A DNA stretch of 64,000 nt from an uncultured beta proteobacterium (GCA_903875135.1 CAIQUZ010000094.1:34249-98248), one strand, 5' to 3'. Numbered from the stretch's first letter, positions 1 through 64,000 are shown. The notes: a model not told the origin generated them from the sequence alone. Numbers and translations: made by a program.

Positions 1-804
1 TTTCAAGCTCTTGAGAGGCAAAGAGTCATCATCCGACCAGTTTTTACCAATGCGGCTCAAGTAGCCAAGCGGGGCTTGATTAAGGGAAGTTGAGTCCCGT
101 GCATCGTGACCAGCAATCTCATTTAATATCAACCCACAATCCTTGGCTGATTTACCCATAGGCCCCGCCTGATCCAGAGATGAGGCATAAGCAATCATTC
201 CGTACCTCGACACGCTGCCATAGGTTGGCTTAATTCCTGTGATGCCACAAAAGCTAGCCGGTTGACGTATCGATCCTCCTGTGTCTGTTCCTGTAGCCAT
301 AGGGGTGAGTCCAGCCGCGACGGCTACCGCGGATCCCCCTGAGGATCCCCCCGAAACATACTGATTGTTCCAAGGATTTAATGCTGGGCCAAAGGCTGAG
401 TTTTCGTTGGACGACCCCATCGCAAACTCATCCATATTGGTCTTTCCCAAACAAACCATTCCTGCGCCATTTAAGCCCAATCGCTCAACAACCCTTGCAT
501 CATATGGGCTTATATAGTTCTCTAGCATTTTCGATGCCGCGGTTGATTTCCAATGCTGGGTAACAAAAACATCTTTATGCGCAACAGGGATGCCCGTTAA
601 GAAGCCTCCCCGGCCTTTAGATATAAAATCATCGGCTTGTTTAGCCTGATTCAACGTTCTTTCTTGTTGAACATCTAAAAAAGCATTTAAATGTTGGTGC
701 TGAGAAATTCGATCTAAAAAATATTGGCTAAGTTCGACACTAGATACGACTTTATCTCTAATCGCCTTAGATAATTCAGTTAAAGAAAGTTCATGCCAAT
801 TCAT
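1..804 (-). CDS. gatA: Glutamyl-tRNA(Gln) amidotransferase subunit A, 3' part missing
   Basis: This is the amidase subunit of GatCAB, which converts Glu-tRNA(Gln) (and often Asp-tRNA(Asn)) to the amidated form. The frame is open from the ATG at 804 to the window edge, giving the first 268 residues (starting [12 protein letters not shown]), so the C-terminal part lies outside. The amidase signature is complete: Lys77 in [10 protein letters not shown] and the glycine/serine stretch [15 protein letters not shown], which carry the Lys-Ser-cisSer catalytic triad of the family. Its ATG overlaps the gatC stop as ATGA, so the two are translationally coupled; gatB probably follows outside the window. 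The ORF track omits it because no stop is visible. Confidence 0.96.
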
Positions 805-1094
805 TCAATCACCTTTGGTACTAAATACAAGCCTTGATGGGACGCTGGGGCACTTGCCATATTCTCTTTCCGGCGATCTGATTCTGTGATCTCATCGAGT
901 CTTAAGGGTTGATTTAATTCAGCAATTAAGGCTATGGGGTGAAATAATGGTTCAACACCCTCGGTTGACACAGCTTGTAATTGATTCACTAAATTAAAAA
1001 TGGTTTTAAGTTCCTGAGAGACTTTTTGTGTCTCTTCAGGATCTAATTCCAAGCTAGATAGTTTGGCTAATTGTTTTATTTCTTCAGTGTTCAT
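801..1094 (-). CDS. gatC: Glutamyl-tRNA(Gln) amidotransferase subunit C
   Basis: The 97-residue length and the sequence match GatC, the small subunit that wraps around and stabilises GatA. The N-terminal [12 protein letters not shown] helix, the central region with VEPLFHP, and the C-terminal [17 protein letters not shown] followed by LVPKVIE are characteristic of the family. It is the first gene of a leftward gatCA operon, overlaps gatA by four bases, and diverges from mreB across a 77-base gap. I see nothing odd in it. Confidence 0.95.
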
Positions 1095-1101
1095 AACAGG
1101 C

Positions 1102-1131
1102 TTGCAGTATCATTACATTATCTTCTATAAA
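1102..1131 (+). promoter_or_regulatory. Candidate sigma-70 promoter for the mre operon
   Basis: TTGCAG and TATAAA are separated by 18 bases, 40 bases before the mreB start, in the short divergent gatC-mreB gap. Position and spacing fit a housekeeping promoter. This is pattern-based only. Confidence 0.4.
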
Positions 1132-1153
1132 GTAGTTTATATTGTAATTTTAA

Positions 1154-2212
<1,059 letters not shown>

Positions 2213-2237
2213 TCACACTCTAAAACAGGGATGCGCC

Positions 2238-3140
2238 TTGTTTCGATCTTCGCCATCCTTATTTAATCAAGATGCACCAATCCTACGATTGGTGTTTTTT
2301 CTTCTTTTAAGTTTGGTATTGCTTTTTGCGGATTTAAGACTTCATGCAACTGAACAAATCCGATCCTTTGGACAACATGTTTTATACCCAGTCCAAAAGA
2401 TTTTGTCCATGCCTGGTAAGTACGCTGAATTTTCGGTTGAATATTTTTCAACTCGTAATACCTTAAAAAATAGAGTTTCTGACCAAGCCCAACAAATTGA
2501 AAATCTTACACTGTTAGCCAATCAAGCAGAAAACCTAGAATCAGAAAACTCGAACCTGAGAAAGCTGTTAAATCTCCAACAAAAATCTCCCTTTAAAACT
2601 CTAGCAACAGAAATTATTTATAACCCAACGAATCCAGTATCACAAAAAATAATTATCAATCGCGGAACTCTAGATGGTGTCAAGCCCGGCATGCCTGTGG
2701 CTGGTAGCCTAGGAATTATGGGACAAATCACACGCGTATTTACCAACTCCTCAGAAGTAGCTCTACTAGAGGAAAAAGACTTTTCAATTCCGGTCTTCGT
2801 CGAACGTAGTGGTTTACGGGGAGCGCTTTTTGGTGTAGGTCGATCAGAACCCCTTGAGCTGAGATATATTAATAATTTAGCTGATTTAGATATTGGTGAT
2901 TACTTGATTACCTCAGGTATCGACGGCACTTATCCTCCAGGTATTCCTGTAGCTATTATCACAAAAATAGATCGGGCATCAGAGAGCTCTGGAGCAATCA
3001 TTTCTTGTCGTCCGTTTTCTAATTTGAATCAATATCTGCATTTAATGGTTTTGCTCTACCAACCGAATACTATTGCACCTTTGCCGACCGAATCAGAGGC
3101 AGTGAAGAATCGATTAAAACTTAAAAAGGGAGGCCCGTGA
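2238..3140 (+). CDS. mreC: Rod-shape-determining protein MreC
   Basis: MreC is a bitopic inner-membrane protein whose periplasmic part links MreB to the PBP2/RodA synthase. The 300 residues comprise a short cytoplasmic start, one membrane segment (about 15-33), a coiled coil (QIENLTLLANQAENLESENSNL) and a double beta-barrel domain with GVKPGMPVAG and LITSGIDGTYPPGIPV. The start is a TTG preceded by AGGG at a good distance; the nearby ATG at 2231 is in another frame, so the rare TTG seems correct. The stop overlaps the mreD start. Confidence 0.96.
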   Translation: MFRSSPSLFNQDAPILRLVFFLLLSLVLLFADLRLHATEQIRSFGQHVLYPVQKILSMPGKYAEFSVEYFSTRNTLKNRVSDQAQQIENLTLLANQAENLESENSNLRKLLNLQQKSPFKTLATEIIYNPTNPVSQKIIINRGTLDGVKPGMPVAGSLGIMGQITRVFTNSSEVALLEEKDFSIPVFVERSGLRGALFGVGRSEPLELRYINNLADLDIGDYLITSGIDGTYPPGIPVAIITKIDRASESSGAIISCRPFSNLNQYLHLMVLLYQPNTIAPLPTESEAVKNRLKLKKGGP

Positions 3141-3637
3141 AAATGTCATTTTTTAAACTAGGCTCCATCCGCAGTATCGTTATTTCTCTAGTCGTTGGTG
3201 TTTTATGCAATGTTTATCCTTGGGGAAGTTCCCCTTGGGTGCCAGATTTTTTAATCGTTATCCTAATCTTTTGGGTTCTTCAAACGCCAGATAAAATTAA
3301 TTTATTAACCGCTTTTTTGTTGGGCATTTTGATGGATATCCAAACGTCTCAATTCCTTGGCATCCATTCAATCACATATTTAATCGCTACATTTTTAATG
3401 ATCTTGTGGACGCGAAGACTTCTGAATAGCACCTTATTGGGCCAGTTTTTCATTGTTTTTCAAGTCCTTTTAATCACACACACTATACAAATTTTGATCT
3501 TGTGGCTATTAAATGCATCAAGTGATGTCTCTTTAAGCTATATCGCTCTTCCAAGTTTGATTGAATCAATGTTATGGCCGATCATTTCAAAACTGTTAAT
3601 CGGACAAACGACTCATTTCTCACGCAATCAATCTTAA
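3137..3637 (+). CDS. mreD: Rod-shape-determining protein MreD
   Basis: This is a very hydrophobic 166-residue protein with five or six predicted membrane segments, as expected for MreD, the integral-membrane member of the elongasome. Identity rests on topology, size and its place between mreC and mrdA. The GTG at 3137 overlaps the mreC stop (GTGA), but GGGAGG lies only three bases from it and nine from the ATG at 3143, so either start is possible; the track start is kept. Confidence 0.93.
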   Translation: MKMSFFKLGSIRSIVISLVVGVLCNVYPWGSSPWVPDFLIVILIFWVLQTPDKINLLTAFLLGILMDIQTSQFLGIHSITYLIATFLMILWTRRLLNSTLLGQFFIVFQVLLITHTIQILILWLLNASSDVSLSYIALPSLIESMLWPIISKLLIGQTTHFSRNQS

Positions 3638-3650
3638 TTGAATTAACTTA

Positions 3651-5567
3651 ATGGACCTCCGTCAAGACTCCAGCTCGCCATTAGAGAATTTTCAAAGTAG
3701 GGTTCAGATTGCGCTATGGTTTGTTACTGCCTGCTTAGTTTTATTGTTTTTTCGCTTCTTTTGGCTCCAAGTCATCAAACACACAAAATACTCTACGGCA
3801 TCTGAAAGTAATCGTATTGCAATCATTACCACTCCAGCTCAAAGAGGGTTAATCATTGACCGACATGGTGTGGTGATTGCTCGTAATTTTCCCTCATATT
3901 CTTTGGAAGTAACTCCCGCTGCATTAACCATATCTGTTGAGCAATTAATTGATGACTTAAATTTAATTGTCAGAATCTCACCTAAAGATCGACTTAATTT
4001 TCTGCGTTCTTTACAAGGGGCAAAAAAAACAGAGAGCCTGCCTATCCGTAATTTTTTAAATGATGAGGAAGTTGCTCGTTTTTTCTCTAGAAAATATGCC
4101 TTTCCAGGTGTGGAGATCCAGGTGCGCTATTTTAGAGAATATCCTTATCAACAGTTAGGCTCTCATCTTTTGGGCTATACGGGCAGGGTTTCACTGAAAG
4201 ATCGTGAAAAGCTCTTAGCCGAGCTGGAAGAAAGTCAAGATGACTCCGTCAGTGATGAGCTTCGCCCAATGAAAATTAAAGGCATCCAACAAGTAGGAAA
4301 GATTGGACTTGAGCAAAGCTATGAAAAAGAGTTACGTGGCACTGTGGGTTATAGCGAAGTGGAAATTACCGCGGGTGGGCGCGTGGTTCGCAATCTTTCG
4401 TCCACAGCAGCGGTCGCTGGCTCCAACTTATCACTAGCAGTTGATATCAAACTTCAATATTTAATAGAACAGTTATATGGAACAAGGCGAGGCGCAGCTG
4501 TTGTTATTGAAGTTGCCACTGGTGACGTGCTCGCATTTGTCTCGATGCCCACCTTTAATCCCAATGCTTTTGTCGATGGTATCGATGCTGATTTATGGAA
4601 AAAATTAAATGACTCTCCGGATAAGCCACTTTTTAATCGACCGCTCAGAGGAACCTACCCCCCAGGCTCAACCTTCAAGCCCTTTATGGCTCTTGCTGCT
4701 TTAGAGGGTAAATTTCGTACACCCGAACAGGGGATCTTCGATCCGGGTTTTTTTAAGTTTGGCAACACGATATTTCGTGATGATGCCAAAGGTGGTCATG
4801 GCTATGTCAATCTTCGCCAATCAATCACCGTATCTTGTGATACTTATTACTATATCCTAGCTCGAGATATGGGCATCAATGCCATCAGCTCATTTATGAA
4901 ACAACTTGGGTTTGGACAGGTGTCAGGTATCGATATTAATGGTGAAGTTAAAGGAATCTTACCTTCAAAAGAATGGAAGATGGCTTATTACTCGGATCCT
5001 GTTAAACAAAAATGGGGCGAGGGGGATACGATTTCTATCGGGATTGGTCAAGGGTATAACAGTTACACCATTTTGCAGCTTGCTCAAGCCACCTCCATTT
5101 TGGCTAACCGTGGTGTCGTTATGAAACCCCATCTTGTAAAAATGATTGAAGATCCCATTAGCCATGAAAAAATACTCACCGTACCATCGGAAACGACTAG
5201 GCTATCTTTGAAAAAAGAAAACTTAGACGCTGTCTCAGAAGGCATGATTGGCGTGAATCAATCAGGAACTGGAAGAGTCCCCTTTGCTGGAGTTGCTTAT
5301 CCCGTGGCTGGAAAAACAGGCACCGCTCAAGTGTTTAGCTTGGGGGGTAAGGACTACAATGCCGGGTCGATTTCAGAGTATAAGCGCGATCATGCGTTAT
5401 ATATTGCGTTTGCCCCCGCAGATAAACCTAAATATGCCCTTGCCCTTGTCGTAGAAAACGCCGGTTTTGGAGCAACTTCTGCAGCCCCTATCGCAAGAAA
5501 TATACTTGATTATTTAATGCTTAATACATGGCCTGAAGGAGTTCCAAAATGGAAAACCGTACCTTAA
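3651..5567 (+). CDS. mrdA: Penicillin-binding protein 2, elongation transpeptidase
   Basis: PBP2 is the monofunctional class B transpeptidase that crosslinks peptidoglycan during elongation, working with RodA. The 638 residues contain one N-terminal membrane anchor (about 20-42), a pedestal domain starting at QRGLIIDRHG, and the transpeptidase domain. The active-site motifs are all present: S340-TFK in PPGSTFKPF, SCD at 395-397 (PBP2 proteins use SxD rather than SxN), and K556-TG in AGKTGTAQ. Its end overlaps the rodA start by 19 bases, which suggests coupled translation. Confidence 0.98.
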   Translation: MDLRQDSSSPLENFQSRVQIALWFVTACLVLLFFRFFWLQVIKHTKYSTASESNRIAIITTPAQRGLIIDRHGVVIARNFPSYSLEVTPAALTISVEQLIDDLNLIVRISPKDRLNFLRSLQGAKKTESLPIRNFLNDEEVARFFSRKYAFPGVEIQVRYFREYPYQQLGSHLLGYTGRVSLKDREKLLAELEESQDDSVSDELRPMKIKGIQQVGKIGLEQSYEKELRGTVGYSEVEITAGGRVVRNLSSTAAVAGSNLSLAVDIKLQYLIEQLYGTRRGAAVVIEVATGDVLAFVSMPTFNPNAFVDGIDADLWKKLNDSPDKPLFNRPLRGTYPPGSTFKPFMALAALEGKFRTPEQGIFDPGFFKFGNTIFRDDAKGGHGYVNLRQSITVSCDTYYYILARDMGINAISSFMKQLGFGQVSGIDINGEVKGILPSKEWKMAYYSDPVKQKWGEGDTISIGIGQGYNSYTILQLAQATSILANRGVVMKPHLVKMIEDPISHEKILTVPSETTRLSLKKENLDAVSEGMIGVNQSGTGRVPFAGVAYPVAGKTGTAQVFSLGGKDYNAGSISEYKRDHALYIAFAPADKPKYALALVVENAGFGATSAAPIARNILDYLMLNTWPEGVPKWKTVP

Positions 5568-6691
5568 TTCAGCGGATCAGTTTTCTTTGGTATGGTCTAG
5601 ATCCAACATTAGGGATTATTCTCTTATGCCTCCTTGTCATAGGAAATATTACCTTTTTATCGGCAAGTTCTGGAACCGTCGTGACTTGGGTAGAGCAAGG
5701 CAGAAATATCCTAATGGCGCTATTGATTATGTGGTTAACCTCTCGCGTTCCCATCAAGTGGTTAGAAAAAATTTCACTATGGATCTATCTGCTAGGTATC
5801 TCATTACTCATCGCCGTTGCTCTTTTTGGTCAAATTAAAAAAGGGGCTCGGCGCTGGTTAAATGTTGGTGTAGTAATTCAACCATCAGAAATAATGAAGA
5901 TTGCTATGCCCATGATGCTGGCTTGGTATTTTCAAAAACGCGAAGACGTTATCAAGCTATGGGATTATGGGATCGCCCTTTGCTTTTTATTATTGCCAAC
6001 ACTTTTAATTGCAAGACAACCTGATCTTGGTACCGCTATCCTTGTTTTAGCGGCAGGTTTGTATGTCATCATTTTAGCTGGTCTACCTTGGCGATTTATT
6101 GCCCCATTTCTAATTCTGGGATGTATCGGTATTATTTTCATCTTGGTCTTTGGCGACTCTATTTGTGCCAAAGGAGTTACATGGCCAGTTTTACAAAGCT
6201 ATCAACAGCATCGTATTTGCACACTTTTAGACCCTAGTTCCGATCCTTTAGGTAAGGGTTTTCACACTCTTCAGTCAATGATTGCGATTGGTTCAGGAGG
6301 ACTTTTTGGAAAAGGCTGGATGAAAGGAACCCAAACGCATCTCGAGTTTATCCCAGAAAAACACACTGATTTTATTTTTGCTGTCTACTCTGAAGAGTTT
6401 GGCTTAATGGGTAATATCGTTCTATTGATCTTATTTTTACTATTGATACAACGAGGTCTTCAAATTGCCTCAACAGCCCCTAACTTATATACGCGATTAT
6501 TAGGTGGTTCAGTGACCCTCATCTTCTTCACTTACGCCTTTGTCAATATGGGCATGGTCAGTGGTTTACTTCCTGTTGTTGGGATACCATTACCATTTAT
6601 AAGCTACGGAGGAACAGCATTAACAACCTTGGGATTTGGCGTTGGGATTTTGATGAGCATCAATCGCGCGAAACGATTAGTTCAAACTTAG
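5549..6691 (+). CDS. rodA: Peptidoglycan glycosyltransferase RodA (MrdB)
   Basis: RodA is the SEDS-family glycan polymerase paired with PBP2. The 380 residues form about ten membrane segments. Family signatures visible are VVIQPSEIMKIAMPM, the extracellular FIPEKHTDFIFAVYSEEFGL region bearing the catalytic-loop aspartate, and the C-terminal LPFISYGGTALTTLGFGVGI. The ATG at 5549 has a clear AAGGAG site inside the end of mrdA. It is the last gene of the operon, and a bidirectional terminator follows 20 bases later. Confidence 0.98.
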   Translation: MENRTLIQRISFLWYGLDPTLGIILLCLLVIGNITFLSASSGTVVTWVEQGRNILMALLIMWLTSRVPIKWLEKISLWIYLLGISLLIAVALFGQIKKGARRWLNVGVVIQPSEIMKIAMPMMLAWYFQKREDVIKLWDYGIALCFLLLPTLLIARQPDLGTAILVLAAGLYVIILAGLPWRFIAPFLILGCIGIIFILVFGDSICAKGVTWPVLQSYQQHRICTLLDPSSDPLGKGFHTLQSMIAIGSGGLFGKGWMKGTQTHLEFIPEKHTDFIFAVYSEEFGLMGNIVLLILFLLLIQRGLQIASTAPNLYTRLLGGSVTLIFFTYAFVNMGMVSGLLPVVGIPLPFISYGGTALTTLGFGVGILMSINRAKRLVQT

Positions 6692-6710
6692 TTGACGAAT
6701 GACGGGCAAT

Positions 6711-6740
6711 AAAAAAGCCCAAATGAATTTGGGCTTTTTT
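6711..6740. terminator. Bidirectional terminator between rodA and HU
   Basis: AAAAAAGCCCAAA, a four-base loop and TTTGGGCTTTTTT form a symmetric hairpin with A/T runs on both sides. It can stop both the rightward mre operon and the leftward HU gene, which end on either side of it. Confidence 0.93.
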
Positions 6741-6753
6741 ATTGTTTAACAAA

Positions 6754-7038
6754 TTACTTCTTACGCTTGTTAACGCTATCTTTAAAGGCTTTACCAGCAG
6801 AAAACTTAACTGTTTTTGAAGCAGCAATTTTGATTGCTTCGCCAGTCTTTGGATTACGGCCAACACGAGCGGCACGCTTTCCTGAACTGAATGTTCCAAA
6901 ACCGATTAACTGTACGTTATCTCCTTTTGTAACTGACTTTTTAATGGAATCTAAAGCCGCATTTAATGCGTGCTCAGCTTTGGCTTTTGATAATTCTGAT
7001 TCGTCAGCGATTGCTGCGACGAGTTCTGCTTTGTTCAA
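6754..7038 (-). CDS. hupB: DNA-binding protein HU (HU-beta type)
   Basis: HU is the small dimeric nucleoid protein that bends DNA. The 94 residues begin [21 protein letters not shown] and contain the signature [22 protein letters not shown] with the DNA-intercalating RNPKTG arm tip. The start is a TTG with AAGGAG six bases upstream; no in-frame ATG would keep the conserved N-terminus. A TTG start on so abundant a protein is notable and may reduce expression. The gene is monocistronic and ends at the shared terminator. Confidence 0.96.
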
Positions 7039-7237
7039 ATTATGCTCCTTGATATTAAATGACGAAAACTACTTACTGATTAGATTAGCGTATCTTAAAC
7101 GCTTCTCCATTTTAACCATGTTTTAATTGGTTGTGGAAGGTTTTATTTAAGGATTACCCTTATTTTGATTACCTTAGCGAAGGTTTTGGTGCTTTGCGTC
7201 ACTACTAAAAGGCTATAAATGAATAGAGTTATAGAAA

Positions 7238-7258
7238 AAGGCCACCTCAGTGGCCTTG
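7238..7258 (-). terminator. Terminator of the leftward gene ending at 7275
   Basis: Read leftward, AAGGCCAC and GTGGCCTT form a perfect stem around a four-base loop, followed by TTTC. It lies just beyond the stop of the neighbouring leftward gene. Confidence 0.8.
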
Positions 7259-7274
7259 CTTTAATCGGTTTTTC

Positions 7275-7700
7275 CTAATTCTGATTAGGTACCTTTTGCA
7301 ACAGCTCGTTAGGTAAGTCGGGCAATGCTTTTATGCTCTTTATATAATATTCGGTTTCTGCAAAACAGTTAGTTGGGACACCCACATGCTGATCATATTC
7401 AATTTCTACACGCTTGCCGATATTAGAAGCAATTTGTTTGGCTAATTCCCCATCTCGCACTGAGAATGCGAATTTTTCTTGGTTACCCATCATGCTTCCA
7501 GTAACAATTTCACCCTCCCAAGTTTTGCAAACCCAGCCGCGATTTGAAAACTTCTGTAAAAATCCAGCTCGGCTTCCAGTGGAATAACTATAACTTAGAG
7601 TAATCCACGTGTATAAAACAAATACACCGATTGCAATGATCAGGAATAAGAAAAGATAGCCTTTAAAGCTTCTGCGTTTCACACTAATATCAGATGTCAT
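7275..7700 (-). CDS. Small membrane-anchored protein of unknown function
   Basis: The protein has about 141 residues: a short cytoplasmic N-terminus, one strong membrane helix (GYLFLFLIIAIGVFVLYTWITL), then a soluble domain with YSTGSRAGFLQKFSNRGWVCKTWEGEI. The pattern 'S.G.R.G.LQKFS..GW..KT.EGE' recurs in small proteins of many bacteria that are sometimes mislabelled 6-phosphogluconate dehydrogenase; I see no NAD or 6PGDH motif, so that name should not be used. I start it at the second ATG (7700) because GGAGAAAAAC sits correctly before it; the track start is four codons upstream. It diverges from dsbB. Confidence 0.8.
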   Translation of the reverse strand: MTSDISVKRRSFKGYLFLFLIIAIGVFVLYTWITLSYSYSTGSRAGFLQKFSNRGWVCKTWEGEIVTGSMMGNQEKFAFSVRDGELAKQIASNIGKRVEIEYDQHVGVPTNCFAETEYYIKSIKALPDLPNELLQKVPNQN

Positions 7701-7789
7701 GTTTTTCTCCATTAATGTTATTAACTATAACAAGTTTATTTGAAAAAATATTTTTGAATAACAAAAAATATTTCCTTTATGATTTAGTA

Positions 7790-8287
7790 ATGCCCAAGAT
7801 TACCTACTTCGTCATTAGCCTGATTTGCATCTTTTTACTTTGCTTTGCTTTGTTTTTACAACACGTTGGTTGGCTTGGCGTACATTACCCGCCTTGCCCA
7901 CTGTGTATTTTTCAAAGAATTAGTTTTCTAGGTATCGCTCTTTGCTGTTTGGGAGCTTATTTGATCAACCCGGTACGTAAAACGTTTCATCTCCTTGCAA
8001 TTGCTTTTGCTGGTGCAGGACTAGCCGTTGCCTTAAGGCATGCTTGGGTTATTGCACATCCTGAGGTAAGTTGTGGAATTGACCCTTTGGAAGTTTTTAT
8101 CAATCAGTTCTCCGTTGTCCAAGCAATGCCCTTCTTTTTTAAAGCTGATGGCTTTTGTAACGTGCCGCTACCACCAGTTTTCTTCCTCTCAGTTCCTAGT
8201 TGGTCGCTTTTATTTTTTTGTGTACTATTTCAGCACTTAGTATCAACCGGTTGGACTTTATTTAAATCCTCAGAAAGTTCTCGATGA
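7790..8287 (+). CDS. dsbB: Disulfide bond formation protein B
   Basis: DsbB reoxidises periplasmic DsbA and passes electrons to quinone. From the ATG at 7790 the protein has 165 residues and four membrane segments. The CxxC of the first periplasmic loop is in YPPCPLCIFQR, and the second pair (CGIDPLEVF...DGFC) lies in the second loop, the standard arrangement. The track starts 32 residues earlier, but that extension (MSCFSPLML...) overlaps the divergent gene and is unlike DsbB. Its stop overlaps the next start as ATGA. Confidence 0.92.
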   Translation: MPKITYFVISLICIFLLCFALFLQHVGWLGVHYPPCPLCIFQRISFLGIALCCLGAYLINPVRKTFHLLAIAFAGAGLAVALRHAWVIAHPEVSCGIDPLEVFINQFSVVQAMPFFFKADGFCNVPLPPVFFLSVPSWSLLFFCVLFQHLVSTGWTLFKSSESSR

Positions 8288-8865
8288 ACCTTGACTCACT
8301 TTTGATGAGCACCGGGGTTGTTACATTAGCGGAAATGGGTGATAAAACACAGTTGCTCGCTTTTTTACTCGCCGCAAAGTTTAAAAAACCAGTACCTATT
8401 ATTCTAGGTATTTTTTTTGCAACCATTATTAATCATGGTCTTGCTGGTTTTTTGGGCGCCTGGATTACCGCTTTGCTGAGTCCAGAAGTTCTTCGCTGGG
8501 TTTTGGGAATCTCTTTTATTGCGATGGCTATTTGGACATTGATTCCAGATAAATTAGACGAGGACGATCAGCAGCTCAGCATCAAGTCAGGTGTGTTTTT
8601 TACAACTCTCATTGCTTTTTTTCTGGCAGAAATTGGTGATAAGACACAAATTGCTACTGTCGCTTTAGCGGCACATTATGCATCCCCAATAACGGTCGTC
8701 ATTGGCACCACCATTGGGATGATGTTGGCTGATGTACCTGCTGTTTTTTTAGGTAACGCCTTTGCTAAAAAATTGCCGTTAAAAATCATTCATGCTATAG
8801 CGGCTGGTATTTTTGCCCTAATGGGAGTTTTTATTTTATTAAAAGCTGATCAGTGGTTTAGTTAA
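8284..8865 (+). CDS. TMEM165/Gdt1 family (UPF0016) divalent-cation exporter
   Basis: This is a 193-residue, six-helix protein built from two homologous halves, each carrying the family signature ExGDKTQ: EMGDKTQLLAFLLAA near residue 17 and EIGDKTQIATVALAA near residue 116. Characterised bacterial relatives such as MneA export Mn2+, and eukaryotic Gdt1 moves Mn2+/Ca2+; the substrate here is inferred. It is translationally coupled to dsbB, which may be coincidental. Confidence 0.9.
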   Translation: MNLDSLLMSTGVVTLAEMGDKTQLLAFLLAAKFKKPVPIILGIFFATIINHGLAGFLGAWITALLSPEVLRWVLGISFIAMAIWTLIPDKLDEDDQQLSIKSGVFFTTLIAFFLAEIGDKTQIATVALAAHYASPITVVIGTTIGMMLADVPAVFLGNAFAKKLPLKIIHAIAAGIFALMGVFILLKADQWFS

Positions 8866-9338
8866 AACTGCATAGATTTTTTTGAGTGTGGCTTCATTCT
8901 GACAGAATAAGAAGCGATAAATACTTCCCATAAAAGACAAATTAATGCCAATATAAAACAGATGATTCCTCCAATAAACGTATATAACACGTAATCAGAA
9001 AGGCTCATCTTTCCCATAATGGTTTCTGCGAAAAAGAGCTCTAAAATAGTTAATCCGATTTGTATTGCACACAAAACCAAAAGTCCCATAGAAACATTCA
9101 CTAAATTTGCGCGTTGCGACAAATTAATCAGTTCTTCATCATGCAATTTTTTTAAGAAAGCTTGTTGATCTAGATTTTTTTCAGCAAGAATATCATCTTG
9201 TAAGGATCTAGAGCGGTCGATCACCCGAGCAATTCTTTGCGTAAGCGCACCAATCATTCCAGCTACGGCGGTAAGTAAGAAAACCGGCGCTACCGAGAGT
9301 TGAATACTTTCACTTAAAAAATTGGGGTTTAATGCCAT
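8862..9338 (-). CDS. DUF2721 family membrane protein
   Basis: This 158-residue protein matches the DUF2721 pattern: an N-terminal helix with SVAPVFLLTAVAGMIGALTQRIARVIDRSR, a charged amphipathic middle (LHDEELINLSQRANL), and two or three further membrane helices. The function of the family is unknown. It converges with the Gdt1-type gene, overlapping it by four bases at the stops, so no terminator separates them. Confidence 0.82.
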   Translation of the reverse strand: MALNPNFLSESIQLSVAPVFLLTAVAGMIGALTQRIARVIDRSRSLQDDILAEKNLDQQAFLKKLHDEELINLSQRANLVNVSMGLLVLCAIQIGLTILELFFAETIMGKMSLSDYVLYTFIGGIICFILALICLLWEVFIASYSVRMKPHSKKSMQF

Positions 9339-9387
9339 CGTTCAATCCCTATCCATGTATTAATTCATCATACTCTGATTTAATAGG

Positions 9388-9424
9388 CAAAAAAAATCCT
9401 CCCAATATCTCCATGGGGAGGATT
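9388..9424 (-). terminator. Terminator downstream of the DUF3597 gene
   Basis: Read leftward, AATCCTCCC and GGGAGGATT pair around a short loop and are followed by a run of eight T. This is a strong rho-independent terminator 15 bases after the stop. Confidence 0.93.
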
Positions 9425-9438
9425 AAAAATTGAACTGA

Positions 9439-9807
9439 TTAATGCATTAAATTTGCAGAAACTTTTCCACCGCTTTCTGCTAACTTTGTCATGACCTGTT
9501 TGATTAACCAAACATTCATTGTGGCGGTATCGTTTGTATCTCCGGTATAACCAAGTTCTTTTGCTAAGCTCACACGTTCTGTTAGGCTTGAATCCATGCC
9601 TAATAGTTTCATTAAATCAACAATTGACGTTTTCCAATTACTTGGCTGACCAGATTTAGCGGCTAATCCAGTAAGAATCGCTTCAACATCAACTGATGAA
9701 ATCGCTGCAACAGCCTCTGGTATAGAAGTTGTTGCCTGCCCACCTTGACTTGAGCTAGTTTCGCTTTTGCCAAAAATACTATCTTTAATTCTTCCAAATA
9801 AACTCAT
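9439..9807 (-). CDS. DUF3597 family protein
   Basis: This 122-residue cytoplasmic protein starts MSLFGRIKDSIFGK, has a Ser/Gln-rich linker, then a helical domain (VDVEAILTGLAAKSGQPSNWKTSIVDLMKLLGMDSSLTERVSLAKELGY) typical of DUF3597. These proteins are often found near LysM or stress genes; no activity is known. It is a single gene with its own strong terminator. Confidence 0.85.
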   Translation of the reverse strand: MSLFGRIKDSIFGKSETSSSQGGQATTSIPEAVAAISSVDVEAILTGLAAKSGQPSNWKTSIVDLMKLLGMDSSLTERVSLAKELGYTGDTNDTATMNVWLIKQVMTKLAESGGKVSANLMH

Positions 9808-9965
9808 TTTGATTTCTCCATAGAATTGTTAAATGAAAGTAAAGTTTATAAAAGTTTTATTGCAGATTTAATGCACTATGATGATTTTTTCAACGTATTA
9901 AAAATAATCATTAATTAATTTGTCATATTGGTTATTTATGCTTTGATTGTTTTTACAAGGCGCCC

Positions 9966-10805
9966 ATGTTTAAAAAAATTACTTTTTTATTGCTATTCTT
10001 TTTGCCGCGTTTGGCTTTTTCTTTTGAGCCTTTTCTGACGGATGACTCAGGAACTGTTGCAAAAGGTAAAAATATGATTGAAATGTATTATTTCGGTATT
10101 CTTGAAAAAGCAGATCCGAATGGCCCAATTGACGTTAATCTTCCCGGTGAAGAATTTGTGGGCTCAGATCGAGCTACCGTTGCTCCTCTGACCTATACGA
10201 GAGGCATCTCGGAAAACTTAGAAGCAGGAGTAGGGCTGAGCTACTACGGACTTCCCACAGGCAATTACTCACCTTTCGCCAACTATGTATTAAGTGCTAA
10301 ATATCGCTTTTATGGAAACCCCGAAGAGGGTCTTAGTTTTGCTGTTAAACCAAGTTTTACCATTGGTCACTCGTCAGCACAACAAGAGGCGGGTCTCGGT
10401 ATGGCCCTTCCTGGTTATGGAATTAATGCTATAGGCACCTACGCGCATCAAGATTTTGCCGTTTTTTTTAATATCGCTTATCAACATCAACCGTACAATA
10501 CCAACTATACCGTGGCCGGGGGCTCTGAGGCTCTTCGAATAGACATTTATCAGGTATCTATTGCCCCTCTTTGGAAAATATCCTCTAAGTTTCATATAGG
10601 CGTCGATTTAGGAGTTGTTACCAATATCGTTTTAGCAGATCAAAACAGTTATAACTACTTCATCATGCCAGCACTTATTTATACCCCCATAGAAGCTCTA
10701 GATATTGGCATATCGTATTTAAGAGTAAGCGCTACGTATGGCGATGAGCTTCGTGATGGTCCTTTTACCTCCATCTTTAAAGCTGGCGTCACATATCGCT
10801 TTTAA
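9966..10805 (+). CDS. Probable outer-membrane beta-barrel protein
   Basis: This 279-residue protein has a signal peptide (FFLPRLAFS, then FEPFLTDDSG) and alternating amphipathic strands ending in an aromatic residue (FKAGVTYRF), the usual outer-membrane barrel signature. The mature start EPFLTDDSGT resembles proteins annotated as 'transporter' or meta-pathway phenol-degradation-like outer-membrane proteins. The substrate is unknown. A possible AAGGCG ribosome site precedes the ATG. Confidence 0.75.
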   Translation: MFKKITFLLLFFLPRLAFSFEPFLTDDSGTVAKGKNMIEMYYFGILEKADPNGPIDVNLPGEEFVGSDRATVAPLTYTRGISENLEAGVGLSYYGLPTGNYSPFANYVLSAKYRFYGNPEEGLSFAVKPSFTIGHSSAQQEAGLGMALPGYGINAIGTYAHQDFAVFFNIAYQHQPYNTNYTVAGGSEALRIDIYQVSIAPLWKISSKFHIGVDLGVVTNIVLADQNSYNYFIMPALIYTPIEALDIGISYLRVSATYGDELRDGPFTSIFKAGVTYRF

Positions 10806-11150
10806 TTAAGGGTGGTAATTTCCCTGAAAACAATGCCTCATCTCATGTCCTAAAGTGTGCATATTTAGTTTCATTGCCGTAATGATCAAGCATTGAGGAC
10901 CCCTTGGCCCTTTTTCCCAAAACGAGCATGCCGTTACAGAATAACCAAACCCACCTAATTTGCGCTTCAAGCTTTCTTTCTCACATTCTTTTTGTATATC
11001 TGAAACGGGTCTCCAAATAACATTTGTTTGCTTTTCCATATTGTCTTTAGCAGAAAACATACTGTAGGGGTTATCTTTAAAAACCTCTTTAGAGTATGCT
11101 GTCTGGACGAATAATCCCATTAATAAAATCGTTAAAAATTTTGCCATCAT
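10806..11150 (-). CDS. Small secreted protein with an HEXXH motif
   Basis: This 114-residue protein has a signal peptide (FLTILLMGLFVQTAYS) and a short mature part ending HTLGHEMRHCFQGNYHP. HEMRH fits the zinc-binding HEXXH motif of metallopeptidases, followed four residues on by more His/Cys-type candidates. Two cysteines (KEC and TAC) precede it and a third follows. The protein is far shorter than known HEXXH peptidases, so it may be a mini-gluzincin-like domain or a metal-binding protein; I do not recognise the family. It ends one base beyond the convergent outer-membrane gene. Confidence 0.72.
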   Translation of the reverse strand: MMAKFLTILLMGLFVQTAYSKEVFKDNPYSMFSAKDNMEKQTNVIWRPVSDIQKECEKESLKRKLGGFGYSVTACSFWEKGPRGPQCLIITAMKLNMHTLGHEMRHCFQGNYHP

Positions 11151-11221
11151 GTTGTCTATTTGAGTGAGTAATAGAAGTATTTAACGATATAAATGCTTCA
11201 ATCGTATAAATAATCCACTAT

Positions 11222-11250
11222 TACTCTGTAAAGGTCGATAGGTCTATAAT
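11222..11250 (+). promoter_or_regulatory. Candidate promoter of prfC
   Basis: A perfect TATAAT at 11245-11250 lies 52 bases before the prfC ATG. The upstream -35 region (TACTCT at 17-base spacing) is a poor match, so only the -10 element is convincing. Confidence 0.4.
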
Positions 11251-11302
11251 CTCTCTTTTAAGTTTGCTAGTAAATTTTGCCATTGAATTTCTAGCATGTT
11301 GA

Positions 11303-12940
11303 ATGAATATGACCAACGCACCCCCAACCCAAACCATTGCAAAAGAAGTTTCTCGAAGAAGAAGTTTCGCTATTATTTCGCATCCGGATGCTGGGAAAAC
11401 GACATTAACCGAAAAGTTATTGCTCTATGCGGGAGCGATTCAAATTGCGGGTAGCGTCAAAGCAAGAAAAGCCTCAAGACATGCTACATCCGATTGGATG
11501 GAAATTGAAAAGCAGCGCGGTATTTCCGTGGCTAGTTCTGTGATGCAAATGGAGTATCGAGACTGCATTATTAATCTTCTTGATACACCCGGTCACCAAG
11601 ACTTTTCTGAAGATACCTATCGCGTTCTCACTGCGGTTGATTCTGCACTAATGGTGATTGACGCGGCAAATGGTGTTGAAGCTCAAACGCGCCGCTTAAT
11701 CGAAGTGTGCCGAGCAAGAAATACGCCCCTGATTACCTTTATTAATAAGTTAGATCGAGAAGTAAAACGTCCTCTTGATCTCATGGATGAAATTGAAGAG
11801 GCTTTAGGAATGTCAGTTGTGCCAATGACATGGCCCGTCGGAATGGGTAAATCATTTGCAGGCGTAATTGATATCAGTCAAAAAGCGATGCGGATGTTTA
11901 AAGCCGGCTCGGATCGCGTTGATATCCACCAAGATCATCGAATTGATGTTCATGATCCCCAACTTACTGCACAATTAGGAGATGCCTTGTCTACCGCTCT
12001 CTCAGAGGTTGAGCTCGTCGAGGGCGCAATGCCTAGTTTTAATTTAGAAGCTTTTTTAGCAGGGAAACAATCGCCGGTGTTTTTTGGGTCAGCCATTAAT
12101 AATTTTGGCGTTCAAGAAATACTCAATACATTGGTTGAACTCGCCCCAGCACCAAAATCTCGGCCGACCTTACAGCGCGAAGTTCTACCCTCTGAACAAA
12201 ACTTTTCAGGTGTTGTTTTTAAAATACAAGCCAATATGGACCCTGCTCATCGTGATCGCGTCGCTTTCTTACGAATTTGTTCTGGCTATTTCGAAAGAGG
12301 GATGCGCTTAAAAATCTCTCGTAATGGTAAAGAGATTCGGACCAACAATGCCCTCTCCTTTTTATCTCAACGTAGGGATATTCTTGATGAGGCATTCCCT
12401 GGCGATATTATCGGTATACCTAACCATGGCTTACTTCAACTCGGTGACACGCTGACTGAGGGTGAAAAATTGCAATTTACTGGTCTACCTTTCTTCGCTC
12501 CAGAGATTTTTAAACTCGTCGAAACCGCAGATCCTCTTCGAACAAAGCAACTAAGGGAAGGGTTAATGCAACTCGGAGAAGAGGGTGCTATCCAAGTTTT
12601 TAAACCCCTCGTTGGAACTCAAATGTTATTGGGCGCCTTTGGACAACTTCAATTTGAAGTTGTCGCTCATCGCCTGAAAAGCGAATATAACGCTGAAGTC
12701 CGTTTATTACCGGCAAGGTATACCCTCTCTAGATGGGTCAGCTCTAAAGACCCCGTGAAACTGAAAAAATTTATTCAAGAAAACTCTCACCGGATGAGTG
12801 ATGATGTAGTGGGTGCTCCTGTATTTTTGGCAGCACACCGATCAGAGTTAGAAGTTGCTCAGCAGATGTGGAAAGATATCGAGTTTCATGCGCTACGAGA
12901 ACATGCTGGCTTAGTGTTTCAAAAAGATCTCATTAACTGA
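11303..12940 (+). CDS. prfC: Peptide chain release factor 3
   Basis: RF3 is the GTPase that removes RF1/RF2 from the ribosome after peptide release. The 545 residues include the translational GTPase motifs SHPDAGKTTL (G1, about 26-35), the switch region EIEKQRGISV, DTPGHQDFS (G3) and NKLDRE (G4), then the domain II and RF3 C-terminal regions. The length is normal for the family. It starts at 11303 or the in-frame ATG two codons on. It converges with the next gene, with two bases between the stops. Confidence 0.97.
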   Translation: MNMTNAPPTQTIAKEVSRRRSFAIISHPDAGKTTLTEKLLLYAGAIQIAGSVKARKASRHATSDWMEIEKQRGISVASSVMQMEYRDCIINLLDTPGHQDFSEDTYRVLTAVDSALMVIDAANGVEAQTRRLIEVCRARNTPLITFINKLDREVKRPLDLMDEIEEALGMSVVPMTWPVGMGKSFAGVIDISQKAMRMFKAGSDRVDIHQDHRIDVHDPQLTAQLGDALSTALSEVELVEGAMPSFNLEAFLAGKQSPVFFGSAINNFGVQEILNTLVELAPAPKSRPTLQREVLPSEQNFSGVVFKIQANMDPAHRDRVAFLRICSGYFERGMRLKISRNGKEIRTNNALSFLSQRRDILDEAFPGDIIGIPNHGLLQLGDTLTEGEKLQFTGLPFFAPEIFKLVETADPLRTKQLREGLMQLGEEGAIQVFKPLVGTQMLLGAFGQLQFEVVAHRLKSEYNAEVRLLPARYTLSRWVSSKDPVKLKKFIQENSHRMSDDVVGAPVFLAAHRSELEVAQQMWKDIEFHALREHAGLVFQKDLIN

Positions 12941-12942
12941 AC

Positions 12943-13929
12943 TTATTGTGGTTCAATTTTTGCTGTTTTAACCACGACGCTCCACTTTGATGACTCCGAT
13001 TTAATTAATTCTGCAAAATCTTCTGGTGTTCCGCCCCCAACCTCATTGCCTTGTTCCAAAATAAAATCTTTCATTTTGGGGTCTTTTAAAATTTGATTGA
13101 CTACTGTATTGAGCTTATCTATAACCGCCTTAGGAGTGCCTTTGGGAGCGATTAAACCTTGCCAATTATTCACAACAATCTGCGGATATCCAAGCTCAGT
13201 AAAGGTGGGCACATCTTTTAATAAAGGAGATCTCGTTTTACTCGTTATGGCCAGTGGGCGAAGCTTCCCACTCTTGATGCTCGGCATGGCAGAGTACATC
13301 TGATCAAACATCATGTTCACATTATTACCCATCAAATCCGTCAAGCCTGCGGCTCCACTCTTATAAGGCACATGAATCATATCGATACCAGCGCTTTGCT
13401 TAAACAACTCGGCAGATAATTGATGACTTCCACCGATGCCTCCAGAGGCAAATGTTAATTGCCCGGGTTTGGCTTTTGCATCTTTAATAACATCACCTAC
13501 TGATTGATAATTTGTGGATGGGTTAACCACTAAAACCAAGGGGCCTCTCTCAATCAATATAATTGGTAACAAATCATTTTGAGGGTCATAGCGCAAGGTT
13601 TTAAAGAGCGTTTTATTGATAGCTAAGGGTGCGAAATTTCCCATCCCAATGGTGTATCCGTCTGGCGGCGCTTTAGCAATAAACTCGGTACCAATATTTC
13701 CGCCAGCTCCTGCCTTATTTTCTACAATAACTGGCGTTTTTAATAATTGGCTGAGTTGTTGTCCAATTTGCCGACTTCTTGAATCTGCACCGCCTCCAGC
13801 GGCATATGGCACGATGAAACTGATTGGCTTATTTGGATAGTCCACTTGAGAAACGGCAGGCTTACTGAAAATAATCAATAACAAAAATAGTAGACTTTCA
13901 ATTCGACTGACACTTAAATGGCATTTCAT
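12943..13929 (-). CDS. Bug/TctC family periplasmic binding protein (1 of 5)
   Basis: Bug proteins are periplasmic receptors related to TctC of tripartite tricarboxylate transporters, binding small carboxylates and similar ligands. The 328 residues begin with a signal peptide (LLFLLLIIFSKPAVSQ), then the hallmark YPNKPISFIVPYAAGGGADS and VENKAGAGGNIGTEFIAKAPPDGYTIGMG, which line the ligand site. No TctA or TctB permease is encoded in the window. It diverges from the next Bug gene across 59 bases. Confidence 0.92.
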   Translation of the reverse strand: MKCHLSVSRIESLLFLLLIIFSKPAVSQVDYPNKPISFIVPYAAGGGADSRSRQIGQQLSQLLKTPVIVENKAGAGGNIGTEFIAKAPPDGYTIGMGNFAPLAINKTLFKTLRYDPQNDLLPIILIERGPLVLVVNPSTNYQSVGDVIKDAKAKPGQLTFASGGIGGSHQLSAELFKQSAGIDMIHVPYKSGAAGLTDLMGNNVNMMFDQMYSAMPSIKSGKLRPLAITSKTRSPLLKDVPTFTELGYPQIVVNNWQGLIAPKGTPKAVIDKLNTVVNQILKDPKMKDFILEQGNEVGGGTPEDFAELIKSESSKWSVVVKTAKIEPQ

Positions 13930-13988
13930 ATATTTACTCCTGTTAATATGATTATTATCTTAGTTTATTTTGCTCAATAAAGGTCTTT

Positions 13989-14960
13989 ATGCGCTTAATT
14001 AAAAAATTGTTATCTTGTTTGGCGATCAGCATATTTTTTTGTGCGATACCTACTTTGGCAGCGGATTACCCGAATAAACCTGTTACTATTTTGGCACCTG
14101 TAGCGCCTGGTGGTGGACTTGATTTAATTGCGCGGACCGTTGCAGATCGGCTAACAAAGTCTCTGGGTCAAAGCTTTATCGTCGACAACCAAAGTGGCGG
14201 TGGTGGAGCAATTGCAGCACAAAAGGCAGCCCGTGCGACTCCTGATGGCTACACTCTGATGATTGCCTATGTGGGCACACATGGCACCAATCCAGCAGTT
14301 AGAAAGCTTCCTTATGATGCTGTCAAAGACTTTAGTCCAATTGCCATGGTTGGTGGAACGCCAAATGTCCTGTGTATTTATGCTGGCATCCCCGTCAATA
14401 ACCTAAAGGAATTTGTTACATACGCTAAAGAACACGCGTCAAAAATGAATTTTGGTTCTGCAGGTCAAGGTACCTTAACGCATTTAGCTATGGAGCAATT
14501 AAAAATGCAGGCTGGCTTTGAGAGCACTCATGTTCCCTATCGTGGTATCGGGCCAGCATTTACCGACATTATTGGTGGTCAAACTTTGTCAATGATGCCG
14601 GGACTTGCAGCTGCCCTGCCGCATATTAAAACTGGGAAGATTCGTCCTATTGCGATCACTGGTATAAAAAGACATCCTTTGTTGCCCGACGTACCTACAT
14701 TTAAAGAGTTGGGCTTTGACGGTTTTGAAGGCGTGCAATGGTACGGGGTTGCAGGCCCAGCCAACCTTCCTAGCTCGATTATCAATTTATTAAATTCTGA
14801 AATTAATAAGGCAATCCAAAGTCCTGAATTAAAAGAACGTTTATCATCAGAAGCTATTCAACCGATGCCGATGAGCCCAGAGCAATTTGGACAATACATT
14901 AAAGATGATATTGTCCGTTGGAGCAAAATCGCTAAGGACCGTAACATTCAACTCGACTAA
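13989..14960 (+). CDS. Bug/TctC family periplasmic binding protein (2 of 5)
   Basis: This 323-residue protein has a signal peptide ending ALA-like before ADYPNKPVTILAPVAPGGGLD. The family loops VDNQSGGGGAIAAQKAARATPDGYTL and THVPYRGIGPAFTDIIGGQ are present. It is followed after eight bases by an MmgE/PrpD gene on the same strand, so the two are probably co-transcribed. The ligand of the receptor may be the substrate of that enzyme; this is an inference from proximity. Confidence 0.92.
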   Translation: MRLIKKLLSCLAISIFFCAIPTLAADYPNKPVTILAPVAPGGGLDLIARTVADRLTKSLGQSFIVDNQSGGGGAIAAQKAARATPDGYTLMIAYVGTHGTNPAVRKLPYDAVKDFSPIAMVGGTPNVLCIYAGIPVNNLKEFVTYAKEHASKMNFGSAGQGTLTHLAMEQLKMQAGFESTHVPYRGIGPAFTDIIGGQTLSMMPGLAAALPHIKTGKIRPIAITGIKRHPLLPDVPTFKELGFDGFEGVQWYGVAGPANLPSSIINLLNSEINKAIQSPELKERLSSEAIQPMPMSPEQFGQYIKDDIVRWSKIAKDRNIQLD

Positions 14961-14968
14961 ATTTAACT

Positions 14969-16342
14969 ATGGCCATTAATACTCAAGTAACTGCAGACCA
15001 AAACGCCCCTCCAATTACACAAATTCTTGCAAAATTTATTAGCTCTCATCCTTCAAAAGCTTGGAGTGATTCGGTAGATCACGAAGCTCATCGTACGTTC
15101 ATGAACTGGTTAGCTTGTGCAGTAGGTGCAGCAAATCATGAAAGTGTCTTAGCGAGTTTAGGTGCGGTTCAAGAGTTTAGTCCAGCACCCCAGGCAAGTA
15201 TCTTGGGTCGTCATGAAAAAGTGGATATGGCGAATGCAGCGCTCATTAATGGTATTAGCTCTCACACATTTGATTTTGATGATACTCACTTAAAAACAGT
15301 GATTCATCCAGCGGGTCCAGTCGCTTCTGCATTGGTTGCATTAGCAGAGCATATTGGATCTTCTGGTAGAGAGTTAATTGATGCTCTGGTTATTGGAATT
15401 GATGTTGCTTGCCGAATCGGTAACGCCATGTATCCCAATCATTACGATCGTGGCTGGCATATTACTGGTTCAACCGGAACTGTCGGAGCAGCTGCAGCTT
15501 GCGCTAGATTACTCGGTCTTTCAGAAGCTCAAACTGCCATGGCAATTGGAATAGCCGCTTCACAACCAGTAGGATTTCGTGAACAGTTTGGCACAATGAC
15601 CAAACCCTTTCACCCGGGTGGAGCTGCAAAAGCTGGGCTTACTTCAGCACTCTTGGCTAAACATGGCTTCACAGCTAGTCCAAGAGCACTTGAAGCTCCA
15701 AGGGGTATGATTCAATCCATCTCGACAAAATATGACTGGACTGAGATTACTGAAGAGCTTGGACAGCGTTTTGAAATTTCTCTCAATACCTACAAACCTT
15801 TTGCCTGCGGCATTGTAATTCATCCAAGTATTGATGCTTGTTCACAACTTCGCGCACAAGGCGTTACGGCAGAAAATCTCGAGCGTCTTGAATTAAAAGT
15901 TCATCATTTAGTGCTTGAGCTAACGGGTAAGAAAACACCGAAAGATGGTCTCGAGGGCAAGTTTAGTGTTTATCATGGGTGTGCTTGTGGCATCGTTTAT
16001 GGCCAAGCTTCTGAGGATCAGTATCAAGATGCTGTTGTTCAAAGCCCTGAAATGGTTGCACTTCGCGCCAAAGTTCAAGCGACCGTTGATAACTCAATTA
16101 ATGAGGCCTCTGTAGATGTGACAGCTTATCTTAAAGATGGTCGTAAGATTCATCTTTTCGTTGAGCATGCTATTGGTTCATTAAAAAATCCAATGACAGA
16201 TGATCAACTGAATAAAAAATTTACGAATCTCACTGCCCCAGTGATTGGTCTTAAAGAAACCGCTTCACTTCTTGCCGCATGTTGGGATCTAAAAAACCTG
16301 CCGAATTTACAAGGGCTGCTAGCGCACTCAAAACCGCTATAG
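14969..16342 (+). CDS. MmgE/PrpD family protein
   Basis: The 457 residues match the MmgE/PrpD fold, which includes 2-methylcitrate dehydratase, cis-aconitate decarboxylase and iminodisuccinate epimerase. The conserved blocks AALINGISSHTFDFDDTHLKTVIHPAGPVASAL, GIDVACRIGNAMYPNHYDRGWHITGSTGTVGAAAACARLLGL and FGTMTKPFHPGGAAKAG are clear. The lack of a prpB/prpC neighbourhood argues against the methylcitrate cycle; the position behind a Bug receptor suggests catabolism of an imported dicarboxylate-like compound. The exact reaction cannot be assigned. Confidence 0.9.
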   Translation: MAINTQVTADQNAPPITQILAKFISSHPSKAWSDSVDHEAHRTFMNWLACAVGAANHESVLASLGAVQEFSPAPQASILGRHEKVDMANAALINGISSHTFDFDDTHLKTVIHPAGPVASALVALAEHIGSSGRELIDALVIGIDVACRIGNAMYPNHYDRGWHITGSTGTVGAAAACARLLGLSEAQTAMAIGIAASQPVGFREQFGTMTKPFHPGGAAKAGLTSALLAKHGFTASPRALEAPRGMIQSISTKYDWTEITEELGQRFEISLNTYKPFACGIVIHPSIDACSQLRAQGVTAENLERLELKVHHLVLELTGKKTPKDGLEGKFSVYHGCACGIVYGQASEDQYQDAVVQSPEMVALRAKVQATVDNSINEASVDVTAYLKDGRKIHLFVEHAIGSLKNPMTDDQLNKKFTNLTAPVIGLKETASLLAACWDLKNLPNLQGLLAHSKPL

Positions 16343-16370
16343 AAAGGAGGGTGGCAACCCCTCCTTTTTA
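16343..16370. terminator. Bidirectional terminator after the MmgE/PrpD gene
   Basis: AAAGGAGGG(T), a short GGCA loop and ACCCCTCCTTTTT form a strong hairpin ending in T on the plus strand and A-rich on the other side. It separates two convergent operons. Confidence 0.9.
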
Positions 16371-16384
16371 CTTTGCCATGTGGC

Positions 16385-17371
16385 TTAATTACCTTTTAAG
16401 TTAGCTGCCTTACTAATACGATAAGAGACGACCATCTCATCACGAATATACTTATTAAATCCATCAGGTGACATGATGAATGGCTCAGCGCCCAATTTTG
16501 CAAATCGCTCTTTCACTTCTTTATTTTCTAGTGCCTTAGTCACTTCATCATTCATCTTTTTAATGACTGGAGCAGGAACCCCACTTGGCGCGAGTAACCC
16601 GACCCATAAAACATAGTCCGAGTCAGGAATACCAGCTTCTAGAGTTGTAGGAACATTGGGTAGGAGTGACGTCCTTTTTGAAGTACTAACGGCTAAAGCT
16701 TTTAATTTTCCACTTTGGACTAATGACAAGGCCGAACCTAGCGGTGAAAAAAACCAATCAATCCGTCCGCCGATAACTTCTGAGTTGGCCTCAGGTGTTC
16801 CTTTATACGGGACATGAGTTGCCTTAATCTTCGCAGATAAATTAAATTTTTCAGCATTTAAATGTGTGGCACTTCCAACGCCGGCGGATCCAAAATTTAG
16901 CTCGCCCGGTTTAGCTTTTGCTGCCGCCACAAGATCTCCTGCTGTTTTCCAAGGCTTCGAAGGGGATACGACAAGTACATTCGGCGTGGCCCCCAAAGTA
17001 GCTACGCCTGTTAAATCTTTTAATGTGTCATAGGGAAGATTATTGTAAATAAAAGGATTCAAAGTATGTCCGGAAGAATGTACTAAAAATGTATAGCCAT
17101 CCGCATCTGCTTTCGCTACTTGTCCTGCAGCAATTGTTCCGCCGGCACCCGGTTTGTTTTCGATGATGATTGGCTGACCAAGGTTTGTTGCCATAACATC
17201 AGCCACGGCTCTAGCAATAATGTCCGTGGCGCTTCCTGCCGTAAAGGCCACCACAAAATGAATCGGTTTACTCGGATATGCTTGTCCAACAGCATGAAAA
17301 CCTAAAGTAGCCAGACTCAACGCTAAGGTAAGCTTTATCAAATTCAACACTGTATATTTTTTATAGTTCAT
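16385..17371 (-). CDS. Bug/TctC family periplasmic binding protein (3 of 5)
   Basis: From the ATG at 17371 the protein has 328 residues with a signal peptide (TLALSLATLGFHAVGQA) and the hallmark YPSKPIHFVVAFTAGSATDIIARA and IENKPGAGGTIAAGQVAKADADGYTF. I prefer this start to the track start ten residues upstream because AGAGAGA precedes it and the upstream extension would overlap the amidohydrolase gene. It is the last gene of a leftward set with the amidohydrolase and two dehydrogenases, which suggests a shared substrate. Confidence 0.92.
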   Translation of the reverse strand: MNYKKYTVLNLIKLTLALSLATLGFHAVGQAYPSKPIHFVVAFTAGSATDIIARAVADVMATNLGQPIIIENKPGAGGTIAAGQVAKADADGYTFLVHSSGHTLNPFIYNNLPYDTLKDLTGVATLGATPNVLVVSPSKPWKTAGDLVAAAKAKPGELNFGSAGVGSATHLNAEKFNLSAKIKATHVPYKGTPEANSEVIGGRIDWFFSPLGSALSLVQSGKLKALAVSTSKRTSLLPNVPTTLEAGIPDSDYVLWVGLLAPSGVPAPVIKKMNDEVTKALENKEVKERFAKLGAEPFIMSPDGFNKYIRDEMVVSYRISKAANLKGN

Positions 17372-17390
17372 GAATGTCTCTCTTTTAAAG

Positions 17391-18731
17391 TTATAAACCA
17401 AGTGCCTTTGTAATTTTTTTAGCGGAAGCGTTCAGTAACTCTATCTTTGGCGCTAAATGCGTATTGAGTAATTCACCATCTTTCTTTTTCCATTGACCAG
17501 CGATCATTACATTCTCTATGTTAGCTAGGCTTGTTTGCATCACTACAGCACTCACGGGATCATTCACGGGCTGCATATTCAGGTCAGATGCTCGAATCAT
17601 CACAATATCTGCTTGCTTACCCGCCTTTAAAGTGCCAATTCGATCTAGTTGACCTAAGACTCTTGCGCCTTCTATCGTAATCCAACTAAGCGCCTGCCTT
17701 GTTGTGATGGTGCTCGTTGGAGGAATCGTGCCGTGTTTTTGACGATAATCAAAATTATCTAAACTACGCTGTATGCCAAGGGCGATTCTTGCTTGTATAA
17801 ACATTTCGCCACCACAGACGCTTTCTAAATCCACGCCAAGTGATGGTGCTTTTCCAAAATCTCTTAAACGTCCAGTCAGTGGATGCCCATGGCCCTGAGA
17901 CATTTCACTTTCTGCCGTTGCCGAAAAAGTCATCCCTAACTCACAAAATCGTTTTAGCTGCTCATCATCCAGTGCATGTCCATGCACAATATTAATGGCT
18001 GGCCCAAGTAGTCCTTTGGATTCCAAAACCTTCCAACCCTCCGGTGTTCTTGCTGGTCCACCGCCTTGATGCATTGATGCAATCATGTTCATGTCTTTTA
18101 CCATCGCAAAATCATGCAGTGCGACATCTAATGTAGAGTAGTGTGGGCCCAAAATAGCGGCACCAATCGAGATTAAATCTTGACTTCCGTACTCTGCCAC
18201 CAATCTCTCTAATTCTTTTTTTGGATGTGGCCTTTCCCAAAACGGAGTTTCGCCTTCTTTAGGCTCTGGCTTTGGTGTCCCATGAAAAAATGCCGCACGA
18301 ATCCCTGACTCCATCAGTCCTTTAATGGCGGCATCATTATGCTGAGATGTTTTATTGTTGTGACACCAATCAACTAGCGTTGTAGTTCCACAATTAATTT
18401 GATTTAACGCTCCCATACAGGTAGCAATGTACAAGTCTTCTGGTTCAAAAACAGTGGCTAATCCAGAGTGCATCTTTTGAAAATACTCGAGTAAAGTCCA
18501 ATTTGCAGCAACTCCTCTTAATGCCGTCTGCCAAGTATGCATATGAGCATTAATAAGGCCAGGTATAACAAGATAACCAGCCCCATTAACAAGCTCGTCT
18601 GCCGCAACTTCAATCCGTTGAGAGATTTCTTTGATCTCAGATCCTTCGATCAATATATCTGCATCAAATAAATCACCTTGTACATCCATGGTTACGATGG
18701 TTGCACCTCGAATCAACGTTTTTTTTGTCAT
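17391..18731 (-). CDS. Amidohydrolase of the TRZ/ATZ (cytosine/guanine deaminase-like) group
   Basis: The 446 residues form a metal-dependent amidohydrolase TIM barrel with the N-terminal beta-sandwich start (LIRGATIVTMDVQGDLFDADILIEG). Metal ligands visible are HMH in INAHMHTWQTALRG, a His in IASMHQGGG, and the IVHGHALDDEQ His. The usual catalytic Asp is probably that of SLGVDLESVCGGEMF. This group hydrolyses or deaminates N-heterocycles and related compounds; the substrate is unknown. Its stop is one base away from the preceding dehydrogenase start region, so the genes are co-transcribed. Confidence 0.9.
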   Translation of the reverse strand: MTKKTLIRGATIVTMDVQGDLFDADILIEGSEIKEISQRIEVAADELVNGAGYLVIPGLINAHMHTWQTALRGVAANWTLLEYFQKMHSGLATVFEPEDLYIATCMGALNQINCGTTTLVDWCHNNKTSQHNDAAIKGLMESGIRAAFFHGTPKPEPKEGETPFWERPHPKKELERLVAEYGSQDLISIGAAILGPHYSTLDVALHDFAMVKDMNMIASMHQGGGPARTPEGWKVLESKGLLGPAINIVHGHALDDEQLKRFCELGMTFSATAESEMSQGHGHPLTGRLRDFGKAPSLGVDLESVCGGEMFIQARIALGIQRSLDNFDYRQKHGTIPPTSTITTRQALSWITIEGARVLGQLDRIGTLKAGKQADIVMIRASDLNMQPVNDPVSAVVMQTSLANIENVMIAGQWKKKDGELLNTHLAPKIELLNASAKKITKALGL

Positions 18732-19658
18732 TTAATTTGCCTCTAAGCCATCACTAATCGTTTTATTTTCTGATTTGAGCTCTAGTCCAGCGTCTTTTGC
18801 GACCTCGACTAACAAAGCTGAGAAATCGATATCCCCATAACCACGGCCAATCATTCTTGCGACAGACTCTCTGGTTGCCGCTGCGCTTGGCATGGAAACG
18901 CCATGAGCTTTAGCTGCCGCCATCCCTAAATCCATATCTTTTAAGAGTAACTCTGGCGTAAATGTTACCGCTTCAAAATTAAGATTCGTCAGTACCGGTG
19001 TCTTATAACGCGTGTACATTGATCCCAACACAGAGTCATTAATACTTTCTAAAAATAAATGACGGGGTATACCGGCTTTTTCTGCAAGTACCGTAATTTC
19101 ACATAGGTTTTGTATCACCACACCAAACATCGTGTTGTGCGCAATCTTCCAAACGCGAGCAAGTTCACCCTCACCAATCCACATGCATTTTCTAGACATT
19201 GCCTGAAAGTAAGGCTCTACCGTGTCATATAGCGCCTTTGGTCCTGAGGACACCATCAATAGCTTTCCTGCCTTTGCTACTTTCGCATTGCCAGAGACTG
19301 GCGCGCATAAGTAAGCGACGCCTAAAGCCTCTAACTCTTTTCTTACTTCAGCTGAACCCTCTTGCGATATCGAGGAGCTATCGACGACAACCTTTGGTTT
19401 CGTCGCCGTTGTTACTAAACCTCCTGGGCCAAACAAAACTTGCTTTAGATCTTTAGTTGTTGAGACCATCGTAATCACGGTTTCACAAGCGGCCAAATCA
19501 AGAATGTTATCAACGACAGTTGCGCCATACGCGGCTAAAGGATCAGCTTTACTACGCGTTCGATTCCAAACATCAACACCGTACCCAGCTTTGGTGAGTC
19601 TTTTAACCATCGCCTCACCCATACGTCCAAGTCCAATCCAGCCTATTTTTTGCGCCAT
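18732..19658 (-). CDS. NAD(P)-dependent beta-hydroxyacid dehydrogenase (MmsB/GarR-like), copy A
   Basis: This 308-residue protein has an N-terminal Rossmann motif (IGWIGLGRMGEAMVKRLTKAG) and the family block VCAPVSGN-like YLCAPVSGNAKVAKAGKLLMVSSG, followed by the helical C-terminal domain with the catalytic Lys region (VWKIAHNTMFGVVIQN; the family expects K here). Members oxidise 3-hydroxyisobutyrate, tartronate semialdehyde and related acids. I start it at the ATG at 19658 because GGAG is spaced correctly there; the track start is seven codons upstream. It abuts the amidohydrolase gene. Confidence 0.9.
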   Translation of the reverse strand: MAQKIGWIGLGRMGEAMVKRLTKAGYGVDVWNRTRSKADPLAAYGATVVDNILDLAACETVITMVSTTKDLKQVLFGPGGLVTTATKPKVVVDSSSISQEGSAEVRKELEALGVAYLCAPVSGNAKVAKAGKLLMVSSGPKALYDTVEPYFQAMSRKCMWIGEGELARVWKIAHNTMFGVVIQNLCEITVLAEKAGIPRHLFLESINDSVLGSMYTRYKTPVLTNLNFEAVTFTPELLLKDMDLGMAAAKAHGVSMPSAAATRESVARMIGRGYGDIDFSALLVEVAKDAGLELKSENKTISDGLEAN

Positions 19659-19697
19659 CCTAAATTCTCCAATATTCATTCATGTTAAAACGGTTGA

Positions 19698-20573
19698 TTA
19701 ATTACTTAGTCCTGCTTTTCTCTCTAATACTCTGATAATGGCGGCATAATCTAATTGTCCATCGCCCTCTGCAACTGCTTGGTGCATCCAATCTAATGTT
19801 GTTTGAGTTTGAGCAAGCGGAGCGCCAAGCTTTTTGGCTGCATCTGTGATTAACGATAGATCTTTAATCATTTGTTCTACCGTAAAGGTGGGAGAAAAGT
19901 CCCGATTTCCCATTGGTTTGCCTAATTGATTCATTTTGGCTTTCATGATGGTTGAGCCCGGCGCACTATTCGTGAGAACTTCCCACATGTCTTCCCATTG
20001 GAGATTACCCAATCTTCCCAAGGTCAAACCTTCCGCCAACATGGCGCTTGTTTGAGCAATCAGTAAATTCACGACTAATTTCATCAACCGAGCCTGCTCT
20101 TGTTCCCCTAGATAAAACACTTTGTTACCCCAACTTGAAAGCATGGGTAAAGCTTGGTCGTATATTTCTTTGGGGCCCGAACTTAAGACTGTCAATTGTG
20201 CTGCCGCCGCCATGTGATTATTACCAGAAACCGCCACTCTTAAATACGGGATTTTTTTATCTAGCAACCATGATGCCGCTGTGCTAGATGCAGAAATTGA
20301 AATTGTGCTCGTATCAACATAGACTGCTTTTGTGCTCACGTTCTCACTAATATATTTTGCAATACTTAAAAATGCTTCATCGTTGGGCATTGAAGTAAAA
20401 ACCCAATCCGCCCATTGATAATCTTCGGGACCACCAATGACTAAGCCGGATTGTTTTGCCATTTCAATTTGTACCGGATTAATATCGATGACCTTAATTG
20501 GGTGACCCAATTTTTTTAAATGGGAAGACAAGGGAAGCCCCATCTTGCCGATACCGATAAATAGAATATTCAT
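19698..20573 (-). CDS. NAD(P)-dependent beta-hydroxyacid dehydrogenase (MmsB/GarR-like), copy B
   Basis: This 291-residue paralogue of the next gene has the Rossmann motif NILFIGIGKMGLPLSSHLKKLG and the substrate block YLRVAVSGNNHMAAAAQLTVLSSGP. The catalytic-Lys segment reads RLMKLVVNLLIAQTSAMLAEG. It diverges substantially from copy A, so it is not a recent duplication. The two dehydrogenases, the amidohydrolase and a Bug protein run in one leftward series and probably act in one pathway. Confidence 0.9.
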   Translation of the reverse strand: MNILFIGIGKMGLPLSSHLKKLGHPIKVIDINPVQIEMAKQSGLVIGGPEDYQWADWVFTSMPNDEAFLSIAKYISENVSTKAVYVDTSTISISASSTAASWLLDKKIPYLRVAVSGNNHMAAAAQLTVLSSGPKEIYDQALPMLSSWGNKVFYLGEQEQARLMKLVVNLLIAQTSAMLAEGLTLGRLGNLQWEDMWEVLTNSAPGSTIMKAKMNQLGKPMGNRDFSPTFTVEQMIKDLSLITDAAKKLGAPLAQTQTTLDWMHQAVAEGDGQLDYAAIIRVLERKAGLSN

Positions 20574-20660
20574 TTTTTGTCTTTAAATGTGATTTTTATC
20601 ACTTATATTGTTTGGTTACAGTTTTCAAGGATAAACTATTTTCTAATGCAATTCGATGAA

Positions 20661-22055
20661 TTACCGTTTTTTTCTAATCTCGTCTCCTGCCGTCGGACTC
20701 ATTGTCCGCTGTCTCCATAATCCCCAAATTGGTAGAATCAAAACCAAAATAAATGCTAATTGAAAATCTTGATTGCTAGGTATATTCGTATTTCCTTGAT
20801 TGAATGCAGTAGCAATACTAAGAGCCAAGGACCCTACCGCGATACCTAAAGCCATACTTAATTGAACACCCGTACTCGCTAAAGCAGATGCTGCGCCCAT
20901 TTTGCTTTGTGGTACATCAGCCAAACCCAAAGTATTGATCGAAGTAAATTGCATGGATCTCACTAATCCATTGATAAATAAAAGAATCATCACAATCCAA
21001 ACGGGCATCGCCTTCGATATAAAGGCACAGGATAATAATGAAAGAAAAATAGCCACACCATTTATAGTCATGACCTTTTTAAATCCATAGCGGTTTAACA
21101 GTGGCGTGGTGATTGTTTTCATGGCTAAATTTCCCACAAAAATACTCATGACAATTAATCCTGCCTGAAATGGGTCGATTCCTAAGCCGACTTGAAGATA
21201 TAAGGGCACTAAAAATGGCGTTGAATGTAAGGCAATCCGAAATATGTTGCCTGCAATTAAGGTTGATTCAAATGTAGGTATTTTTAAAAGTGATAAATCA
21301 ATCATTGGATGAGGTGTCCTTTGAAAGTGCTGAATCGCAATCCATCCAACCACTATCCCTATTGATAAAAAGATGGCAATATGAGTTTTACTATCAGCAA
21401 TGTGTCGGCAGAGTTCAACTGCGTAAATCAAACTAGAAAGTGCTACGCCACTGTAGATAAATCCCTTTCCATCTAATGGTACTTTTGGAGAAATTTCACT
21501 TTTTTTAATTAACACCAAACTGAGGATGATCCCAATGATACCGATGGGTACGTTAATAAAAAAGATCCAATGCCATGAGGCGTATGTTGTAAAAAAACCT
21601 CCTATGGCGGGTCCTACGACCGGCCCGATTAATGCGGGCCAAGTGATTAATCCAATGGCAGCAATAATTCCTTCTTTTGGCGTGTTGCGTAATACAATAA
21701 TCCTGCCAACAGGTACCATTAATGCTCCTCCGATGCCCTGTAATATTCTTGCAAATATAAAGAAAAATAGACTTTCACTGATGCCACATAGTATTGATGC
21801 CCCAGTAAAAATAACAATGGCAAGCGTAAATAATTTTCTCATCCCAATACGATCTGCTAACCAACCGCTGATTGGGATGATGATAGCCAGCGTCAGTAAA
21901 TAGGCGGTAATACCGACACCAACATCCACTGGGAACACTCCGAAATCTTTTGCCATCATTGGTAATGCTGTAGTTATTACTGTGCTATCTAACGTTTCCA
22001 TAAAGAAAGTTGTTGCAACTAGATACGTAAGATATTTATTTTTTACTTCCGACAT
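20661..22055 (-). CDS. MFS transporter, DHA2 (EmrB/QacA) family
   Basis: The 464 residues give about 14 membrane segments. Signatures are LDSTVITTALPMMAKDF (the DHA2 motif D1) and LADRIGMRKLFTLAIVIFTGASILCG (motif A). Family members are proton-driven drug or metabolite exporters. No EmrA-type partner is adjacent, so it probably works alone. It follows the glycosyltransferase gene by 13 bases and may share its transcript. Confidence 0.92.
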   Translation of the reverse strand: MSEVKNKYLTYLVATTFFMETLDSTVITTALPMMAKDFGVFPVDVGVGITAYLLTLAIIIPISGWLADRIGMRKLFTLAIVIFTGASILCGISESLFFFIFARILQGIGGALMVPVGRIIVLRNTPKEGIIAAIGLITWPALIGPVVGPAIGGFFTTYASWHWIFFINVPIGIIGIILSLVLIKKSEISPKVPLDGKGFIYSGVALSSLIYAVELCRHIADSKTHIAIFLSIGIVVGWIAIQHFQRTPHPMIDLSLLKIPTFESTLIAGNIFRIALHSTPFLVPLYLQVGLGIDPFQAGLIVMSIFVGNLAMKTITTPLLNRYGFKKVMTINGVAIFLSLLSCAFISKAMPVWIVMILLFINGLVRSMQFTSINTLGLADVPQSKMGAASALASTGVQLSMALGIAVGSLALSIATAFNQGNTNIPSNQDFQLAFILVLILPIWGLWRQRTMSPTAGDEIRKKR

Positions 22056-22068
22056 GGATCTGACAACC

Positions 22069-22869
22069 TTATTTTTTTCTTGGATTTGTGGTTTGAATCT
22101 CTTTCCAATCTTTTTCCCAAGTTGATTGATATTGGAGTTCCACGGCTTTTACATAGCGATAAAATGTTACTTCAAAATAGGAAAATGCAATTAAAAACCC
22201 TGCCCAACCATCGAGTATGCCTAATTTAAAAAAGTAATGTCTGATAAATGCCCATAAACCATGTCCCAATGCTTTCGCAAAGTTCGATCCTTTTTGCCGT
22301 GGCTTTGAAGCCCCTAAGGAAGAATATCGATTCATTTTTGAGATCGACTCCGCAATATTATTAAAGGGTAGTTGCCAAATCGCATTTTTTAAATACCCAA
22401 TATTTGCCCCATCCTTGATTTCATATTTCTCATGAACGGGACTTTCATCATAGGTAAGATGGGTTCTTTTAAATAATTGCGGTTGACGATAATTAGGGTA
22501 CCATCCAGAGTGTTTTATTTCTTTACCAAGGTAAAAATTTCTTCTTGGCACATAACAAACATCTAATTTGTCTTCTTGAACAATGTTCATGATTTCTTGT
22601 GCAACATCTTGAGTACATCTCTCATCACTATCTAAACTAAATATCCATTCATGTTCACATGCTTTTACCGCATCCGTTCTTAACTTTCCAAATCCATCAA
22701 ACTCGACTTGCACGACTCTCGCTCCCATGGATATGGCAATTTGTGCTGTTTGATCTTTGCTATATGAGTCGATTAATACGATTTCATCAGCCCATTGGAT
22801 ACTTCTAATAGCATCAGCAATTTTTGCCTCTTCGTTGTATGCAATGACATAAGCAGATATTTTGTTCAT
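22069..22869 (-). CDS. Family 2 glycosyltransferase, WaaE/KdtX-like
   Basis: This 266-residue GT-A enzyme begins ISAYVIAYNEEAKIADAIRSIQWADEIVLIDSYSKDQT and carries the metal-binding DSD in FSLDSDERCTQ. The pattern with YVPRRNFYLGKEIKHSGWYPNYRQPQLF and a C-terminal membrane-associated helix resembles lipopolysaccharide core beta-1,4-glucosyltransferases of the WaaE type. It probably adds a sugar to the LPS core; the acceptor is inferred. Confidence 0.88.
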   Translation of the reverse strand: MNKISAYVIAYNEEAKIADAIRSIQWADEIVLIDSYSKDQTAQIAISMGARVVQVEFDGFGKLRTDAVKACEHEWIFSLDSDERCTQDVAQEIMNIVQEDKLDVCYVPRRNFYLGKEIKHSGWYPNYRQPQLFKRTHLTYDESPVHEKYEIKDGANIGYLKNAIWQLPFNNIAESISKMNRYSSLGASKPRQKGSNFAKALGHGLWAFIRHYFFKLGILDGWAGFLIAFSYFEVTFYRYVKAVELQYQSTWEKDWKEIQTTNPRKK

Positions 22870-22899
22870 ATTGTTATTTTAGTGTTTTTGTTTTATTGG

Positions 22900-23235
22900 T
22901 CATATCTTTACTTTGATTCTGGGTTTCGCCCTTGTCTCTTTTGATAAGGGCTCTAATTTTTCTTCGATGGATTGTAATTCTTGGATTAAGTCCCCAATTA
23001 GACTCTTTTGGGCAAAGTAATACAAACTAGTTCCTTCTTTCTCAACTTCAATAAAGCCAGCCAAGTTTAATTGCTTGAGGTGAAAGCTTAAAGTGGCCTG
23101 TGGAATTTGCAATAACTGTTTCAACTCGTTTGGCCTAATACCCATGGGCCAAGCATCTACCACGTGATAGTAGATCTTTAAACGTAGGTCTTGTCCTAAA
23201 GTTAAAAAAGCAAAGGCAATAGCATTAATTTCCAT
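22900..23235 (-). CDS. ArsR-family winged-helix repressor
   Basis: This 111-residue protein has the ArsR helix-turn-helix: LRLKIYYHVVDAWPMGIRPNELKQLLQIPQATLSFHLKQLNLAGFIEVEKEGTSLYYF. The metal-site CVC of arsenic sensors is absent, so it may sense something else or act as a constitutive repressor. A palindromic sequence overlaps its start region (next entry). No arsenic-resistance genes are nearby. Confidence 0.88.
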   Translation of the reverse strand: MEINAIAFAFLTLGQDLRLKIYYHVVDAWPMGIRPNELKQLLQIPQATLSFHLKQLNLAGFIEVEKEGTSLYYFAQKSLIGDLIQELQSIEEKLEPLSKETRAKPRIKVKI

Positions 23236-23236
23236 A

Positions 23237-23254
23237 TTTCCAATTATATTGAAA
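23237..23254. promoter_or_regulatory. Possible ArsR operator
   Basis: TTTCCAATTATATTGAAA is an imperfect palindrome directly upstream of the ArsR gene, inside a wider AATTTC/GAAATT inverted repeat (23227-23256). The position suits autorepression; no binding evidence exists. Confidence 0.35.
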
Positions 23255-23403
23255 TTAACAGCTATTGACGGGATATATTTACCTTTTATGTGGTTTTTTT
23301 GAGCTTTTACTGTTATTCTGAATTCTGATCACAATCGTGTGCCCCTTATGGGTTCTTATTTGAGCTTTGCTCCCTTAAAAAATCAATGTTTCTGGGAGTA
23401 GTT

Positions 23404-23613
23404 ATGGCAGTAGGCCAAAATCAAAAAACACGTAAAAATGATCCATTAGTGACCAAAACTGGTAAAGCTAGGTTAGGGCCATTAAATTTAACGCAATTAA
23501 ATAATATGTTGGCTAAATCAACAAAGCCTAAAGAGCAAGCGAAAATTAAACGTGAAATCTCTAAACGTCCTCCAGCACCTATCGTTTCTGAGCCTGTGGC
23601 TGTGGCTGAGTAA
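23404..23613 (+). CDS. Small basic protein of unknown function
   Basis: From the ATG at 23404 (GGGAG five bases upstream) the protein has 69 residues, strongly basic: VGQNQKTRKNDPLVTKTGKARLGPLNLTQLNNMLAKSTKPKEQAKIKREISKR, with a Pro/Val tail. The composition suggests a nucleic-acid-binding or ribosome-associated role, but I do not recognise the family. The track start six codons upstream lacks the ribosome site. Confidence 0.7.
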   Translation: MAVGQNQKTRKNDPLVTKTGKARLGPLNLTQLNNMLAKSTKPKEQAKIKREISKRPPAPIVSEPVAVAE

Positions 23614-23642
23614 TCAACCCCTCTGCTTGCTGGAAGGGTTTT

Positions 23643-23834
23643 ATGCGTAAAGTTGTTGATCTCTATAAACGATCAGCGAAAGATCAATTAGTCTGGACGT
23701 ATGTTATTCATTTGGGACAGGATGGTTCTCATCCTAGCATTTTGGATTTTAAAGAAGAGGGCTTAAGGCTGGCCTTGATTGATAATCTTGGCACTGAGCA
23801 AACTCTATTGGTTAAAGTCCGAGGTTATGAGTGA
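23643..23834 (+). CDS. Small hypothetical protein
   Basis: This is a 63-residue ORF (MRKVVDLYKRSAKDQLVWTYVIHLGQDG...) starting 29 bases after the previous small gene with AAGGG at good spacing. It is acidic in the second half and has no recognised domain. Its end overlaps the convergent EamA gene by ten bases. It is probably co-transcribed with the basic protein. Confidence 0.6.
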   Translation: MRKVVDLYKRSAKDQLVWTYVIHLGQDGSHPSILDFKEEGLRLALIDNLGTEQTLLVKVRGYE

Positions 23835-24703
23835 GCTCGTACCACTAACATTTTTTTTCCAACCAGAATGGATAAAACGACCATTCCGGCAAAAATAAAA
23901 TTGATAGCCGTTAGTTGTTCTGAAAGAAAGATATTCGCAAAGATTAATGTAAAGAATGGTTGCAGTAACTGAACCTGACTCACACGTGAGATTCCCCCCA
24001 CGGATAATCCTGCATACCAAAAGAAAAACCCAATATACATGGAGAACAATCCCAAAAAGACGAACGAATACCAATAGTGGGCGTCAACTTGAAGGTACTC
24101 CTGTTGAAACGCAAGATACGTAACAAGTCCGTTTAAAGGTAACGATAATACGACAGCCCAAGAAATCACGAGTCGAGGGCTAATCTCACGAGACAACTCG
24201 CCACCCTGAGCATATCCAATTGCTGAAAAAATGGCGGCAAATAACAGTAAAAAATCCATGATGGTCAGTTGTCCAGCTCCTTGAATCAATGCGTAAATTA
24301 AAACGAGCGCAGTCCCGAATATTGATGCGAACCAAAACCCTTTCGATGGCCGCTCTTTAAAACGAAGAACACCAACAATGGTCGTCATCATCGGCATAAA
24401 ACCTAAAATAATTCCGCCATGTGAAGAAGACCCTTTGGACATCGCTAATGTCATTAAAAATGGAAATCCAATCACAATTCCACCAATGATAAATAACATT
24501 TTTTTGATTGTTTTCCATGGTGGTATTGGTGCTTTCAACCACCCTATATAGATCAGGCCAGCACAGCCAGCTAAGGTGGCCCGACCAAAGGAAACAAAGG
24601 CCGGCGAAAACACCTCCACAGCAAGTTTGGTCATTGGCAAAGTTAACCCAAAAATGAGAATACCAACGACACCAATTAACATTCCCTTTGTTTCTAATTT
24701 CAA
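23825..24703 (-). CDS. EamA/DMT-family transporter
   Basis: The 292 residues give ten membrane segments in two EamA repeats (LPMTKLAVEVFSPAFVSFGRATLAG in the first half; SRVSQVQLLQPFFTLIFANIFLSEQLTAINFIFAGMVVLSI in the second). The family exports amino acids and metabolites. It ends 18 bases from the Bug gene upstream and may be co-transcribed with it. Confidence 0.9.
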   Translation of the reverse strand: MKLETKGMLIGVVGILIFGLTLPMTKLAVEVFSPAFVSFGRATLAGCAGLIYIGWLKAPIPPWKTIKKMLFIIGGIVIGFPFLMTLAMSKGSSSHGGIILGFMPMMTTIVGVLRFKERPSKGFWFASIFGTALVLIYALIQGAGQLTIMDFLLLFAAIFSAIGYAQGGELSREISPRLVISWAVVLSLPLNGLVTYLAFQQEYLQVDAHYWYSFVFLGLFSMYIGFFFWYAGLSVGGISRVSQVQLLQPFFTLIFANIFLSEQLTAINFIFAGMVVLSILVGKKMLVVRAHS

Positions 24704-24721
24704 GCGATTCTCAATCTATAT

Positions 24722-25705
24722 TTAACCTGGTTGAATGTCTGCGGCTTTTACAACTTTAGCCCAGCGATCGATTTCTAATCGAATGAATGCTGCAAATTCA
24801 GCTGGAGTACTCACTCGTACAATTGCCCCAGCATTTTTCATTTGTTCAATTGCCGCTTCATGATTAAAGGTGTGTTGTACGCCAACATTCAACATTTGAA
24901 TAATTTCTTTTGATGTACCAACCTTAACTACCAGACCATACCACTGTGTTACATCAAAACTTTTTAAAGCAGGTAATGGTGTTTCTGAAATGGCTGGGAC
25001 TTGGGGCAAGGCTTCGATTCTCTTCAATGTTGAAACGCCAAGTGCCATTACCTTACCACTTTGAATAAATGGCATGAGTGGTGGAACACCCGTCATGATC
25101 ATGTCAACTTGCCCACCAATCACGTCGGTCACTGCGGGTGATGTTCCTTTATAAGGGATATGAACAGCTTGAATACCTGTCTGTAACTTGAAATACTCCA
25201 TCGCTGTATGTGCGGCGCTACCATTTCCGCCTGAGCTGTAAGTGAGTTGATTGGGGTTTTGCTTTGCATAGGCAATCAATTCTGCAACCGTCTTAACACC
25301 TAATTTTGGATGAACAACCAACACGTTGGGTACCGTGGCAATTAGACTAATAGGAGCTAAGTCACGACGCGGATCATAGTTTAAGTTTTTAAATAAAGAT
25401 ACATTGACAGCAAGGCTTCCAATATTGCCTAAATAAATCGTATAGCCATCTGCTGGAGAACCTAACAATACATCCATGGCAATCTGACCGCTAGCGCCAG
25501 GTTTGTTTTCTATGATGACAGGTTGTTTGTATTGAATCATTAACTGATTCGCTAACATCCTGGCAAAAATATCTGTAGACCCTCCGGGCGGAAATGGCAC
25601 AATCAGTTTGATCGGCTTATCTGGGTATGCGGCAAAACAGGGCTGTATACACGTCATAAGTGCTATTACAACAAATAGTCGAGATATAAAGTTTGTTAAG
25701 TTCAC
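24722..25705 (-). CDS. Bug/TctC family periplasmic binding protein (4 of 5)
   Basis: This 327-residue protein has a signal peptide (VIALMTCIQPCFAA) and the hallmark YPDKPIKLIVPFPPGGSTDIFARM and IENKPGASGQIAMDVLLGSPADGYTIYLG. The track start is a GTG with no clear ribosome site and lies directly behind a small hairpin (next entry). It precedes the EamA transporter in transcription. Confidence 0.92.
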   Translation of the reverse strand: MNLTNFISRLFVVIALMTCIQPCFAAYPDKPIKLIVPFPPGGSTDIFARMLANQLMIQYKQPVIIENKPGASGQIAMDVLLGSPADGYTIYLGNIGSLAVNVSLFKNLNYDPRRDLAPISLIATVPNVLVVHPKLGVKTVAELIAYAKQNPNQLTYSSGGNGSAAHTAMEYFKLQTGIQAVHIPYKGTSPAVTDVIGGQVDMIMTGVPPLMPFIQSGKVMALGVSTLKRIEALPQVPAISETPLPALKSFDVTQWYGLVVKVGTSKEIIQMLNVGVQHTFNHEAAIEQMKNAGAIVRVSTPAEFAAFIRLEIDRWAKVVKAADIQPG

Positions 25706-25721
25706 CTGTCTATTTTGACAG
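25706..25721 (-). promoter_or_regulatory. Hairpin abutting the GTG start of Bug protein 4
   Basis: CTGTC, a six-base loop and GACAG form an inverted repeat immediately before the start codon. It could occlude ribosome binding or be a small operator. Confidence 0.35.
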
Positions 25722-25824
25722 ATATATTTTCATAAAGAGTGAATCCACACTCTTGCTAAAAATAGAGCGCTTTCATATCCAACGTATTATTAGTCATCAT
25801 GCCTAAATCGACCCAACGCAAGCA

Positions 25825-26595
25825 ATGAACAATTTACTGATACTCAAACTCATCACTGTTCCTTTTTTTATTCTCATCATTTCGCTAGCGGGTAAAAGAT
25901 GGGGAGCTGAATTAGCCGGTAAGCTATCCGCCTTACCTGTCGTGGCAGGTCCAATCGTATTTTTTCTGATTCTTGACCAAGGGACCGATTACGGTTTTAA
26001 TGCCTCGATTTCTGCCATCTATGGTTGCATCGGAATTCTAGTATTTGGTTTAGTCTACTGCTGGGCTAGTCAACACTTTCGCTACCTGACTTGCTTAGGT
26101 TTTGCCATTCTCGCCTGGGTGATGGTGTCTTATTTTCTAACCCTTTTTCCAACACACCTTGCTTTGGCTTGTGGCGTAACCATCCTCTTTCTTGCATTCA
26201 CACCAAAGCTATTACCTCGAGTCGTTCATGAAAAACCTCTTCCTCAATCTTTAAAAGATTTGCCCTTTAGATTAGTGGTTGGTGGACTCTTAGCATTCCT
26301 CACCATTGTTTTTGGAAACTTATTGGGTAGTGTTTGGGTGGGGATACTATCAACTTTCCCCATCAACAGTTTGGTACTCACTGTGTTTACCCACAAAACT
26401 TTTGGTCAAGAACACGTTATTCCTATTTATCGCGGATTAACCAAGGGACTTTTATCTTTTGTGGCTTATTTTGCTGTGCAAACCTTGCTCATCAAAAGTA
26501 TGGCTCTGTGGCTGGTGACGGTCTTGTCAATCCTTACGGCAATCATTGTCCAACTCATGATTCAACAACTTCTTAAAAAACAAGCCCATCATTGA
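25825..26595 (+). CDS. Membrane protein with two related halves, function unknown
   Basis: This 256-residue protein has about eight membrane segments. The N-terminal half contains GKRWGAELAGKLSALPVVAGPIVFFLILDQG and the C-terminal half GNLLGSVWVGILSTFPINSLVLTVFTHKTFG; both follow a 'G..W...L.G.LS.(L/F)P......(V/L)' plan, so the protein looks like an internal duplication. I cannot name the family. It diverges from the Bug gene. Confidence 0.75.
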   Translation: MNNLLILKLITVPFFILIISLAGKRWGAELAGKLSALPVVAGPIVFFLILDQGTDYGFNASISAIYGCIGILVFGLVYCWASQHFRYLTCLGFAILAWVMVSYFLTLFPTHLALACGVTILFLAFTPKLLPRVVHEKPLPQSLKDLPFRLVVGGLLAFLTIVFGNLLGSVWVGILSTFPINSLVLTVFTHKTFGQEHVIPIYRGLTKGLLSFVAYFAVQTLLIKSMALWLVTVLSILTAIIVQLMIQQLLKKQAHH

Positions 26596-26618
26596 GCCCA
26601 GTAAGTGCTCTAGGCTAT

Positions 26619-28724
26619 TTATTCATGATCTATTTGGATATCCTTCAACTCTTTTTTTAAATCAATAGCAACTTTCGCAAACACTGGTGCCCAATTTTTC
26701 ATACTTTCTTGACGGTAGATGGTCATTGATTGATACCAAGGCGTATCTTTTCGGTCAAGCATCCAACGCCAGTCTGGGCTAAACGGAATTAACAGCCAAG
26801 TTTTTTTCCCAATTGCGCCACTTAAGTGAGCCACACTAGTGTCGACACTAATCACAATATCCATCAGCTCACATAATGCAGCTGTATCCTCAAAATGATC
26901 CAATTCATCGCCATACGATTTAAATAAAGGGTATTTTTCAATCAATTGTCGATCTACATCTCGCATCTCTTTTTGTAAAGTGATGTACTCAAATTCTTGG
27001 GGTAAGTAAGGGATGATTTCAAATAATAAAATACTTCGATTTTGATCATTTTCATGCATTTTATTACCACTACAAATGAGTCCCACACGTGGCTTTTTTT
27101 TAGGCCCAAGCCTTAACTGCCATTTGTTAAGATATTCCGGTAAAGGGTTTAAATATCCATGCGCTAAAGGAATGTTGTCGAGTTCTAAATTTAAATAATG
27201 TGGCAAACTTAATAAAGGGCAGTAATAATCAAACTCGGTAAATTCAGTTTTGTATGAAATCACTCGAGATACTCCGGGTACTTGGTTCATCAACCCAATT
27301 AAAGGTTTTTGAACTTCAAAAACCACCTTCGCTCCCTTGTTTTCTAATTGATATAACAATCGACAAAACTGTATGGTGTCGCCTAGTCCCTGTTCAATAT
27401 GAATCAAGATAGTCTTGCCCTCTAGGCTCTGAGTACCATTCCAAAATGGTTGCGGATAATCTCTTGGTTTTTCAATTAAAGACTCCCTTTCCCATCGCTT
27501 TTCATACAGTTGGAAACCTTCCCTATATTTCCCCAGCGTTAATAGCATAATTCCTTTTGCAAAGAGCGTTTCTTCATCATCTGGATTGAGGGTGAGAACA
27601 TGATCTAATTGCTGAATCGCTTCTTCGAATTGATTTAATTCTTTATAGATGTTGCCAATGTTGTAATTTGCCCGAACATCATTAGGCGCAATCACTAAGG
27701 CTTGTGCGTAGGCGTCAATCGCTAAATCCGTACGGTTCAAGTCGTGCAAAATATTACCTAAATTAGAATAGGCGTCTGGTTCATTTGGATTAGCTTCTAC
27801 TGCGCGGCTGTAGTAAAGAGCTGACTCATCAAACCGCTTTACACGCCTTAGGGTATTCGCAAGATTAGTTAATGCATCAAAATATTCCGGGTCAATCTCA
27901 ATTGCTTTTTTATAGCAATAAATGGCATCTTCAAATTTCAACGTATCTTTTAAGGCATTGCCTAACCCGTAATAACTTTCTTTTTCATCTGGCTTTAAGT
28001 GAATATGTGCTTTGTAGGCATCAATCGCTAATGCATATTTTTTCTGAAGAATCAGTGCATTTGCTCGACCAAGCACAACTTCTGGATAGGAGGGATTGAG
28101 CTTTAAGATTTTGTCATAAGCATTAATTGCCTCTTCTAGATCCTCAAGAGCTAAATACGTATTTCCTAAGTTCAGCAGTGCCTTCGTATTGTTTGGCTCT
28201 ATCTGTAGAACCATAAGATAGTCTTTTATTGCTTCTTGATATTTTTTTATTTTTTTATACGCATTGCCTCTGTTATATAGGGCATCAATCTGGTGATTGT
28301 CTTTTTGCAGTATTTTGCTATAAGCGTTAATCGCTTCTTCATGTTTTTGAATAGCGCTATAAAGGTTGGCTAAGTTGTATTGGGCATCAGTAAATTCAGC
28401 TTGCATTTTTAAAGCTACTTGATAATCAGCTAGCGCTTCTTGCATTTTTTTTATTTCGAAATAGGCACTTCCACGATTGTTGAAGTACGCTGCATTTTTT
28501 TCAATCTTCAGTGCCTGATTAAACCATTTAATGGCTTCTTGGGGCTTGCCTCTAAAAAGATCGATCAGGCCCAGCCCATGCAACGCATCTGCGTGCCTAG
28601 GTTGCAATTTAATAATGGATTGATATATTTTTTCGGCATCTTCTAATCGACCATTTTGATGATGGTTAAGCGCTTCACTATATTGTTTTTGTAAGTACGC
28701 AAGCGCTTGTTGGGTGTTTGACAT
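26619..28724 (-). CDS. TPR protein fused to a glycosyltransferase-like domain
   Basis: This 701-residue protein opens with about eleven tetratricopeptide repeats (residues about 8-400, for example YNLANLYSAIQKHEEAINAYSKIL) and ends in a domain with ILIHIEQGLGDTIQFCRLLYQLENKGAKVVFEV, RVGLICSGN and VISVDTSVAHLSGAIGKKTWLLIPFSPDWRW, as in GT9/O-GlcNAc-transferase-like proteins. Such fusions are thought to modify proteins or surface glycans. It is the last gene of the leftward surface-polysaccharide operon. Confidence 0.9.
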   Translation of the reverse strand: MSNTQQALAYLQKQYSEALNHHQNGRLEDAEKIYQSIIKLQPRHADALHGLGLIDLFRGKPQEAIKWFNQALKIEKNAAYFNNRGSAYFEIKKMQEALADYQVALKMQAEFTDAQYNLANLYSAIQKHEEAINAYSKILQKDNHQIDALYNRGNAYKKIKKYQEAIKDYLMVLQIEPNNTKALLNLGNTYLALEDLEEAINAYDKILKLNPSYPEVVLGRANALILQKKYALAIDAYKAHIHLKPDEKESYYGLGNALKDTLKFEDAIYCYKKAIEIDPEYFDALTNLANTLRRVKRFDESALYYSRAVEANPNEPDAYSNLGNILHDLNRTDLAIDAYAQALVIAPNDVRANYNIGNIYKELNQFEEAIQQLDHVLTLNPDDEETLFAKGIMLLTLGKYREGFQLYEKRWERESLIEKPRDYPQPFWNGTQSLEGKTILIHIEQGLGDTIQFCRLLYQLENKGAKVVFEVQKPLIGLMNQVPGVSRVISYKTEFTEFDYYCPLLSLPHYLNLELDNIPLAHGYLNPLPEYLNKWQLRLGPKKKPRVGLICSGNKMHENDQNRSILLFEIIPYLPQEFEYITLQKEMRDVDRQLIEKYPLFKSYGDELDHFEDTAALCELMDIVISVDTSVAHLSGAIGKKTWLLIPFSPDWRWMLDRKDTPWYQSMTIYRQESMKNWAPVFAKVAIDLKKELKDIQIDHE

Positions 28725-28747
28725 TGATAAATCTTACTGATTAAATG

Positions 28748-28792
28748 ATTCTGTAAAGCACAGAATAAGTCCCTAATTTGTCACCTATTCTG
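28748..28792 (-). promoter_or_regulatory. Competing hairpins between the Pht5-like and TPR genes
   Basis: The segment ACAGAATA can pair either with ATTCTGT (28748-28754) or with TATTCTG (28786-28792), so two hairpins exclude each other. The element lies between the stop of the upstream gene and the start of the TPR gene and has an attenuator-like layout. Confidence 0.35.
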
Positions 28793-28800
28793 GAATTATT

Positions 28801-29793
28801 CTAAATCTTAAACGCTTCAAGCGATTCAGGCGCAAATAAATCCTTCACTTCGAGTTTTTTGGAGGATAGCCCTTGCTCAAAGTGATATCTAGTAAAGGTA
28901 TCTAAGTTATTGACATTACCTTCTAAACCATACGACCACCAATCTTGACCAAACTCTTTTTTGGCGTTTTCCACATGCGCTGTCAACCAAGGTAACATCG
29001 TTTTTAAGGCGGCCGTTTCATCAAGATCTTTATAAGCGATTTTCTTTGCCTCGATAAAAGCTTTGGTCAAGGATTGCGCAATCCAACGATTCGCCTCATA
29101 AACATCGCGGCGAATAACCACGACATGCATAATTGGAAAAATACCTGTTTGTTGGTAGTAGTTTCTTTCCACCGCTTCATAGTCATCAAAAAGTCGCACG
29201 ACCTTGCCATCACCTTTTAAGAAGCTAGAGGGCATCCTAGCTGTATACAAAGCATCTAACTCACCGTCATATAGCATTTGTGAAAGGGTTTGGTGAGGCC
29301 CAATCGGACTTACCTGAATATTCGGCGGTAGCTCTAATTTAATTTTTTCAATCCGCCCAGTTTCTTCTTCACCCCCAAATAGATAAGGTTGCGCATCTAC
29401 TGGAACACCATAGTGGTCCGACAAAATACCTCGAATCCAAACGGGGGCGGTCATTTGATATTCAGGACTAGCAATCTTTTTTCCAATTAAATCCTTTGGT
29501 GTCTTAATGCCACTTGCGGAGTTGACATAAATGCATGAATGCCTAAAGAACCTAGATGGATAAACTGGAATAGCAATAAATGGCTTTTCTGGGCGGGATA
29601 AAGAAATGCAATAGGATGAGAGAGACATTTCAGCAACTTCAAATTCACGATAGCGAGCCATTCGAAAAAAAGTCTCTTCAACGGGTAAGTTTAAGTAATT
29701 TAATTCAGCACCATCAACTTGAACACGGCCATCCATTAATCCGCGCATGCGGTCATAGTCCCAACAAGCAAAATTTAGTTTTAGACGATTCAT
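28801..29793 (-). CDS. Pht5/4,5-dihydroxyphthalate-decarboxylase-like substrate-binding protein
   Basis: The 330 residues (MNRLKLNFACWDYDRMRGLMDGRVQVDGAELNYLNLPVEETFFRMARYREFEVAEMSLSSYC) match the family named after 4,5-dihydroxyphthalate decarboxylase, whose fold is that of a type 2 periplasmic binding protein. No signal peptide is visible, so it is cytoplasmic or an enzyme. Function by name alone is unreliable. It overlaps the upstream SGNH gene as ATGA, an unexpected partnership with surface-glycan genes. Confidence 0.85.
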   Translation of the reverse strand: MNRLKLNFACWDYDRMRGLMDGRVQVDGAELNYLNLPVEETFFRMARYREFEVAEMSLSSYCISLSRPEKPFIAIPVYPSRFFRHSCIYVNSASGIKTPKDLIGKKIASPEYQMTAPVWIRGILSDHYGVPVDAQPYLFGGEEETGRIEKIKLELPPNIQVSPIGPHQTLSQMLYDGELDALYTARMPSSFLKGDGKVVRLFDDYEAVERNYYQQTGIFPIMHVVVIRRDVYEANRWIAQSLTKAFIEAKKIAYKDLDETAALKTMLPWLTAHVENAKKEFGQDWWSYGLEGNVNNLDTFTRYHFEQGLSSKKLEVKDLFAPESLEAFKI

Positions 29794-31217
29794 TTATTTC
29801 TCCAAGGTGGATTTTTGGGCAAACTAGGGTCATCAATCACCCAATCGTTTGGCTCTTTTGTAGTAATCAGATTTGATAGATCCATGTCTTTACTTAGGAT
29901 TTTGGCTGTCTCTTGATAACCTTGCACTGTTAAATGAATAAGGTCTTTTGCCATCAGTGGTGGGTTGCTTTTAATCCAAGTATAAGCCCCTCCTAATCCA
30001 CCCATAGCTTGTTGCCAACTCCAGCTGGAGCAAGAAAAATCATTGCCAACATCTTTTTGGATTTGTGTAATTTCTTGATGTATTTTTGAGTATTTCAAAA
30101 AATCTGGTAACTGTTCCGTTTTAACCAACTTTTTCTTACCCTTTGTATAGGTTTTTTTATACCAAATACCTCGATCTGTTGGTCCCATTAATATGCAACT
30201 AGCATTAGGATAAATGGAACGAAAATTCTGAAGTGATTCTCTTAACATCTGTTTATAAGCCTTACTATCAAATGGGGCTTGATTACCTTCATTGGTGCCA
30301 TACTCTAAAACAATTAAGTCATAGTTCATCGGAATTTTTAAACTATCGATATACGATTTTTGTGTGCTTTGCCATCCTTTGACAGTGGCCCCTGGTATAC
30401 CAAACGTATCCATAAATAGCTTTGGTTCGATGTTGTAGGTTGGTACAAAACCATCTATCGAGATAGCTCCTTCTATCAGACGAATCTTGATTACACCAAA
30501 GAGGCTATCACCTTGAATCATCAAATGGCTAGCCTGAAGATTATTCACATCGATGATTTCTTCCGCACGACCATCAATTTGCACGCCTAGTTTTGCACTT
30601 GCATGTGTTGTTTTCGAAAATAAAATATTCAATTTTTTTAACTGATTAGTATTGTTATTTTTAGAGCGAAAATCAATCCATAAATAGCTATTTGGTATCT
30701 TGGTGTTCAATTTTAAAAGGGCGGGGCCATATAATTCGGCATTCACTCCCGTGTAAGAATAGTTAAATTGCCAACCACTGCCTTGACAATACTTCCTGAT
30801 TGGTAAACGGACTCCAGGTCTTCCCATCGAAGGTGGTATAAAAGAAGGAAGAGCGCTATCTGTGTCTAATCCGATGGATTTCAATAACTCTTCTGTGATG
30901 AAATTGGCGGCAGAATGACTATCCCCCCAGAGTCCTACCCTGTATGGTCCGCCATTTTTTTGCTTCGTTAATTGCATTTGCAGTTGATTAGAACTATCTT
31001 GTTTATTTTTTTTCATTGCCTCAATCTCCTCATCGTCCGGCAATGAATACACTATCTCGAAATCAGAAGGTTGCTGCGGTGGTGTAGTGTTGCTTTTTTT
31101 GATGCCTGGGCAGATTAAATCTGGACTTTGACTTGATCCTTGAAATTGAATCATTTCTTGTGCCGATAACTGATATATAGACAATAAACCAAAGACAATC
31201 AGGGACTTAAAATTCAC
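29790..31217 (-). CDS. Secreted SGNH/GDSL-hydrolase-like protein
   Basis: This 475-residue protein has a signal peptide (FGLLSIYQLSAQ) and SGNH blocks: GLWGDSHSAANFITEEL (Ser nucleophile block, here GDSH), VLEYGTNEGN (Asn block) and KDLIHLTVQGYQ (DxxH block). The long insert before residue 290 may be a carbohydrate-binding domain. Such proteins add or remove acyl groups on glycans, usually with an MBOAT partner, as encoded two genes upstream. It overlaps both neighbours by four bases. Confidence 0.85.
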   Translation of the reverse strand: MNFKSLIVFGLLSIYQLSAQEMIQFQGSSQSPDLICPGIKKSNTTPPQQPSDFEIVYSLPDDEEIEAMKKNKQDSSNQLQMQLTKQKNGGPYRVGLWGDSHSAANFITEELLKSIGLDTDSALPSFIPPSMGRPGVRLPIRKYCQGSGWQFNYSYTGVNAELYGPALLKLNTKIPNSYLWIDFRSKNNNTNQLKKLNILFSKTTHASAKLGVQIDGRAEEIIDVNNLQASHLMIQGDSLFGVIKIRLIEGAISIDGFVPTYNIEPKLFMDTFGIPGATVKGWQSTQKSYIDSLKIPMNYDLIVLEYGTNEGNQAPFDSKAYKQMLRESLQNFRSIYPNASCILMGPTDRGIWYKKTYTKGKKKLVKTEQLPDFLKYSKIHQEITQIQKDVGNDFSCSSWSWQQAMGGLGGAYTWIKSNPPLMAKDLIHLTVQGYQETAKILSKDMDLSNLITTKEPNDWVIDDPSLPKNPPWRNK

Positions 31218-32272
31218 TCTATATCCAATCGCGTAACAGCATTGACGACACTAGAACTAATCATTCTCAACGCTGTGGGGCTGAAGTGTATACCATCACT
31301 TGCCCTTAATAATACATCACCTTTGTTAGGGTCTTTGATATACGCTTTATAAGGCTCGTCTAAACGTCCAATCATTTCTTCGGTTGAAATATATTGGAAA
31401 TTATATTTTTCTGCTTCATTTTTAAACACACGATTTTGAATAATTGCCCCTTGCCTTACCCTGTCCTCTCCCATATTGGGTAAACCAATCCAAATGATTT
31501 GTGCTTCGTGGTGTTTTGCAAATTGCAGCACTTCCTCGACCCGAAGTCGATAGATCTCTTCCCACTCTGTTGAGGGAAATTTATAGACCTTTTTATTTTC
31601 GTAAATATCCCAAGGATCATTTGGGCCAAGAAAAACAATAATGACCTTGTAATGATCTTTCGCTATGCCTTCTTTAATTTTCGTTGGCCAATCAAAATAT
31701 CTTTTTACGGTTAAACCGGTACTTTGTTTACTTAAGTCGTCGTAGATACTTTTTGGATATATTTTTCTTAATGAACTAATTGCGAGAGGGGCAACACCTT
31801 GCATCATTGAATCCCCAGCGAACATCATTTTAAAAGAGCCCGTCTTCAAAGGTAACTCTGCGAATGATGACTTTGCAAGTTCTTGATTGGCTACTGGATT
31901 GTTATAGAGATTATCAACGTTGCTAAGATTAGTGACCTGAATCTTTTGCTGAGGAAGATTTGTCAATCCTGACACAGGATCATTTATTTTATTACCAGTT
32001 GAAATAGTTGAGGCCTGACCTTTTGGTTCAGATATTTTTGAAGACTCTTGACTCTTTTCAAGATTGACTAATTTTTCGTTACTGTTACTCTTGTTACCTA
32101 AAGCAAGTAACTCTTTGATTCTGATTGATGGGCTCATAAAACTATCAGGGACGGTCTCTGTAAGACGAATGTGAAAACGCGTTGACACATATTGGTCTAA
32201 AGAATCTAGCCATAAAAATGTATTCACAAAAGCAACCATGATGAACCAGGGAAGTATTTTTCTGTTTTCCAT
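31214..32272 (-). CDS. Membrane-anchored SGNH hydrolase (DUF459-like)
   Basis: The 352 residues begin with one membrane anchor (ILPWFIMVAFVNTFLWL), followed by a low-complexity linker and an SGNH domain with MFAGDSMMQGVAPL (Ser), IVFLGPNDPW (Asn) and ASDGIHFSPTAL (Asp-His). It resembles AlgX/AlgJ-like periplasmic acetyltransferases working with MBOAT proteins. It starts three bases after the MBOAT gene. Confidence 0.87.
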   Translation of the reverse strand: MENRKILPWFIMVAFVNTFLWLDSLDQYVSTRFHIRLTETVPDSFMSPSIRIKELLALGNKSNSNEKLVNLEKSQESSKISEPKGQASTISTGNKINDPVSGLTNLPQQKIQVTNLSNVDNLYNNPVANQELAKSSFAELPLKTGSFKMMFAGDSMMQGVAPLAISSLRKIYPKSIYDDLSKQSTGLTVKRYFDWPTKIKEGIAKDHYKVIIVFLGPNDPWDIYENKKVYKFPSTEWEEIYRLRVEEVLQFAKHHEAQIIWIGLPNMGEDRVRQGAIIQNRVFKNEAEKYNFQYISTEEMIGRLDEPYKAYIKDPNKGDVLLRASDGIHFSPTALRMISSSVVNAVTRLDIE

Positions 32273-32274
32273 CT

Positions 32275-33687
32275 TTAAAACTTATAGTAAATAAAGGTTG
32301 GTATTCCGTTTGGGCCGGTATAAATAATCAAAAAGAGAATCGCAGAGGCCACTAAAAATAAACGCCACCCCCAATTTCGGTTAGCCCAGCTAATCATTTT
32401 GTCTTCAATCAATTGCGCGCGCTGGCTAAAATAAAAGAAAGCAATCGACATCAGAATGAGTAATAAATGATTCCTTGTAAACGTACCCTCTATCTTCGTC
32501 ATCTGATACAAAACAGTTAAAGCCGTATCTAAACTGTCAGCTCGAAAAAAGACCCATGTTAGACAAATAAATACTACCGTCAAAATTTGTGCTTTTAAAG
32601 CTGATAATCGAATCAAAGAATATCGATGGTTCACATTACTAATCACCACCCCAAGTCCATGTAAAAGACCCCATATTAAAAAGGTAGTGTTGGCGCCATG
32701 CCATAAACCACTTAACGTCATGGCAATTAGAATATTTATCTGTGTTTTTGTAAATCCTTGCTGATTTCCGCCTAGCGGAAAATAAATGTAGTCTCGAATA
32801 AAGGTCGATAAAGAAATATGCCAACGCCTCCAAAAGTCTTGTAAGTTTTTTGCTAAATAGGGTTGTTTAAAGTTGAGGGGAATTTGATAACCCAATAATA
32901 AGCCAAGGCCAGTAACAAATAAGGTATATCCCGAAAAATCAAAAAATATTTGTAAGGCATATGCCCACATACTACTTATTGTATTGACGGCATTTTGGCT
33001 CTCGGGGTAAGCAAAGATATCATCAACAAAATTAATGGATAACCAATTGGCAACAACTGCTTTTTGAAATAATCCTAGCAGTATGAAGTAGATCGCCTTT
33101 TCAACATGAATTGCTTTACCAACTTGATCACCTTGTAATTGAGTGAAAAAATCTTTAGCACGAAAAATCGGCCCAGCAAACAGCGTTGGCCAAAATGCTA
33201 GATACAGCGATACATCTAGCCATCGAATTTTATTTTTACTTTCTACAGGCGCTTCTTTTGCTTGCCAGACAAGGTAGGTAATCGCTTGAAAAGTAAAGAA
33301 TGAGACGCCCGCTGGAATCAACAGCTCTAGAAAGGGTAAACGGTAAAGAATACTTGTTGCACTCAGGGCATCGTCAAGAACTCCTCTGAGGAATTCGTAA
33401 TACTTCGTAATGATTAATAGTCCAAGGCTTAAGCTGATCGTGACCGCAAGTTTTAATTTTTGACGCCGTGCAACTGTACTCGTTCTTTGAACCCACTCGC
33501 CAGCCCACCATACCCACAGGCTGTATACCAATAAAATGAAAGTAAATTTCAGTGACCAGGTCGCATAAAACCCATAACTACTCAGTGTTAGATACGCTTT
33601 TTGAAGCGACGGGCGTGACTTTAAGAGCCAATAAATGAAGTAGAAAATTAATGCAACATAAGCAAATTCTGGACTAATAAAGCTCAT
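32275..33687 (-). CDS. MBOAT family O-acyltransferase (AlgI/PatA-like)
   Basis: This 470-residue multi-pass protein carries the MBOAT signature: FWRRWHISLSTFIRDYIYFPLGGN and, further on, the catalytic His in TLSGLWHGANTTFLIWGLLHGLG. Family members transfer acetyl groups across the membrane for alginate, peptidoglycan or exopolysaccharide modification. It is the first gene of a leftward operon with two SGNH proteins, a binding-protein-like gene and a TPR-glycosyltransferase. Confidence 0.93.
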   Translation of the reverse strand: MSFISPEFAYVALIFYFIYWLLKSRPSLQKAYLTLSSYGFYATWSLKFTFILLVYSLWVWWAGEWVQRTSTVARRQKLKLAVTISLSLGLLIITKYYEFLRGVLDDALSATSILYRLPFLELLIPAGVSFFTFQAITYLVWQAKEAPVESKNKIRWLDVSLYLAFWPTLFAGPIFRAKDFFTQLQGDQVGKAIHVEKAIYFILLGLFQKAVVANWLSINFVDDIFAYPESQNAVNTISSMWAYALQIFFDFSGYTLFVTGLGLLLGYQIPLNFKQPYLAKNLQDFWRRWHISLSTFIRDYIYFPLGGNQQGFTKTQINILIAMTLSGLWHGANTTFLIWGLLHGLGVVISNVNHRYSLIRLSALKAQILTVVFICLTWVFFRADSLDTALTVLYQMTKIEGTFTRNHLLLILMSIAFFYFSQRAQLIEDKMISWANRNWGWRLFLVASAILFLIIYTGPNGIPTFIYYKF

Positions 33688-33821
33688 TCTATCTCTGTTA
33701 TTTATGAGTCGGTTAAAGGATTTTTAATCACAATACATGGTTTCTTGGCTAGTTATTCACTATGTCGACGTGATTTATTCAACTCCTATAAAATATGCTT
33801 TTATTCTACTTTACAACTATC

Positions 33822-34607
33822 ATGCGAGCATTCATCTATCTGCTTTTTTCGCTTATTTGTATAACGGTTTCCCCGTTTGCAAAAGCCGTCTTTTTAGATG
33901 AGATTCAGGTGTATGATGGCGAAATTAATGAGCCAGGAGAGTTTGGGCTAGAAATTCACGCCAATACAACCCTATCAGGTCAATCAACACCATCATTTGC
34001 TGACCAACGGGTTACTCAGGGTGGCGTTCGAATCACGCCTGAATTTAGCTATGGACTCTCAAAAACGGTTGAACTTGGTTTTTACCTTCCGACTGTCTAC
34101 ACCCCTGATTATGGTTATGAGTCAGCAGGATATAAACCTCGCATCAAGTGGCTTCCGATCCAGAACTCAGATACTCAACCCTGGGCGGTGGGTCTTAATT
34201 TTGAATATTCTGTGGTGAACAACGGCATTGACTTTCCTAGGAAAGCCGCTGAATTTCGGGGTATCGTTGCATGGAAAAATGATCATTGGTCGTTGGCGTT
34301 TAACCCGGTGATTGACTCTAGTCGTTCAGATGGCCAAAATAGTGACTGGGTTTTAAATTACCATACACGAGCTATTCGCCTCCATAATAACGGGCTAATG
34401 ACAGGTTATGGCTTGGAGTATTATCAAGGTCAATCTGCCGTCAACAATATCGACCCACTATCCGCCCCTAAACAACTTTTTGCCATCATTGAATTGAAAA
34501 CGCCGGACTCTTTTTTAAATGGGATGAACGTACACATGGGACTAGGATATGGCTGGGATTCTGGTGACCGTATTACCTTTAAGATGATTTTAACTCCGAG
34601 GTTATAA
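33822..34607 (+). CDS. Probable outer-membrane beta-barrel protein
   Basis: From the ATG at 33822 the protein has 261 residues with a signal peptide (YLLFSLICITVSPFAKA) and amphipathic strands such as VELGFYLPTVYTP, ending FKMILTPRL. The mature N-terminus FLDEIQVYDGEINEPGEFGLEIHANTTLSG resembles outer-membrane barrels of unknown function in Burkholderiales. The track start nine codons upstream would give an atypical signal peptide. Confidence 0.75.
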   Translation: MRAFIYLLFSLICITVSPFAKAVFLDEIQVYDGEINEPGEFGLEIHANTTLSGQSTPSFADQRVTQGGVRITPEFSYGLSKTVELGFYLPTVYTPDYGYESAGYKPRIKWLPIQNSDTQPWAVGLNFEYSVVNNGIDFPRKAAEFRGIVAWKNDHWSLAFNPVIDSSRSDGQNSDWVLNYHTRAIRLHNNGLMTGYGLEYYQGQSAVNNIDPLSAPKQLFAIIELKTPDSFLNGMNVHMGLGYGWDSGDRITFKMILTPRL

Positions 34608-34615
34608 AACCGCCT

Positions 34616-35191
34616 CTACCGGCAGGCCAAGTAAGGGTGAGTTTCAACATATTTGGTGAGTTGTACCATTTGTTCAAAACGGCTTTGAATATTATTTTTA
34701 ATAAAATAGTTAATGACTACATTTGGTATATACGAATCTAACTCAAATTGACTTTCGTATTCAAACTTTGTCCGATTTTCTAATGGCGTCAAGTTCCAAG
34801 TTCCACGGTAGAACTTTGCATCCCCTTGAATTTGCTCGAAGCTTAATCGTTGTAATGAAACCTCTGTGAACTCTTCTTGGGAAAAAAGCACGATCGGAAA
34901 TCCTAAGACTCGTTCTTCAACGACGCGTTCAACGAGTACTTTATTGCCTTTTCTAGAAGCCACCTTGAGCTCTCTAACGCCGGTTATCTTTTTCATATTT
35001 TCATAATCAGTGATAAATTGAAAGGCATTGCATGCGCTCAGCTCTGCTTGAAAACTCATTTTGATGTGAAAAATAGATCCGACTCGTGTGATGTTCACTT
35101 CAAGTTGATTGGATTTGTCAATCTCAACAGATTGCGTTGGCAGGGCTATCAGCAGAATGATGGCCAATATCAGCCTTTTCAAGAGAGGCAT
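34616..35191 (-). CDS. Secreted SRPBCC (START-like) protein
   Basis: This 191-residue protein has a signal peptide (LILAIILLIALPTQS) and an SRPBCC/Coq10-like domain: SFQAELSACNAFQFITDYENMKKITGVRELKVASRKGNKVLVERVVEE. These domains bind hydrophobic ligands; a periplasmic location is inferred. It follows the GT2 gene by 33 bases and may be co-transcribed. Confidence 0.82.
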   Translation of the reverse strand: MPLLKRLILAIILLIALPTQSVEIDKSNQLEVNITRVGSIFHIKMSFQAELSACNAFQFITDYENMKKITGVRELKVASRKGNKVLVERVVEERVLGFPIVLFSQEEFTEVSLQRLSFEQIQGDAKFYRGTWNLTPLENRTKFEYESQFELDSYIPNVVINYFIKNNIQSRFEQMVQLTKYVETHPYLACR

Positions 35192-35224
35192 CTTATTGGC
35201 GGAATTTGCTGCCTGAATAAATGG

Positions 35225-35911
35225 TTAGCCCTCAACCATGAATTCTTGAGCTTGTTGATTCACAATGTGTCCCTGTTTTGTCGGGGGGCTATCTGGGTTA
35301 TATTTCAAAAAGTTTTCGCGATGCCTTCTGTAATATAAGAGACCTTCATCAATACTTGAAACACTGGCACCTAGTTCAATCATTTTGTCCCAAAGGTTCC
35401 AATCTTCTTGAGGATGGCGGCCGTTTTCATATCTGACTTGATAACCGATTTTCTTACCCAAACTTGTCCTGTACAACATCGAACCATGATGCTTTCCTTG
35501 GCGACTCCAATAGTGATCGCCCTGATAAAGATTGGTCTCACCAGGTACGCGTGTCAATATTTCATTTTTTAACTCGCCAGTAACCACGATGTCATACGTC
35601 AAAATATCTGTTTGTGCACTCGATAAAAGTTCAATCGCATCAGCCCTCAACCAGTTATCAGCCCCAATAAAAAAAACATATTCAGAATTTACCCGTTGCA
35701 ACATATCTTGGAAATTATTGACAGTGCCGATGTTTTTATCTCTAAATATGTACTCAATTTCTGGATACAACAAAGGTAAGTGGTGGCAGTCATTTGCGCC
35801 ATCATCCACGAAAAGAATTCTTTCAGGTTTTTTTGTTTGGCTTAAAATAGACTCTATGCAGTGAGCTGCTAAGTGTCCATATTGGTAAGAGGCGATAATA
35901 ATAGTAATCAT
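35225..35911 (-). CDS. Family 2 glycosyltransferase
   Basis: This 228-residue GT-A enzyme begins MITIIIASYQYGHLAAHCIESILSQTKKPERILFVDDGAND and has the acceptor/metal region VFFIGADNWLRADAI, where a DN replaces the usual DxD. It has no membrane segment. It diverges from the ATP-grasp gene. The acceptor is unknown; context suggests surface glycan or protein glycosylation. Confidence 0.87.
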   Translation of the reverse strand: MITIIIASYQYGHLAAHCIESILSQTKKPERILFVDDGANDCHHLPLLYPEIEYIFRDKNIGTVNNFQDMLQRVNSEYVFFIGADNWLRADAIELLSSAQTDILTYDIVVTGELKNEILTRVPGETNLYQGDHYWSRQGKHHGSMLYRTSLGKKIGYQVRYENGRHPQEDWNLWDKMIELGASVSSIDEGLLYYRRHRENFLKYNPDSPPTKQGHIVNQQAQEFMVEG

Positions 35912-35979
35912 ATTGTTTAGCGATTAAAGCACATAAAGGATGACACTGTGATTTTTGATACCACTTTTTTACAACACCT

Positions 35980-37311
35980 ATGGAAATAACCGACTCTAGG
36001 TTTTATCTTGATCCTTCATTTTTAAAGGAACAATGTGACACCTTACTGAGCAAAGGACTTCTTCTAGATTCCTCGGCTTACTCTATCGCCGCCCAATGGC
36101 TAGATCAAATTCTTCATTTTGAAGCGCCATTCGATACACGCCCCATTTTAAATGTCGCGATTGGCTATTTAATGATTGGTGATTTTGTGCAATCAGAAAA
36201 ATGGTTTGGCTTTGTCTTACATCATGAGCCAAAAAATGCCATTGCTTTAATGAACTTGGGCGCTATATTGACTCAAACAAATAGAAAGCATCAGGGTGCC
36301 GAACTGTTGGATACGGCGTATAAAATACAACGTCTATTTATTGAGCCAGTTGAAGCCCCATCTAGAAAGCTACTCATTCTGTCGCTTGGTAAAGTGGCGG
36401 CAAATATTCCTCTTTTTCCCCTCTTGTCTTTAGGTAGAAGCTTGAATATTAAATATGCTTTTGACTATGGCAACTCAGATGAGGATGCACAACTACCGGA
36501 TTTTGATATTGTATTTAACGCAATAGGGGAAGCTGATTTTTTATCTCCTTTTGCGCCACGGATACTGGAGTTGTCATATCGCTATCAGAAGCCATTACTG
36601 AATCATCCACAAGCCGTCATCAACACTCAAAGACACCAACTGAGAAGCACGCTACAGCATATACACAATCTTGTTTTACCGAATTACCTACGTTTTCCGT
36701 CTTTGGAGTATGCCGATTTTCCCTTAGAAGCAATTTCTCAACAGGGTCTTGATTATCCAATCATCATCCGACCAGAAGGAACACATGGTGGCGATGGTTT
36801 AAATATCGTTCATCAACCTAGTGAGCTAAGCGACATCGCAGCCTCTTTTACGAGCTTTTTTTATATAGCGAACTTTATCCATTATCAATCTGCAGATACT
36901 TACTTCAGAAAATATCGGGTAATCTTTGTCGATCGTGTTCCCTATTTTTATCATTTAGCCATTTCATCACATTGGCTAGTACATTACTATTCGTCTGAAA
37001 TGTTGAATCACCCTTGGAAGATACAAGAAGAAAAAGACTTTTTATATTCGCCGGAGTCAGTTTTAGGTGAGGCTGGGATGAAAACGCTTTTAGAAATCGG
37101 CCAAAGCCTTAATTTAGAATACGTTGGCATTGATTTTGGCATAATGCCCGATCGCTCTCTTGTCATTTTTGAAGCAAATCCAACGATGTTGATTCATTTT
37201 GAAAATATATCTGGGCCATTGGCCTACAAAAATGAATTTGTTAAAAACATCATTCAGGCCTTTGAAGATATGTTGAATCGGCTATCTCCCCCCCCACAAT
37301 ATGTTGGCTGA
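35980..37311 (+). CDS. TPR plus ATP-grasp protein
   Basis: The 443 residues contain a short N-terminal TPR-like region (about 35-130) and a C-terminal ATP-grasp domain with YPIIIRPEGTHGGDGLNIV (ATP-binding loop) and EYVGIDFGIMPDRSLVIFEANPTMLIH (Mg/ATP acid block). ATP-grasp enzymes ligate carboxylates to amines or thiols. The combination resembles small-molecule or peptide ligases, but no product can be assigned. Confidence 0.85.
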   Translation: MEITDSRFYLDPSFLKEQCDTLLSKGLLLDSSAYSIAAQWLDQILHFEAPFDTRPILNVAIGYLMIGDFVQSEKWFGFVLHHEPKNAIALMNLGAILTQTNRKHQGAELLDTAYKIQRLFIEPVEAPSRKLLILSLGKVAANIPLFPLLSLGRSLNIKYAFDYGNSDEDAQLPDFDIVFNAIGEADFLSPFAPRILELSYRYQKPLLNHPQAVINTQRHQLRSTLQHIHNLVLPNYLRFPSLEYADFPLEAISQQGLDYPIIIRPEGTHGGDGLNIVHQPSELSDIAASFTSFFYIANFIHYQSADTYFRKYRVIFVDRVPYFYHLAISSHWLVHYYSSEMLNHPWKIQEEKDFLYSPESVLGEAGMKTLLEIGQSLNLEYVGIDFGIMPDRSLVIFEANPTMLIHFENISGPLAYKNEFVKNIIQAFEDMLNRLSPPPQYVG

Positions 37312-37330
37312 ACACACCACTCATTTCTCT

Positions 37331-37687
37331 TTAAGAAGTAATCACGTGATTGTCTTTGTCAACGAGAATTACTCTTGGAGTCAAACCTTTTGCCTCTTCT
37401 CGTGTCATTTGCTCTAAAGATAGAATAATAACTTCATCACCTGGTTGGAAAAGTCTGGCGGGACATCCATTTAAACAGACCTCCCCTGAATGAGGACTGC
37501 CTGGTATTGCGTATGTTTCCCAGTGGACTGCATTGGACATATTGTTAATATGAACCAGTTGATAAGGCATTATTCCTGCAGCCTCCATTAAGATAGGATC
37601 TAAAGTAATACTACCTTCATAATCTAATCTTGCCTGAGTAACTTTAACTCGGTGCAATTTACCCGTGCACATCGTTACTGTTTTCAT
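37331..37687 (-). CDS. panD: Aspartate 1-decarboxylase
   Basis: PanD makes beta-alanine for pantothenate. The 118 residues have the self-cleavage site at Gly25-Ser26 (YEGSITLD), which forms the pyruvoyl group, Lys10 (TGKLHRVKVTQA), and NMSNAVHWETYAIPG. The length is usual. I see no pan neighbours. It converges with the ATP-grasp gene. Confidence 0.97.
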   Translation of the reverse strand: MKTVTMCTGKLHRVKVTQARLDYEGSITLDPILMEAAGIMPYQLVHINNMSNAVHWETYAIPGSPHSGEVCLNGCPARLFQPGDEVIILSLEQMTREEAKGLTPRVILVDKDNHVITS

Positions 37688-37720
37688 CCATCATCCATTT
37701 CATCTATATCTATGTACGTT

Positions 37721-37825
37721 TTATGATTTTAGTCCGATTGCTTCTTTGATTGAATCATATTTTGATGCCTTTGCTTTAGAACGACCGTTATCGTACTCAT
37801 TGATGGGGTTGTATATCTTTACCAA
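37721..37825 (-). CDS. Possible 34-residue ORF overlapping the end of rsuA
   Basis: From a TTG at 37825, a frame one base off rsuA encodes VKIYNPINEYDNGRSKAKASKYDSIKEAIGLKS. It reads like a real protein tail, but there is no ribosome site and the start is weak. It could be a short gene or a decayed remnant. Confidence 0.25.
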   Translation of the reverse strand: MVKIYNPINEYDNGRSKAKASKYDSIKEAIGLKS

Positions 37826-38546
37826 ATAAAGACTTGATATTTTCGGGCGTTAGCCAAGTCCACTGACCTTCCTTTAAGTCGCTGGGTAGTGTGTAATGAC
37901 CGATTGCCCGACGATGTAACTGATCAACATGATTACCAACTGCCGCCAGCATCCGTTTGACTTGATGGTAGCGCCCTTCCACAATCGTTAAAATTAATTT
38001 TCTTTCGTCTTCCTGATGGCATTGTATGGCAAAGCATGGCTTGGGATCATCATCAAGTACAACTCCGGATAAAAGATGATTGATTTGACTAGTCGTAATG
38101 AGGTCCGCTGTGATGACCTCATAGACCTTACCAATATTTTTTTTCGGTGTCGTCATTTGGTGGATAAACTGTCCATCATCTGACATGAGTAGTAAACCAG
38201 TAGTATCTTGATCCAGCCTTCCTACACATTGAATACCCCTTTCTATCAATTGCGCGGGAAGCAAATGATAAACACTTGGGTGATGTTTGGTTTTATGCGA
38301 GCACTCATAATTGGTAGGTTTATTAAATCCTACATAAGCTTTTTCATGAAAAGGCCACGTGTTTCCTTCGACCTTCAAGATCCTCCCCTCAGGACATATC
38401 AACCGATCAGGATCATCGATGATTTCTCCGTCAACATGTACTAACTCTGCCATGATGAGGTTGGCGCAATGCCGTCTTGTGCCAAAACCTTGACTAAAGA
38501 GTATTTTTTCTAAAGGAATTAATTTTTTATTTTTTGCCGACATCAT
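37797..38546 (-). CDS. rsuA: RsuA-type 16S rRNA pseudouridine synthase
   Basis: The 249 residues have an N-terminal S4 RNA-binding domain (IPLEKILFSQGFGTRRHCANLIMAELVHVDGE) and the RsuA catalytic core with the Asp motif GRLDQDTTGLLLMSDDG and the GRYHQVKRMLAAVGNHV block. It probably makes pseudouridine 516 in 16S rRNA, although RluB/RluE/RluF substrates are not excluded. The first ATG is followed by another one codon on. Confidence 0.92.
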   Translation of the reverse strand: MMSAKNKKLIPLEKILFSQGFGTRRHCANLIMAELVHVDGEIIDDPDRLICPEGRILKVEGNTWPFHEKAYVGFNKPTNYECSHKTKHHPSVYHLLPAQLIERGIQCVGRLDQDTTGLLLMSDDGQFIHQMTTPKKNIGKVYEVITADLITTSQINHLLSGVVLDDDPKPCFAIQCHQEDERKLILTIVEGRYHQVKRMLAAVGNHVDQLHRRAIGHYTLPSDLKEGQWTWLTPENIKSLFGKDIQPHQ

Positions 38547-38605
38547 TCTCTAACAGTATATCGTTTGAGCTATAGTAGATTATCCGTGATCTTGCTATTC
38601 AAGAG

Positions 38606-38683
38606 TCATTTAGCAAATCCTTCAACAGCATTGCCACAAACTGAGCAGAGCCATTTAATCACCGGCCCTATTAACATCAGCAT
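38606..38683 (-). CDS. Tiny ORF with a zinc-knuckle half (possible remnant)
   Basis: Twenty-five codons encode MLMLIGPVIKWLCSVCGNAVEGFAK. The W-C-x2-C-G-x3-EG pattern is the first half of a rubredoxin/rubrerythrin-type zinc knuckle, and the second CxxC half is missing. There is no ribosome site. It may be a decayed gene or chance. Confidence 0.25.
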   Translation of the reverse strand: MLMLIGPVIKWLCSVCGNAVEGFAK

Positions 38684-38727
38684 TTACTTCAATATCCAAT
38701 AGAGAAGCACCCATGAATATACTCAAT

Positions 38728-39165
38728 CTATTTTGATGGTTTTGGCGCCACCGTTAAAAGAATTGCCGCCTTTTCTCCTTTTAAGCCAAAACTTGCGTCC
38801 TCTATTTCTATCGTCACTGACCGATCATTTTTCAAAAACACTAAAACACTCTTTTTTGAAGTAATTGAGGATACGAGTGTCCAACTTTGTTTAGGGAACT
38901 CATCACGAAAAAAGACGTAACTTTGCATCGGTGTTGAAGTAGAGCCAATACTAAGTCTACCTGTCCAGGCCGTTCCGCTACCTAATATCAATGAATCTTT
39001 TTTTATCACTGAACCCGGAGGGAGGGGCATATCGCCCAGCAATCTTGATTGGGTTTGCTCATTTTCATTTGCTGTATTTTGTTCCTCATTAAAACTAGAG
39101 GGAGGGTTAGAGGTACAGCCTACAAGAAGAAAAAAGAGGCCAAATATAAATGTTTTTTTCATCAT
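38728..39165 (-). CDS. Putative lipoprotein of unknown function
   Basis: This 145-residue protein has a lipobox (FGLFFLLVGC), a disordered Asn/Glu/Gln-rich linker and a compact domain (MPLPPGSVIKKDSLILGSGTAWTGRLSIGSTSTPMQSYVFFRDEF) ending with beta strands. I recognise conserved lipoproteins of this layout but know no function. It is probably anchored in the outer or inner membrane facing the periplasm. Confidence 0.82.
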   Translation of the reverse strand: MMKKTFIFGLFFLLVGCTSNPPSSFNEEQNTANENEQTQSRLLGDMPLPPGSVIKKDSLILGSGTAWTGRLSIGSTSTPMQSYVFFRDEFPKQSWTLVSSITSKKSVLVFLKNDRSVTIEIEDASFGLKGEKAAILLTVAPKPSK

Positions 39166-39253
39166 AACCTTATGATTATTGAATTATTTATATCATATTA
39201 CATCCTCTTGGATTTGGAGATCAAAATTACTACTTTTAACTCAAAAAGCTCCA

Positions 39254-39844
39254 TCATCGCAACCTCAAGGCTTGTCTAACTCCGCTTTTTAGTGCTGTAA
39301 GTACTTCTCCTTCAAACCAAGGATTCTTTTTCATCCAAATATTATTTCTTGGGCTTGGGTGAGGAAGAGGAAGCACCTCTGGCCAATACTCTTGCCAAGC
39401 TTCAACGGTTTGCGTTAGTGTTCCTTTTTTTGCTTTACCTAAATGCCATTCCTGGGCATATTGCCCAACAATGAGGGTGAGCGTAATATTTGGTAGCTGA
39501 CTTAATAGTTGTTTGCGCCACTTTGGGGCGCACTCAGGTCTCGGTGGAAGATCTCCTGACTTACCGGTTCCCGGAAAACAAAAGCCCATCGGAATCAATG
39601 CAATTTGTTTTGGGTCATAAAATACTTCTTTTGTAATTCCCATCCAATCTCTCAGACGATCGCCACTTGGATCATTAAATGGGATGCCCGTCTCGTGGAC
39701 ACGACTTCCTGGTGCCTGACCAACGATCAGAACTTTAGCTAAATGACTGACTTGAATGATTGGTCTTGGACCTAAAGGTAAAGACTCGGCACACAACGTA
39801 CATGCCTCGATTTCTTTTACTAACTTGATTAGCACTTTGGTCAT
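39254..39844 (-). CDS. Uracil-DNA glycosylase family protein
   Basis: The 196 residues carry the family motifs: KVLIVGQAPGSRVHETGIPFNDPSGDRLRDWMG (motif 1) and LPLPHPSPRNNIWMKKNPWF (motif 3). A single CxxC (ACTLCAE) near the start is present, without the other cysteines of the Fe-S UDG group. It probably excises uracil or another damaged base; substrate specificity is inferred. Confidence 0.85.
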   Translation of the reverse strand: MTKVLIKLVKEIEACTLCAESLPLGPRPIIQVSHLAKVLIVGQAPGSRVHETGIPFNDPSGDRLRDWMGITKEVFYDPKQIALIPMGFCFPGTGKSGDLPPRPECAPKWRKQLLSQLPNITLTLIVGQYAQEWHLGKAKKGTLTQTVEAWQEYWPEVLPLPHPSPRNNIWMKKNPWFEGEVLTALKSGVRQALRLR

Positions 39845-39888
39845 AGCTTTAGCATACGCTAAATTATTCGAAGCGATGATCTAAAGGC

Positions 39889-40629
39889 TCAAAATCCATT
39901 GTTATAGTTATCTTCAGTTATCTTTTGATGCGAAACAATAAAGCAAGAAATATGATGGTCCGAAAAAGCGGAAATTTTAGCTAAAAACCACCTTTTTTCG
40001 TCTTGTGTATGGCACACGTACTTCATGTTAAATACTTTTGTATGATCAGAAATAACTTCTCGAATCGAGCGAGACATTTGTAAGGCCTCCTCAGCATCTT
40101 CACCTTGAACATTGTCACAAATAGCTAAATAATTAATGCCTTCACAAGTATCTTTACCTTTAAGTAATTTAGAATGTATCATCGCCTCCGCTCGCCAAGC
40201 ATTGTTAACCATCAAAATATTACCCGTCTTGTCCAAGATGGCAGTTCTAGGTGATGTGAAATTTAAAGCCGCCTGCGCTAACTGTTCGACTTTTCGGAAG
40301 GTATAACTTGCCAATTGAGAGATTTCAAAAGAGTTGTCCTGATCATTCATTAATCGCTCATCGGCTATCTCATTTCTGGAAAAAAGATAAGCAGGGTTTA
40401 GATTTAGCCATTTAACCAAGATTTCTAATTTATCCATTTCTGGAAGCGATGAGCCAACCAACCATTTACGAATAGATTCTCGTGAAATCGGCTTAGTTTC
40501 ATAACTGCGTAAATTAAATTCAATCGCTACTTTATTCGCTGTAGGAAGATAGCCAAATTTATTGATGAGGCCTGCTCGAAAAGCCTGTCGAAACCTTTCA
40601 GTAATAAACACGTTTCGTGTATTCAGCAT
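39889..40629 (-). CDS. HTH-PAS regulator of unusual layout
   Basis: The 246 residues combine an N-terminal DNA-binding domain like CI/phage repressors (YLPTANKVAIEFNLRSYETKPISRESIRKWLVGSSLPEMDKLEILVKWLNLNPAYLF, about 27-83) with a PAS-like domain (about 120-235: PRTAILDKTGNILMVNNAWRAEA and ISAFSDHHISCFIVSHQKI). A PAS sensor joined to a repressor-type HTH suggests one-component sensing. No target is evident nearby. Confidence 0.75.
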   Translation of the reverse strand: MLNTRNVFITERFRQAFRAGLINKFGYLPTANKVAIEFNLRSYETKPISRESIRKWLVGSSLPEMDKLEILVKWLNLNPAYLFSRNEIADERLMNDQDNSFEISQLASYTFRKVEQLAQAALNFTSPRTAILDKTGNILMVNNAWRAEAMIHSKLLKGKDTCEGINYLAICDNVQGEDAEEALQMSRSIREVISDHTKVFNMKYVCHTQDEKRWFLAKISAFSDHHISCFIVSHQKITEDNYNNGF

Positions 40630-41251
40630 GACGATATTTAATAGGCTTGAAGAACTCTTATCATCCTCTTGTTTTTATTTTCTGCACGGTATAGAGCCCC
40701 TTTTCATGATTTTGTCAATAATTACAACTCAAAGTTGTCATCGCCCTCTAAGTCTTCTAGTAAATTCAGAGTTCATTCAATAAGTTGATTAGTTTTTTAT
40801 GACCTTTACTTATACTCTTGCCATTAAAAAGCTTCAAAAGGACAGATGTATCTCACTTGTCGACATTAATCGACTGAATTATCATGATCGACATTTATTT
40901 CTCAAGGAGATTTCTAGATGGTCAACCTACGGCATGGGGCGGCTAGAAAATTTAAAGCTTGAGTCTTCCTCCTTCACTGAAGATTCAAACTTTTTAAACC
41001 GTTTTTAACCCATTCCCAAAACAAGAGCAACCTTATCTATTTAATCCTCGCCCTCATTGTTTACATTATATTTCTAATAATTCAATACTTTCTTTATCGT
41101 TAATTTTCTTATGGTCACAGTTTTTTATTTTTAGTAGGATATTACTTAAAATCAACTAATTTTCAAATATCAAAAATTCGCAATCAAAGCTTCATAATTC
41201 ATCTATATATTAATATTTCTTTAGTGCATCATCTTTAAGAAAGATATCTCG
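40630..41251. other. 622-base gap before the PhoD gene
   Basis: Mostly AT-rich and without a strong gene. It contains one weak ORF (separate entry). A ribosome-site-like AAGGAG at about 40903 precedes ATGGTCAACC, a 14-codon frame that could be a leader peptide. The phoD promoter probably lies in 41100-41250, but I see no clear -35/-10 pair. Confidence 0.5.
40799..41008 (+). CDS. Possible small ORF of 69 residues
   Basis: The sequence MTFTYTLAIKKLQKDRCISLVDINRLNYHDRHLFLKEISRWSTYGMGRLE has protein-like composition but no recognised domain, no ribosome site and no conserved context. It lies between the HTH-PAS and PhoD genes. It is kept as a weak candidate. Confidence 0.3.
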   Translation: MTFTYTLAIKKLQKDRCISLVDINRLNYHDRHLFLKEISRWSTYGMGRLENLKLESSSFTEDSNFLNRF

Positions 41252-42865
41252 ATGACTTCTCATCTCAAAAATAACCGTCGTATTGTGCTTCAGTCTATTT
41301 TAGGTACCTCCACAATTGCTTTAGGTGGGATGCATCAAATACTCTCCTATGCTCAAGCCCCAGCCCTAATCACTAGTGATAAAAATCGCCCCAAATCACC
41401 TTCAGGCACCCAAACAGGTGATGTCAATACAAACTCAGGAATTTTATGGTCCAGGAGTGATCGTGAAGCAAAGATGTGGGTTACCTGGGATACGACTCAG
41501 AGTTTTTCTAATCCCAAAGTGTTATCAGGTCCCTACGCTTTAGAAAGCACAGACTTTACGTCAAGAGTTGATCTTCGTGGCTTACCGTCAGGACAAGATA
41601 TCTTTTATAAAGTGACCTATGAAGATTTAAAAACTGGGGCAAAAAGTCAAGAAGATATGGGACATTTTAGAACGTCTCCGGCGCAAAAAAAATCGATTCG
41701 CTTTTTATGGTCTGGTGATACTGCAGGCCAAGGCTGGGGCATCAACACGGATCTTGGAGGTATGACTATTTATGAATCAATGCGAAAGTTAAATCCTGAT
41801 TTTTTTATTCATAGTGGCGATAATATTTATGCTGACGGACCAATTAAAGCCGAAGTAACGATTTCAGAGGGCCCCCTTAAAGGATTGGTCTGGAAAAATA
41901 TCGTCACTGAAGAAAAGTCAAAGGTCGCTGAAACACTAAAAGAATTTCGTGGAAATTATCGCTACAACATGATGGATGAAAATGTTCGTCGTTTTAATTC
42001 TGAAATTGCTCAGATTTGGCAGTGGGATGATCATGAAGTATTGAATAATTACTCTTCTAGTAAAGATGTTTCTGCCGATACACGCTATACAGAAAAAAAG
42101 GTCCCTTTATTGGTTGCTAGAGCTACGCGAGCATTTTTAGAAAATGCTCCCATGAGATGGTATTCACAACAAGAAGAAGAACGAATCTACCGTAAGATTT
42201 CACAAGGCCCTCTCCTTGATATTTTTGTCATCGATATGCGCAGCTATCGGGGAGGCAACTCTTACAATCGTCAAGAAACACTCAATGCAGAATCACAATA
42301 TTTAGGACCTGTACAAATCGAGTGGCTAAAAACTGAATTAAAAAATTCCAAAGCGGTATGGAAAGTGATTGCATCGGATATGCCATTAGGACTTTTAGTT
42401 GAAGATGGTAAAGATGAGCAAGGTCGTATGAAATTTGAAGCAGTTGCTAATGGAAATGGTCCTGCATTAGGTCGTGAAATTGAAATCGCTGACATTTTGT
42501 CACATATTAAACGTCAAAAAATTAGAAATACCGTTTGGCTAACCGCAGATACGCACTATACGGCGGCTCATTATTTCAATCCAAACCTTGCACAATTTAG
42601 CGACTTTGATCCTTTTTGGGAGTTCATGACTGGCCCTTTAAGCTCGGGAACATTTGGCCCTAATCAGCCAGATAATACCTTTGGTGTTGAGGTGAAGTTT
42701 CAAAAGGCTCCAACTGACGGTCGAATCAATTTGTCTCCTGCCGAGGGGTACCAATTTTTTGGCGATATCCAAATTGATGGTAAGACCTCAGAATTGCTCG
42801 TCGACCTTCGTGACAGCAAAGGGGTTTCTTTATGGTCAACCAAGTTACAACCTAAATTCGTTTAA
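41252..42865 (+). CDS. phoD: PhoD-like alkaline phosphatase/phosphodiesterase
   Basis: The 537 residues start with NRRIVLQSILGTSTIALGG, a twin-arginine-like export signal, and continue with the PhoD N-terminal domain and metallophosphatase core: RFLWSGDTAGQGWG, DFFIHSGDNIYADGP (metal-site aspartates/Asn), IWQWDDHEVLNNYSS and WLTADTHYTAAHYF. PhoD enzymes use Ca2+/Fe3+ and hydrolyse phosphomono- and diesters outside the cell. It probably supports phosphate scavenging. No PHO box was identified by eye. Confidence 0.9.
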   Translation: MTSHLKNNRRIVLQSILGTSTIALGGMHQILSYAQAPALITSDKNRPKSPSGTQTGDVNTNSGILWSRSDREAKMWVTWDTTQSFSNPKVLSGPYALESTDFTSRVDLRGLPSGQDIFYKVTYEDLKTGAKSQEDMGHFRTSPAQKKSIRFLWSGDTAGQGWGINTDLGGMTIYESMRKLNPDFFIHSGDNIYADGPIKAEVTISEGPLKGLVWKNIVTEEKSKVAETLKEFRGNYRYNMMDENVRRFNSEIAQIWQWDDHEVLNNYSSSKDVSADTRYTEKKVPLLVARATRAFLENAPMRWYSQQEEERIYRKISQGPLLDIFVIDMRSYRGGNSYNRQETLNAESQYLGPVQIEWLKTELKNSKAVWKVIASDMPLGLLVEDGKDEQGRMKFEAVANGNGPALGREIEIADILSHIKRQKIRNTVWLTADTHYTAAHYFNPNLAQFSDFDPFWEFMTGPLSSGTFGPNQPDNTFGVEVKFQKAPTDGRINLSPAEGYQFFGDIQIDGKTSELLVDLRDSKGVSLWSTKLQPKFV

Positions 42866-42891
42866 CGCTTGACTAGCGTAGGTTCGTTTTA

Positions 42892-42924
42892 CATCATTTG
42901 CCTGCTTTACATGGGCAAATGATG
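42892..42924. terminator. Hairpin terminator-like element after phoD
   Basis: CATCATTTGCC and GGCAAATGATG form a perfect 11-base stem between convergent genes. It lacks a clear T run, so it may rely on other factors. Confidence 0.6.
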
Positions 42925-42947
42925 CTGCCATAATTTGAGCCTTTATA

Positions 42948-43328
42948 TCAAAGGTGGGGTGATTTACGATTCGTTCTTACCAGTGAGTAGACATAAAAGA
43001 TAAGCCCCGTTTGAATAAAAGATAATGCGCTAGAAAGCCAATCAAAAATATTATATTTTTCAAAGCTTCCATCCGTTCCCTCTGAGATAACTCCCAAAGC
43101 AAGTAGGAGAGCAAAAACAACTCCTAGCCTAAACGCCCATTGTTCTTTAGATGCATTAACTGCCTTTATCACTAGGCAGAAATAGCTGACTCCCATGAAC
43201 AGAAATAGAATGACCAAAGTAGGTATGAGATTTGTGCCATCCCATCCATTCGCTTCTAGCAACATCGATATAATAAAAGATGCCACAATTTGGTGAGCAA
43301 TCTTCTTTGCGTCTTGGTTCATCTTCAT
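42948..43328 (-). CDS. Small membrane protein of unknown function
   Basis: This 126-residue protein has four membrane segments (KIAHQIVASFIISMLLEANGW, LIPTLVILFLFMGVSYFCLVI, AFRLGVVFALLLALGVISEG, LSFIQTGLIFYVYSLV). No family is recognised. It runs leftward 29 bases after the DMT-like gene (DUF606) and may share its transcript. Confidence 0.7.
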   Translation of the reverse strand: MKMNQDAKKIAHQIVASFIISMLLEANGWDGTNLIPTLVILFLFMGVSYFCLVIKAVNASKEQWAFRLGVVFALLLALGVISEGTDGSFEKYNIFDWLSSALSFIQTGLIFYVYSLVRTNRKSPHL

Positions 43329-43357
43329 AGCCTTTCAAATTCCATGTGGTAAACCAT

Positions 43358-43819
43358 CTACTTGAATTTGCCGTCAGCAAACTGTGTAATGATAAGGCCG
43401 CATAGTAATAGACTAATGCCTAAAAATCGATACAAACTAATCGGACGAACCATTGCACCAAATAATCCAAAATGATCAATCAACACTGAAATAATGATTT
43501 GCGCCGAGACTGCGCACGCAATGAAGTTAACAACACCAATACGAGGCGCTAAAAGAGTGGCGCTAATGACATAGAACGCGACGATAAAGCCTCCCAAGTA
43601 TTCGATCGGCTTTACAACAGCAAGCTCCTGAATATTTGGAACTGACTTAGTAACCGCCCATGTAATTACTAGACTTAATATTAAGGCAATCGTTATCGCG
43701 ATGACGGGTGCATGTAAAGTAACGCCCAAAGATCGACCTAATCTACCATTAAGAATTCCCATAATAGGAATTCCAGCTCCCGCTAATAAAGCCCATACAA
43801 TTAAACGCATTGAAATCAT
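43358..43819 (-). CDS. DMT-superfamily DUF606 (YdcZ-like) membrane protein
   Basis: This 153-residue, five-helix protein with GAGIPIMGILNGRLGRSLGVTLHAPVIAITIAL and CAVSAQIIISVLIDHFGLFGAM matches DUF606/YdcZ half-size transporters, which often work as dimers. The substrate is unknown. Its start overlaps the glycosyltransferase-like gene by four bases. Confidence 0.85.
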   Translation of the reverse strand: MISMRLIVWALLAGAGIPIMGILNGRLGRSLGVTLHAPVIAITIALILSLVITWAVTKSVPNIQELAVVKPIEYLGGFIVAFYVISATLLAPRIGVVNFIACAVSAQIIISVLIDHFGLFGAMVRPISLYRFLGISLLLCGLIITQFADGKFK

Positions 43820-44685
43820 TTTCTTTCCTCGGTTGAATAGCCATTCGCGCTGATCACTTCTTGGGTAAATAATTTTTGTGGATATCTTGAAATTGAATGA
43901 ATTGCTTGATGCTGTAAATCCATACGCAAAACATCGTCTTTAACGATTGCAACACATGCGTCAACAAGACTTTCATACTTTGCCGAGTAGATGCCATCTT
44001 TACACATCGAATCAATCGAAGTCGTTTCATTCACCTCACCCACAACAGCTACGGCATTTGTTAATAAATAAAAGACTCTAACTATTTCAAAGATGTGAGC
44101 ATCAAAATAATGATGATTGAGCACTAATTTTGAACGCTCAATCCACTCGTCTCTTACCTCAGCATATACCCCAAACAACGTTTTGACCCGCAGTCCTTTT
44201 GCTTCTAATTGCTCGAGTATGTCTTTTCTTCTTTTATTTAACCCTCCATAAAATAAAACATCAATATCTTTATCTTTTGTTGTATCAATTCTGATCAATT
44301 CTTTTTGAAACCCTATCTTAAAATGTTTGGCCTGATGGATTCCTATAGATGCAAATTTCTCAATATTTTTTTCACTATAGTCCCATATTTCAAATATTTT
44401 GACGGCATTATAAAAAATGTTGCGGCTCCAAGGTGTCGCATCACCATATATTTGTTCTGTATTTAAAATGACGGAAGAGGTGGGTAAATTCAGGATGGCA
44501 CTTGAGCTTAGTAAGTGGGCGCCAATAATGATATTTTTAAAGCTAGGCTTGACATGATTAAAACTTAACAAAGACTCATAACCCAGGTCTTGTAACGAGT
44601 AGTGAATTAATTCACCCAACTCTAAAAATGCATAAGAATGTAAGTAGTTTTCAGGCTTTATAAGGCAAATATTAAATTTATCCAT
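43816..44685 (-). CDS. GT1/CgeB-like glycosyltransferase-like protein
   Basis: The 289 residues have a Rossmann-type C-terminal half with KDIDVLFYGGLNKRRKDILEQLEAKGLRVKTLFG and ERSKLVLNHHYFDAHIFEIVRVFYLLTNAVAVVGEVNE, as in GT1/CgeB-like enzymes. The N-terminal half is unlike well-known GTs. It may modify surface or metabolite substrates. It is coupled to a DUF606 transporter, so it may act on a transported compound. Confidence 0.7.
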   Translation of the reverse strand: MDKFNICLIKPENYLHSYAFLELGELIHYSLQDLGYESLLSFNHVKPSFKNIIIGAHLLSSSAILNLPTSSVILNTEQIYGDATPWSRNIFYNAVKIFEIWDYSEKNIEKFASIGIHQAKHFKIGFQKELIRIDTTKDKDIDVLFYGGLNKRRKDILEQLEAKGLRVKTLFGVYAEVRDEWIERSKLVLNHHYFDAHIFEIVRVFYLLTNAVAVVGEVNETTSIDSMCKDGIYSAKYESLVDACVAIVKDDVLRMDLQHQAIHSISRYPQKLFTQEVISANGYSTEERK

Positions 44686-44757
44686 GAATTTAGAACCATC
44701 TTACTATTTTCCGTTGATGTGAATATATTGTAGGGTAGTCGCATTCAGAATACCTGA

Positions 44758-46050
44758 CTATTTTATCGGGGACGAGCGCAATTCAATTTTTTGTAAACTA
44801 TTACGCTCACTTTCGATTCTTGCAATCAATGAAAAATAAAGGTCCGTATGCCTCATGGGTAATATATGTGCAGCTCTATCAATATGATTTAAATCCGCCT
44901 CGATCTTCTGCAGATCTGCAGGTGATGTGGTTTTATTTAATTCGATATGTAGTACTCTTAAACGCTGAAATAACCTGTCCGTATACTGCCGAATAAACCA
45001 ACTATACATTTTTTTCATGGTTTTTATCAGTGGTAGTACAAGTGCCATCACCGTTGCTAGCGTAGCCAAGAAACGAATCATATAGTTGGACATCCAAAAT
45101 GGCAGATATCTATTTAAAAAGGATGGTCCATTTTTATAGTATTCTCTAGCAGCACTAGACATTGGATAACCAACATCATATTGTGTTGGAAATGCTCCAA
45201 CATCATTAAATGGGCCAAAACCACCATGCACCTCTTCTAATGCCTGTGCTAATAAATAAATAATTTGCGGGTGTAAATCTTCCTGTATTAATACTGAACT
45301 GCTGGTCGCAATAATATGAACATCTTGTGGTGGAATGTTTTTTTCAAAATCAACAATGCCTGCCGGCAGGATGAGATGCCTGAGTTGTGGGAAGATTTTC
45401 GTCAAAGCTTCCGCTCTAGGAAAATTGAGGACTCGAATCGAAGGATCTCGTAATAAATCTTGAATCACTGGCAGATTTAACGTTCCTGAAATAAGGATGG
45501 CGTCTAATCTTCCTTCACGTAAAGCTTTTGTAGCAGCCTCACCGGATAGTAACTGTTCTGCCGCAGGTGTGTCTTCACCAAGATGAAGAGATCGTGCTAA
45601 TTGATGTCTTCCGGTTGCTTGAGCGCCGATGGCGATTTTCTTACCCTTGAGAGAATCAATATCAGCCCACACCTTTGGGGATCGATAAAAAATCCAATAC
45701 GGCAAATAACTTACCTGCCCCATTGACAAAACCCCCTTGACCAGAGGTCCCTCTACAGCACGATCTGTTGCAAAACCAATTTGATAGTTGAGTTGTTTAT
45801 CACTGAGTCGCTTGAGATTTTCTCCAGTTCCATCTGACGCATGAATCTCTAAAGTTATTCCCGATCGCGCTAGTATGGCCTGATATTGTTTGGCAAATAG
45901 TTCGTTAATGCCGTGCTGTATTCCAACTGTCGCAATAATTTTTTGAGGTGGTGCAGGTAGCAAACTCTCTAATACCTTCCACGTCAAAAATATGACTCCG
46001 ACTACAACGACGAATCCCACCATCAAGTACGTGCGTGATTTTGTTTGCAT
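44758..46050 (-). CDS. TAXI-family solute-binding protein with a membrane tail
   Basis: From the ATG at 46050 the protein has 430 residues: an N-terminal anchor (YLMVGFVVVVGVIFLTW), a TAXI receptor domain (IATVGIQHGINELFAKQYQAILARSGITLEIHASDGTGENLKRL, GQATGRHQLARSLH, YLLAQALEEVHGGFG), and a C-terminal membrane helix plus coiled-coil tail (FLATLATVMALVLPLIK; VLHIELNKTTSPADLQKIEADLNH). TAXI receptors feed TRAP permeases; none is nearby, so this membrane-bound version may be a sensor. The track start is 26 codons upstream without a ribosome site. Confidence 0.85.
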   Translation of the reverse strand: MQTKSRTYLMVGFVVVVGVIFLTWKVLESLLPAPPQKIIATVGIQHGINELFAKQYQAILARSGITLEIHASDGTGENLKRLSDKQLNYQIGFATDRAVEGPLVKGVLSMGQVSYLPYWIFYRSPKVWADIDSLKGKKIAIGAQATGRHQLARSLHLGEDTPAAEQLLSGEAATKALREGRLDAILISGTLNLPVIQDLLRDPSIRVLNFPRAEALTKIFPQLRHLILPAGIVDFEKNIPPQDVHIIATSSSVLIQEDLHPQIIYLLAQALEEVHGGFGPFNDVGAFPTQYDVGYPMSSAAREYYKNGPSFLNRYLPFWMSNYMIRFLATLATVMALVLPLIKTMKKMYSWFIRQYTDRLFQRLRVLHIELNKTTSPADLQKIEADLNHIDRAAHILPMRHTDLYFSLIARIESERNSLQKIELRSSPIK

Positions 46051-46416
46051 TATGTCTCTGTCTTTCATGTATTCATTTGCTATTTTTCTCTTATTTAACA
46101 TTAAAACTACTGAGGTATACCCTCGCAACGAACCATCAGGCTTTTCGACCTTCTTCTAATGAGATCAGCAGAAACAGGCTGTCGAGGCTTTGGTTTGTTC
46201 TGTGGTTGATTAATTTTCATGTCTACGGCAATAGGGGGCATAGCGCAGCTATTTCTTCATCCTATTTATTCTTGATCTTTTTTGCGCACTTTTGTGCCGA
46301 ATATATTAAACTCCAACTTTTAGGTATTGAACTTTAATGTATGAAATAAAGTAATGCCACTTAAAGGACTTGACAGTCTTATGATGAAATCACCAATGAT
46401 CTCTAACGGAGCACTT

Positions 46417-46875
46417 ATGAGCCTTAAGACGATTTCTTTATTACTTTGTTTTTCGATCTTGTTTGGATGCAGCCCCAAAGCCCCCCCACCAAAGTCTTCC
46501 CTTACCCTTAAACAATTAATGGAATGGGTAATAGATCCTCATGCAGATGTGGTTTGGGATTCGGTTAAATTTATATCTAATACGAATGGCGATACGGAAA
46601 TATATCCGCGTACAGATGAGCAATGGGAGTCTGTTCGAAACAGTTCGGCCACATTAATCGAGGCAGGAAACATGTTAATGGTTGTAGGTAGGTCCAAGGA
46701 CGATCAACAATGGATCATGTATGCGCATCAACTGAGCCAAACTGCTGAGCTTGCTCTAAAGGCTTCAATCGATAAAAATAAAGACGCTTTATTTGATGCT
46801 GGAGGAAATATTTATAACGCGTGCAAAGCTTGCCACGACAAATATGCTGACTTTGATAAGCCGGTAGCTAAATAA
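46417..46875 (+). CDS. Class II (c'-like) cytochrome c lipoprotein
   Basis: From the ATG at 46417 (GGAG six bases upstream) the protein has 152 residues with a lipobox (SILFGC) and a single heme-attachment motif CKACH at the C-terminus (IYNACKACHDKYADFDKP), the position used by c'/c556 cytochromes. It is probably membrane-anchored and periplasmic, for electron transfer or NO/heme sensing. The upstream 21 residues of the track ORF are not needed. Confidence 0.82.
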   Translation: MSLKTISLLLCFSILFGCSPKAPPPKSSLTLKQLMEWVIDPHADVVWDSVKFISNTNGDTEIYPRTDEQWESVRNSSATLIEAGNMLMVVGRSKDDQQWIMYAHQLSQTAELALKASIDKNKDALFDAGGNIYNACKACHDKYADFDKPVAK

Positions 46876-46904
46876 TATTTATATGCCTCATGGATGATGA
46901 GTGC

Positions 46905-47987
46905 CTATCTCTTCCTCGAGATACTGGCGATTTTTTTTGACAACCCTGGACCAATAACAAGGGTTACTAAAAATCGTGCCAACTGCAGTGTCAACACAAA
47001 GGCTAAATCGACTTTTGTCGAAGCGGCAATAATCGCCACAGAGTCCATCCCTCCTGGACTAGTTGCCAAATATGCGCTCAATGGGTCAATCCCTAGATAG
47101 CTGGTCAAAATGACAGCAAGGCCACCGCAAAAGAGGATTAATATCAATATGGAGATAACGGCTTGAGGCAATGCTTGTGCTGCGGCTCGAAGAACCTCTT
47201 TCGTGAACCTCAAACCGACACTCCATCCTACCATCGCAAAAGCTAATGCACTCAGCCAATATGGTATCTCTATTTTCGAAAAACCCCCAAGGTGAACCAT
47301 TGCAGCAATTCCTATGGCAAGAATAATGATGCCTCCAGAAAACTTTGGTACAAGCATAGCCGTTAAACTCAATGCGACAATGGTCAGTGTTACTGCAAAG
47401 GCATTCCAGTGAAATGGTTCAAACCAGCTAACATGATGATCTAAGGTGAATGGTACGTGCCCCCAAAATCTTGCCACTAATGCTGCAGCAATGGTAACGA
47501 TGAAAACCCTTAGATATTGCATGAAAGCCACTAGTCTAGGGTCTGCACCAAATTCCTCAGCTAGTGAAACCATGGTGGACGCAGCTCCTGGTAAAAGCCC
47601 CCAAATTGCAGTTGTTCCCTTCAAAATACCTAATTGACCGATCGACCATCCTAATAAAATACTGAGCAATAAGGTCATCAAACCAAAACCCAAAAATATG
47701 AACCATTGGTCTAAAAACATCGCAACAATTTCTGGGGTCAAAGAGTTGCCAACCATACAACCAATGATGGCTTGCGAGATGCTCATTGTCATCTTCGGTA
47801 ATCGAATTGAACTATCGAAAGACATCATCAAAATCCCTGCAATCATTGGTCCTAACAAAAGGGCTGCAGGTAAGTGCATCCAATCAATTACCCTATAGAC
47901 TAAATAAGTGATCATCCCTAAGAAAATCCACTGAGTGAATTTAGAGAAGCGGGCTAGGGGCAATACATTCAAAATTTGTAAGTTCAT
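46905..47987 (-). CDS. AbrB-family (ammonia monooxygenase-like) membrane protein
   Basis: This 360-residue protein has about ten membrane segments in two repeats typical of PF05145: HLPAALLLGPMIAGILMMSFDSSIRLP...SQAIIGCMVGNSLTPEIVAMF and, in the second half, ISPYWLSALAFAMVGWSVGLRFTKEVL with LATSPGGMDSVAIIAASTKVDLAFVLTLQLARF. Despite names in databases it is neither the AbrB DNA-binding regulator nor ammonia monooxygenase. It may transport small molecules; function unproven. Confidence 0.88.
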   Translation of the reverse strand: MNLQILNVLPLARFSKFTQWIFLGMITYLVYRVIDWMHLPAALLLGPMIAGILMMSFDSSIRLPKMTMSISQAIIGCMVGNSLTPEIVAMFLDQWFIFLGFGLMTLLLSILLGWSIGQLGILKGTTAIWGLLPGAASTMVSLAEEFGADPRLVAFMQYLRVFIVTIAAALVARFWGHVPFTLDHHVSWFEPFHWNAFAVTLTIVALSLTAMLVPKFSGGIIILAIGIAAMVHLGGFSKIEIPYWLSALAFAMVGWSVGLRFTKEVLRAAAQALPQAVISILILILFCGGLAVILTSYLGIDPLSAYLATSPGGMDSVAIIAASTKVDLAFVLTLQLARFLVTLVIGPGLSKKIASISRKR

Positions 47988-48005
47988 CAGTGAAATAGAA
48001 GATGG

Positions 48006-48023
48006 GATGCCTCAGGTGGCATC
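48006..48023 (-). terminator. Weak hairpin downstream of the TPR-containing gene
   Basis: Read leftward, GATGCC and GGCATC pair around a six-base loop. There is no T run and the stem is short, so this is only a possible terminator after the gene ending at 48069. Confidence 0.3.
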
Positions 48024-48068
48024 AATTGAAGCCTAGGCTATTGAATCCCTCCACTATGGGCAATAGAT

Positions 48069-48836
48069 TTAATTTGAACATTTATTCCAAACTGTTCGGC
48101 CATTAAAATCAATCTGCAGCAAGTTCCCATCCAAGGTAAATACTTCGGTGGTCTTATAAGTCTCATCATCTAATGGTTTACAAATAAATGAAATTGTATA
48201 TTGAGGAAATTGACCATTTATTTTTTGAGGGGTACAAACATCTGGGCCAATGTTGTAGTCGCTCACTCTTCCTTTTCTTAGCTCCTTGTTTGAAAAAAAC
48301 ATCCCGTACCAATTTTGTGTTTTTTTACAAACTGCTCCTTTTCCAGCCCAAACTCCTAAAAGCTCTTTAGGGATTTCTAATTGACTAGTTTTAAGTTGAT
48401 TTTTAAGTTTCAATAAATTATCGGTTCCCTCAATTGACTTTAATTCAGCAGCTTTGGAAAAATACTCCTCTGCTTTTTTTAAATCTTTTTGGAATCCTTT
48501 TCCATCCCGATAAAGCTCTCCAATATTATTATTTGCTGCCCCAGAATTTAGTTTGATTGCTTCTTGATAAGCAGCAATAGCATCAGGCAATCTATTTGAC
48601 TTTTCTAAAGCACGTCCATATTGGAACCACAATCTTCCCACCTGAGGATTCATTTCAACTGCTTGCTTACAAGCCGGTACAGCTTGCGCTGCATTTAACT
48701 TATCGTAGGAAATACCTGGCGTGGTTTTTTGAGGATCTAACGGCGATGCGGCCATTTGATCACAATTCATTTCTTGTGCAAATATTGGTTGAATCAATAC
48801 GAACACTAGCAATAAGCTGAGCACACGATTCATCAT
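48069..48836 (-). CDS. Secreted TPR/Sel1-like protein
   Basis: From 48836 the protein has 255 residues: a signal peptide (LLLVFVLIQPIFAQ), TPR/Sel1-like repeats (KQAVEMNPQVGRLWFQYGRALEKSNRLPDAIAAYQEAIKL...GKGFQKDLKKAEEYFSKAAELKS) and a C-terminal domain (LLGVWAGKGAVCKKTQNWYGMFF). The start overlaps the LprI-like stop as ATGA, so the two are coupled. Both are secreted. Confidence 0.8.
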   Translation of the reverse strand: MMNRVLSLLLVFVLIQPIFAQEMNCDQMAASPLDPQKTTPGISYDKLNAAQAVPACKQAVEMNPQVGRLWFQYGRALEKSNRLPDAIAAYQEAIKLNSGAANNNIGELYRDGKGFQKDLKKAEEYFSKAAELKSIEGTDNLLKLKNQLKTSQLEIPKELLGVWAGKGAVCKKTQNWYGMFFSNKELRKGRVSDYNIGPDVCTPQKINGQFPQYTISFICKPLDDETYKTTEVFTLDGNLLQIDFNGRTVWNKCSN

Positions 48837-49477
48837 TTCACCCTTTGAATATTTGCGGGAATATGTGCAAATCCAGCGCACATTTTTTCTAAAGTCCCCT
48901 CATCAAATTCAATCATATTGTTTTTAATCTTAAATGAGATTTCAACAGTATCATCGATCGCTGTTGTCATCGATTTCCCTTTTAATGCGCCATCAAATTC
49001 ACACCCCGTGTACACAGGTTTGCCTTGTTCTTGTGACGCTACATTATGTTGAGCAAACCCTCCCCAGATGGATATCTTCGATATTTCAGGTGTTATTTCA
49101 ACAACCATATCTCCGCCAGCATATGAAAATTTCTTAGCGCTCGTGTAAACCTGCGTATTTTTATTAAATTGTAATCTTGAGATTTGCTCTTTGTAATTTT
49201 TCTTTAAGCATTCATTCAGTTTTTTTGCGTCGCAAAACTTATTTAAAGATAGCCAGTCCCTTTGCCTCGCTTTAATATACTCAGGAACCGGATGAAGCTT
49301 CAGCATTTCTTTATAGGAGGACGCTAAATCTTCATCTAATTTACTCAGTTCTGGATCAGTGCAAATTGCTTTTTCTGTTTTGCTAGAGGCTTTAGCGCAA
49401 TCAAAACTTGCCGCTGAAACAGTGGCAATACCAAAAATCAGAAATAATGCTGTTGCACATGTTTTTAAATAGGTCAT
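48833..49477 (-). CDS. LprI/DUF1311 family secreted protein
   Basis: This 214-residue protein has a signal peptide (ALFLIFGIATVSA) and a DUF1311/LprI domain: SFDCAKASSKTEKAICTDPELSKLDEDLASSYKEMLKLHPVPEYIKARQRDWL with conserved cysteines. LprI-type proteins include lysozyme inhibitors; here the C-terminal part is extra. It is the first gene of a leftward pair with the TPR protein. Confidence 0.85.
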   Translation of the reverse strand: MTYLKTCATALFLIFGIATVSAASFDCAKASSKTEKAICTDPELSKLDEDLASSYKEMLKLHPVPEYIKARQRDWLSLNKFCDAKKLNECLKKNYKEQISRLQFNKNTQVYTSAKKFSYAGGDMVVEITPEISKISIWGGFAQHNVASQEQGKPVYTGCEFDGALKGKSMTTAIDDTVEISFKIKNNMIEFDEGTLEKMCAGFAHIPANIQRVK

Positions 49478-49682
49478 TCATTTATCCTTATAGTATTCAT
49501 TAGTAAGTTGATTCGTTATCGGTTTTTTGTCAATTTTATATGCTAAGTCATTAGCCTAGCGCTATTCTTCGCTTGAGCCTATTTTTTCATGCAATTAACT
49601 CTAAAACTTATTTGTCCAAAAGATAATGCCTGTTAGTCTCTTCCATCCTACTCTGAGGCCTTTAGAAGAATCTGTCAGGGCC

Positions 49683-50537
49683 CTACTTACCAAAGAACTT
49701 ATGAATTTGGAATAAAACTCCTGTTCCACGTCCAGATTGGTTGTTCACTGGGAATACTGCCTCTGCCGATAGATTGAAGCCTGGCCCTACCCAAACCAAA
49801 CCTGGATTCACGGATCCTGTAACCTGCCCGTTACAAATTCCACTTAGACAGGTCTGTAATGGAAACTCAACTACAGCAATGATGTGATTGAATGGCTCAG
49901 CCCATCCCGTTCTATGAACATGATTATTGAGATATAAAAAACTATATTGAAGTGTAAACCCCCAGTTCAAGGCTGTTGGCTGTGCTTGATCGGTAGACAT
50001 TTGATAACCGAGAACTCCAGTAATTGCCATGGGTTTCAATAAACTCATCGAGTTAGGTAAGTCTCCAAACCCTTTGGCAAAGAAAATGGTGGGCGCATAG
50101 GTAGTGTAATTACCAACACCAGGCCCGCCCGTCCCTCCGACCTGCCCATTCAGACCAAGAGTAATAGCAAACTCATGTTGATCGTTAATCGTGAGCTCTT
50201 TTTTTACGGTGTAATATACGTTATCAAAGCCGTTGACTTCCGGTGTTAAATTTGCATTCGTATTTCGATACAGGCCGTCAATAGAAACTCCAAATCCATC
50301 CAAAGGCTCTATACCGGCACCAATCATCATCACATTACCAACTGACATATTGCTATTATTTAAACCGCTATAAGGCACTCTTCCAACATACGCATGTGCC
50401 TCATATGCAGCATAAGGATCATCCACAGAAATTGTTGGAGGGAAATAGCGATCGCCTGCAATACCATGGGATTGAACAACACTCGAATTGATTAATAGGC
50501 TTGCCAATAAAAGCCAAGCGATAAAAGTTAATTTCAT
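49683..50537 (-). CDS. Outer-membrane protein, probably beta-barrel
   Basis: From the ATG at 50537 the protein has 284 residues with a signal peptide (FIAWLLLASLLINSSVVQS) and amphipathic strands (AYVGRVPYSGLNNSNMSVGNVMMIGAGIEPLDGFGVSIDGLYR). It lies 60 bases downstream of the His-rich small protein on the same strand, so they are probably co-transcribed. The function is unknown, perhaps related to metal handling. Confidence 0.7.
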   Translation of the reverse strand: MKLTFIAWLLLASLLINSSVVQSHGIAGDRYFPPTISVDDPYAAYEAHAYVGRVPYSGLNNSNMSVGNVMMIGAGIEPLDGFGVSIDGLYRNTNANLTPEVNGFDNVYYTVKKELTINDQHEFAITLGLNGQVGGTGGPGVGNYTTYAPTIFFAKGFGDLPNSMSLLKPMAITGVLGYQMSTDQAQPTALNWGFTLQYSFLYLNNHVHRTGWAEPFNHIIAVVEFPLQTCLSGICNGQVTGSVNPGLVWVGPGFNLSAEAVFPVNNQSGRGTGVLFQIHKFFGK

Positions 50538-50597
50538 TTCATGTCCTAAAGTCATTGAGAAAATTCAGTCCAAAGACTGAACAAAAATCAAAACGAT

Positions 50598-50963
50598 TTA
50601 GGTATTTTTGGGTGGGTAATCTATCAGATTCGGAAATGACTCAATAGAAAAAAGCGGTTCAATTGTATTAAAGGTACTCTGACAAGAGGCTGTTTGTTGA
50701 TATAGCAAAATGGGCATACCGATTACAGATGCGTGGTGACATTGATGATGGTCAAGGGGGTCAATACCCGCGGTTAAATCAGTCTGGTCCTGATGATTAT
50801 CATAGACAACTTGAAACAATCCGTTACTCGATTGTTCATCACTCCAAGTAATACGTATTTTACCATCATGATCGTCATGAGAATTCTCATGCGCAATACC
50901 CAACAGAGGCATAAATGCTGTGTTGAATATAAAAATGATGGTGGCTATAAAAAGTACTCGCAT
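50598..50963 (-). CDS. Small secreted His-rich protein
   Basis: This 121-residue protein has a signal peptide (FIATIIFIFNTAFM) and His/Asp-rich stretches (HENSHDDHDGKIRITW; GIDPLDHHQCHHASVIGMPILLY), typical of metal-binding peptides that accompany heavy-metal efflux systems. No efflux pump is nearby. It is the first gene of a pair with an outer-membrane protein, which fits a metal-responsive function. Confidence 0.72.
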   Translation of the reverse strand: MRVLFIATIIFIFNTAFMPLLGIAHENSHDDHDGKIRITWSDEQSSNGLFQVVYDNHQDQTDLTAGIDPLDHHQCHHASVIGMPILLYQQTASCQSTFNTIEPLFSIESFPNLIDYPPKNT

Positions 50964-51230
50964 TTGATGATTTTAGTTGATTTTTATTTTCTCATAAGGA
51001 TGATACCCTCAGTCTTCTAAACACTCTTGAATATCTTGGAGTAATTTATCAAGAAACACCCAACAAGATTAAATGACGGCTTACTGTGCAATTAATTTGT
51101 GCTGTAGGTAAATTAGGTTTGGTAGATTTCATATCGTTTAATGACTAGGAAGAAATTGATTACAACGATGTAATGAGCAAGTAATAATGAGGGCATATAG
51201 TGATTTGTTTGTTCTAGGTATTAATATCTT

Positions 51231-53294
51231 ATGCCCTCATTTCACAAACTTGTTTTACCCCTTTTTTTATTGGGCTTTTCTTTGTTTGCCCTTTCTTCAG
51301 AAATTGAATATGTCATCGTCACGAACAACGGGCTCAAGGCAGGTTATCAGACGGTTAAACGAACAGGTAATAAAGTTGAGGTTGAATTTGACTTTAAAGA
51401 AAATGGGCGAGGACCAACTCTTAAAGAACTGATCACTCTTGCACCTGATGGGACCATGAAAGACTATCACGTGTCAGGCACTTCTGAAATGGGAGGCGAA
51501 GTCAAAGAAAGATTTTCTGTTAAAAAAGGTTTGATTCAATGGCAATCAAATTCAGAAAAGGGTGAAAAAAAGATTAGTCGACACGGATTTTATCTACCAA
51601 TGAATTCTTCTTGGGAAGTGAACTCATTGATGATCACCGCTCTTAGCAAAAGTAAAAATGATTATTTACCTTTACTTCCATCAGGTGGACTTAGCCAGAA
51701 AATCCTCAGTGAAGCCCTTATCAGCAAAGGTTCACAACATCAGCGCGTTCAATTAGTGATGCAAGTAGGTATTGGCTTAAAGCCAGATTTTTTTTGGGCT
51801 ACCTCAGGTCTTCATCCGAGATTATTTGCGGCTATTATTCCTGGCTATTCTTATTTAATTGAAAAAGGATGGGAAGATAGTCTTCCCGTTCTCAGTGAGA
51901 AACAAAGCTATGCAAATAGTCAAGTACTTTTTCAGAAATCCCAGCAACTCCAGCATCCGATGAATGGTCCTCTTCTGATTAAAAATATTCGAATATTCGA
52001 TAGTGAAAATGCTGTTTTAAGGGAGCCACATAATGTATTGATTGAGAACAATAGGATCATCAAGCTTTCTTCCACCGATTCGAAAATTGAATTTCTTGGC
52101 AATACCATTGATGGCTCTGGAAAAACACTTTTACCCGGACTATTTGATATGCATACCCATATCAATAAATGGTCCGGACTGTATCACCTCTCTGCGGGGG
52201 TTACGACTGTTCGTGATATGGGTAATTCGAATACTGAGGTTCAAGAAATCATTGCTGAACGAGAGACTAATCAATTACTTTTCCCACACATCATTCCTGC
52301 TGGTTTTATAGAAGGAAAAAGTGAATACTCTTCCACTGATGGAATCATGATTGAAGATCTAGAGCAAGCTAAAGATGCGGTTAATTGGTACTCTGAGCAT
52401 GGCTATCATCACCTTAAAATTTACAGCTCTTTTCCAAAATCATTGGTCAAAGAGACCATCGACTATGCACACGAAAAAGGAATGACGGTAGGCGGCCACG
52501 TTCCTGGGTTTATGAAAGCTGAGGAGGCGATTGAGTCTGGTTTTAATGAGCTAAACCATATTAATCAAGTAGTTCTCAACTTTTTAGTCTCTAACACAAC
52601 CGATACAAGAACTTTAGAAAGATTTTATTTGCCAGCGGAGCTAACCGGTACTCTAGATTTTGACTCCCTAGAAGTAAAAGAATTTATTCAACTACTTAAA
52701 AATAAACAAGTTGTTATTGATCCAACCTTATCTGCTTTTGATTTTTTAAAACAACAAGATGGCGAAATGGCAGCACCTTTTGCTGAGATTGCTGAGCACT
52801 TGCCTCCTGATCTTCAGCGTAGCTTTAAAACTGGAACAATGCATATTCCAGATGCTGCGACTGCGACGAGATATAAAAACTCCTATAACAAGATGATAGC
52901 GTTTGTAGGACTTTTGTATAAGAATGGAGTACCCCTTGTCGCAGGAACAGATACTTTGGCAGGATTTGGATTACATAGTGAGTTGGCGCTTTACGTCAAA
53001 GCGGGCATTACTCCTGCTCAAGCTCTTCAAATTGCCACTTGGAACGCCGCTAAAATTACTAAAACACTTGAGGATAGAGGTTCAATTGAAGAACTGAAAT
53101 TAGCCGACTTAATCATTGTTGATGGCGACCCGACAACTAACATAGACGATATTAGAAAAATATCTTTAATTATCACCAACGGTAAGTTACTTTATCCTAA
53201 GGAGCTCCACGTTGCACTTGGAGTTAAGCCTTTTATTGTAAATGACATCAAAATTGCTGTGCAACCTGTATCGGCTCGTCAATTGAATAAATAA
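51231..53294 (+). CDS. Secreted amidohydrolase with an extra N-terminal domain
   Basis: The 687 residues begin with a signal peptide (VLPLFLLGFSLFALSS), a uncharacterised beta-rich domain (about 25-230) and an amidohydrolase barrel with FDMHTHINKWSG, HHLKIYSSFPK (Lys that is carboxylated in this family), GGHVPGFMKAEEA, NHINQV and AGTDTLAGFGLHSELALYVKAGITPAQALQIATWNAAKI. It resembles imidazolonepropionase-like secreted dipeptidases/hydrolases. The substrate is unknown. Confidence 0.88.
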   Translation: MPSFHKLVLPLFLLGFSLFALSSEIEYVIVTNNGLKAGYQTVKRTGNKVEVEFDFKENGRGPTLKELITLAPDGTMKDYHVSGTSEMGGEVKERFSVKKGLIQWQSNSEKGEKKISRHGFYLPMNSSWEVNSLMITALSKSKNDYLPLLPSGGLSQKILSEALISKGSQHQRVQLVMQVGIGLKPDFFWATSGLHPRLFAAIIPGYSYLIEKGWEDSLPVLSEKQSYANSQVLFQKSQQLQHPMNGPLLIKNIRIFDSENAVLREPHNVLIENNRIIKLSSTDSKIEFLGNTIDGSGKTLLPGLFDMHTHINKWSGLYHLSAGVTTVRDMGNSNTEVQEIIAERETNQLLFPHIIPAGFIEGKSEYSSTDGIMIEDLEQAKDAVNWYSEHGYHHLKIYSSFPKSLVKETIDYAHEKGMTVGGHVPGFMKAEEAIESGFNELNHINQVVLNFLVSNTTDTRTLERFYLPAELTGTLDFDSLEVKEFIQLLKNKQVVIDPTLSAFDFLKQQDGEMAAPFAEIAEHLPPDLQRSFKTGTMHIPDAATATRYKNSYNKMIAFVGLLYKNGVPLVAGTDTLAGFGLHSELALYVKAGITPAQALQIATWNAAKITKTLEDRGSIEELKLADLIIVDGDPTTNIDDIRKISLIITNGKLLYPKELHVALGVKPFIVNDIKIAVQPVSARQLNK

Positions 53295-53331
53295 AGCGTT
53301 TAAAGCTCTTGTATTGTTTTTTTAGCCTGTA

Positions 53332-53529
53332 TCAACATTGCAGAGCTTCATTCGCTTTATATAGAACCTCTTTTTGCTCCATACCGACGAGACAATTCGA
53401 AGAATCTATAACCCTTGACTTAAGGTAAAGGTAATCGAAACGAACCACTCCATCAATGTCCCGCTTTACGCGGGACATGATTTGAATATAGCTAGCCTGG
53501 GTCAGATTTACTAGGGCATTAGGCGGCAC
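53332..53529 (-). CDS. Possible small protein downstream of sodC
   Basis: The 65-residue ORF starts four bases after the sodC stop (MPPNALVNLTQASYIQIMSRVKRDIDGVVRFDYLYLKSRVIDSSNCLVGMEQKEVL). Its composition looks coding and its position suits an operon with sodC, but I recognise no domain and a strong hairpin lies inside it (next entry). Confidence 0.4.
   Translation of the reverse strand: MPPNALVNLTQASYIQIMSRVKRDIDGVVRFDYLYLKSRVIDSSNCLVGMEQKEVLYKANEALQC
53456..53478. repeat. Strong 9-base-pair hairpin inside the small ORF
   Basis: ATGTCCCGC, a five-base loop and GCGGGACAT make a perfect inverted repeat. In the leftward direction it could act as a stem terminator or processing site downstream of sodC. 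It lacks a T run. Confidence 0.5.
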
Positions 53530-53533
53530 AACT

Positions 53534-54058
53534 CTACTGAATTAGGCCGCACGCAATTCTTGGGCCTGAGTTACCTGCTGGCTGTGATTTATAGTCATCT
53601 GGGTCGCGATGAACAACAACTGATCTTCCCAATATTCCAGATGGCCCACTACTAACTGAAAACCCGCTTAACTTTGCCGAATAAATTGCATTGCCATTGT
53701 TATCCGATTTAATATTTGGCATATCTCCAGCATGATTTGAGCCACTTCCCGGCATACCATGTGATGCTGTATTGGGGTTAAAGTGTCCACCCGCACTGGT
53801 TGCATCAGTTGCAGAACAGTCCCCTTTTTCATGCACATGAAATCCTTGCTCTGCGTTAGGCTTCAAACCAGAAAACTTACCAGTTACCAAAATGTCATGG
53901 CCTTGTGATACAAAATCAACTGTGCCTTTTACATTCGATCCCGAACGTGAATCTAAGGTAGCTGATACTCTTTGCCCTGTTCCATGCTCCATTGACTGGC
54001 AAGCCACTAATGAAAAAACAGATAAGGCTCCTGCTAATAAATAAACTCTTTTAGTCAT
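53534..54058 (-). CDS. sodC: Cu/Zn superoxide dismutase lipoprotein
   Basis: This 174-residue SodC has a lipobox (FSLVAC) and the copper/zinc ligands GFHVHEKGDCSA, GGHFNP, SHGMPGSGSNHAGD and VVVHRDPDD. A disulfide pair is expected between the Cys of GDCSA and IACGLIQ. It detoxifies superoxide in the periplasm. Its copper requirement and the copper-type block downstream may be linked. Confidence 0.95.
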   Translation of the reverse strand: MTKRVYLLAGALSVFSLVACQSMEHGTGQRVSATLDSRSGSNVKGTVDFVSQGHDILVTGKFSGLKPNAEQGFHVHEKGDCSATDATSAGGHFNPNTASHGMPGSGSNHAGDMPNIKSDNNGNAIYSAKLSGFSVSSGPSGILGRSVVVHRDPDDYKSQPAGNSGPRIACGLIQ

Positions 54059-54183
54059 CTCTTTTACCTTTCATTTTTATGCATTTGATAGCTTATCTTA
54101 TTTTTACACTGTTGTCTTTTTCATAAAGACCGTACTCATATTTGTTTAATTTAGGCGGATACCCTAGCACTTTAGCTTCTGGG

Positions 54184-54768
54184 CTATGGCTTTGGGCTCG
54201 CATAAATTATATGTGAAAGATATTCACCATTTTTGTTCACCTTGACTAGCAACATATCACCCACATTGACAACTCTGCCTGTGTAGGCTTGAATATTGAC
54301 ATGATGCGTCACCAAAATCAGTGGCTCCTTTGATTGCTTGACCAACTCATTTTTAATGAACTCACCGAGCGCTTTGTTTTGCTGCTTTTCTAGACTCATG
54401 TTGTCAAAAAATGACCCGAGTGATGGCTCATTTTTTACAAGGCCTTTATTCAGCAGAGTTGCCGTATCTATGCATCTGCACCACGGACTACTATATACAT
54501 CTGCCATTTGAATGCCTTGATTAGTTAACCACACCCCAATTGCTAGAGCTTGCCGTTTGCCGTAATCACCCAAGTTACGCTGAGTGGCACACTGACCAAG
54601 GACATATCCCTCAGGATCCCCATAACCAGGAGCATCAGCATGTCTTATTAGTAAGACATGCTGTCCATCTTTTAGATCGCTAACTAATGAAGCATTCGCT
54701 TGTATAGGTAAATATAGGCAACAGATACTTAGAATTAATTGGATTATTTTATTCATCATTCTTTTCAT
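54184..54768 (-). CDS. Secreted histidine phosphatase family protein
   Basis: From the ATG at 54768 the protein has 194 residues with a signal peptide (IQLILSICCLYLPIQANAS), the core motif HVLLIRHADAPGYGDP (LIRHA, where most members have RHG) and LVTHHVNIQAYTG as the second His block. It lacks further phytase-type domains. The track start is 17 codons upstream; start choice is uncertain. Confidence 0.83.
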   Translation of the reverse strand: MKRMMNKIIQLILSICCLYLPIQANASLVSDLKDGQHVLLIRHADAPGYGDPEGYVLGQCATQRNLGDYGKRQALAIGVWLTNQGIQMADVYSSPWCRCIDTATLLNKGLVKNEPSLGSFFDNMSLEKQQNKALGEFIKNELVKQSKEPLILVTHHVNIQAYTGRVVNVGDMLLVKVNKNGEYLSHIIYASPKP

Positions 54769-54945
54769 ATGATCATATTCATCTAAATAATCACTATGCC
54801 AGTAAAAATGTAGATACATATTTATTTTGCTTAATATAGCTTATTAATATGAATAAAAAGAATACGAACATTCCCTTTGACGCAAATGCATCCTTGGTCT
54901 TGTTATGCGCGACAAGTCTTCGAATAGGACTTTTGATGACAAACT

Positions 54946-55842
54946 CTATCTCCAGTCCTTTGCCTGTTCTGATAAATGCTTTTTGAATATTGTAGCTATT
55001 GGTGATAGCCGTTTACCTTTGGGACTAACAATGTGCCAACTAGAGTTAATTGGAAATTCTTTACACTTCAGAATCGCCACATCATCTTGAGCAGAATGAT
55101 CAGCAAGAGAATATTTTGAGAGTACTGCCAAACCAAGCCCTCCAATAACGGCTTGCTTGATTGCTTCGTTACTCCCTAATTCTAAGCGCACATCTGCTGT
55201 GAACTTTAATTTCTTAAAGTGGGCTTCTGTTGTCATTCTTGTCCCGGAGCCCTTTTCTCTGAAGATAAACTTTTCACTCCTGAGAGAACTGATGTCAATA
55301 TGACTTTTACTCGCAAACGGATGATTCTTTGGAGCCACTAACATTAATGGATTTGGCATAAAAATCTCATCATCAATTTCAATGTGTAATGGTGACTGAG
55401 ACATGATGTACAAATCATCAAGATTTTCTTCAAGTCGCTTCACCACCCCATCACGATTGAGCACCTCTAAAGAAATCTCTATTTGAGGATACTTTACGCA
55501 AAAGATACCTAATATTCTTGGTATGAAATACTTTGCAGTACTAACAACTGCAAGCTTTAACTTACCTTGTGTTAATCCTTTTATTCCATGTACTTGTTGT
55601 TCAAAGGCCTCCCACTCAGCAGAGATAGCTCTAGCCGTTTTTGCCAACTCATGGCCCATATGTGTTAAATGTACTTTCCTAGCAACGACTTCATAGAGCG
55701 GCACCCCCACCGCATCTGTTATTTCTTTTAAGGCCATGGAAGCTGTCGGTTGGGTGACATGGACCATTCGCGCTGCTGCACTAACGCTGCCTGTTTCTGC
55801 AAGTGCCAAAAATAGTCGTATTTGTCTAAAGGTAATATTCAT
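54946..55842 (-). CDS. LysR-type regulator beside sbtA
   Basis: The 298 residues have the LysR HTH (FRQIRLFLALAETGSVSAAARMVHVTQPTASMALKEITDAVGVPLYEVV) and a substrate-binding domain. It is transcribed away from sbtA with an 83-base divergent gap, the usual layout for CbbR/CmpR-type control of carbon-uptake genes. The gap is AT-rich with several T-N11-A type sequences; the exact box is not certain. Confidence 0.92.
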   Translation of the reverse strand: MNITFRQIRLFLALAETGSVSAAARMVHVTQPTASMALKEITDAVGVPLYEVVARKVHLTHMGHELAKTARAISAEWEAFEQQVHGIKGLTQGKLKLAVVSTAKYFIPRILGIFCVKYPQIEISLEVLNRDGVVKRLEENLDDLYIMSQSPLHIEIDDEIFMPNPLMLVAPKNHPFASKSHIDISSLRSEKFIFREKGSGTRMTTEAHFKKLKFTADVRLELGSNEAIKQAVIGGLGLAVLSKYSLADHSAQDDVAILKCKEFPINSSWHIVSPKGKRLSPIATIFKKHLSEQAKDWR

Positions 55843-55925
55843 CAGTTTTTATCTATATATAACTATATTAATATCGATTTTACTTTATATATAAATATCC
55901 ATATGATCTCCTTAAAGGACCATAT

Positions 55926-56888
55926 ATGAATATCTTGCTAGACCCTACCATCCTCTTTTTTATCTTCGGCATCTTTGCGGGCTCAGTGAAATCTAATTTA
56001 GAAATTCCACAACCCATTTCTCGGTTTCTTTCGCTTTATTTATTGATGGCACTTGGACTAAAAGGAGGGTTTGCCTTAAACAAATCAGGCTTTACTCCTG
56101 AGATTGCAATTAGCCTTGGTTTGGCGATCTCTCTAGCCATTGGCATCCCTTTGCTTGGCTATCACCTCTTAAAGCTCAAATTAGACAAATTAGACGCCGC
56201 GGCAATTGCAGCTACTTATGGCTCTATTAGCGCTGTTACCTTTATTACAACAACACAAGTGTTAGATCAAGCGGGTATAAGTTATGGTGGTCATATGGCC
56301 GCCGCGATGGCTTTAATGGAATCGCCCGCCATCATCATCGCCATCATTCTCGCTAACAGAATTCGTCAAGATCAATCTGGTAATGATCGTGGACACGTTT
56401 CATTAGGCAAAATACTTCACGAGTCTTTTACCGATGGAGGACAACTTCTCTTATTAGGTTCTTTAGTTATAGGTTTGATATCTGGGGATGCAGGTCAAAG
56501 AGTCATGGCACCTTTCTCCATTGATTTGTTTAAGGGCCTCTTAGCTTTCTTCCTGCTAGATATGGGATTGGTTGCTGCTAAGAGCATTGGGGGGCTAAAA
56601 GGTAAGCCCTCTATTTCCCTTGCTTACGCTTTCATTGCACCGCCGATTCATGCCATGATTGCCCTTGGCGCAAGTCATTTGTTTCATTTGCCGTTAGGAG
56701 ATACGATCTTATTAATGATTCTTGCTGCAAGTGCTTCTTATATTGCTGTACCCGCCGTGCTGCGGCATGCCATGCCGGAGGTTAATCCAGCTCTGTATAT
56801 GGGCATGTCATTAGGAGTGACTTTCCCCTTGAACATTATTTTAGGAATCCCAATCTATAGTTCGATTGTCAACTATTTTGCTTCTTAG
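55926..56888 (+). CDS. sbtA: Sodium-dependent bicarbonate transporter SbtA-type
   Basis: The 320 residues form about ten membrane segments matching SbtA: LDPTILFFIFGIFAGSVKSNLEIPQPISRFLSLYLLMALGLKGG, AAAIAATYGSISAVTFITTTQ and ASASYIAVPAVLRHAMPEVNPALYMGMSLGVTFPLNIILGIPIY. SbtA imports HCO3- with Na+ and is best known in cyanobacteria. No SbtB or RuBisCO gene is in the window. An AAAGGA ribosome site precedes the ATG. It probably supplies bicarbonate for anaplerotic carboxylation. Confidence 0.92.
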   Translation: MNILLDPTILFFIFGIFAGSVKSNLEIPQPISRFLSLYLLMALGLKGGFALNKSGFTPEIAISLGLAISLAIGIPLLGYHLLKLKLDKLDAAAIAATYGSISAVTFITTTQVLDQAGISYGGHMAAAMALMESPAIIIAIILANRIRQDQSGNDRGHVSLGKILHESFTDGGQLLLLGSLVIGLISGDAGQRVMAPFSIDLFKGLLAFFLLDMGLVAAKSIGGLKGKPSISLAYAFIAPPIHAMIALGASHLFHLPLGDTILLMILAASASYIAVPAVLRHAMPEVNPALYMGMSLGVTFPLNIILGIPIYSSIVNYFAS

Positions 56889-56961
56889 ATTTCATTTCGT
56901 AAAACTACAGAAGCATGCCCATTTTTGAACACCGCAGCCGTATCAACAAGAAGAGAGCTCT

Positions 56962-56995
56962 GGGTTCCTAGGGGCCGGATGCGAATCGACCCACC
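56962..56995 (-). other. Degenerate tRNA 3'-end-like sequence (weakest copy)
   Basis: Read leftward, GGTGGGTCGATTCG and, 8 bases on, GGCCCCTAGGAACC resemble the T-arm and acceptor end of a tRNA. It is weaker than the two copies at 57704 and 61094 and has no terminator-like hairpin after it. It may be chance. Confidence 0.25.
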
Positions 56996-57019
56996 AGAAA
57001 TGAGTTTTAAACTATCGAG

Positions 57020-57379
57020 TCACTCTGATACGAGTGGTTGACCATATTTATTTGACTCTTTTTTCCCCTCCGATGCATACCAAATGATGAGTAGAATAAT
57101 ACCAACGATAGTAAAAGCTATCAGCTGCCACCATCCACTTCTATCCGTATCGTGTAATCTCCTTGAACCTACTGCTAATTCTGGTACTAAAAATATAAGG
57201 GATACGATCAAATTAAGAACTGAGCCGGCAGTAGGATCGGCAATTCCTCCTACAATGCTTGCCCCCCAACCGACTAATACGACAAATAAATAAAACCACC
57301 AAAATTCACTTCTCGTTGCTCGCCCGTGAAAATTTGCATATTTTCCCATACAGGTTGAAATTGACTGAGTGAATCCCAT
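57020..57379 (-). CDS. DUF805 family membrane protein
   Basis: This 119-residue protein has the DUF805 layout: FSQSIS-like start, YANFHGRATRSEFWWFYLFVVLVGWG, LIVSLIFLVPELAVGSRRLHDTDRSGWWQLIAFTIVGIILLIIWYASEGKKESNKYG. The 'RLHDTDRSGWW' motif is diagnostic. It has four membrane segments; function unknown. Confidence 0.9.
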   Translation of the reverse strand: MGFTQSISTCMGKYANFHGRATRSEFWWFYLFVVLVGWGASIVGGIADPTAGSVLNLIVSLIFLVPELAVGSRRLHDTDRSGWWQLIAFTIVGIILLIIWYASEGKKESNKYGQPLVSE

Positions 57380-57673
57380 ACGACCCCCTATTAAATTAAG
57401 TGATGGTTATTATTCATGTGCTGCTTGTCAATGTTAAATGCAAATATAGTTGTAGATATTAGGTCTAATACCTAGATGGGTTTGGCTCAGTGTTGTTGTC
57501 GTGAGTATTTAAAGCAAGGCTTTTTTAATATTGGGGCATATTTGTTTTTAAAGACCGTCGAATAACCGTGTTCTTTCCTCATACTATTCATCGTGATAAC
57601 GGCAGATAATAATAACCAATTGCTATTTTTTTTCGTAAGCTCTCAATTAATGATATTTGCAGCATCAAAAGAA

Positions 57674-57694
57674 ATAGCCCAACAAGTGGGCTAT
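57674..57694 (-). terminator. Terminator-like hairpin after the leftward metal-block gene
   Basis: Read leftward, ATAGCCCA and TGGGCTAT form a perfect 8-base stem followed by TTTCTTTT. It lies beyond the tRNA-like remnant, just where a tRNA terminator would be. Confidence 0.7.
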
Positions 57695-57703
57695 CGTGAC
57701 TCT

Positions 57704-57726
57704 TCGTGGCCAGGAGTAGAAACGAC
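57704..57726 (-). pseudogene. Decayed tRNA 3' end (left border of the metal block)
   Basis: Read leftward, GTCGTTTCTACTCCTGGCCACGA resembles the end of a bacterial tRNA-Phe (T-loop-like TCGTTTC, acceptor CCTGGCCAC followed by a near CCA). The T-stem no longer pairs, so it is not a functional tRNA. It is in the same orientation as the copy at 61094. Confidence 0.4.
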
Positions 57727-57759
57727 TAAAGCCAAGGATGACTAATCCATATCAAATAC

Positions 57760-58290
57760 TTACTTCATATGATCCATATGTTCTGATGGCATGTCATGAT
57801 TCATTTCCATTGTGTGTGGCGCCTTATACCCCAAAATACTTGGATCAATCATTCCAGAAATCATTGCCACATGGCCAAATACCAAGAATAGGGCTACGCA
57901 TATCGCATGAATCTTTAACTTATGTTCATGTCCTAAGCGTTTATTTACCAAACCCAACTCTTGTAATGCGATCCAAACTAAAGGCAGTCCTGCAATCACA
58001 TAACTACCAACAGCAATGACATCAATTACTGTTCTCCACTCACCCGCTATGGTAATTGGAATAATGGCATTAGTAACTATGTAGTAAATGATGCCAATAA
58101 AGTAAACACCAACAGCAATCCCCGCAAAGCGATTGAGATAATAAACGGCTCCTTCAAACTTACGGGTAAACAGTAAATATAATTCGGTGATTGCCAAAGT
58201 CTCAGCCAACACAATCGGTATAGCCATAAAAATAATTAAATTCCAAGGCTGGTTAACCGCCAGCAATTCCATATAGTGAGTCATGTTCAT
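57760..58290 (-). CDS. Small multi-pass membrane protein with His/Met tail
   Basis: From the ATG at 58290 (GGAG upstream) the protein has 176 residues with about five membrane segments (LLAVNQPWNLIIFMAIPIVLAETLAITELYLLF...) and a tail rich in His and Met (APHTMEMNHDMPSEHMDHMK), typical of copper-handling proteins. I do not recognise the family. It is the last gene of the leftward metal block. Confidence 0.75.
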   Translation of the reverse strand: MNMTHYMELLAVNQPWNLIIFMAIPIVLAETLAITELYLLFTRKFEGAVYYLNRFAGIAVGVYFIGIIYYIVTNAIIPITIAGEWRTVIDVIAVGSYVIAGLPLVWIALQELGLVNKRLGHEHKLKIHAICVALFLVFGHVAMISGMIDPSILGYKAPHTMEMNHDMPSEHMDHMK

Positions 58291-58310
58291 TTGTTTCTCC
58301 AAAATATAAG

Positions 58311-58327
58311 TGTGACGAGATGTCACA
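58311..58327. repeat. Perfect inverted repeat between two metal-block genes
   Basis: TGTGAC and GTCACA flank a five-base centre (17 bases total). The arms resemble CRP/FNR half-sites but with an unusual spacing, so it may be an operator for the Crp/Fnr-type regulator nearby, or a secondary structure. Confidence 0.35.
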
Positions 58328-58357
58328 AATCAAACTAATTTGTATTACACAATTAAC

Positions 58358-58696
58358 TTAAGCTTTTGGAGGTTTATAGATAAGGTTCATCATTGGCTGT
58401 AAATCCAATGATGAATATTGTGAAATGAGAGTTCCTGTGAATTCTGCTGTTAGATTGATGACAAATGCTGAGGAAATAACTATACCTAAACAACACTGAT
58501 AACTACCGCCATGGCATTGCTGGTTGGTATGTGTATCTTGAGCATCGCTAACTACTTCATCACAGTGATGAGCTGTACTATCAATGGCTGTAATTTGATG
58601 CGGAGCTTGATGTGCCGATAAATCAAAAGGCATCACTGCTGCATGTATCAAACTGACAAATAGGCTTAAACCAATGGCGATACATATTCTTTTCAT
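58358..58696 (-). CDS. Small secreted Cys/His-rich peptide
   Basis: This 112-residue protein has a signal peptide (IAIGLSLFVSLIHA) and His/Cys-rich stretches (AHHCDEVVSDAQDTHTNQQCHGGSYQCCLGIV) like small periplasmic metal-binding proteins. Together with the membrane protein downstream it suggests metal (copper-type) sequestration. No family is recognised. Confidence 0.7.
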   Translation of the reverse strand: MKRICIAIGLSLFVSLIHAAVMPFDLSAHQAPHQITAIDSTAHHCDEVVSDAQDTHTNQQCHGGSYQCCLGIVISSAFVINLTAEFTGTLISQYSSLDLQPMMNLIYKPPKA

Positions 58697-58859
58697 AATT
58701 TAATTTTATACATAAACGATGGTTTTGTCTTTTAAAGAACACGGCTATATCTAGATACACCAGCCTTGGAATAGGGCGACTGAATTCTAGATGCACTATA
58801 TTCACTGAACAAAGAAAATGTAAAACCACCCGAAGGTGGCTGCTACACAATCAACTACT

Positions 58860-59204
58860 TTATCCACAACTTCTGCCAAACATCATCTCTGGACCATGTC
58901 CTGCAGGCAAAGTAATACCTTTTTCTTTGGCACGCTTTTCCATCTCAGTATGGTGGGTAGTCATGATTGCCTGACGCTCTTCTGGAGTATTAGCATCAAT
59001 CATCCTATCCATCATGGTGAGTCGCTCTGCTGGTGTCATTAAATCTCGCATGATCTTCATGTTCGAATTTTGTCCCATCATTTGAGCGTGACCTTGCATC
59101 CTGCCCATAGCATTCATAGGGCCTTGCTGAGCAATAGATGCTACTGTCAAACCAAGGCCTAATGCTGCGACAACACCTATGACGATTTTATTGACTGTTT
59201 TCAT
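58860..59204 (-). CDS. Met-rich Spy/CpxP-like periplasmic protein
   Basis: This 114-residue protein has a signal peptide (IVIGVVAALGLGLTVASIAQQ) and a helical, Met-rich mature part (MNAMGRMQGHAQMMGQNSNMKIMRDLMTPAERLTMMDRMIDANTPEERQAIM) with two LTxxQ-like segments (MTPAERL; TPEERQ). Spy/CpxP proteins are chaperones in envelope stress, and the Met content suggests copper binding. Confidence 0.8.
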   Translation of the reverse strand: MKTVNKIVIGVVAALGLGLTVASIAQQGPMNAMGRMQGHAQMMGQNSNMKIMRDLMTPAERLTMMDRMIDANTPEERQAIMTTHHTEMEKRAKEKGITLPAGHGPEMMFGRSCG

Positions 59205-59222
59205 TTTTTTTCTTTCATTAAG

Positions 59223-59501
59223 TTAGTTACAGCAACAACCTTTTCCATTTTTACAAGACTCGTTTTTCACTTTTGTCTTACTAGATCCCTCTACATTTAC
59301 TTTTGCGGGATACCCGTCTTCTTCTAATGCCGCAATGATGGCGGGAATACTTGGTGAACCATCCCCCTCAACTTTTACTAATCCTGATGTAAGGTCAACA
59401 TCAACCGAACTGACCCCCGCAGTTGATTGAATTGCTTTTTCAACATGCTTTACACAGGCACCACAAGTCATACCACTTACTATTAAATTGATTGTTGTCA
59501 T
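59223..59501 (-). CDS. CopZ-like copper chaperone with a Cys-rich tail
   Basis: The 92 residues have a heavy-metal-associated domain with GMTCGACVKHVEKAIQSTAGVSSVDVDLTSG and end in an unusual Lys/Cys tail (NESCKNGKGCCCN). CopZ proteins bind Cu(I) with CxxC. The tail may raise affinity or add a second site. It is the first gene of the leftward metal operon (with Spy-like, Cys/His peptide and membrane protein) and diverges from the Crp/Fnr regulator by 38 bases. Confidence 0.88.
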   Translation of the reverse strand: MTTINLIVSGMTCGACVKHVEKAIQSTAGVSSVDVDLTSGLVKVEGDGSPSIPAIIAALEEDGYPAKVNVEGSSKTKVKNESCKNGKGCCCN

Positions 59502-59555
59502 AAGAACTCTCCTTTATTGATAAGTTCATTATTGGACTAATGATGAAATCAGCGT

Positions 59556-59569
59556 ATGATTTAGATCAT
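59556..59569. promoter_or_regulatory. FNR-type box before the Crp/Fnr regulator
   Basis: ATGAT and ATCAT half-sites are separated by four bases, the spacing of FNR-family boxes (TTGAT-N4-ATCAA). It ends right before the ATG at 59570 and lies between divergent genes, so it can serve autoregulation and control of the copper operon. Confidence 0.4.
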
Positions 59570-60172
59570 ATGGAACTCTATATTCCGCAATTACTTAAAG
59601 ACCTTTTGCCTAATGAGCTTTTAGGTCAATGCCATGGGTATCATTTTGATAAAGGTGACTACCTTTTCCACCAAGGTAAAAAACCTGAGTTTATGTTTTT
59701 TGTGGTTTCAGGCGAGGCAGTTCTTACAAGAGCGAGTAGTCACGGAGAGCCCATCATATTACAGCGCTGTAAGAATGGTTTTGTGAGTGAAGCCAGTTTA
59801 CTAACAGATGTCTATCACTGTGATGCCATTGCCACTCAGAGTGGACAGGCAATAACTCTTCCTATTCATTCTTTAATAGATGCGCTAAAAGACAGCAAGT
59901 TCTCACTTAAATGGGTTCAATTACTCAGCAAAGAAATCATGCGACTCAGAACGCAATCGGAACGCTTAGGCCTTAAAGATATTCGTAGTAAGCTAATACA
60001 CCTCATCGAAACGGAAGGTAAGCAAGGTATCTTGATGCTCCAGTCCGATTACAAATCAATGGCTTCAGAGATTGGTGTTACACATGAGGCCTTATATAGG
60101 GCTATTACCACATTAGAAAAAGAAGGTCTATTAGAAAAACGTCCTGATTCTTTAAAATTACTAAAGAAATAA
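59570..60172 (+). CDS. Crp/Fnr-family transcriptional regulator
   Basis: From the ATG at 59570 the protein has 200 residues: a cyclic-nucleotide-like sensor domain (FHQGKKPEFMFFVVSGEAVLTRASSHGEPIILQRCKNGFVSEASLL) and a winged HTH (YKSMASEIGVTHEALYRAITTLEKEGLLEKR). It lacks the N-terminal Cys cluster of FNR and has no clear cAMP-binding arginine. The track start ten codons earlier would put the palindrome inside the gene. It probably controls the copper-type genes. Confidence 0.85.
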   Translation: MELYIPQLLKDLLPNELLGQCHGYHFDKGDYLFHQGKKPEFMFFVVSGEAVLTRASSHGEPIILQRCKNGFVSEASLLTDVYHCDAIATQSGQAITLPIHSLIDALKDSKFSLKWVQLLSKEIMRLRTQSERLGLKDIRSKLIHLIETEGKQGILMLQSDYKSMASEIGVTHEALYRAITTLEKEGLLEKRPDSLKLLKK

Positions 60173-60268
60173 AGATGATATGAATCAAGATATGTCCTCT
60201 TAAAGAACAACTTATTACACAGTAATTATGACTTGATTTGGTGAACAATGAATCATTTAATAAGTCTC

Positions 60269-60805
60269 TTAAACCGTCCAAATACCTTCTCGTTCAACAA
60301 ATCGCGTCACCTTACCTTCTTCTTTATCCTCTTTTTTAAGATCGCGTTCAGTGAATCGAAAAAGAAGTGCCGGTTCGCTAATACAACGGGTATCGTGAAT
60401 ATCTCCAGGTAAATAAACCATTGCTTGTCCTGGTTTCACTATCGTTGAATCTCTTTTTACAAGTTGAATCCTACCTTGTTGATCTTCAATCCGAGCATAG
60501 CTTCTCATTTCAATTTCGCCACTTAGTACTACATAAATTACCCATGATCTCCCATGGTCATGCGGGGGGCGATACAGTCCGATAGTTTCGGTATGTGCCA
60601 AAAGCACAAATCCGTAGACTGAGTCACGATACAATTCTTCATATGGCGATGCATTCTTATGCAAGGACCCTAGCCAAACTTCATCCGTTGACGCTCTAGC
60701 TAAAACCTCCAGGTGAGTTTTGCTTCTAGCCACCACCTCCGAAGAAAGAGGCCCCCACGAGGTTTGCATATCTTGAATAAAAGCGTCTAATGAATTGCCT
60801 ACCAT
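60269..60805 (-). CDS. Cupin/cysteine-dioxygenase-like protein
   Basis: This 178-residue protein has a cupin core: IGLYRPPHDHGRSWVIYVVLSGEIEMRSY (metal-binding His pair) and PGQAMVYLPGDIHDTRCISEPALLFRF. The pattern resembles cysteine-dioxygenase-type mononuclear-metal dioxygenases or regulatory cupins. It has no partner nearby and a function unknown. Confidence 0.75.
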   Translation of the reverse strand: MVGNSLDAFIQDMQTSWGPLSSEVVARSKTHLEVLARASTDEVWLGSLHKNASPYEELYRDSVYGFVLLAHTETIGLYRPPHDHGRSWVIYVVLSGEIEMRSYARIEDQQGRIQLVKRDSTIVKPGQAMVYLPGDIHDTRCISEPALLFRFTERDLKKEDKEEGKVTRFVEREGIWTV

Positions 60806-61059
60806 GATGTACTTTCTGAGAATAGTTATTCAGTATACATTTATAACTAAGATTTTTAACGATGGTATTATTTGCCTCAAAAAGGGTTTTCAACCATCCT
60901 AAGATAGACCACTTTCGCTTGTATTTCATAGGCCTGAGCCACCAGTCTTAACTTTTCGGATAGCTTTGAGTCTGTATTCTAAAAAGTCCTTTTAACGAAC
61001 ATTTCGTGAAAGCTCCAATCGAAGGAAATGGAACCGAATCCTACAAAGCCACTGTAGAA

Positions 61060-61084
61060 AATGCCCCGCACAAAGCAGGGCATT
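61060..61084 (-). terminator. Terminator-like hairpin next to the right tRNA remnant
   Basis: Read leftward, AATGCCC and GGGCATT pair around an 11-base loop and are followed by TTTTC. It sits just past the CCA end of the remnant, as a tRNA terminator would. Confidence 0.7.
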
Positions 61085-61093
61085 ATTTGGTTT

Positions 61094-61126
61094 TGGTGGA
61101 TCGCGACTGAATCGAACCACGGACTC
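61094..61126 (-). pseudogene. Decayed tRNA 3' end (right border of the metal block)
   Basis: Read leftward, CGTGGTTCGATTCAGTC is a T-arm with a perfect T-loop-type GGTTCGATTC, followed by GCGATCCACCA with an intact CCA end. The T-stem arms do not pair, so it is not functional. The remnant is in the same orientation as the copy at 57704 and has a hairpin terminator on the same side. Confidence 0.5.
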
Positions 61127-61229
61127 AAGAATATCAATAAAAATATTTATTGGGTAAGAATATTTATCTCTAATATTGGTTACGTTATCTGAACCTTTGA
61201 TTGTCTTACTTCCTCAATGTTTTTTACCA

Positions 61230-62066
61230 TTAATATTCTATGGTTTGACCTTCCGTCATTGGTATGATTTTAATATTGCTTCCCTTCATCGCATCTTGAA
61301 ACTCTGCTAAAGTTCCTTTTGTTAAAGGGTTAGAGTTATAGTGCATTGGAATAACGGCTTTTGGCTTTATCCAGTTTTTAATTGCATACGCCGCATCTTC
61401 AGGTCCCGTTGTGAAATTTCCTCCAATAGGAATCATCACTACATCAGGCTTGTAATATTTGCTGATGAAGTCCATATCTCCAAAAAGGCCAGTGTCCCCC
61501 ATATGCCATATTTTTAAGCCATTTTCTAATTGAATAATATATCCAACGGCCTCTCCTGCTGGGTGAGACTCATTCTTACCAGTGGCAGGATTATTCCAAA
61601 CGATTAAAGAAGAGTGTTCTGCTTTTACTGCCGTAATTTTAATGCCTGGATAAGGTGTTACATAACCAGTTTTATTAAAGCGATGACCCAAGTTTGCTGG
61701 GATCATACCTAAAGTAATTAGTGGTGTAACCATATCTGCGGGACCATACAACATAGCTTCATTCAGTTTTGCAATTGCTGGCGCATCTCCTAAATGATCT
61801 ACGTGCCCATGGGTTACTAATAAAAAATCTACTTTACCCAAAGCTGATAAGTCACTTTTATATGTTGGTGGTGCTTTTGGCCCACCAGTGATCCACGGGT
61901 CAATGACAAGAACTTTACCTCCAGGTGTTTTAATTTTAAAACCTGCCTGTCCAAGCCATTGTATTTCCGTTTTAGTTGTGTTTGCTTGTGCAAACACATT
62001 TCCTAAAAAAAATTGAATCATTACAACTAACGCTAATAAATATGTTGCTTTATTTTTATAGTTCAT
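61230..62066 (-). CDS. Secreted metallo-beta-lactamase-fold hydrolase (UPF0173-like)
   Basis: The protein (about 278 residues) has a signal peptide (YLLALVVMIQFFLGNVFAQ) and MBL-fold metal motifs: FLLVTHGHVDHLGDAPAIA (HxHxDH), HSSLIVWNN, GEAVGYIIQLENGLKIWHMGDTGLFGDMDF and VIPMHYNSNPL. UPF0173 proteins are metal-dependent hydrolases of unknown substrate; export is unusual. It diverges from a Bug gene across 212 bases containing a perfect palindrome. The start could be the ATG three codons upstream. Confidence 0.88.
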   Translation of the reverse strand: MNYKNKATYLLALVVMIQFFLGNVFAQANTTKTEIQWLGQAGFKIKTPGGKVLVIDPWITGGPKAPPTYKSDLSALGKVDFLLVTHGHVDHLGDAPAIAKLNEAMLYGPADMVTPLITLGMIPANLGHRFNKTGYVTPYPGIKITAVKAEHSSLIVWNNPATGKNESHPAGEAVGYIIQLENGLKIWHMGDTGLFGDMDFISKYYKPDVVMIPIGGNFTTGPEDAAYAIKNWIKPKAVIPMHYNSNPLTKGTLAEFQDAMKGSNIKIIPMTEGQTIEY

Positions 62067-62145
62067 TTTTTCCATTCTTTAATTTAATTAGTGTTGTTGA
62101 TAGAAGTTAACTAAAAGAGACACGCTTAAATATCATCCCATGCTC

Positions 62146-62167
62146 GTCACTAATAATTATTAGTGAC
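62146..62167. promoter_or_regulatory. Perfect 22-base palindrome between divergent genes
   Basis: GTCACTAATAA is followed directly by its reverse complement. It is centred between the divergent MBL-fold and Bug genes, the expected place for a homodimeric regulator's operator. No regulator gene is adjacent in the window. Confidence 0.6.
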
Positions 62168-62278
62168 ATTAAACTTGTTCCTTTTTTTATTATTTATACT
62201 ACATTAATATATTTTTTGATAATTAAATTTTGTTCTTGGCTTGTTTTCTACTCTAATTTCAATTGAAAGGTAGTTAAG

Positions 62279-63274
62279 ATGCGATCCTCAAATCAATTTT
62301 TTACTTTTTTCTCTTCAGTTCTTGTTGTTTTCGGATACTGCGGATCCAGTCTTTATATTCATGCGCAAGAGTTCCCAAATAAGCCCATCACAATGGTCAT
62401 GCCATATGCCCCGGGTGGTCCGGGGGATGCAATTACCCGCCTATTTGCTGGCTCCATGCAAAAAATTCTCGGCCAACAAATTAATGTAGATAATACCTCT
62501 GGTGCATCTGGTTCAATTGGTACCGCAAAGGTGGCAAGGTCGAAACCTGATGGTTATACATTGTTAATGATTCACGTAAGCCATGCTACGAATATGGCGA
62601 TGTATAAAGGCTTAAGTTATCACCCTGTCGATGACTTTGAGCCGATTGGATTAGCTACTAATGGGCCAATGGTCATTGTTGCCCGAAATGATTTTCCACC
62701 CAAAGATATCAATGATTTTATTTCCTATATTAAATCCCATCAAAGCAGTATTAGCCTAGCCAATGCTGGTGTAGGATCTGCCTCTCATTTGTGTGGCTTA
62801 ATGATGATGAATGTATTGGGCATTAAATTAAATGAAATTCCTTACAAAGGCACTGGTCCAGCACTTATTGACTTAATGGGCGGCCAAGTAGATCTTTTGT
62901 GTGATCAAACTTCAGGAACTGTACCTTCCATAAAAGCAGGAAAAATTAAAGCTTATGCCTCTGCCAATAAAAATCGATTAGCCTCCTTACCGAATACTCC
63001 CTCAATAACAGAAGCAGGTATTAAGGGACTTGATATCAATATTTCTTTTGGACTTTATGCCCCCAAAGGAACTCCCAAGGTCGTTCTAGAAAAACTTACC
63101 CTAGCCTTGCAACAATCGGTTTCAGATCCTGATATTAAGAAACGTTTAGATGCTATGGGAATTTCCGCTGTAAGTCTTGAACAAGCCACTCCGGCCTACC
63201 TTAGATCTCATCTTAAAAATGAGATTGAAACTTTAAATGTTTTGTTAACTAAAGCTGACATTCAACCTAATTAA
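62279..63274 (+). CDS. Bug/TctC family periplasmic binding protein (5 of 5)
   Basis: This 331-residue protein has a signal peptide (FFSSVLVVFGYCGSSLYIHAQ) and the hallmark FPNKPITMVMPYAPGGPGDAITRLF and VDNTSGASGSIGTAKVARSKPDGYTLLMI. An AAAGG ribosome site precedes the ATG. It is divergent from the MBL-fold hydrolase and may be co-regulated by the palindrome between them, suggesting a shared substrate. Confidence 0.93.
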   Translation: MRSSNQFFTFFSSVLVVFGYCGSSLYIHAQEFPNKPITMVMPYAPGGPGDAITRLFAGSMQKILGQQINVDNTSGASGSIGTAKVARSKPDGYTLLMIHVSHATNMAMYKGLSYHPVDDFEPIGLATNGPMVIVARNDFPPKDINDFISYIKSHQSSISLANAGVGSASHLCGLMMMNVLGIKLNEIPYKGTGPALIDLMGGQVDLLCDQTSGTVPSIKAGKIKAYASANKNRLASLPNTPSITEAGIKGLDINISFGLYAPKGTPKVVLEKLTLALQQSVSDPDIKKRLDAMGISAVSLEQATPAYLRSHLKNEIETLNVLLTKADIQPN

Positions 63275-63392
63275 TTAGGCCCTTTTTATTTAAATTTTCT
63301 AAATCCGCAAAACAATCCAGAGCTTGAGAAGCTATTATCTTAGTTCTAGATAGTCTTCACTGTCGCTAACAAACCAGATATTTTTTAACCTC

Positions 63393-63441
63393 GCTTGACA
63401 CTACTTATACAAGTATTACTATAAAAAGGTCTCTGTCAAGC
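63393..63441 (+). promoter_or_regulatory. Strong sigma-70-like promoter inside an inverted repeat
   Basis: TTGACA (63395-63400) and TACTAT (63417-63422) are separated by 16 bases, facing right. The element is enclosed by GCTTGACA/TGTCAAGC arms (63393-63400 and 63434-63441). No gene starts on the plus strand behind it; transcription would run antisense to the small membrane genes. Confidence 0.5.
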
Positions 63442-63462
63442 TTCTGAAAAAATGAGCTCAAA

Positions 63463-63615
63463 TTATTTTTTCTCATTGCTCGAGTTTAACCATTCTGCAA
63501 TCTCAGGAAAAGCGTCGCTAAAATTACCCATAAATTCTCTAATCATTAATATTAGCCCCAATATTAATAGGCAAAAGACTCCAATCGATATTATTAATAA
63601 AGTAGTGTTGCTCAT
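63463..63615 (-). CDS. 50-residue single-pass membrane protein (missed by ORF track)
   Basis: The ORF MSNTTLLIISIGVFCLLILGLILMIREFMGNFSDAFPEIAEWLNSSNEKK has one membrane helix and an acidic tail. Its ATG overlaps the stop of the upstream gene as ATGA, strong evidence of translational coupling. It is too short for the track's 60-residue cutoff. Function unknown. Confidence 0.7.
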   Translation of the reverse strand: MSNTTLLIISIGVFCLLILGLILMIREFMGNFSDAFPEIAEWLNSSNEKK

Positions 63616-63794
63616 GATTTTTTATTCAAAATGGCGGTTAATTTAAAGTAAATTCCAAAACAAAAAATAGATGGTACCCAAATGGCCGTAAAGATAGATT
63701 GCTCTCGATCTCCAATCACAAACCATAGGTAAGCAGAAGTAAGGAAAGAAATCACCACAGCAAGTAGAATAAGATAATCAGATTTTTTAAACAT
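63612..63794 (-). CDS. 60-residue membrane protein
   Basis: The ORF MFKKSDYLILLAVVISFLTSAYLWFVIGDREQSIFTAIWVPSIFCFGIYFKLTAILNKKS has two membrane helices. AAAGGG at good spacing precedes its ATG, and it overlaps the next gene as ATGA. It is the middle gene of a leftward trio. Family not recognised. Confidence 0.7.
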   Translation of the reverse strand: MFKKSDYLILLAVVISFLTSAYLWFVIGDREQSIFTAIWVPSIFCFGIYFKLTAILNKKS

Positions 63795-63812
63795 AAAAGC
63801 CCTTTATTAAAT

Positions 63813-64000
63813 TTATAAAGATTCTTCGATCCAATAGCCAATTGCACCGATAAGACAACCTGTTATTGCAACGGTTGCTAGGATACGAATGCCCGAGGAA
63901 AATCCAATAGCGAATAAATCCAAAGAAAATACATCCAAAAGCCCCATTAAAATGATTGCGCAACTTGCTAAAACCAAAATAAGACCAAAAGTTATAAATA
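63813..64000 (-). CDS. Partial small membrane protein running off the window
   Basis: The frame is open from the window edge to a TAA at 63813: ...FITFGLILVLASCAIILMGLLDVFSLDLFAIGFSSGIRILATVAITGCLIGAIGYWIEESL. At least two membrane helices are visible. Its start lies outside the window or at the internal ATG near MGLLDVF. It is probably the first visible member of the trio of small membrane proteins. Confidence 0.55.
   Translation of the reverse strand, partial: FITFGLILVLASCAIILMGLLDVFSLDLFAIGFSSGIRILATVAITGCLIGAIGYWIEESL

Follow-up and report, generated by a model that had tools for sequence, protein, structure and literature searches.

The stretch of DNA considered here, referred to as the window, comprises 64,000 nucleotides (G000:C94:34249-98248). 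It comes from a 2.7-Mb draft genome whose 129 contigs amount to a completeness of 92.8%, and its right end coincides with the end of contig C94. Toward that end, a group of small genes lies among relics of tRNA 3' ends and their terminators, while ARAGORN finds no intact tRNA anywhere in the 64 kb. The parts of the region, read from right to left and with the assignments argued for below, are as follows.

61056-61135, minus strand: right cassette junction, with a decayed arm, the tRNA-Phe 3'-end core and a class R terminator (class-R model).
60882-60957, minus strand: arm relic of a second type of junction (tRNA-like, anticodon-loop), its core lost (alignment to an arm of G012).
60269-60805, minus strand: cupin gene, cargo of a separate cassette (weak cupin matches).
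59540-60172, plus strand: Crp/Fnr-type regulator, cargo of a copper-type cassette (cNMP_binding, E 3e-13).
59223-59501, minus strand: CopZ-like HMA protein, in the copper-type cassette with Crp and Spy (HMA, E 1e-17).
58860-59204, minus strand: Spy/CpxP-like small protein of the copper-type cassette (weak CpxP similarity, E 0.009; without a Pfam match).
58816-58839, minus strand: class-3 terminator relic, the junction between two cassettes (E 0.003; homology breaks at 58750-58822).
58358-58696, minus strand: Cys/His-rich protein, cargo of the DUF6803 cassette (beside DUF6803 in site-bounded units).
57760-58326, minus strand: DUF6803 membrane protein, sharing a cassette with the Cys/His-rich gene (DUF6803, E 2e-70).
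57663-57749, minus strand: left cassette junction, with an arm, a decayed core and a class L terminator (class-L model).
57020-57379, minus strand: DUF805 protein, probably a single-gene cassette (DUF805, E 4e-29; flanked by the left junction on one side and the doubtful third relic on the other).
56955-56995, minus strand: doubtful third junction relic.
54946-56888, no strand assigned: LysR and a Na/bicarbonate transporter (Sbt_1), cassette cargo (homologous cassette in G084).
53455-53523, minus strand: weak relic of a junction, next to sodC where the array ends on the far side (class models, E 0.004).

An earlier note on this DNA had proposed that two decayed tRNA 3' ends in the same orientation, each with its terminator, bracket the genes between 57.73 and 61.09 kb, and both ends prove to be real. 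The right remnant (minus strand, GAGTCCGTGGTTCGATTCAGTCGCGATCCACCA) aligns to the 3' end of the genome's own tRNA-Phe(GAA) with a score of 19, where shuffles reach 15 at most, whereas the left one, compared with the own tRNAs alone, does not rise above shuffles (p ~0.2), so that the evidence originally offered for the left copy was weak. Models built from the junctions of relatives recover both: the general junction model places the left one at 57689-57755 on the minus strand (E 1.7e-7) and gives the right one 15.8 bits (E 7e-4), while models of junction and terminator class together reach E 2.1e-17 on the left (class L, 57663-57749, minus strand) and E 6.4e-17 on the right (class R, 61056-61135, minus strand), against a best E of 0.15 in shuffled and reversed controls. 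A hairpin followed by a T-run stands behind each copy, as the note had described (GCCCACTTGTTGGGC on the left, GCCCTGCTTTGTGCGGGGC on the right), and the repeat finder reports no direct repeat between the two. These terminators belong to the cassettes described below, and not to a tRNA gene that decayed on the spot. A third copy, suspected near 56962, scores above expectation against the own tRNA-Phe (p 0.04) but is without a match to the class models, and stays unproven. Two other candidates were set aside: an Rfam scan of the region returned sub-threshold matches only, of which the best, to isrJ, covers the right junction at E 0.58 and is not credible, and an RNA fold as the basis of the junction finds little backing in a site that folds weakly, with 7 pairs and without covariation.

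A search of relatives with the region yielded many short matches to its two ends alone, clustered in several genomes. The junctions found there share one layout, in which an arm of about 24 nt (approximately AGGATNAGACATCCTCGGCCCTGG), kept across unrelated cargo and not part of the tRNA, is followed by a core (TCGATTCCGCCCCGGGCCACCAAG) that is the 3' end of tRNA-Phe(GAA), and then by one of several terminator hairpins. The site is matched in 181 of the 186 genomes of Polynucleobacter, with up to 25 matches per genome, the tRNA gene itself accounting for one; elsewhere in the family, almost all genomes show a single match, consistent with the tRNA gene. The sites are present on named Polynucleobacter contigs, which identifies the genus. 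Across 16 genomes, all sites within each genome lie on one strand, with a median spacing of 1058 bp, and downstream of tRNA-Phe wherever that gene was in the stretch read. The terminator class directly behind tRNA-Phe varies between genomes, in line with insertions that each supply a tRNA end and a terminator of their own.

The units between these sites behave as gene cassettes exchanged between species. Those shorter than 6 kb number 127, with a median of 1004 bp, and 76 of them hold a single ORF of at least 80 aa; the longest ORF runs in the sense of the tRNA in 93 of 124 cassettes (93 versus 31). The cargo is mixed, 89 units below 2.5 kb falling into 60 unrelated protein clusters, and the order is shuffled, since the neighbours of the 16 cassette families found more than once differ in nearly every genome. 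Between species, 38 homologous blocks have sites at both ends; the starts of homologous blocks pile up at core position 0 and their ends at +20 to +30, i.e., some 25 bases inside the core that follows, with a second peak of ends at +60. Altogether, 52 of 136 starts and 79 of 136 ends fall near a core, compared with 5% of array positions. Likewise, a match of 95% identity between G033 and G087 runs through 10 kb of flanking sequence and the tRNA-Phe gene and stops 25 bases into the core. Transfer between species has been recent, given that shared cassettes are far more alike than their genomes: 99.1% identity against a background of 79.3% for G011 and G084, 97.7% against 78.7% for G007 and G011, and 98.5% against 77.1% for G057 and G084.

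The explanation that accounts best for these observations, and that we hold to be likely, is that the region is what erosion has left of the distal portion of an array of gene cassettes that is attached to tRNA-Phe(GAA) and occurs throughout Polynucleobacter. In this reading, each cassette comprises a tRNA-Phe 3' end and a terminator of its own, together with one or a few genes and the conserved arm. A recombinase would join the core (TCGATTCCGCCCCGGGCCACCA) of a cassette circle to that of tRNA-Phe, and the tRNA would be rebuilt with the 3' end and terminator of the incoming cassette, its old end being displaced outward to become the junction before the next cassette; repeated insertion could then produce a one-strand array. 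The genomes directly show the array, its site, the changes of order, the breakpoints at the core and the recent transfer; the circular intermediate, the entry mainly at the tRNA and mobilisation in trans are inferred. One could go further and suppose a capture system of the genus' own, integron-like in character, in which tRNA-Phe serves as the fixed entry and standardised passive cassettes are traded between species by a dedicated recombinase acting in trans. This extension is tentative, its chances falling a little short of even.

Alternatively, the arrays might have been reshuffled by homologous recombination between repeats after uptake of foreign DNA, with no site-specific recombinase taking part. 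The junctions, including their terminators, offer 60-90 bp of homology for such exchanges, and none of the recombinase genes recurs in every array among the 18 array-bearing genomes. However, the breakpoints concentrate at the 24-bp core in spite of the second peak of ends, the arm is not part of the tRNA and is nonetheless conserved beside unrelated cargo, and all junctions keep one polarity, with an intact tRNA at the head of the array. Homologous recombination as the sole agent therefore appears unlikely.

Far less probable is the form in which the locus was originally interpreted, namely a single 3.4-kb island that entered a tRNA gene, lost its integrase and is flanked by a direct repeat of the tRNA 3' end. 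Two same-orientation copies with terminators do flank the block, but they carry different terminator classes (L versus R), and two further junction relics, absent from the earlier note, lie inside it, at 58816-58839 and at 60882-60957, the latter aligning locally and without gaps to arms in G012 with a score of 48 against a shuffle maximum of 16. Moreover, the parts of the block are separate cassettes in other genomes and never occur all together, none of the 186 genus genomes having it whole. Across these genomes, homology to the block breaks at 58750-58822 and 60172-60268 and leaves three pieces: 57755-58750 (Cys/His-rich and DUF6803 genes), 58822-60172 (Spy, CopZ and Crp) and 60268-60857 (cupin). 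In G039, G058, G094 and G098, a site stands on either side of the first pair; the second group forms one site-bounded cassette in G057 and G097, its Spy-like gene adjoining that for CopZ in 9 relatives; and the cupin piece occurs apart in G175, at 87% identity. The class models find no junction relic between Crp and cupin (60172-60268). The supposed metal module is thus at least three cassettes that occur separately elsewhere and not a single insertion. As for the DUF6803 gene, sites lie near it in 17 of 80 loci drawn from the genome_contigs collection; it is also present in many beta-proteobacteria outside arrays, the 63 loci without sites including several of Polynucleobacter.

Since the cargo pieces in the window are site-bounded cassettes in relatives, the array reaches at least from 54.9 to 61.1 kb. 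LysR and Sbt_1 share 84% and 89% protein identity with one site-bounded cassette of G084, and Sbt_1 lies between sites also in G003, G033 and G096. The array perhaps extends as far as sodC at 53.5 kb, a gene that adjoins the array in G012 and G094. What the window holds is an old, eroded, distal part of the array at a conserved locus, with its sites mutated and internal junctions lost. A classical tRNA island would be one block between identical flanking repeats, present or absent as a unit, and would carry an integrase; here, no such unit is seen, and the window stretch of C94 has no tyrosine recombinase match. The block is also not at a fixed position in all relatives, an arrangement that the earlier note had counted against integration. 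Overall, what that note observed is confirmed over a larger extent than it gave, including the footprints of tRNA-targeted integration in a single orientation, and its interpretation is supported in part, the idea of one integrated module having to be given up.

In the source genome, the own tRNA-Phe is found at the very end of another contig (C24, G000:C24:62462) behind ntrY-ntrX, which are likewise its neighbours in G002, and xerC lies on the far side of the array in the own and related genomes. This synteny suggests that C24, with the tRNA-Phe, joins C94, with the window. Both contigs, C24 at 62462 and the window at 64000, break where the tRNA-Phe array would be, and its repeats would cause such breaks. 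Other tRNA genes also stand at contig ends (Arg-acg on C33, Lys on C30).

The source genome has as its tyrosine recombinases XerC, XerD and the product of a gene beside tRNA-Leu. As the earlier note had surmised for the block, there is no integrase for tRNA-Phe among them in the draft, so the array would be passive in this genome, incomplete as the latter is. The third gene (G000:C119:16090-17298) adjoins tRNA-Leu(taa) and could mark a separate island. Among relatives, islands in or beside the tRNA-Phe arrays carry a pair of recombinases of 188-250 aa and 403-454 aa, together with a DUF6641-type protein. Such pairs are present in at least 8 of the 18 array-bearing genomes, while 7 of the 18 are without an extra tyrosine recombinase within about 25 kb, and recombinases reside in a minority of large units only. 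The pairs are the best candidate helpers for the cassettes, which tyrosine recombinases of islands using the same tRNA may mobilise in trans. In G002, G098, G011 and G084, the recombinase island is upstream of tRNA-Phe and holds a displaced tRNA 5' half at the far end, indicating entry at the anticodon loop. The cassette enzyme may therefore differ from that of the islands, whose crossover seems to fall in the anticodon loop, whereas cassettes share only the segment from T-loop to CCA.

Several further observations concern elements at the same tRNA. The islands at L192:9127-14560, L191:142-12786, L093/L094 from 13298 and L102:647-18482 leave the tRNA 5' half and promoter region at their far end, insertion bringing a new 5' half, and two of them have direct repeats of 42 and 65 bp. 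A 13-kb viral contig (L206:1-13065), with genes that look filamentous-phage-like by eye and a 335-aa recombinase-like gene, has terminal repeats of 51 bp equal to the 3' half of tRNA-Phe and is another element using this site. Viral contigs contain no exact match to the site of the cassette arm, and no free cassettes were found in viral contigs, phages or plasmids. The Polynucleobacter-1 RNA (RF01718, 83 bits) was considered as the repeat itself and rejected, as it occurs once (L087:8881-9020), within the recombinase island of 15 kb at tRNA-Phe in G058, and not at the sites; it may belong to that mobile island.

Among known systems, integrons share with the array its small head-to-tail cassettes in one orientation, mostly of one gene and with one site each, and their shuffled order. 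These likenesses could suggest a true integron with IntI acting on attC sites. Nevertheless, the sites are tRNA-Phe ends at tRNA-Phe, a tRNA gene heads the array, a terminator follows directly on the site in each cassette, and no integron integrase, at the head or elsewhere, exceeds the cut-off in 61 genus genomes (the control set yields none either), which renders that identity highly improbable. Chance resemblance or scattered tRNA pseudogenes, to which the left copy's failure against the own tRNAs might have lent some colour, can be dismissed in view of the class-model values (E 2e-17 and 6e-17, controls at 0.15 or above) and the arrays in relatives.

The array is a kind of additive tRNA island, a variant with gene-sized, standardised units that are shuffled in an integron-like manner. 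It occupies the same place in relatives with variable content, its flanks are kept on the ntrX and xerC sides, and the tRNA end is repeated at unit borders. The additive flexible island of 'Ca. Methylopumilus' is a variable array beside tRNA-Lys, the last 20 nt of which recur, with islands from 330 bp up and metal and stress cargo (PMC10872708). Unlike it, Polynucleobacter uses tRNA-Phe, a dedicated upstream arm, interchangeable terminators and regular units of about 1 kb, and its breakpoints are mapped to the core across the genus, whereas the sections consulted of that account leave units and mechanism unmapped (PMC10872708). The additive fGI1 of Alteromonas similarly has a conserved tRNA as the target of cassettes gained and lost between strains, but these are large clusters (czc, hydrogenase; PMC4119200), in contrast to the mostly single genes seen here. 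Tycheposons too exchange tRNA-anchored cargo by tyrosine recombinases; they are summarised as elements that carry cargo, measure 4-200 kb and possess a recombinase (cited in PMC10872708), whereas the present units have a median of 1 kb, are mostly single-ORF and lack one. Tandem-accretion tRNA islands have displaced tRNA 3' ends in one orientation as well, and such islands lie within the arrays of G058 and G094, yet most Polynucleobacter units are the size of a gene, remain passive and have an arm of a separate type. A literature search for Polynucleobacter together with tRNA-Phe, with partial coverage of the writing on genomic islands in the genus, found no paper.

Finally, freshwater Polynucleobacter have small genomes, yet their gene content differs, and an array shared by the whole genus, in which exchangeable cassettes, mostly of one gene, collect at a single tRNA, would be a main route for those differences. 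Such an array would show that integron-like trading of cassettes can arise from a tRNA attachment site. With a defined core of about 24 bp, cassettes nearly identical between species that differ by 20%, and the same islands offering candidate recombinases, it would also provide a test bed for this kind of gene exchange.
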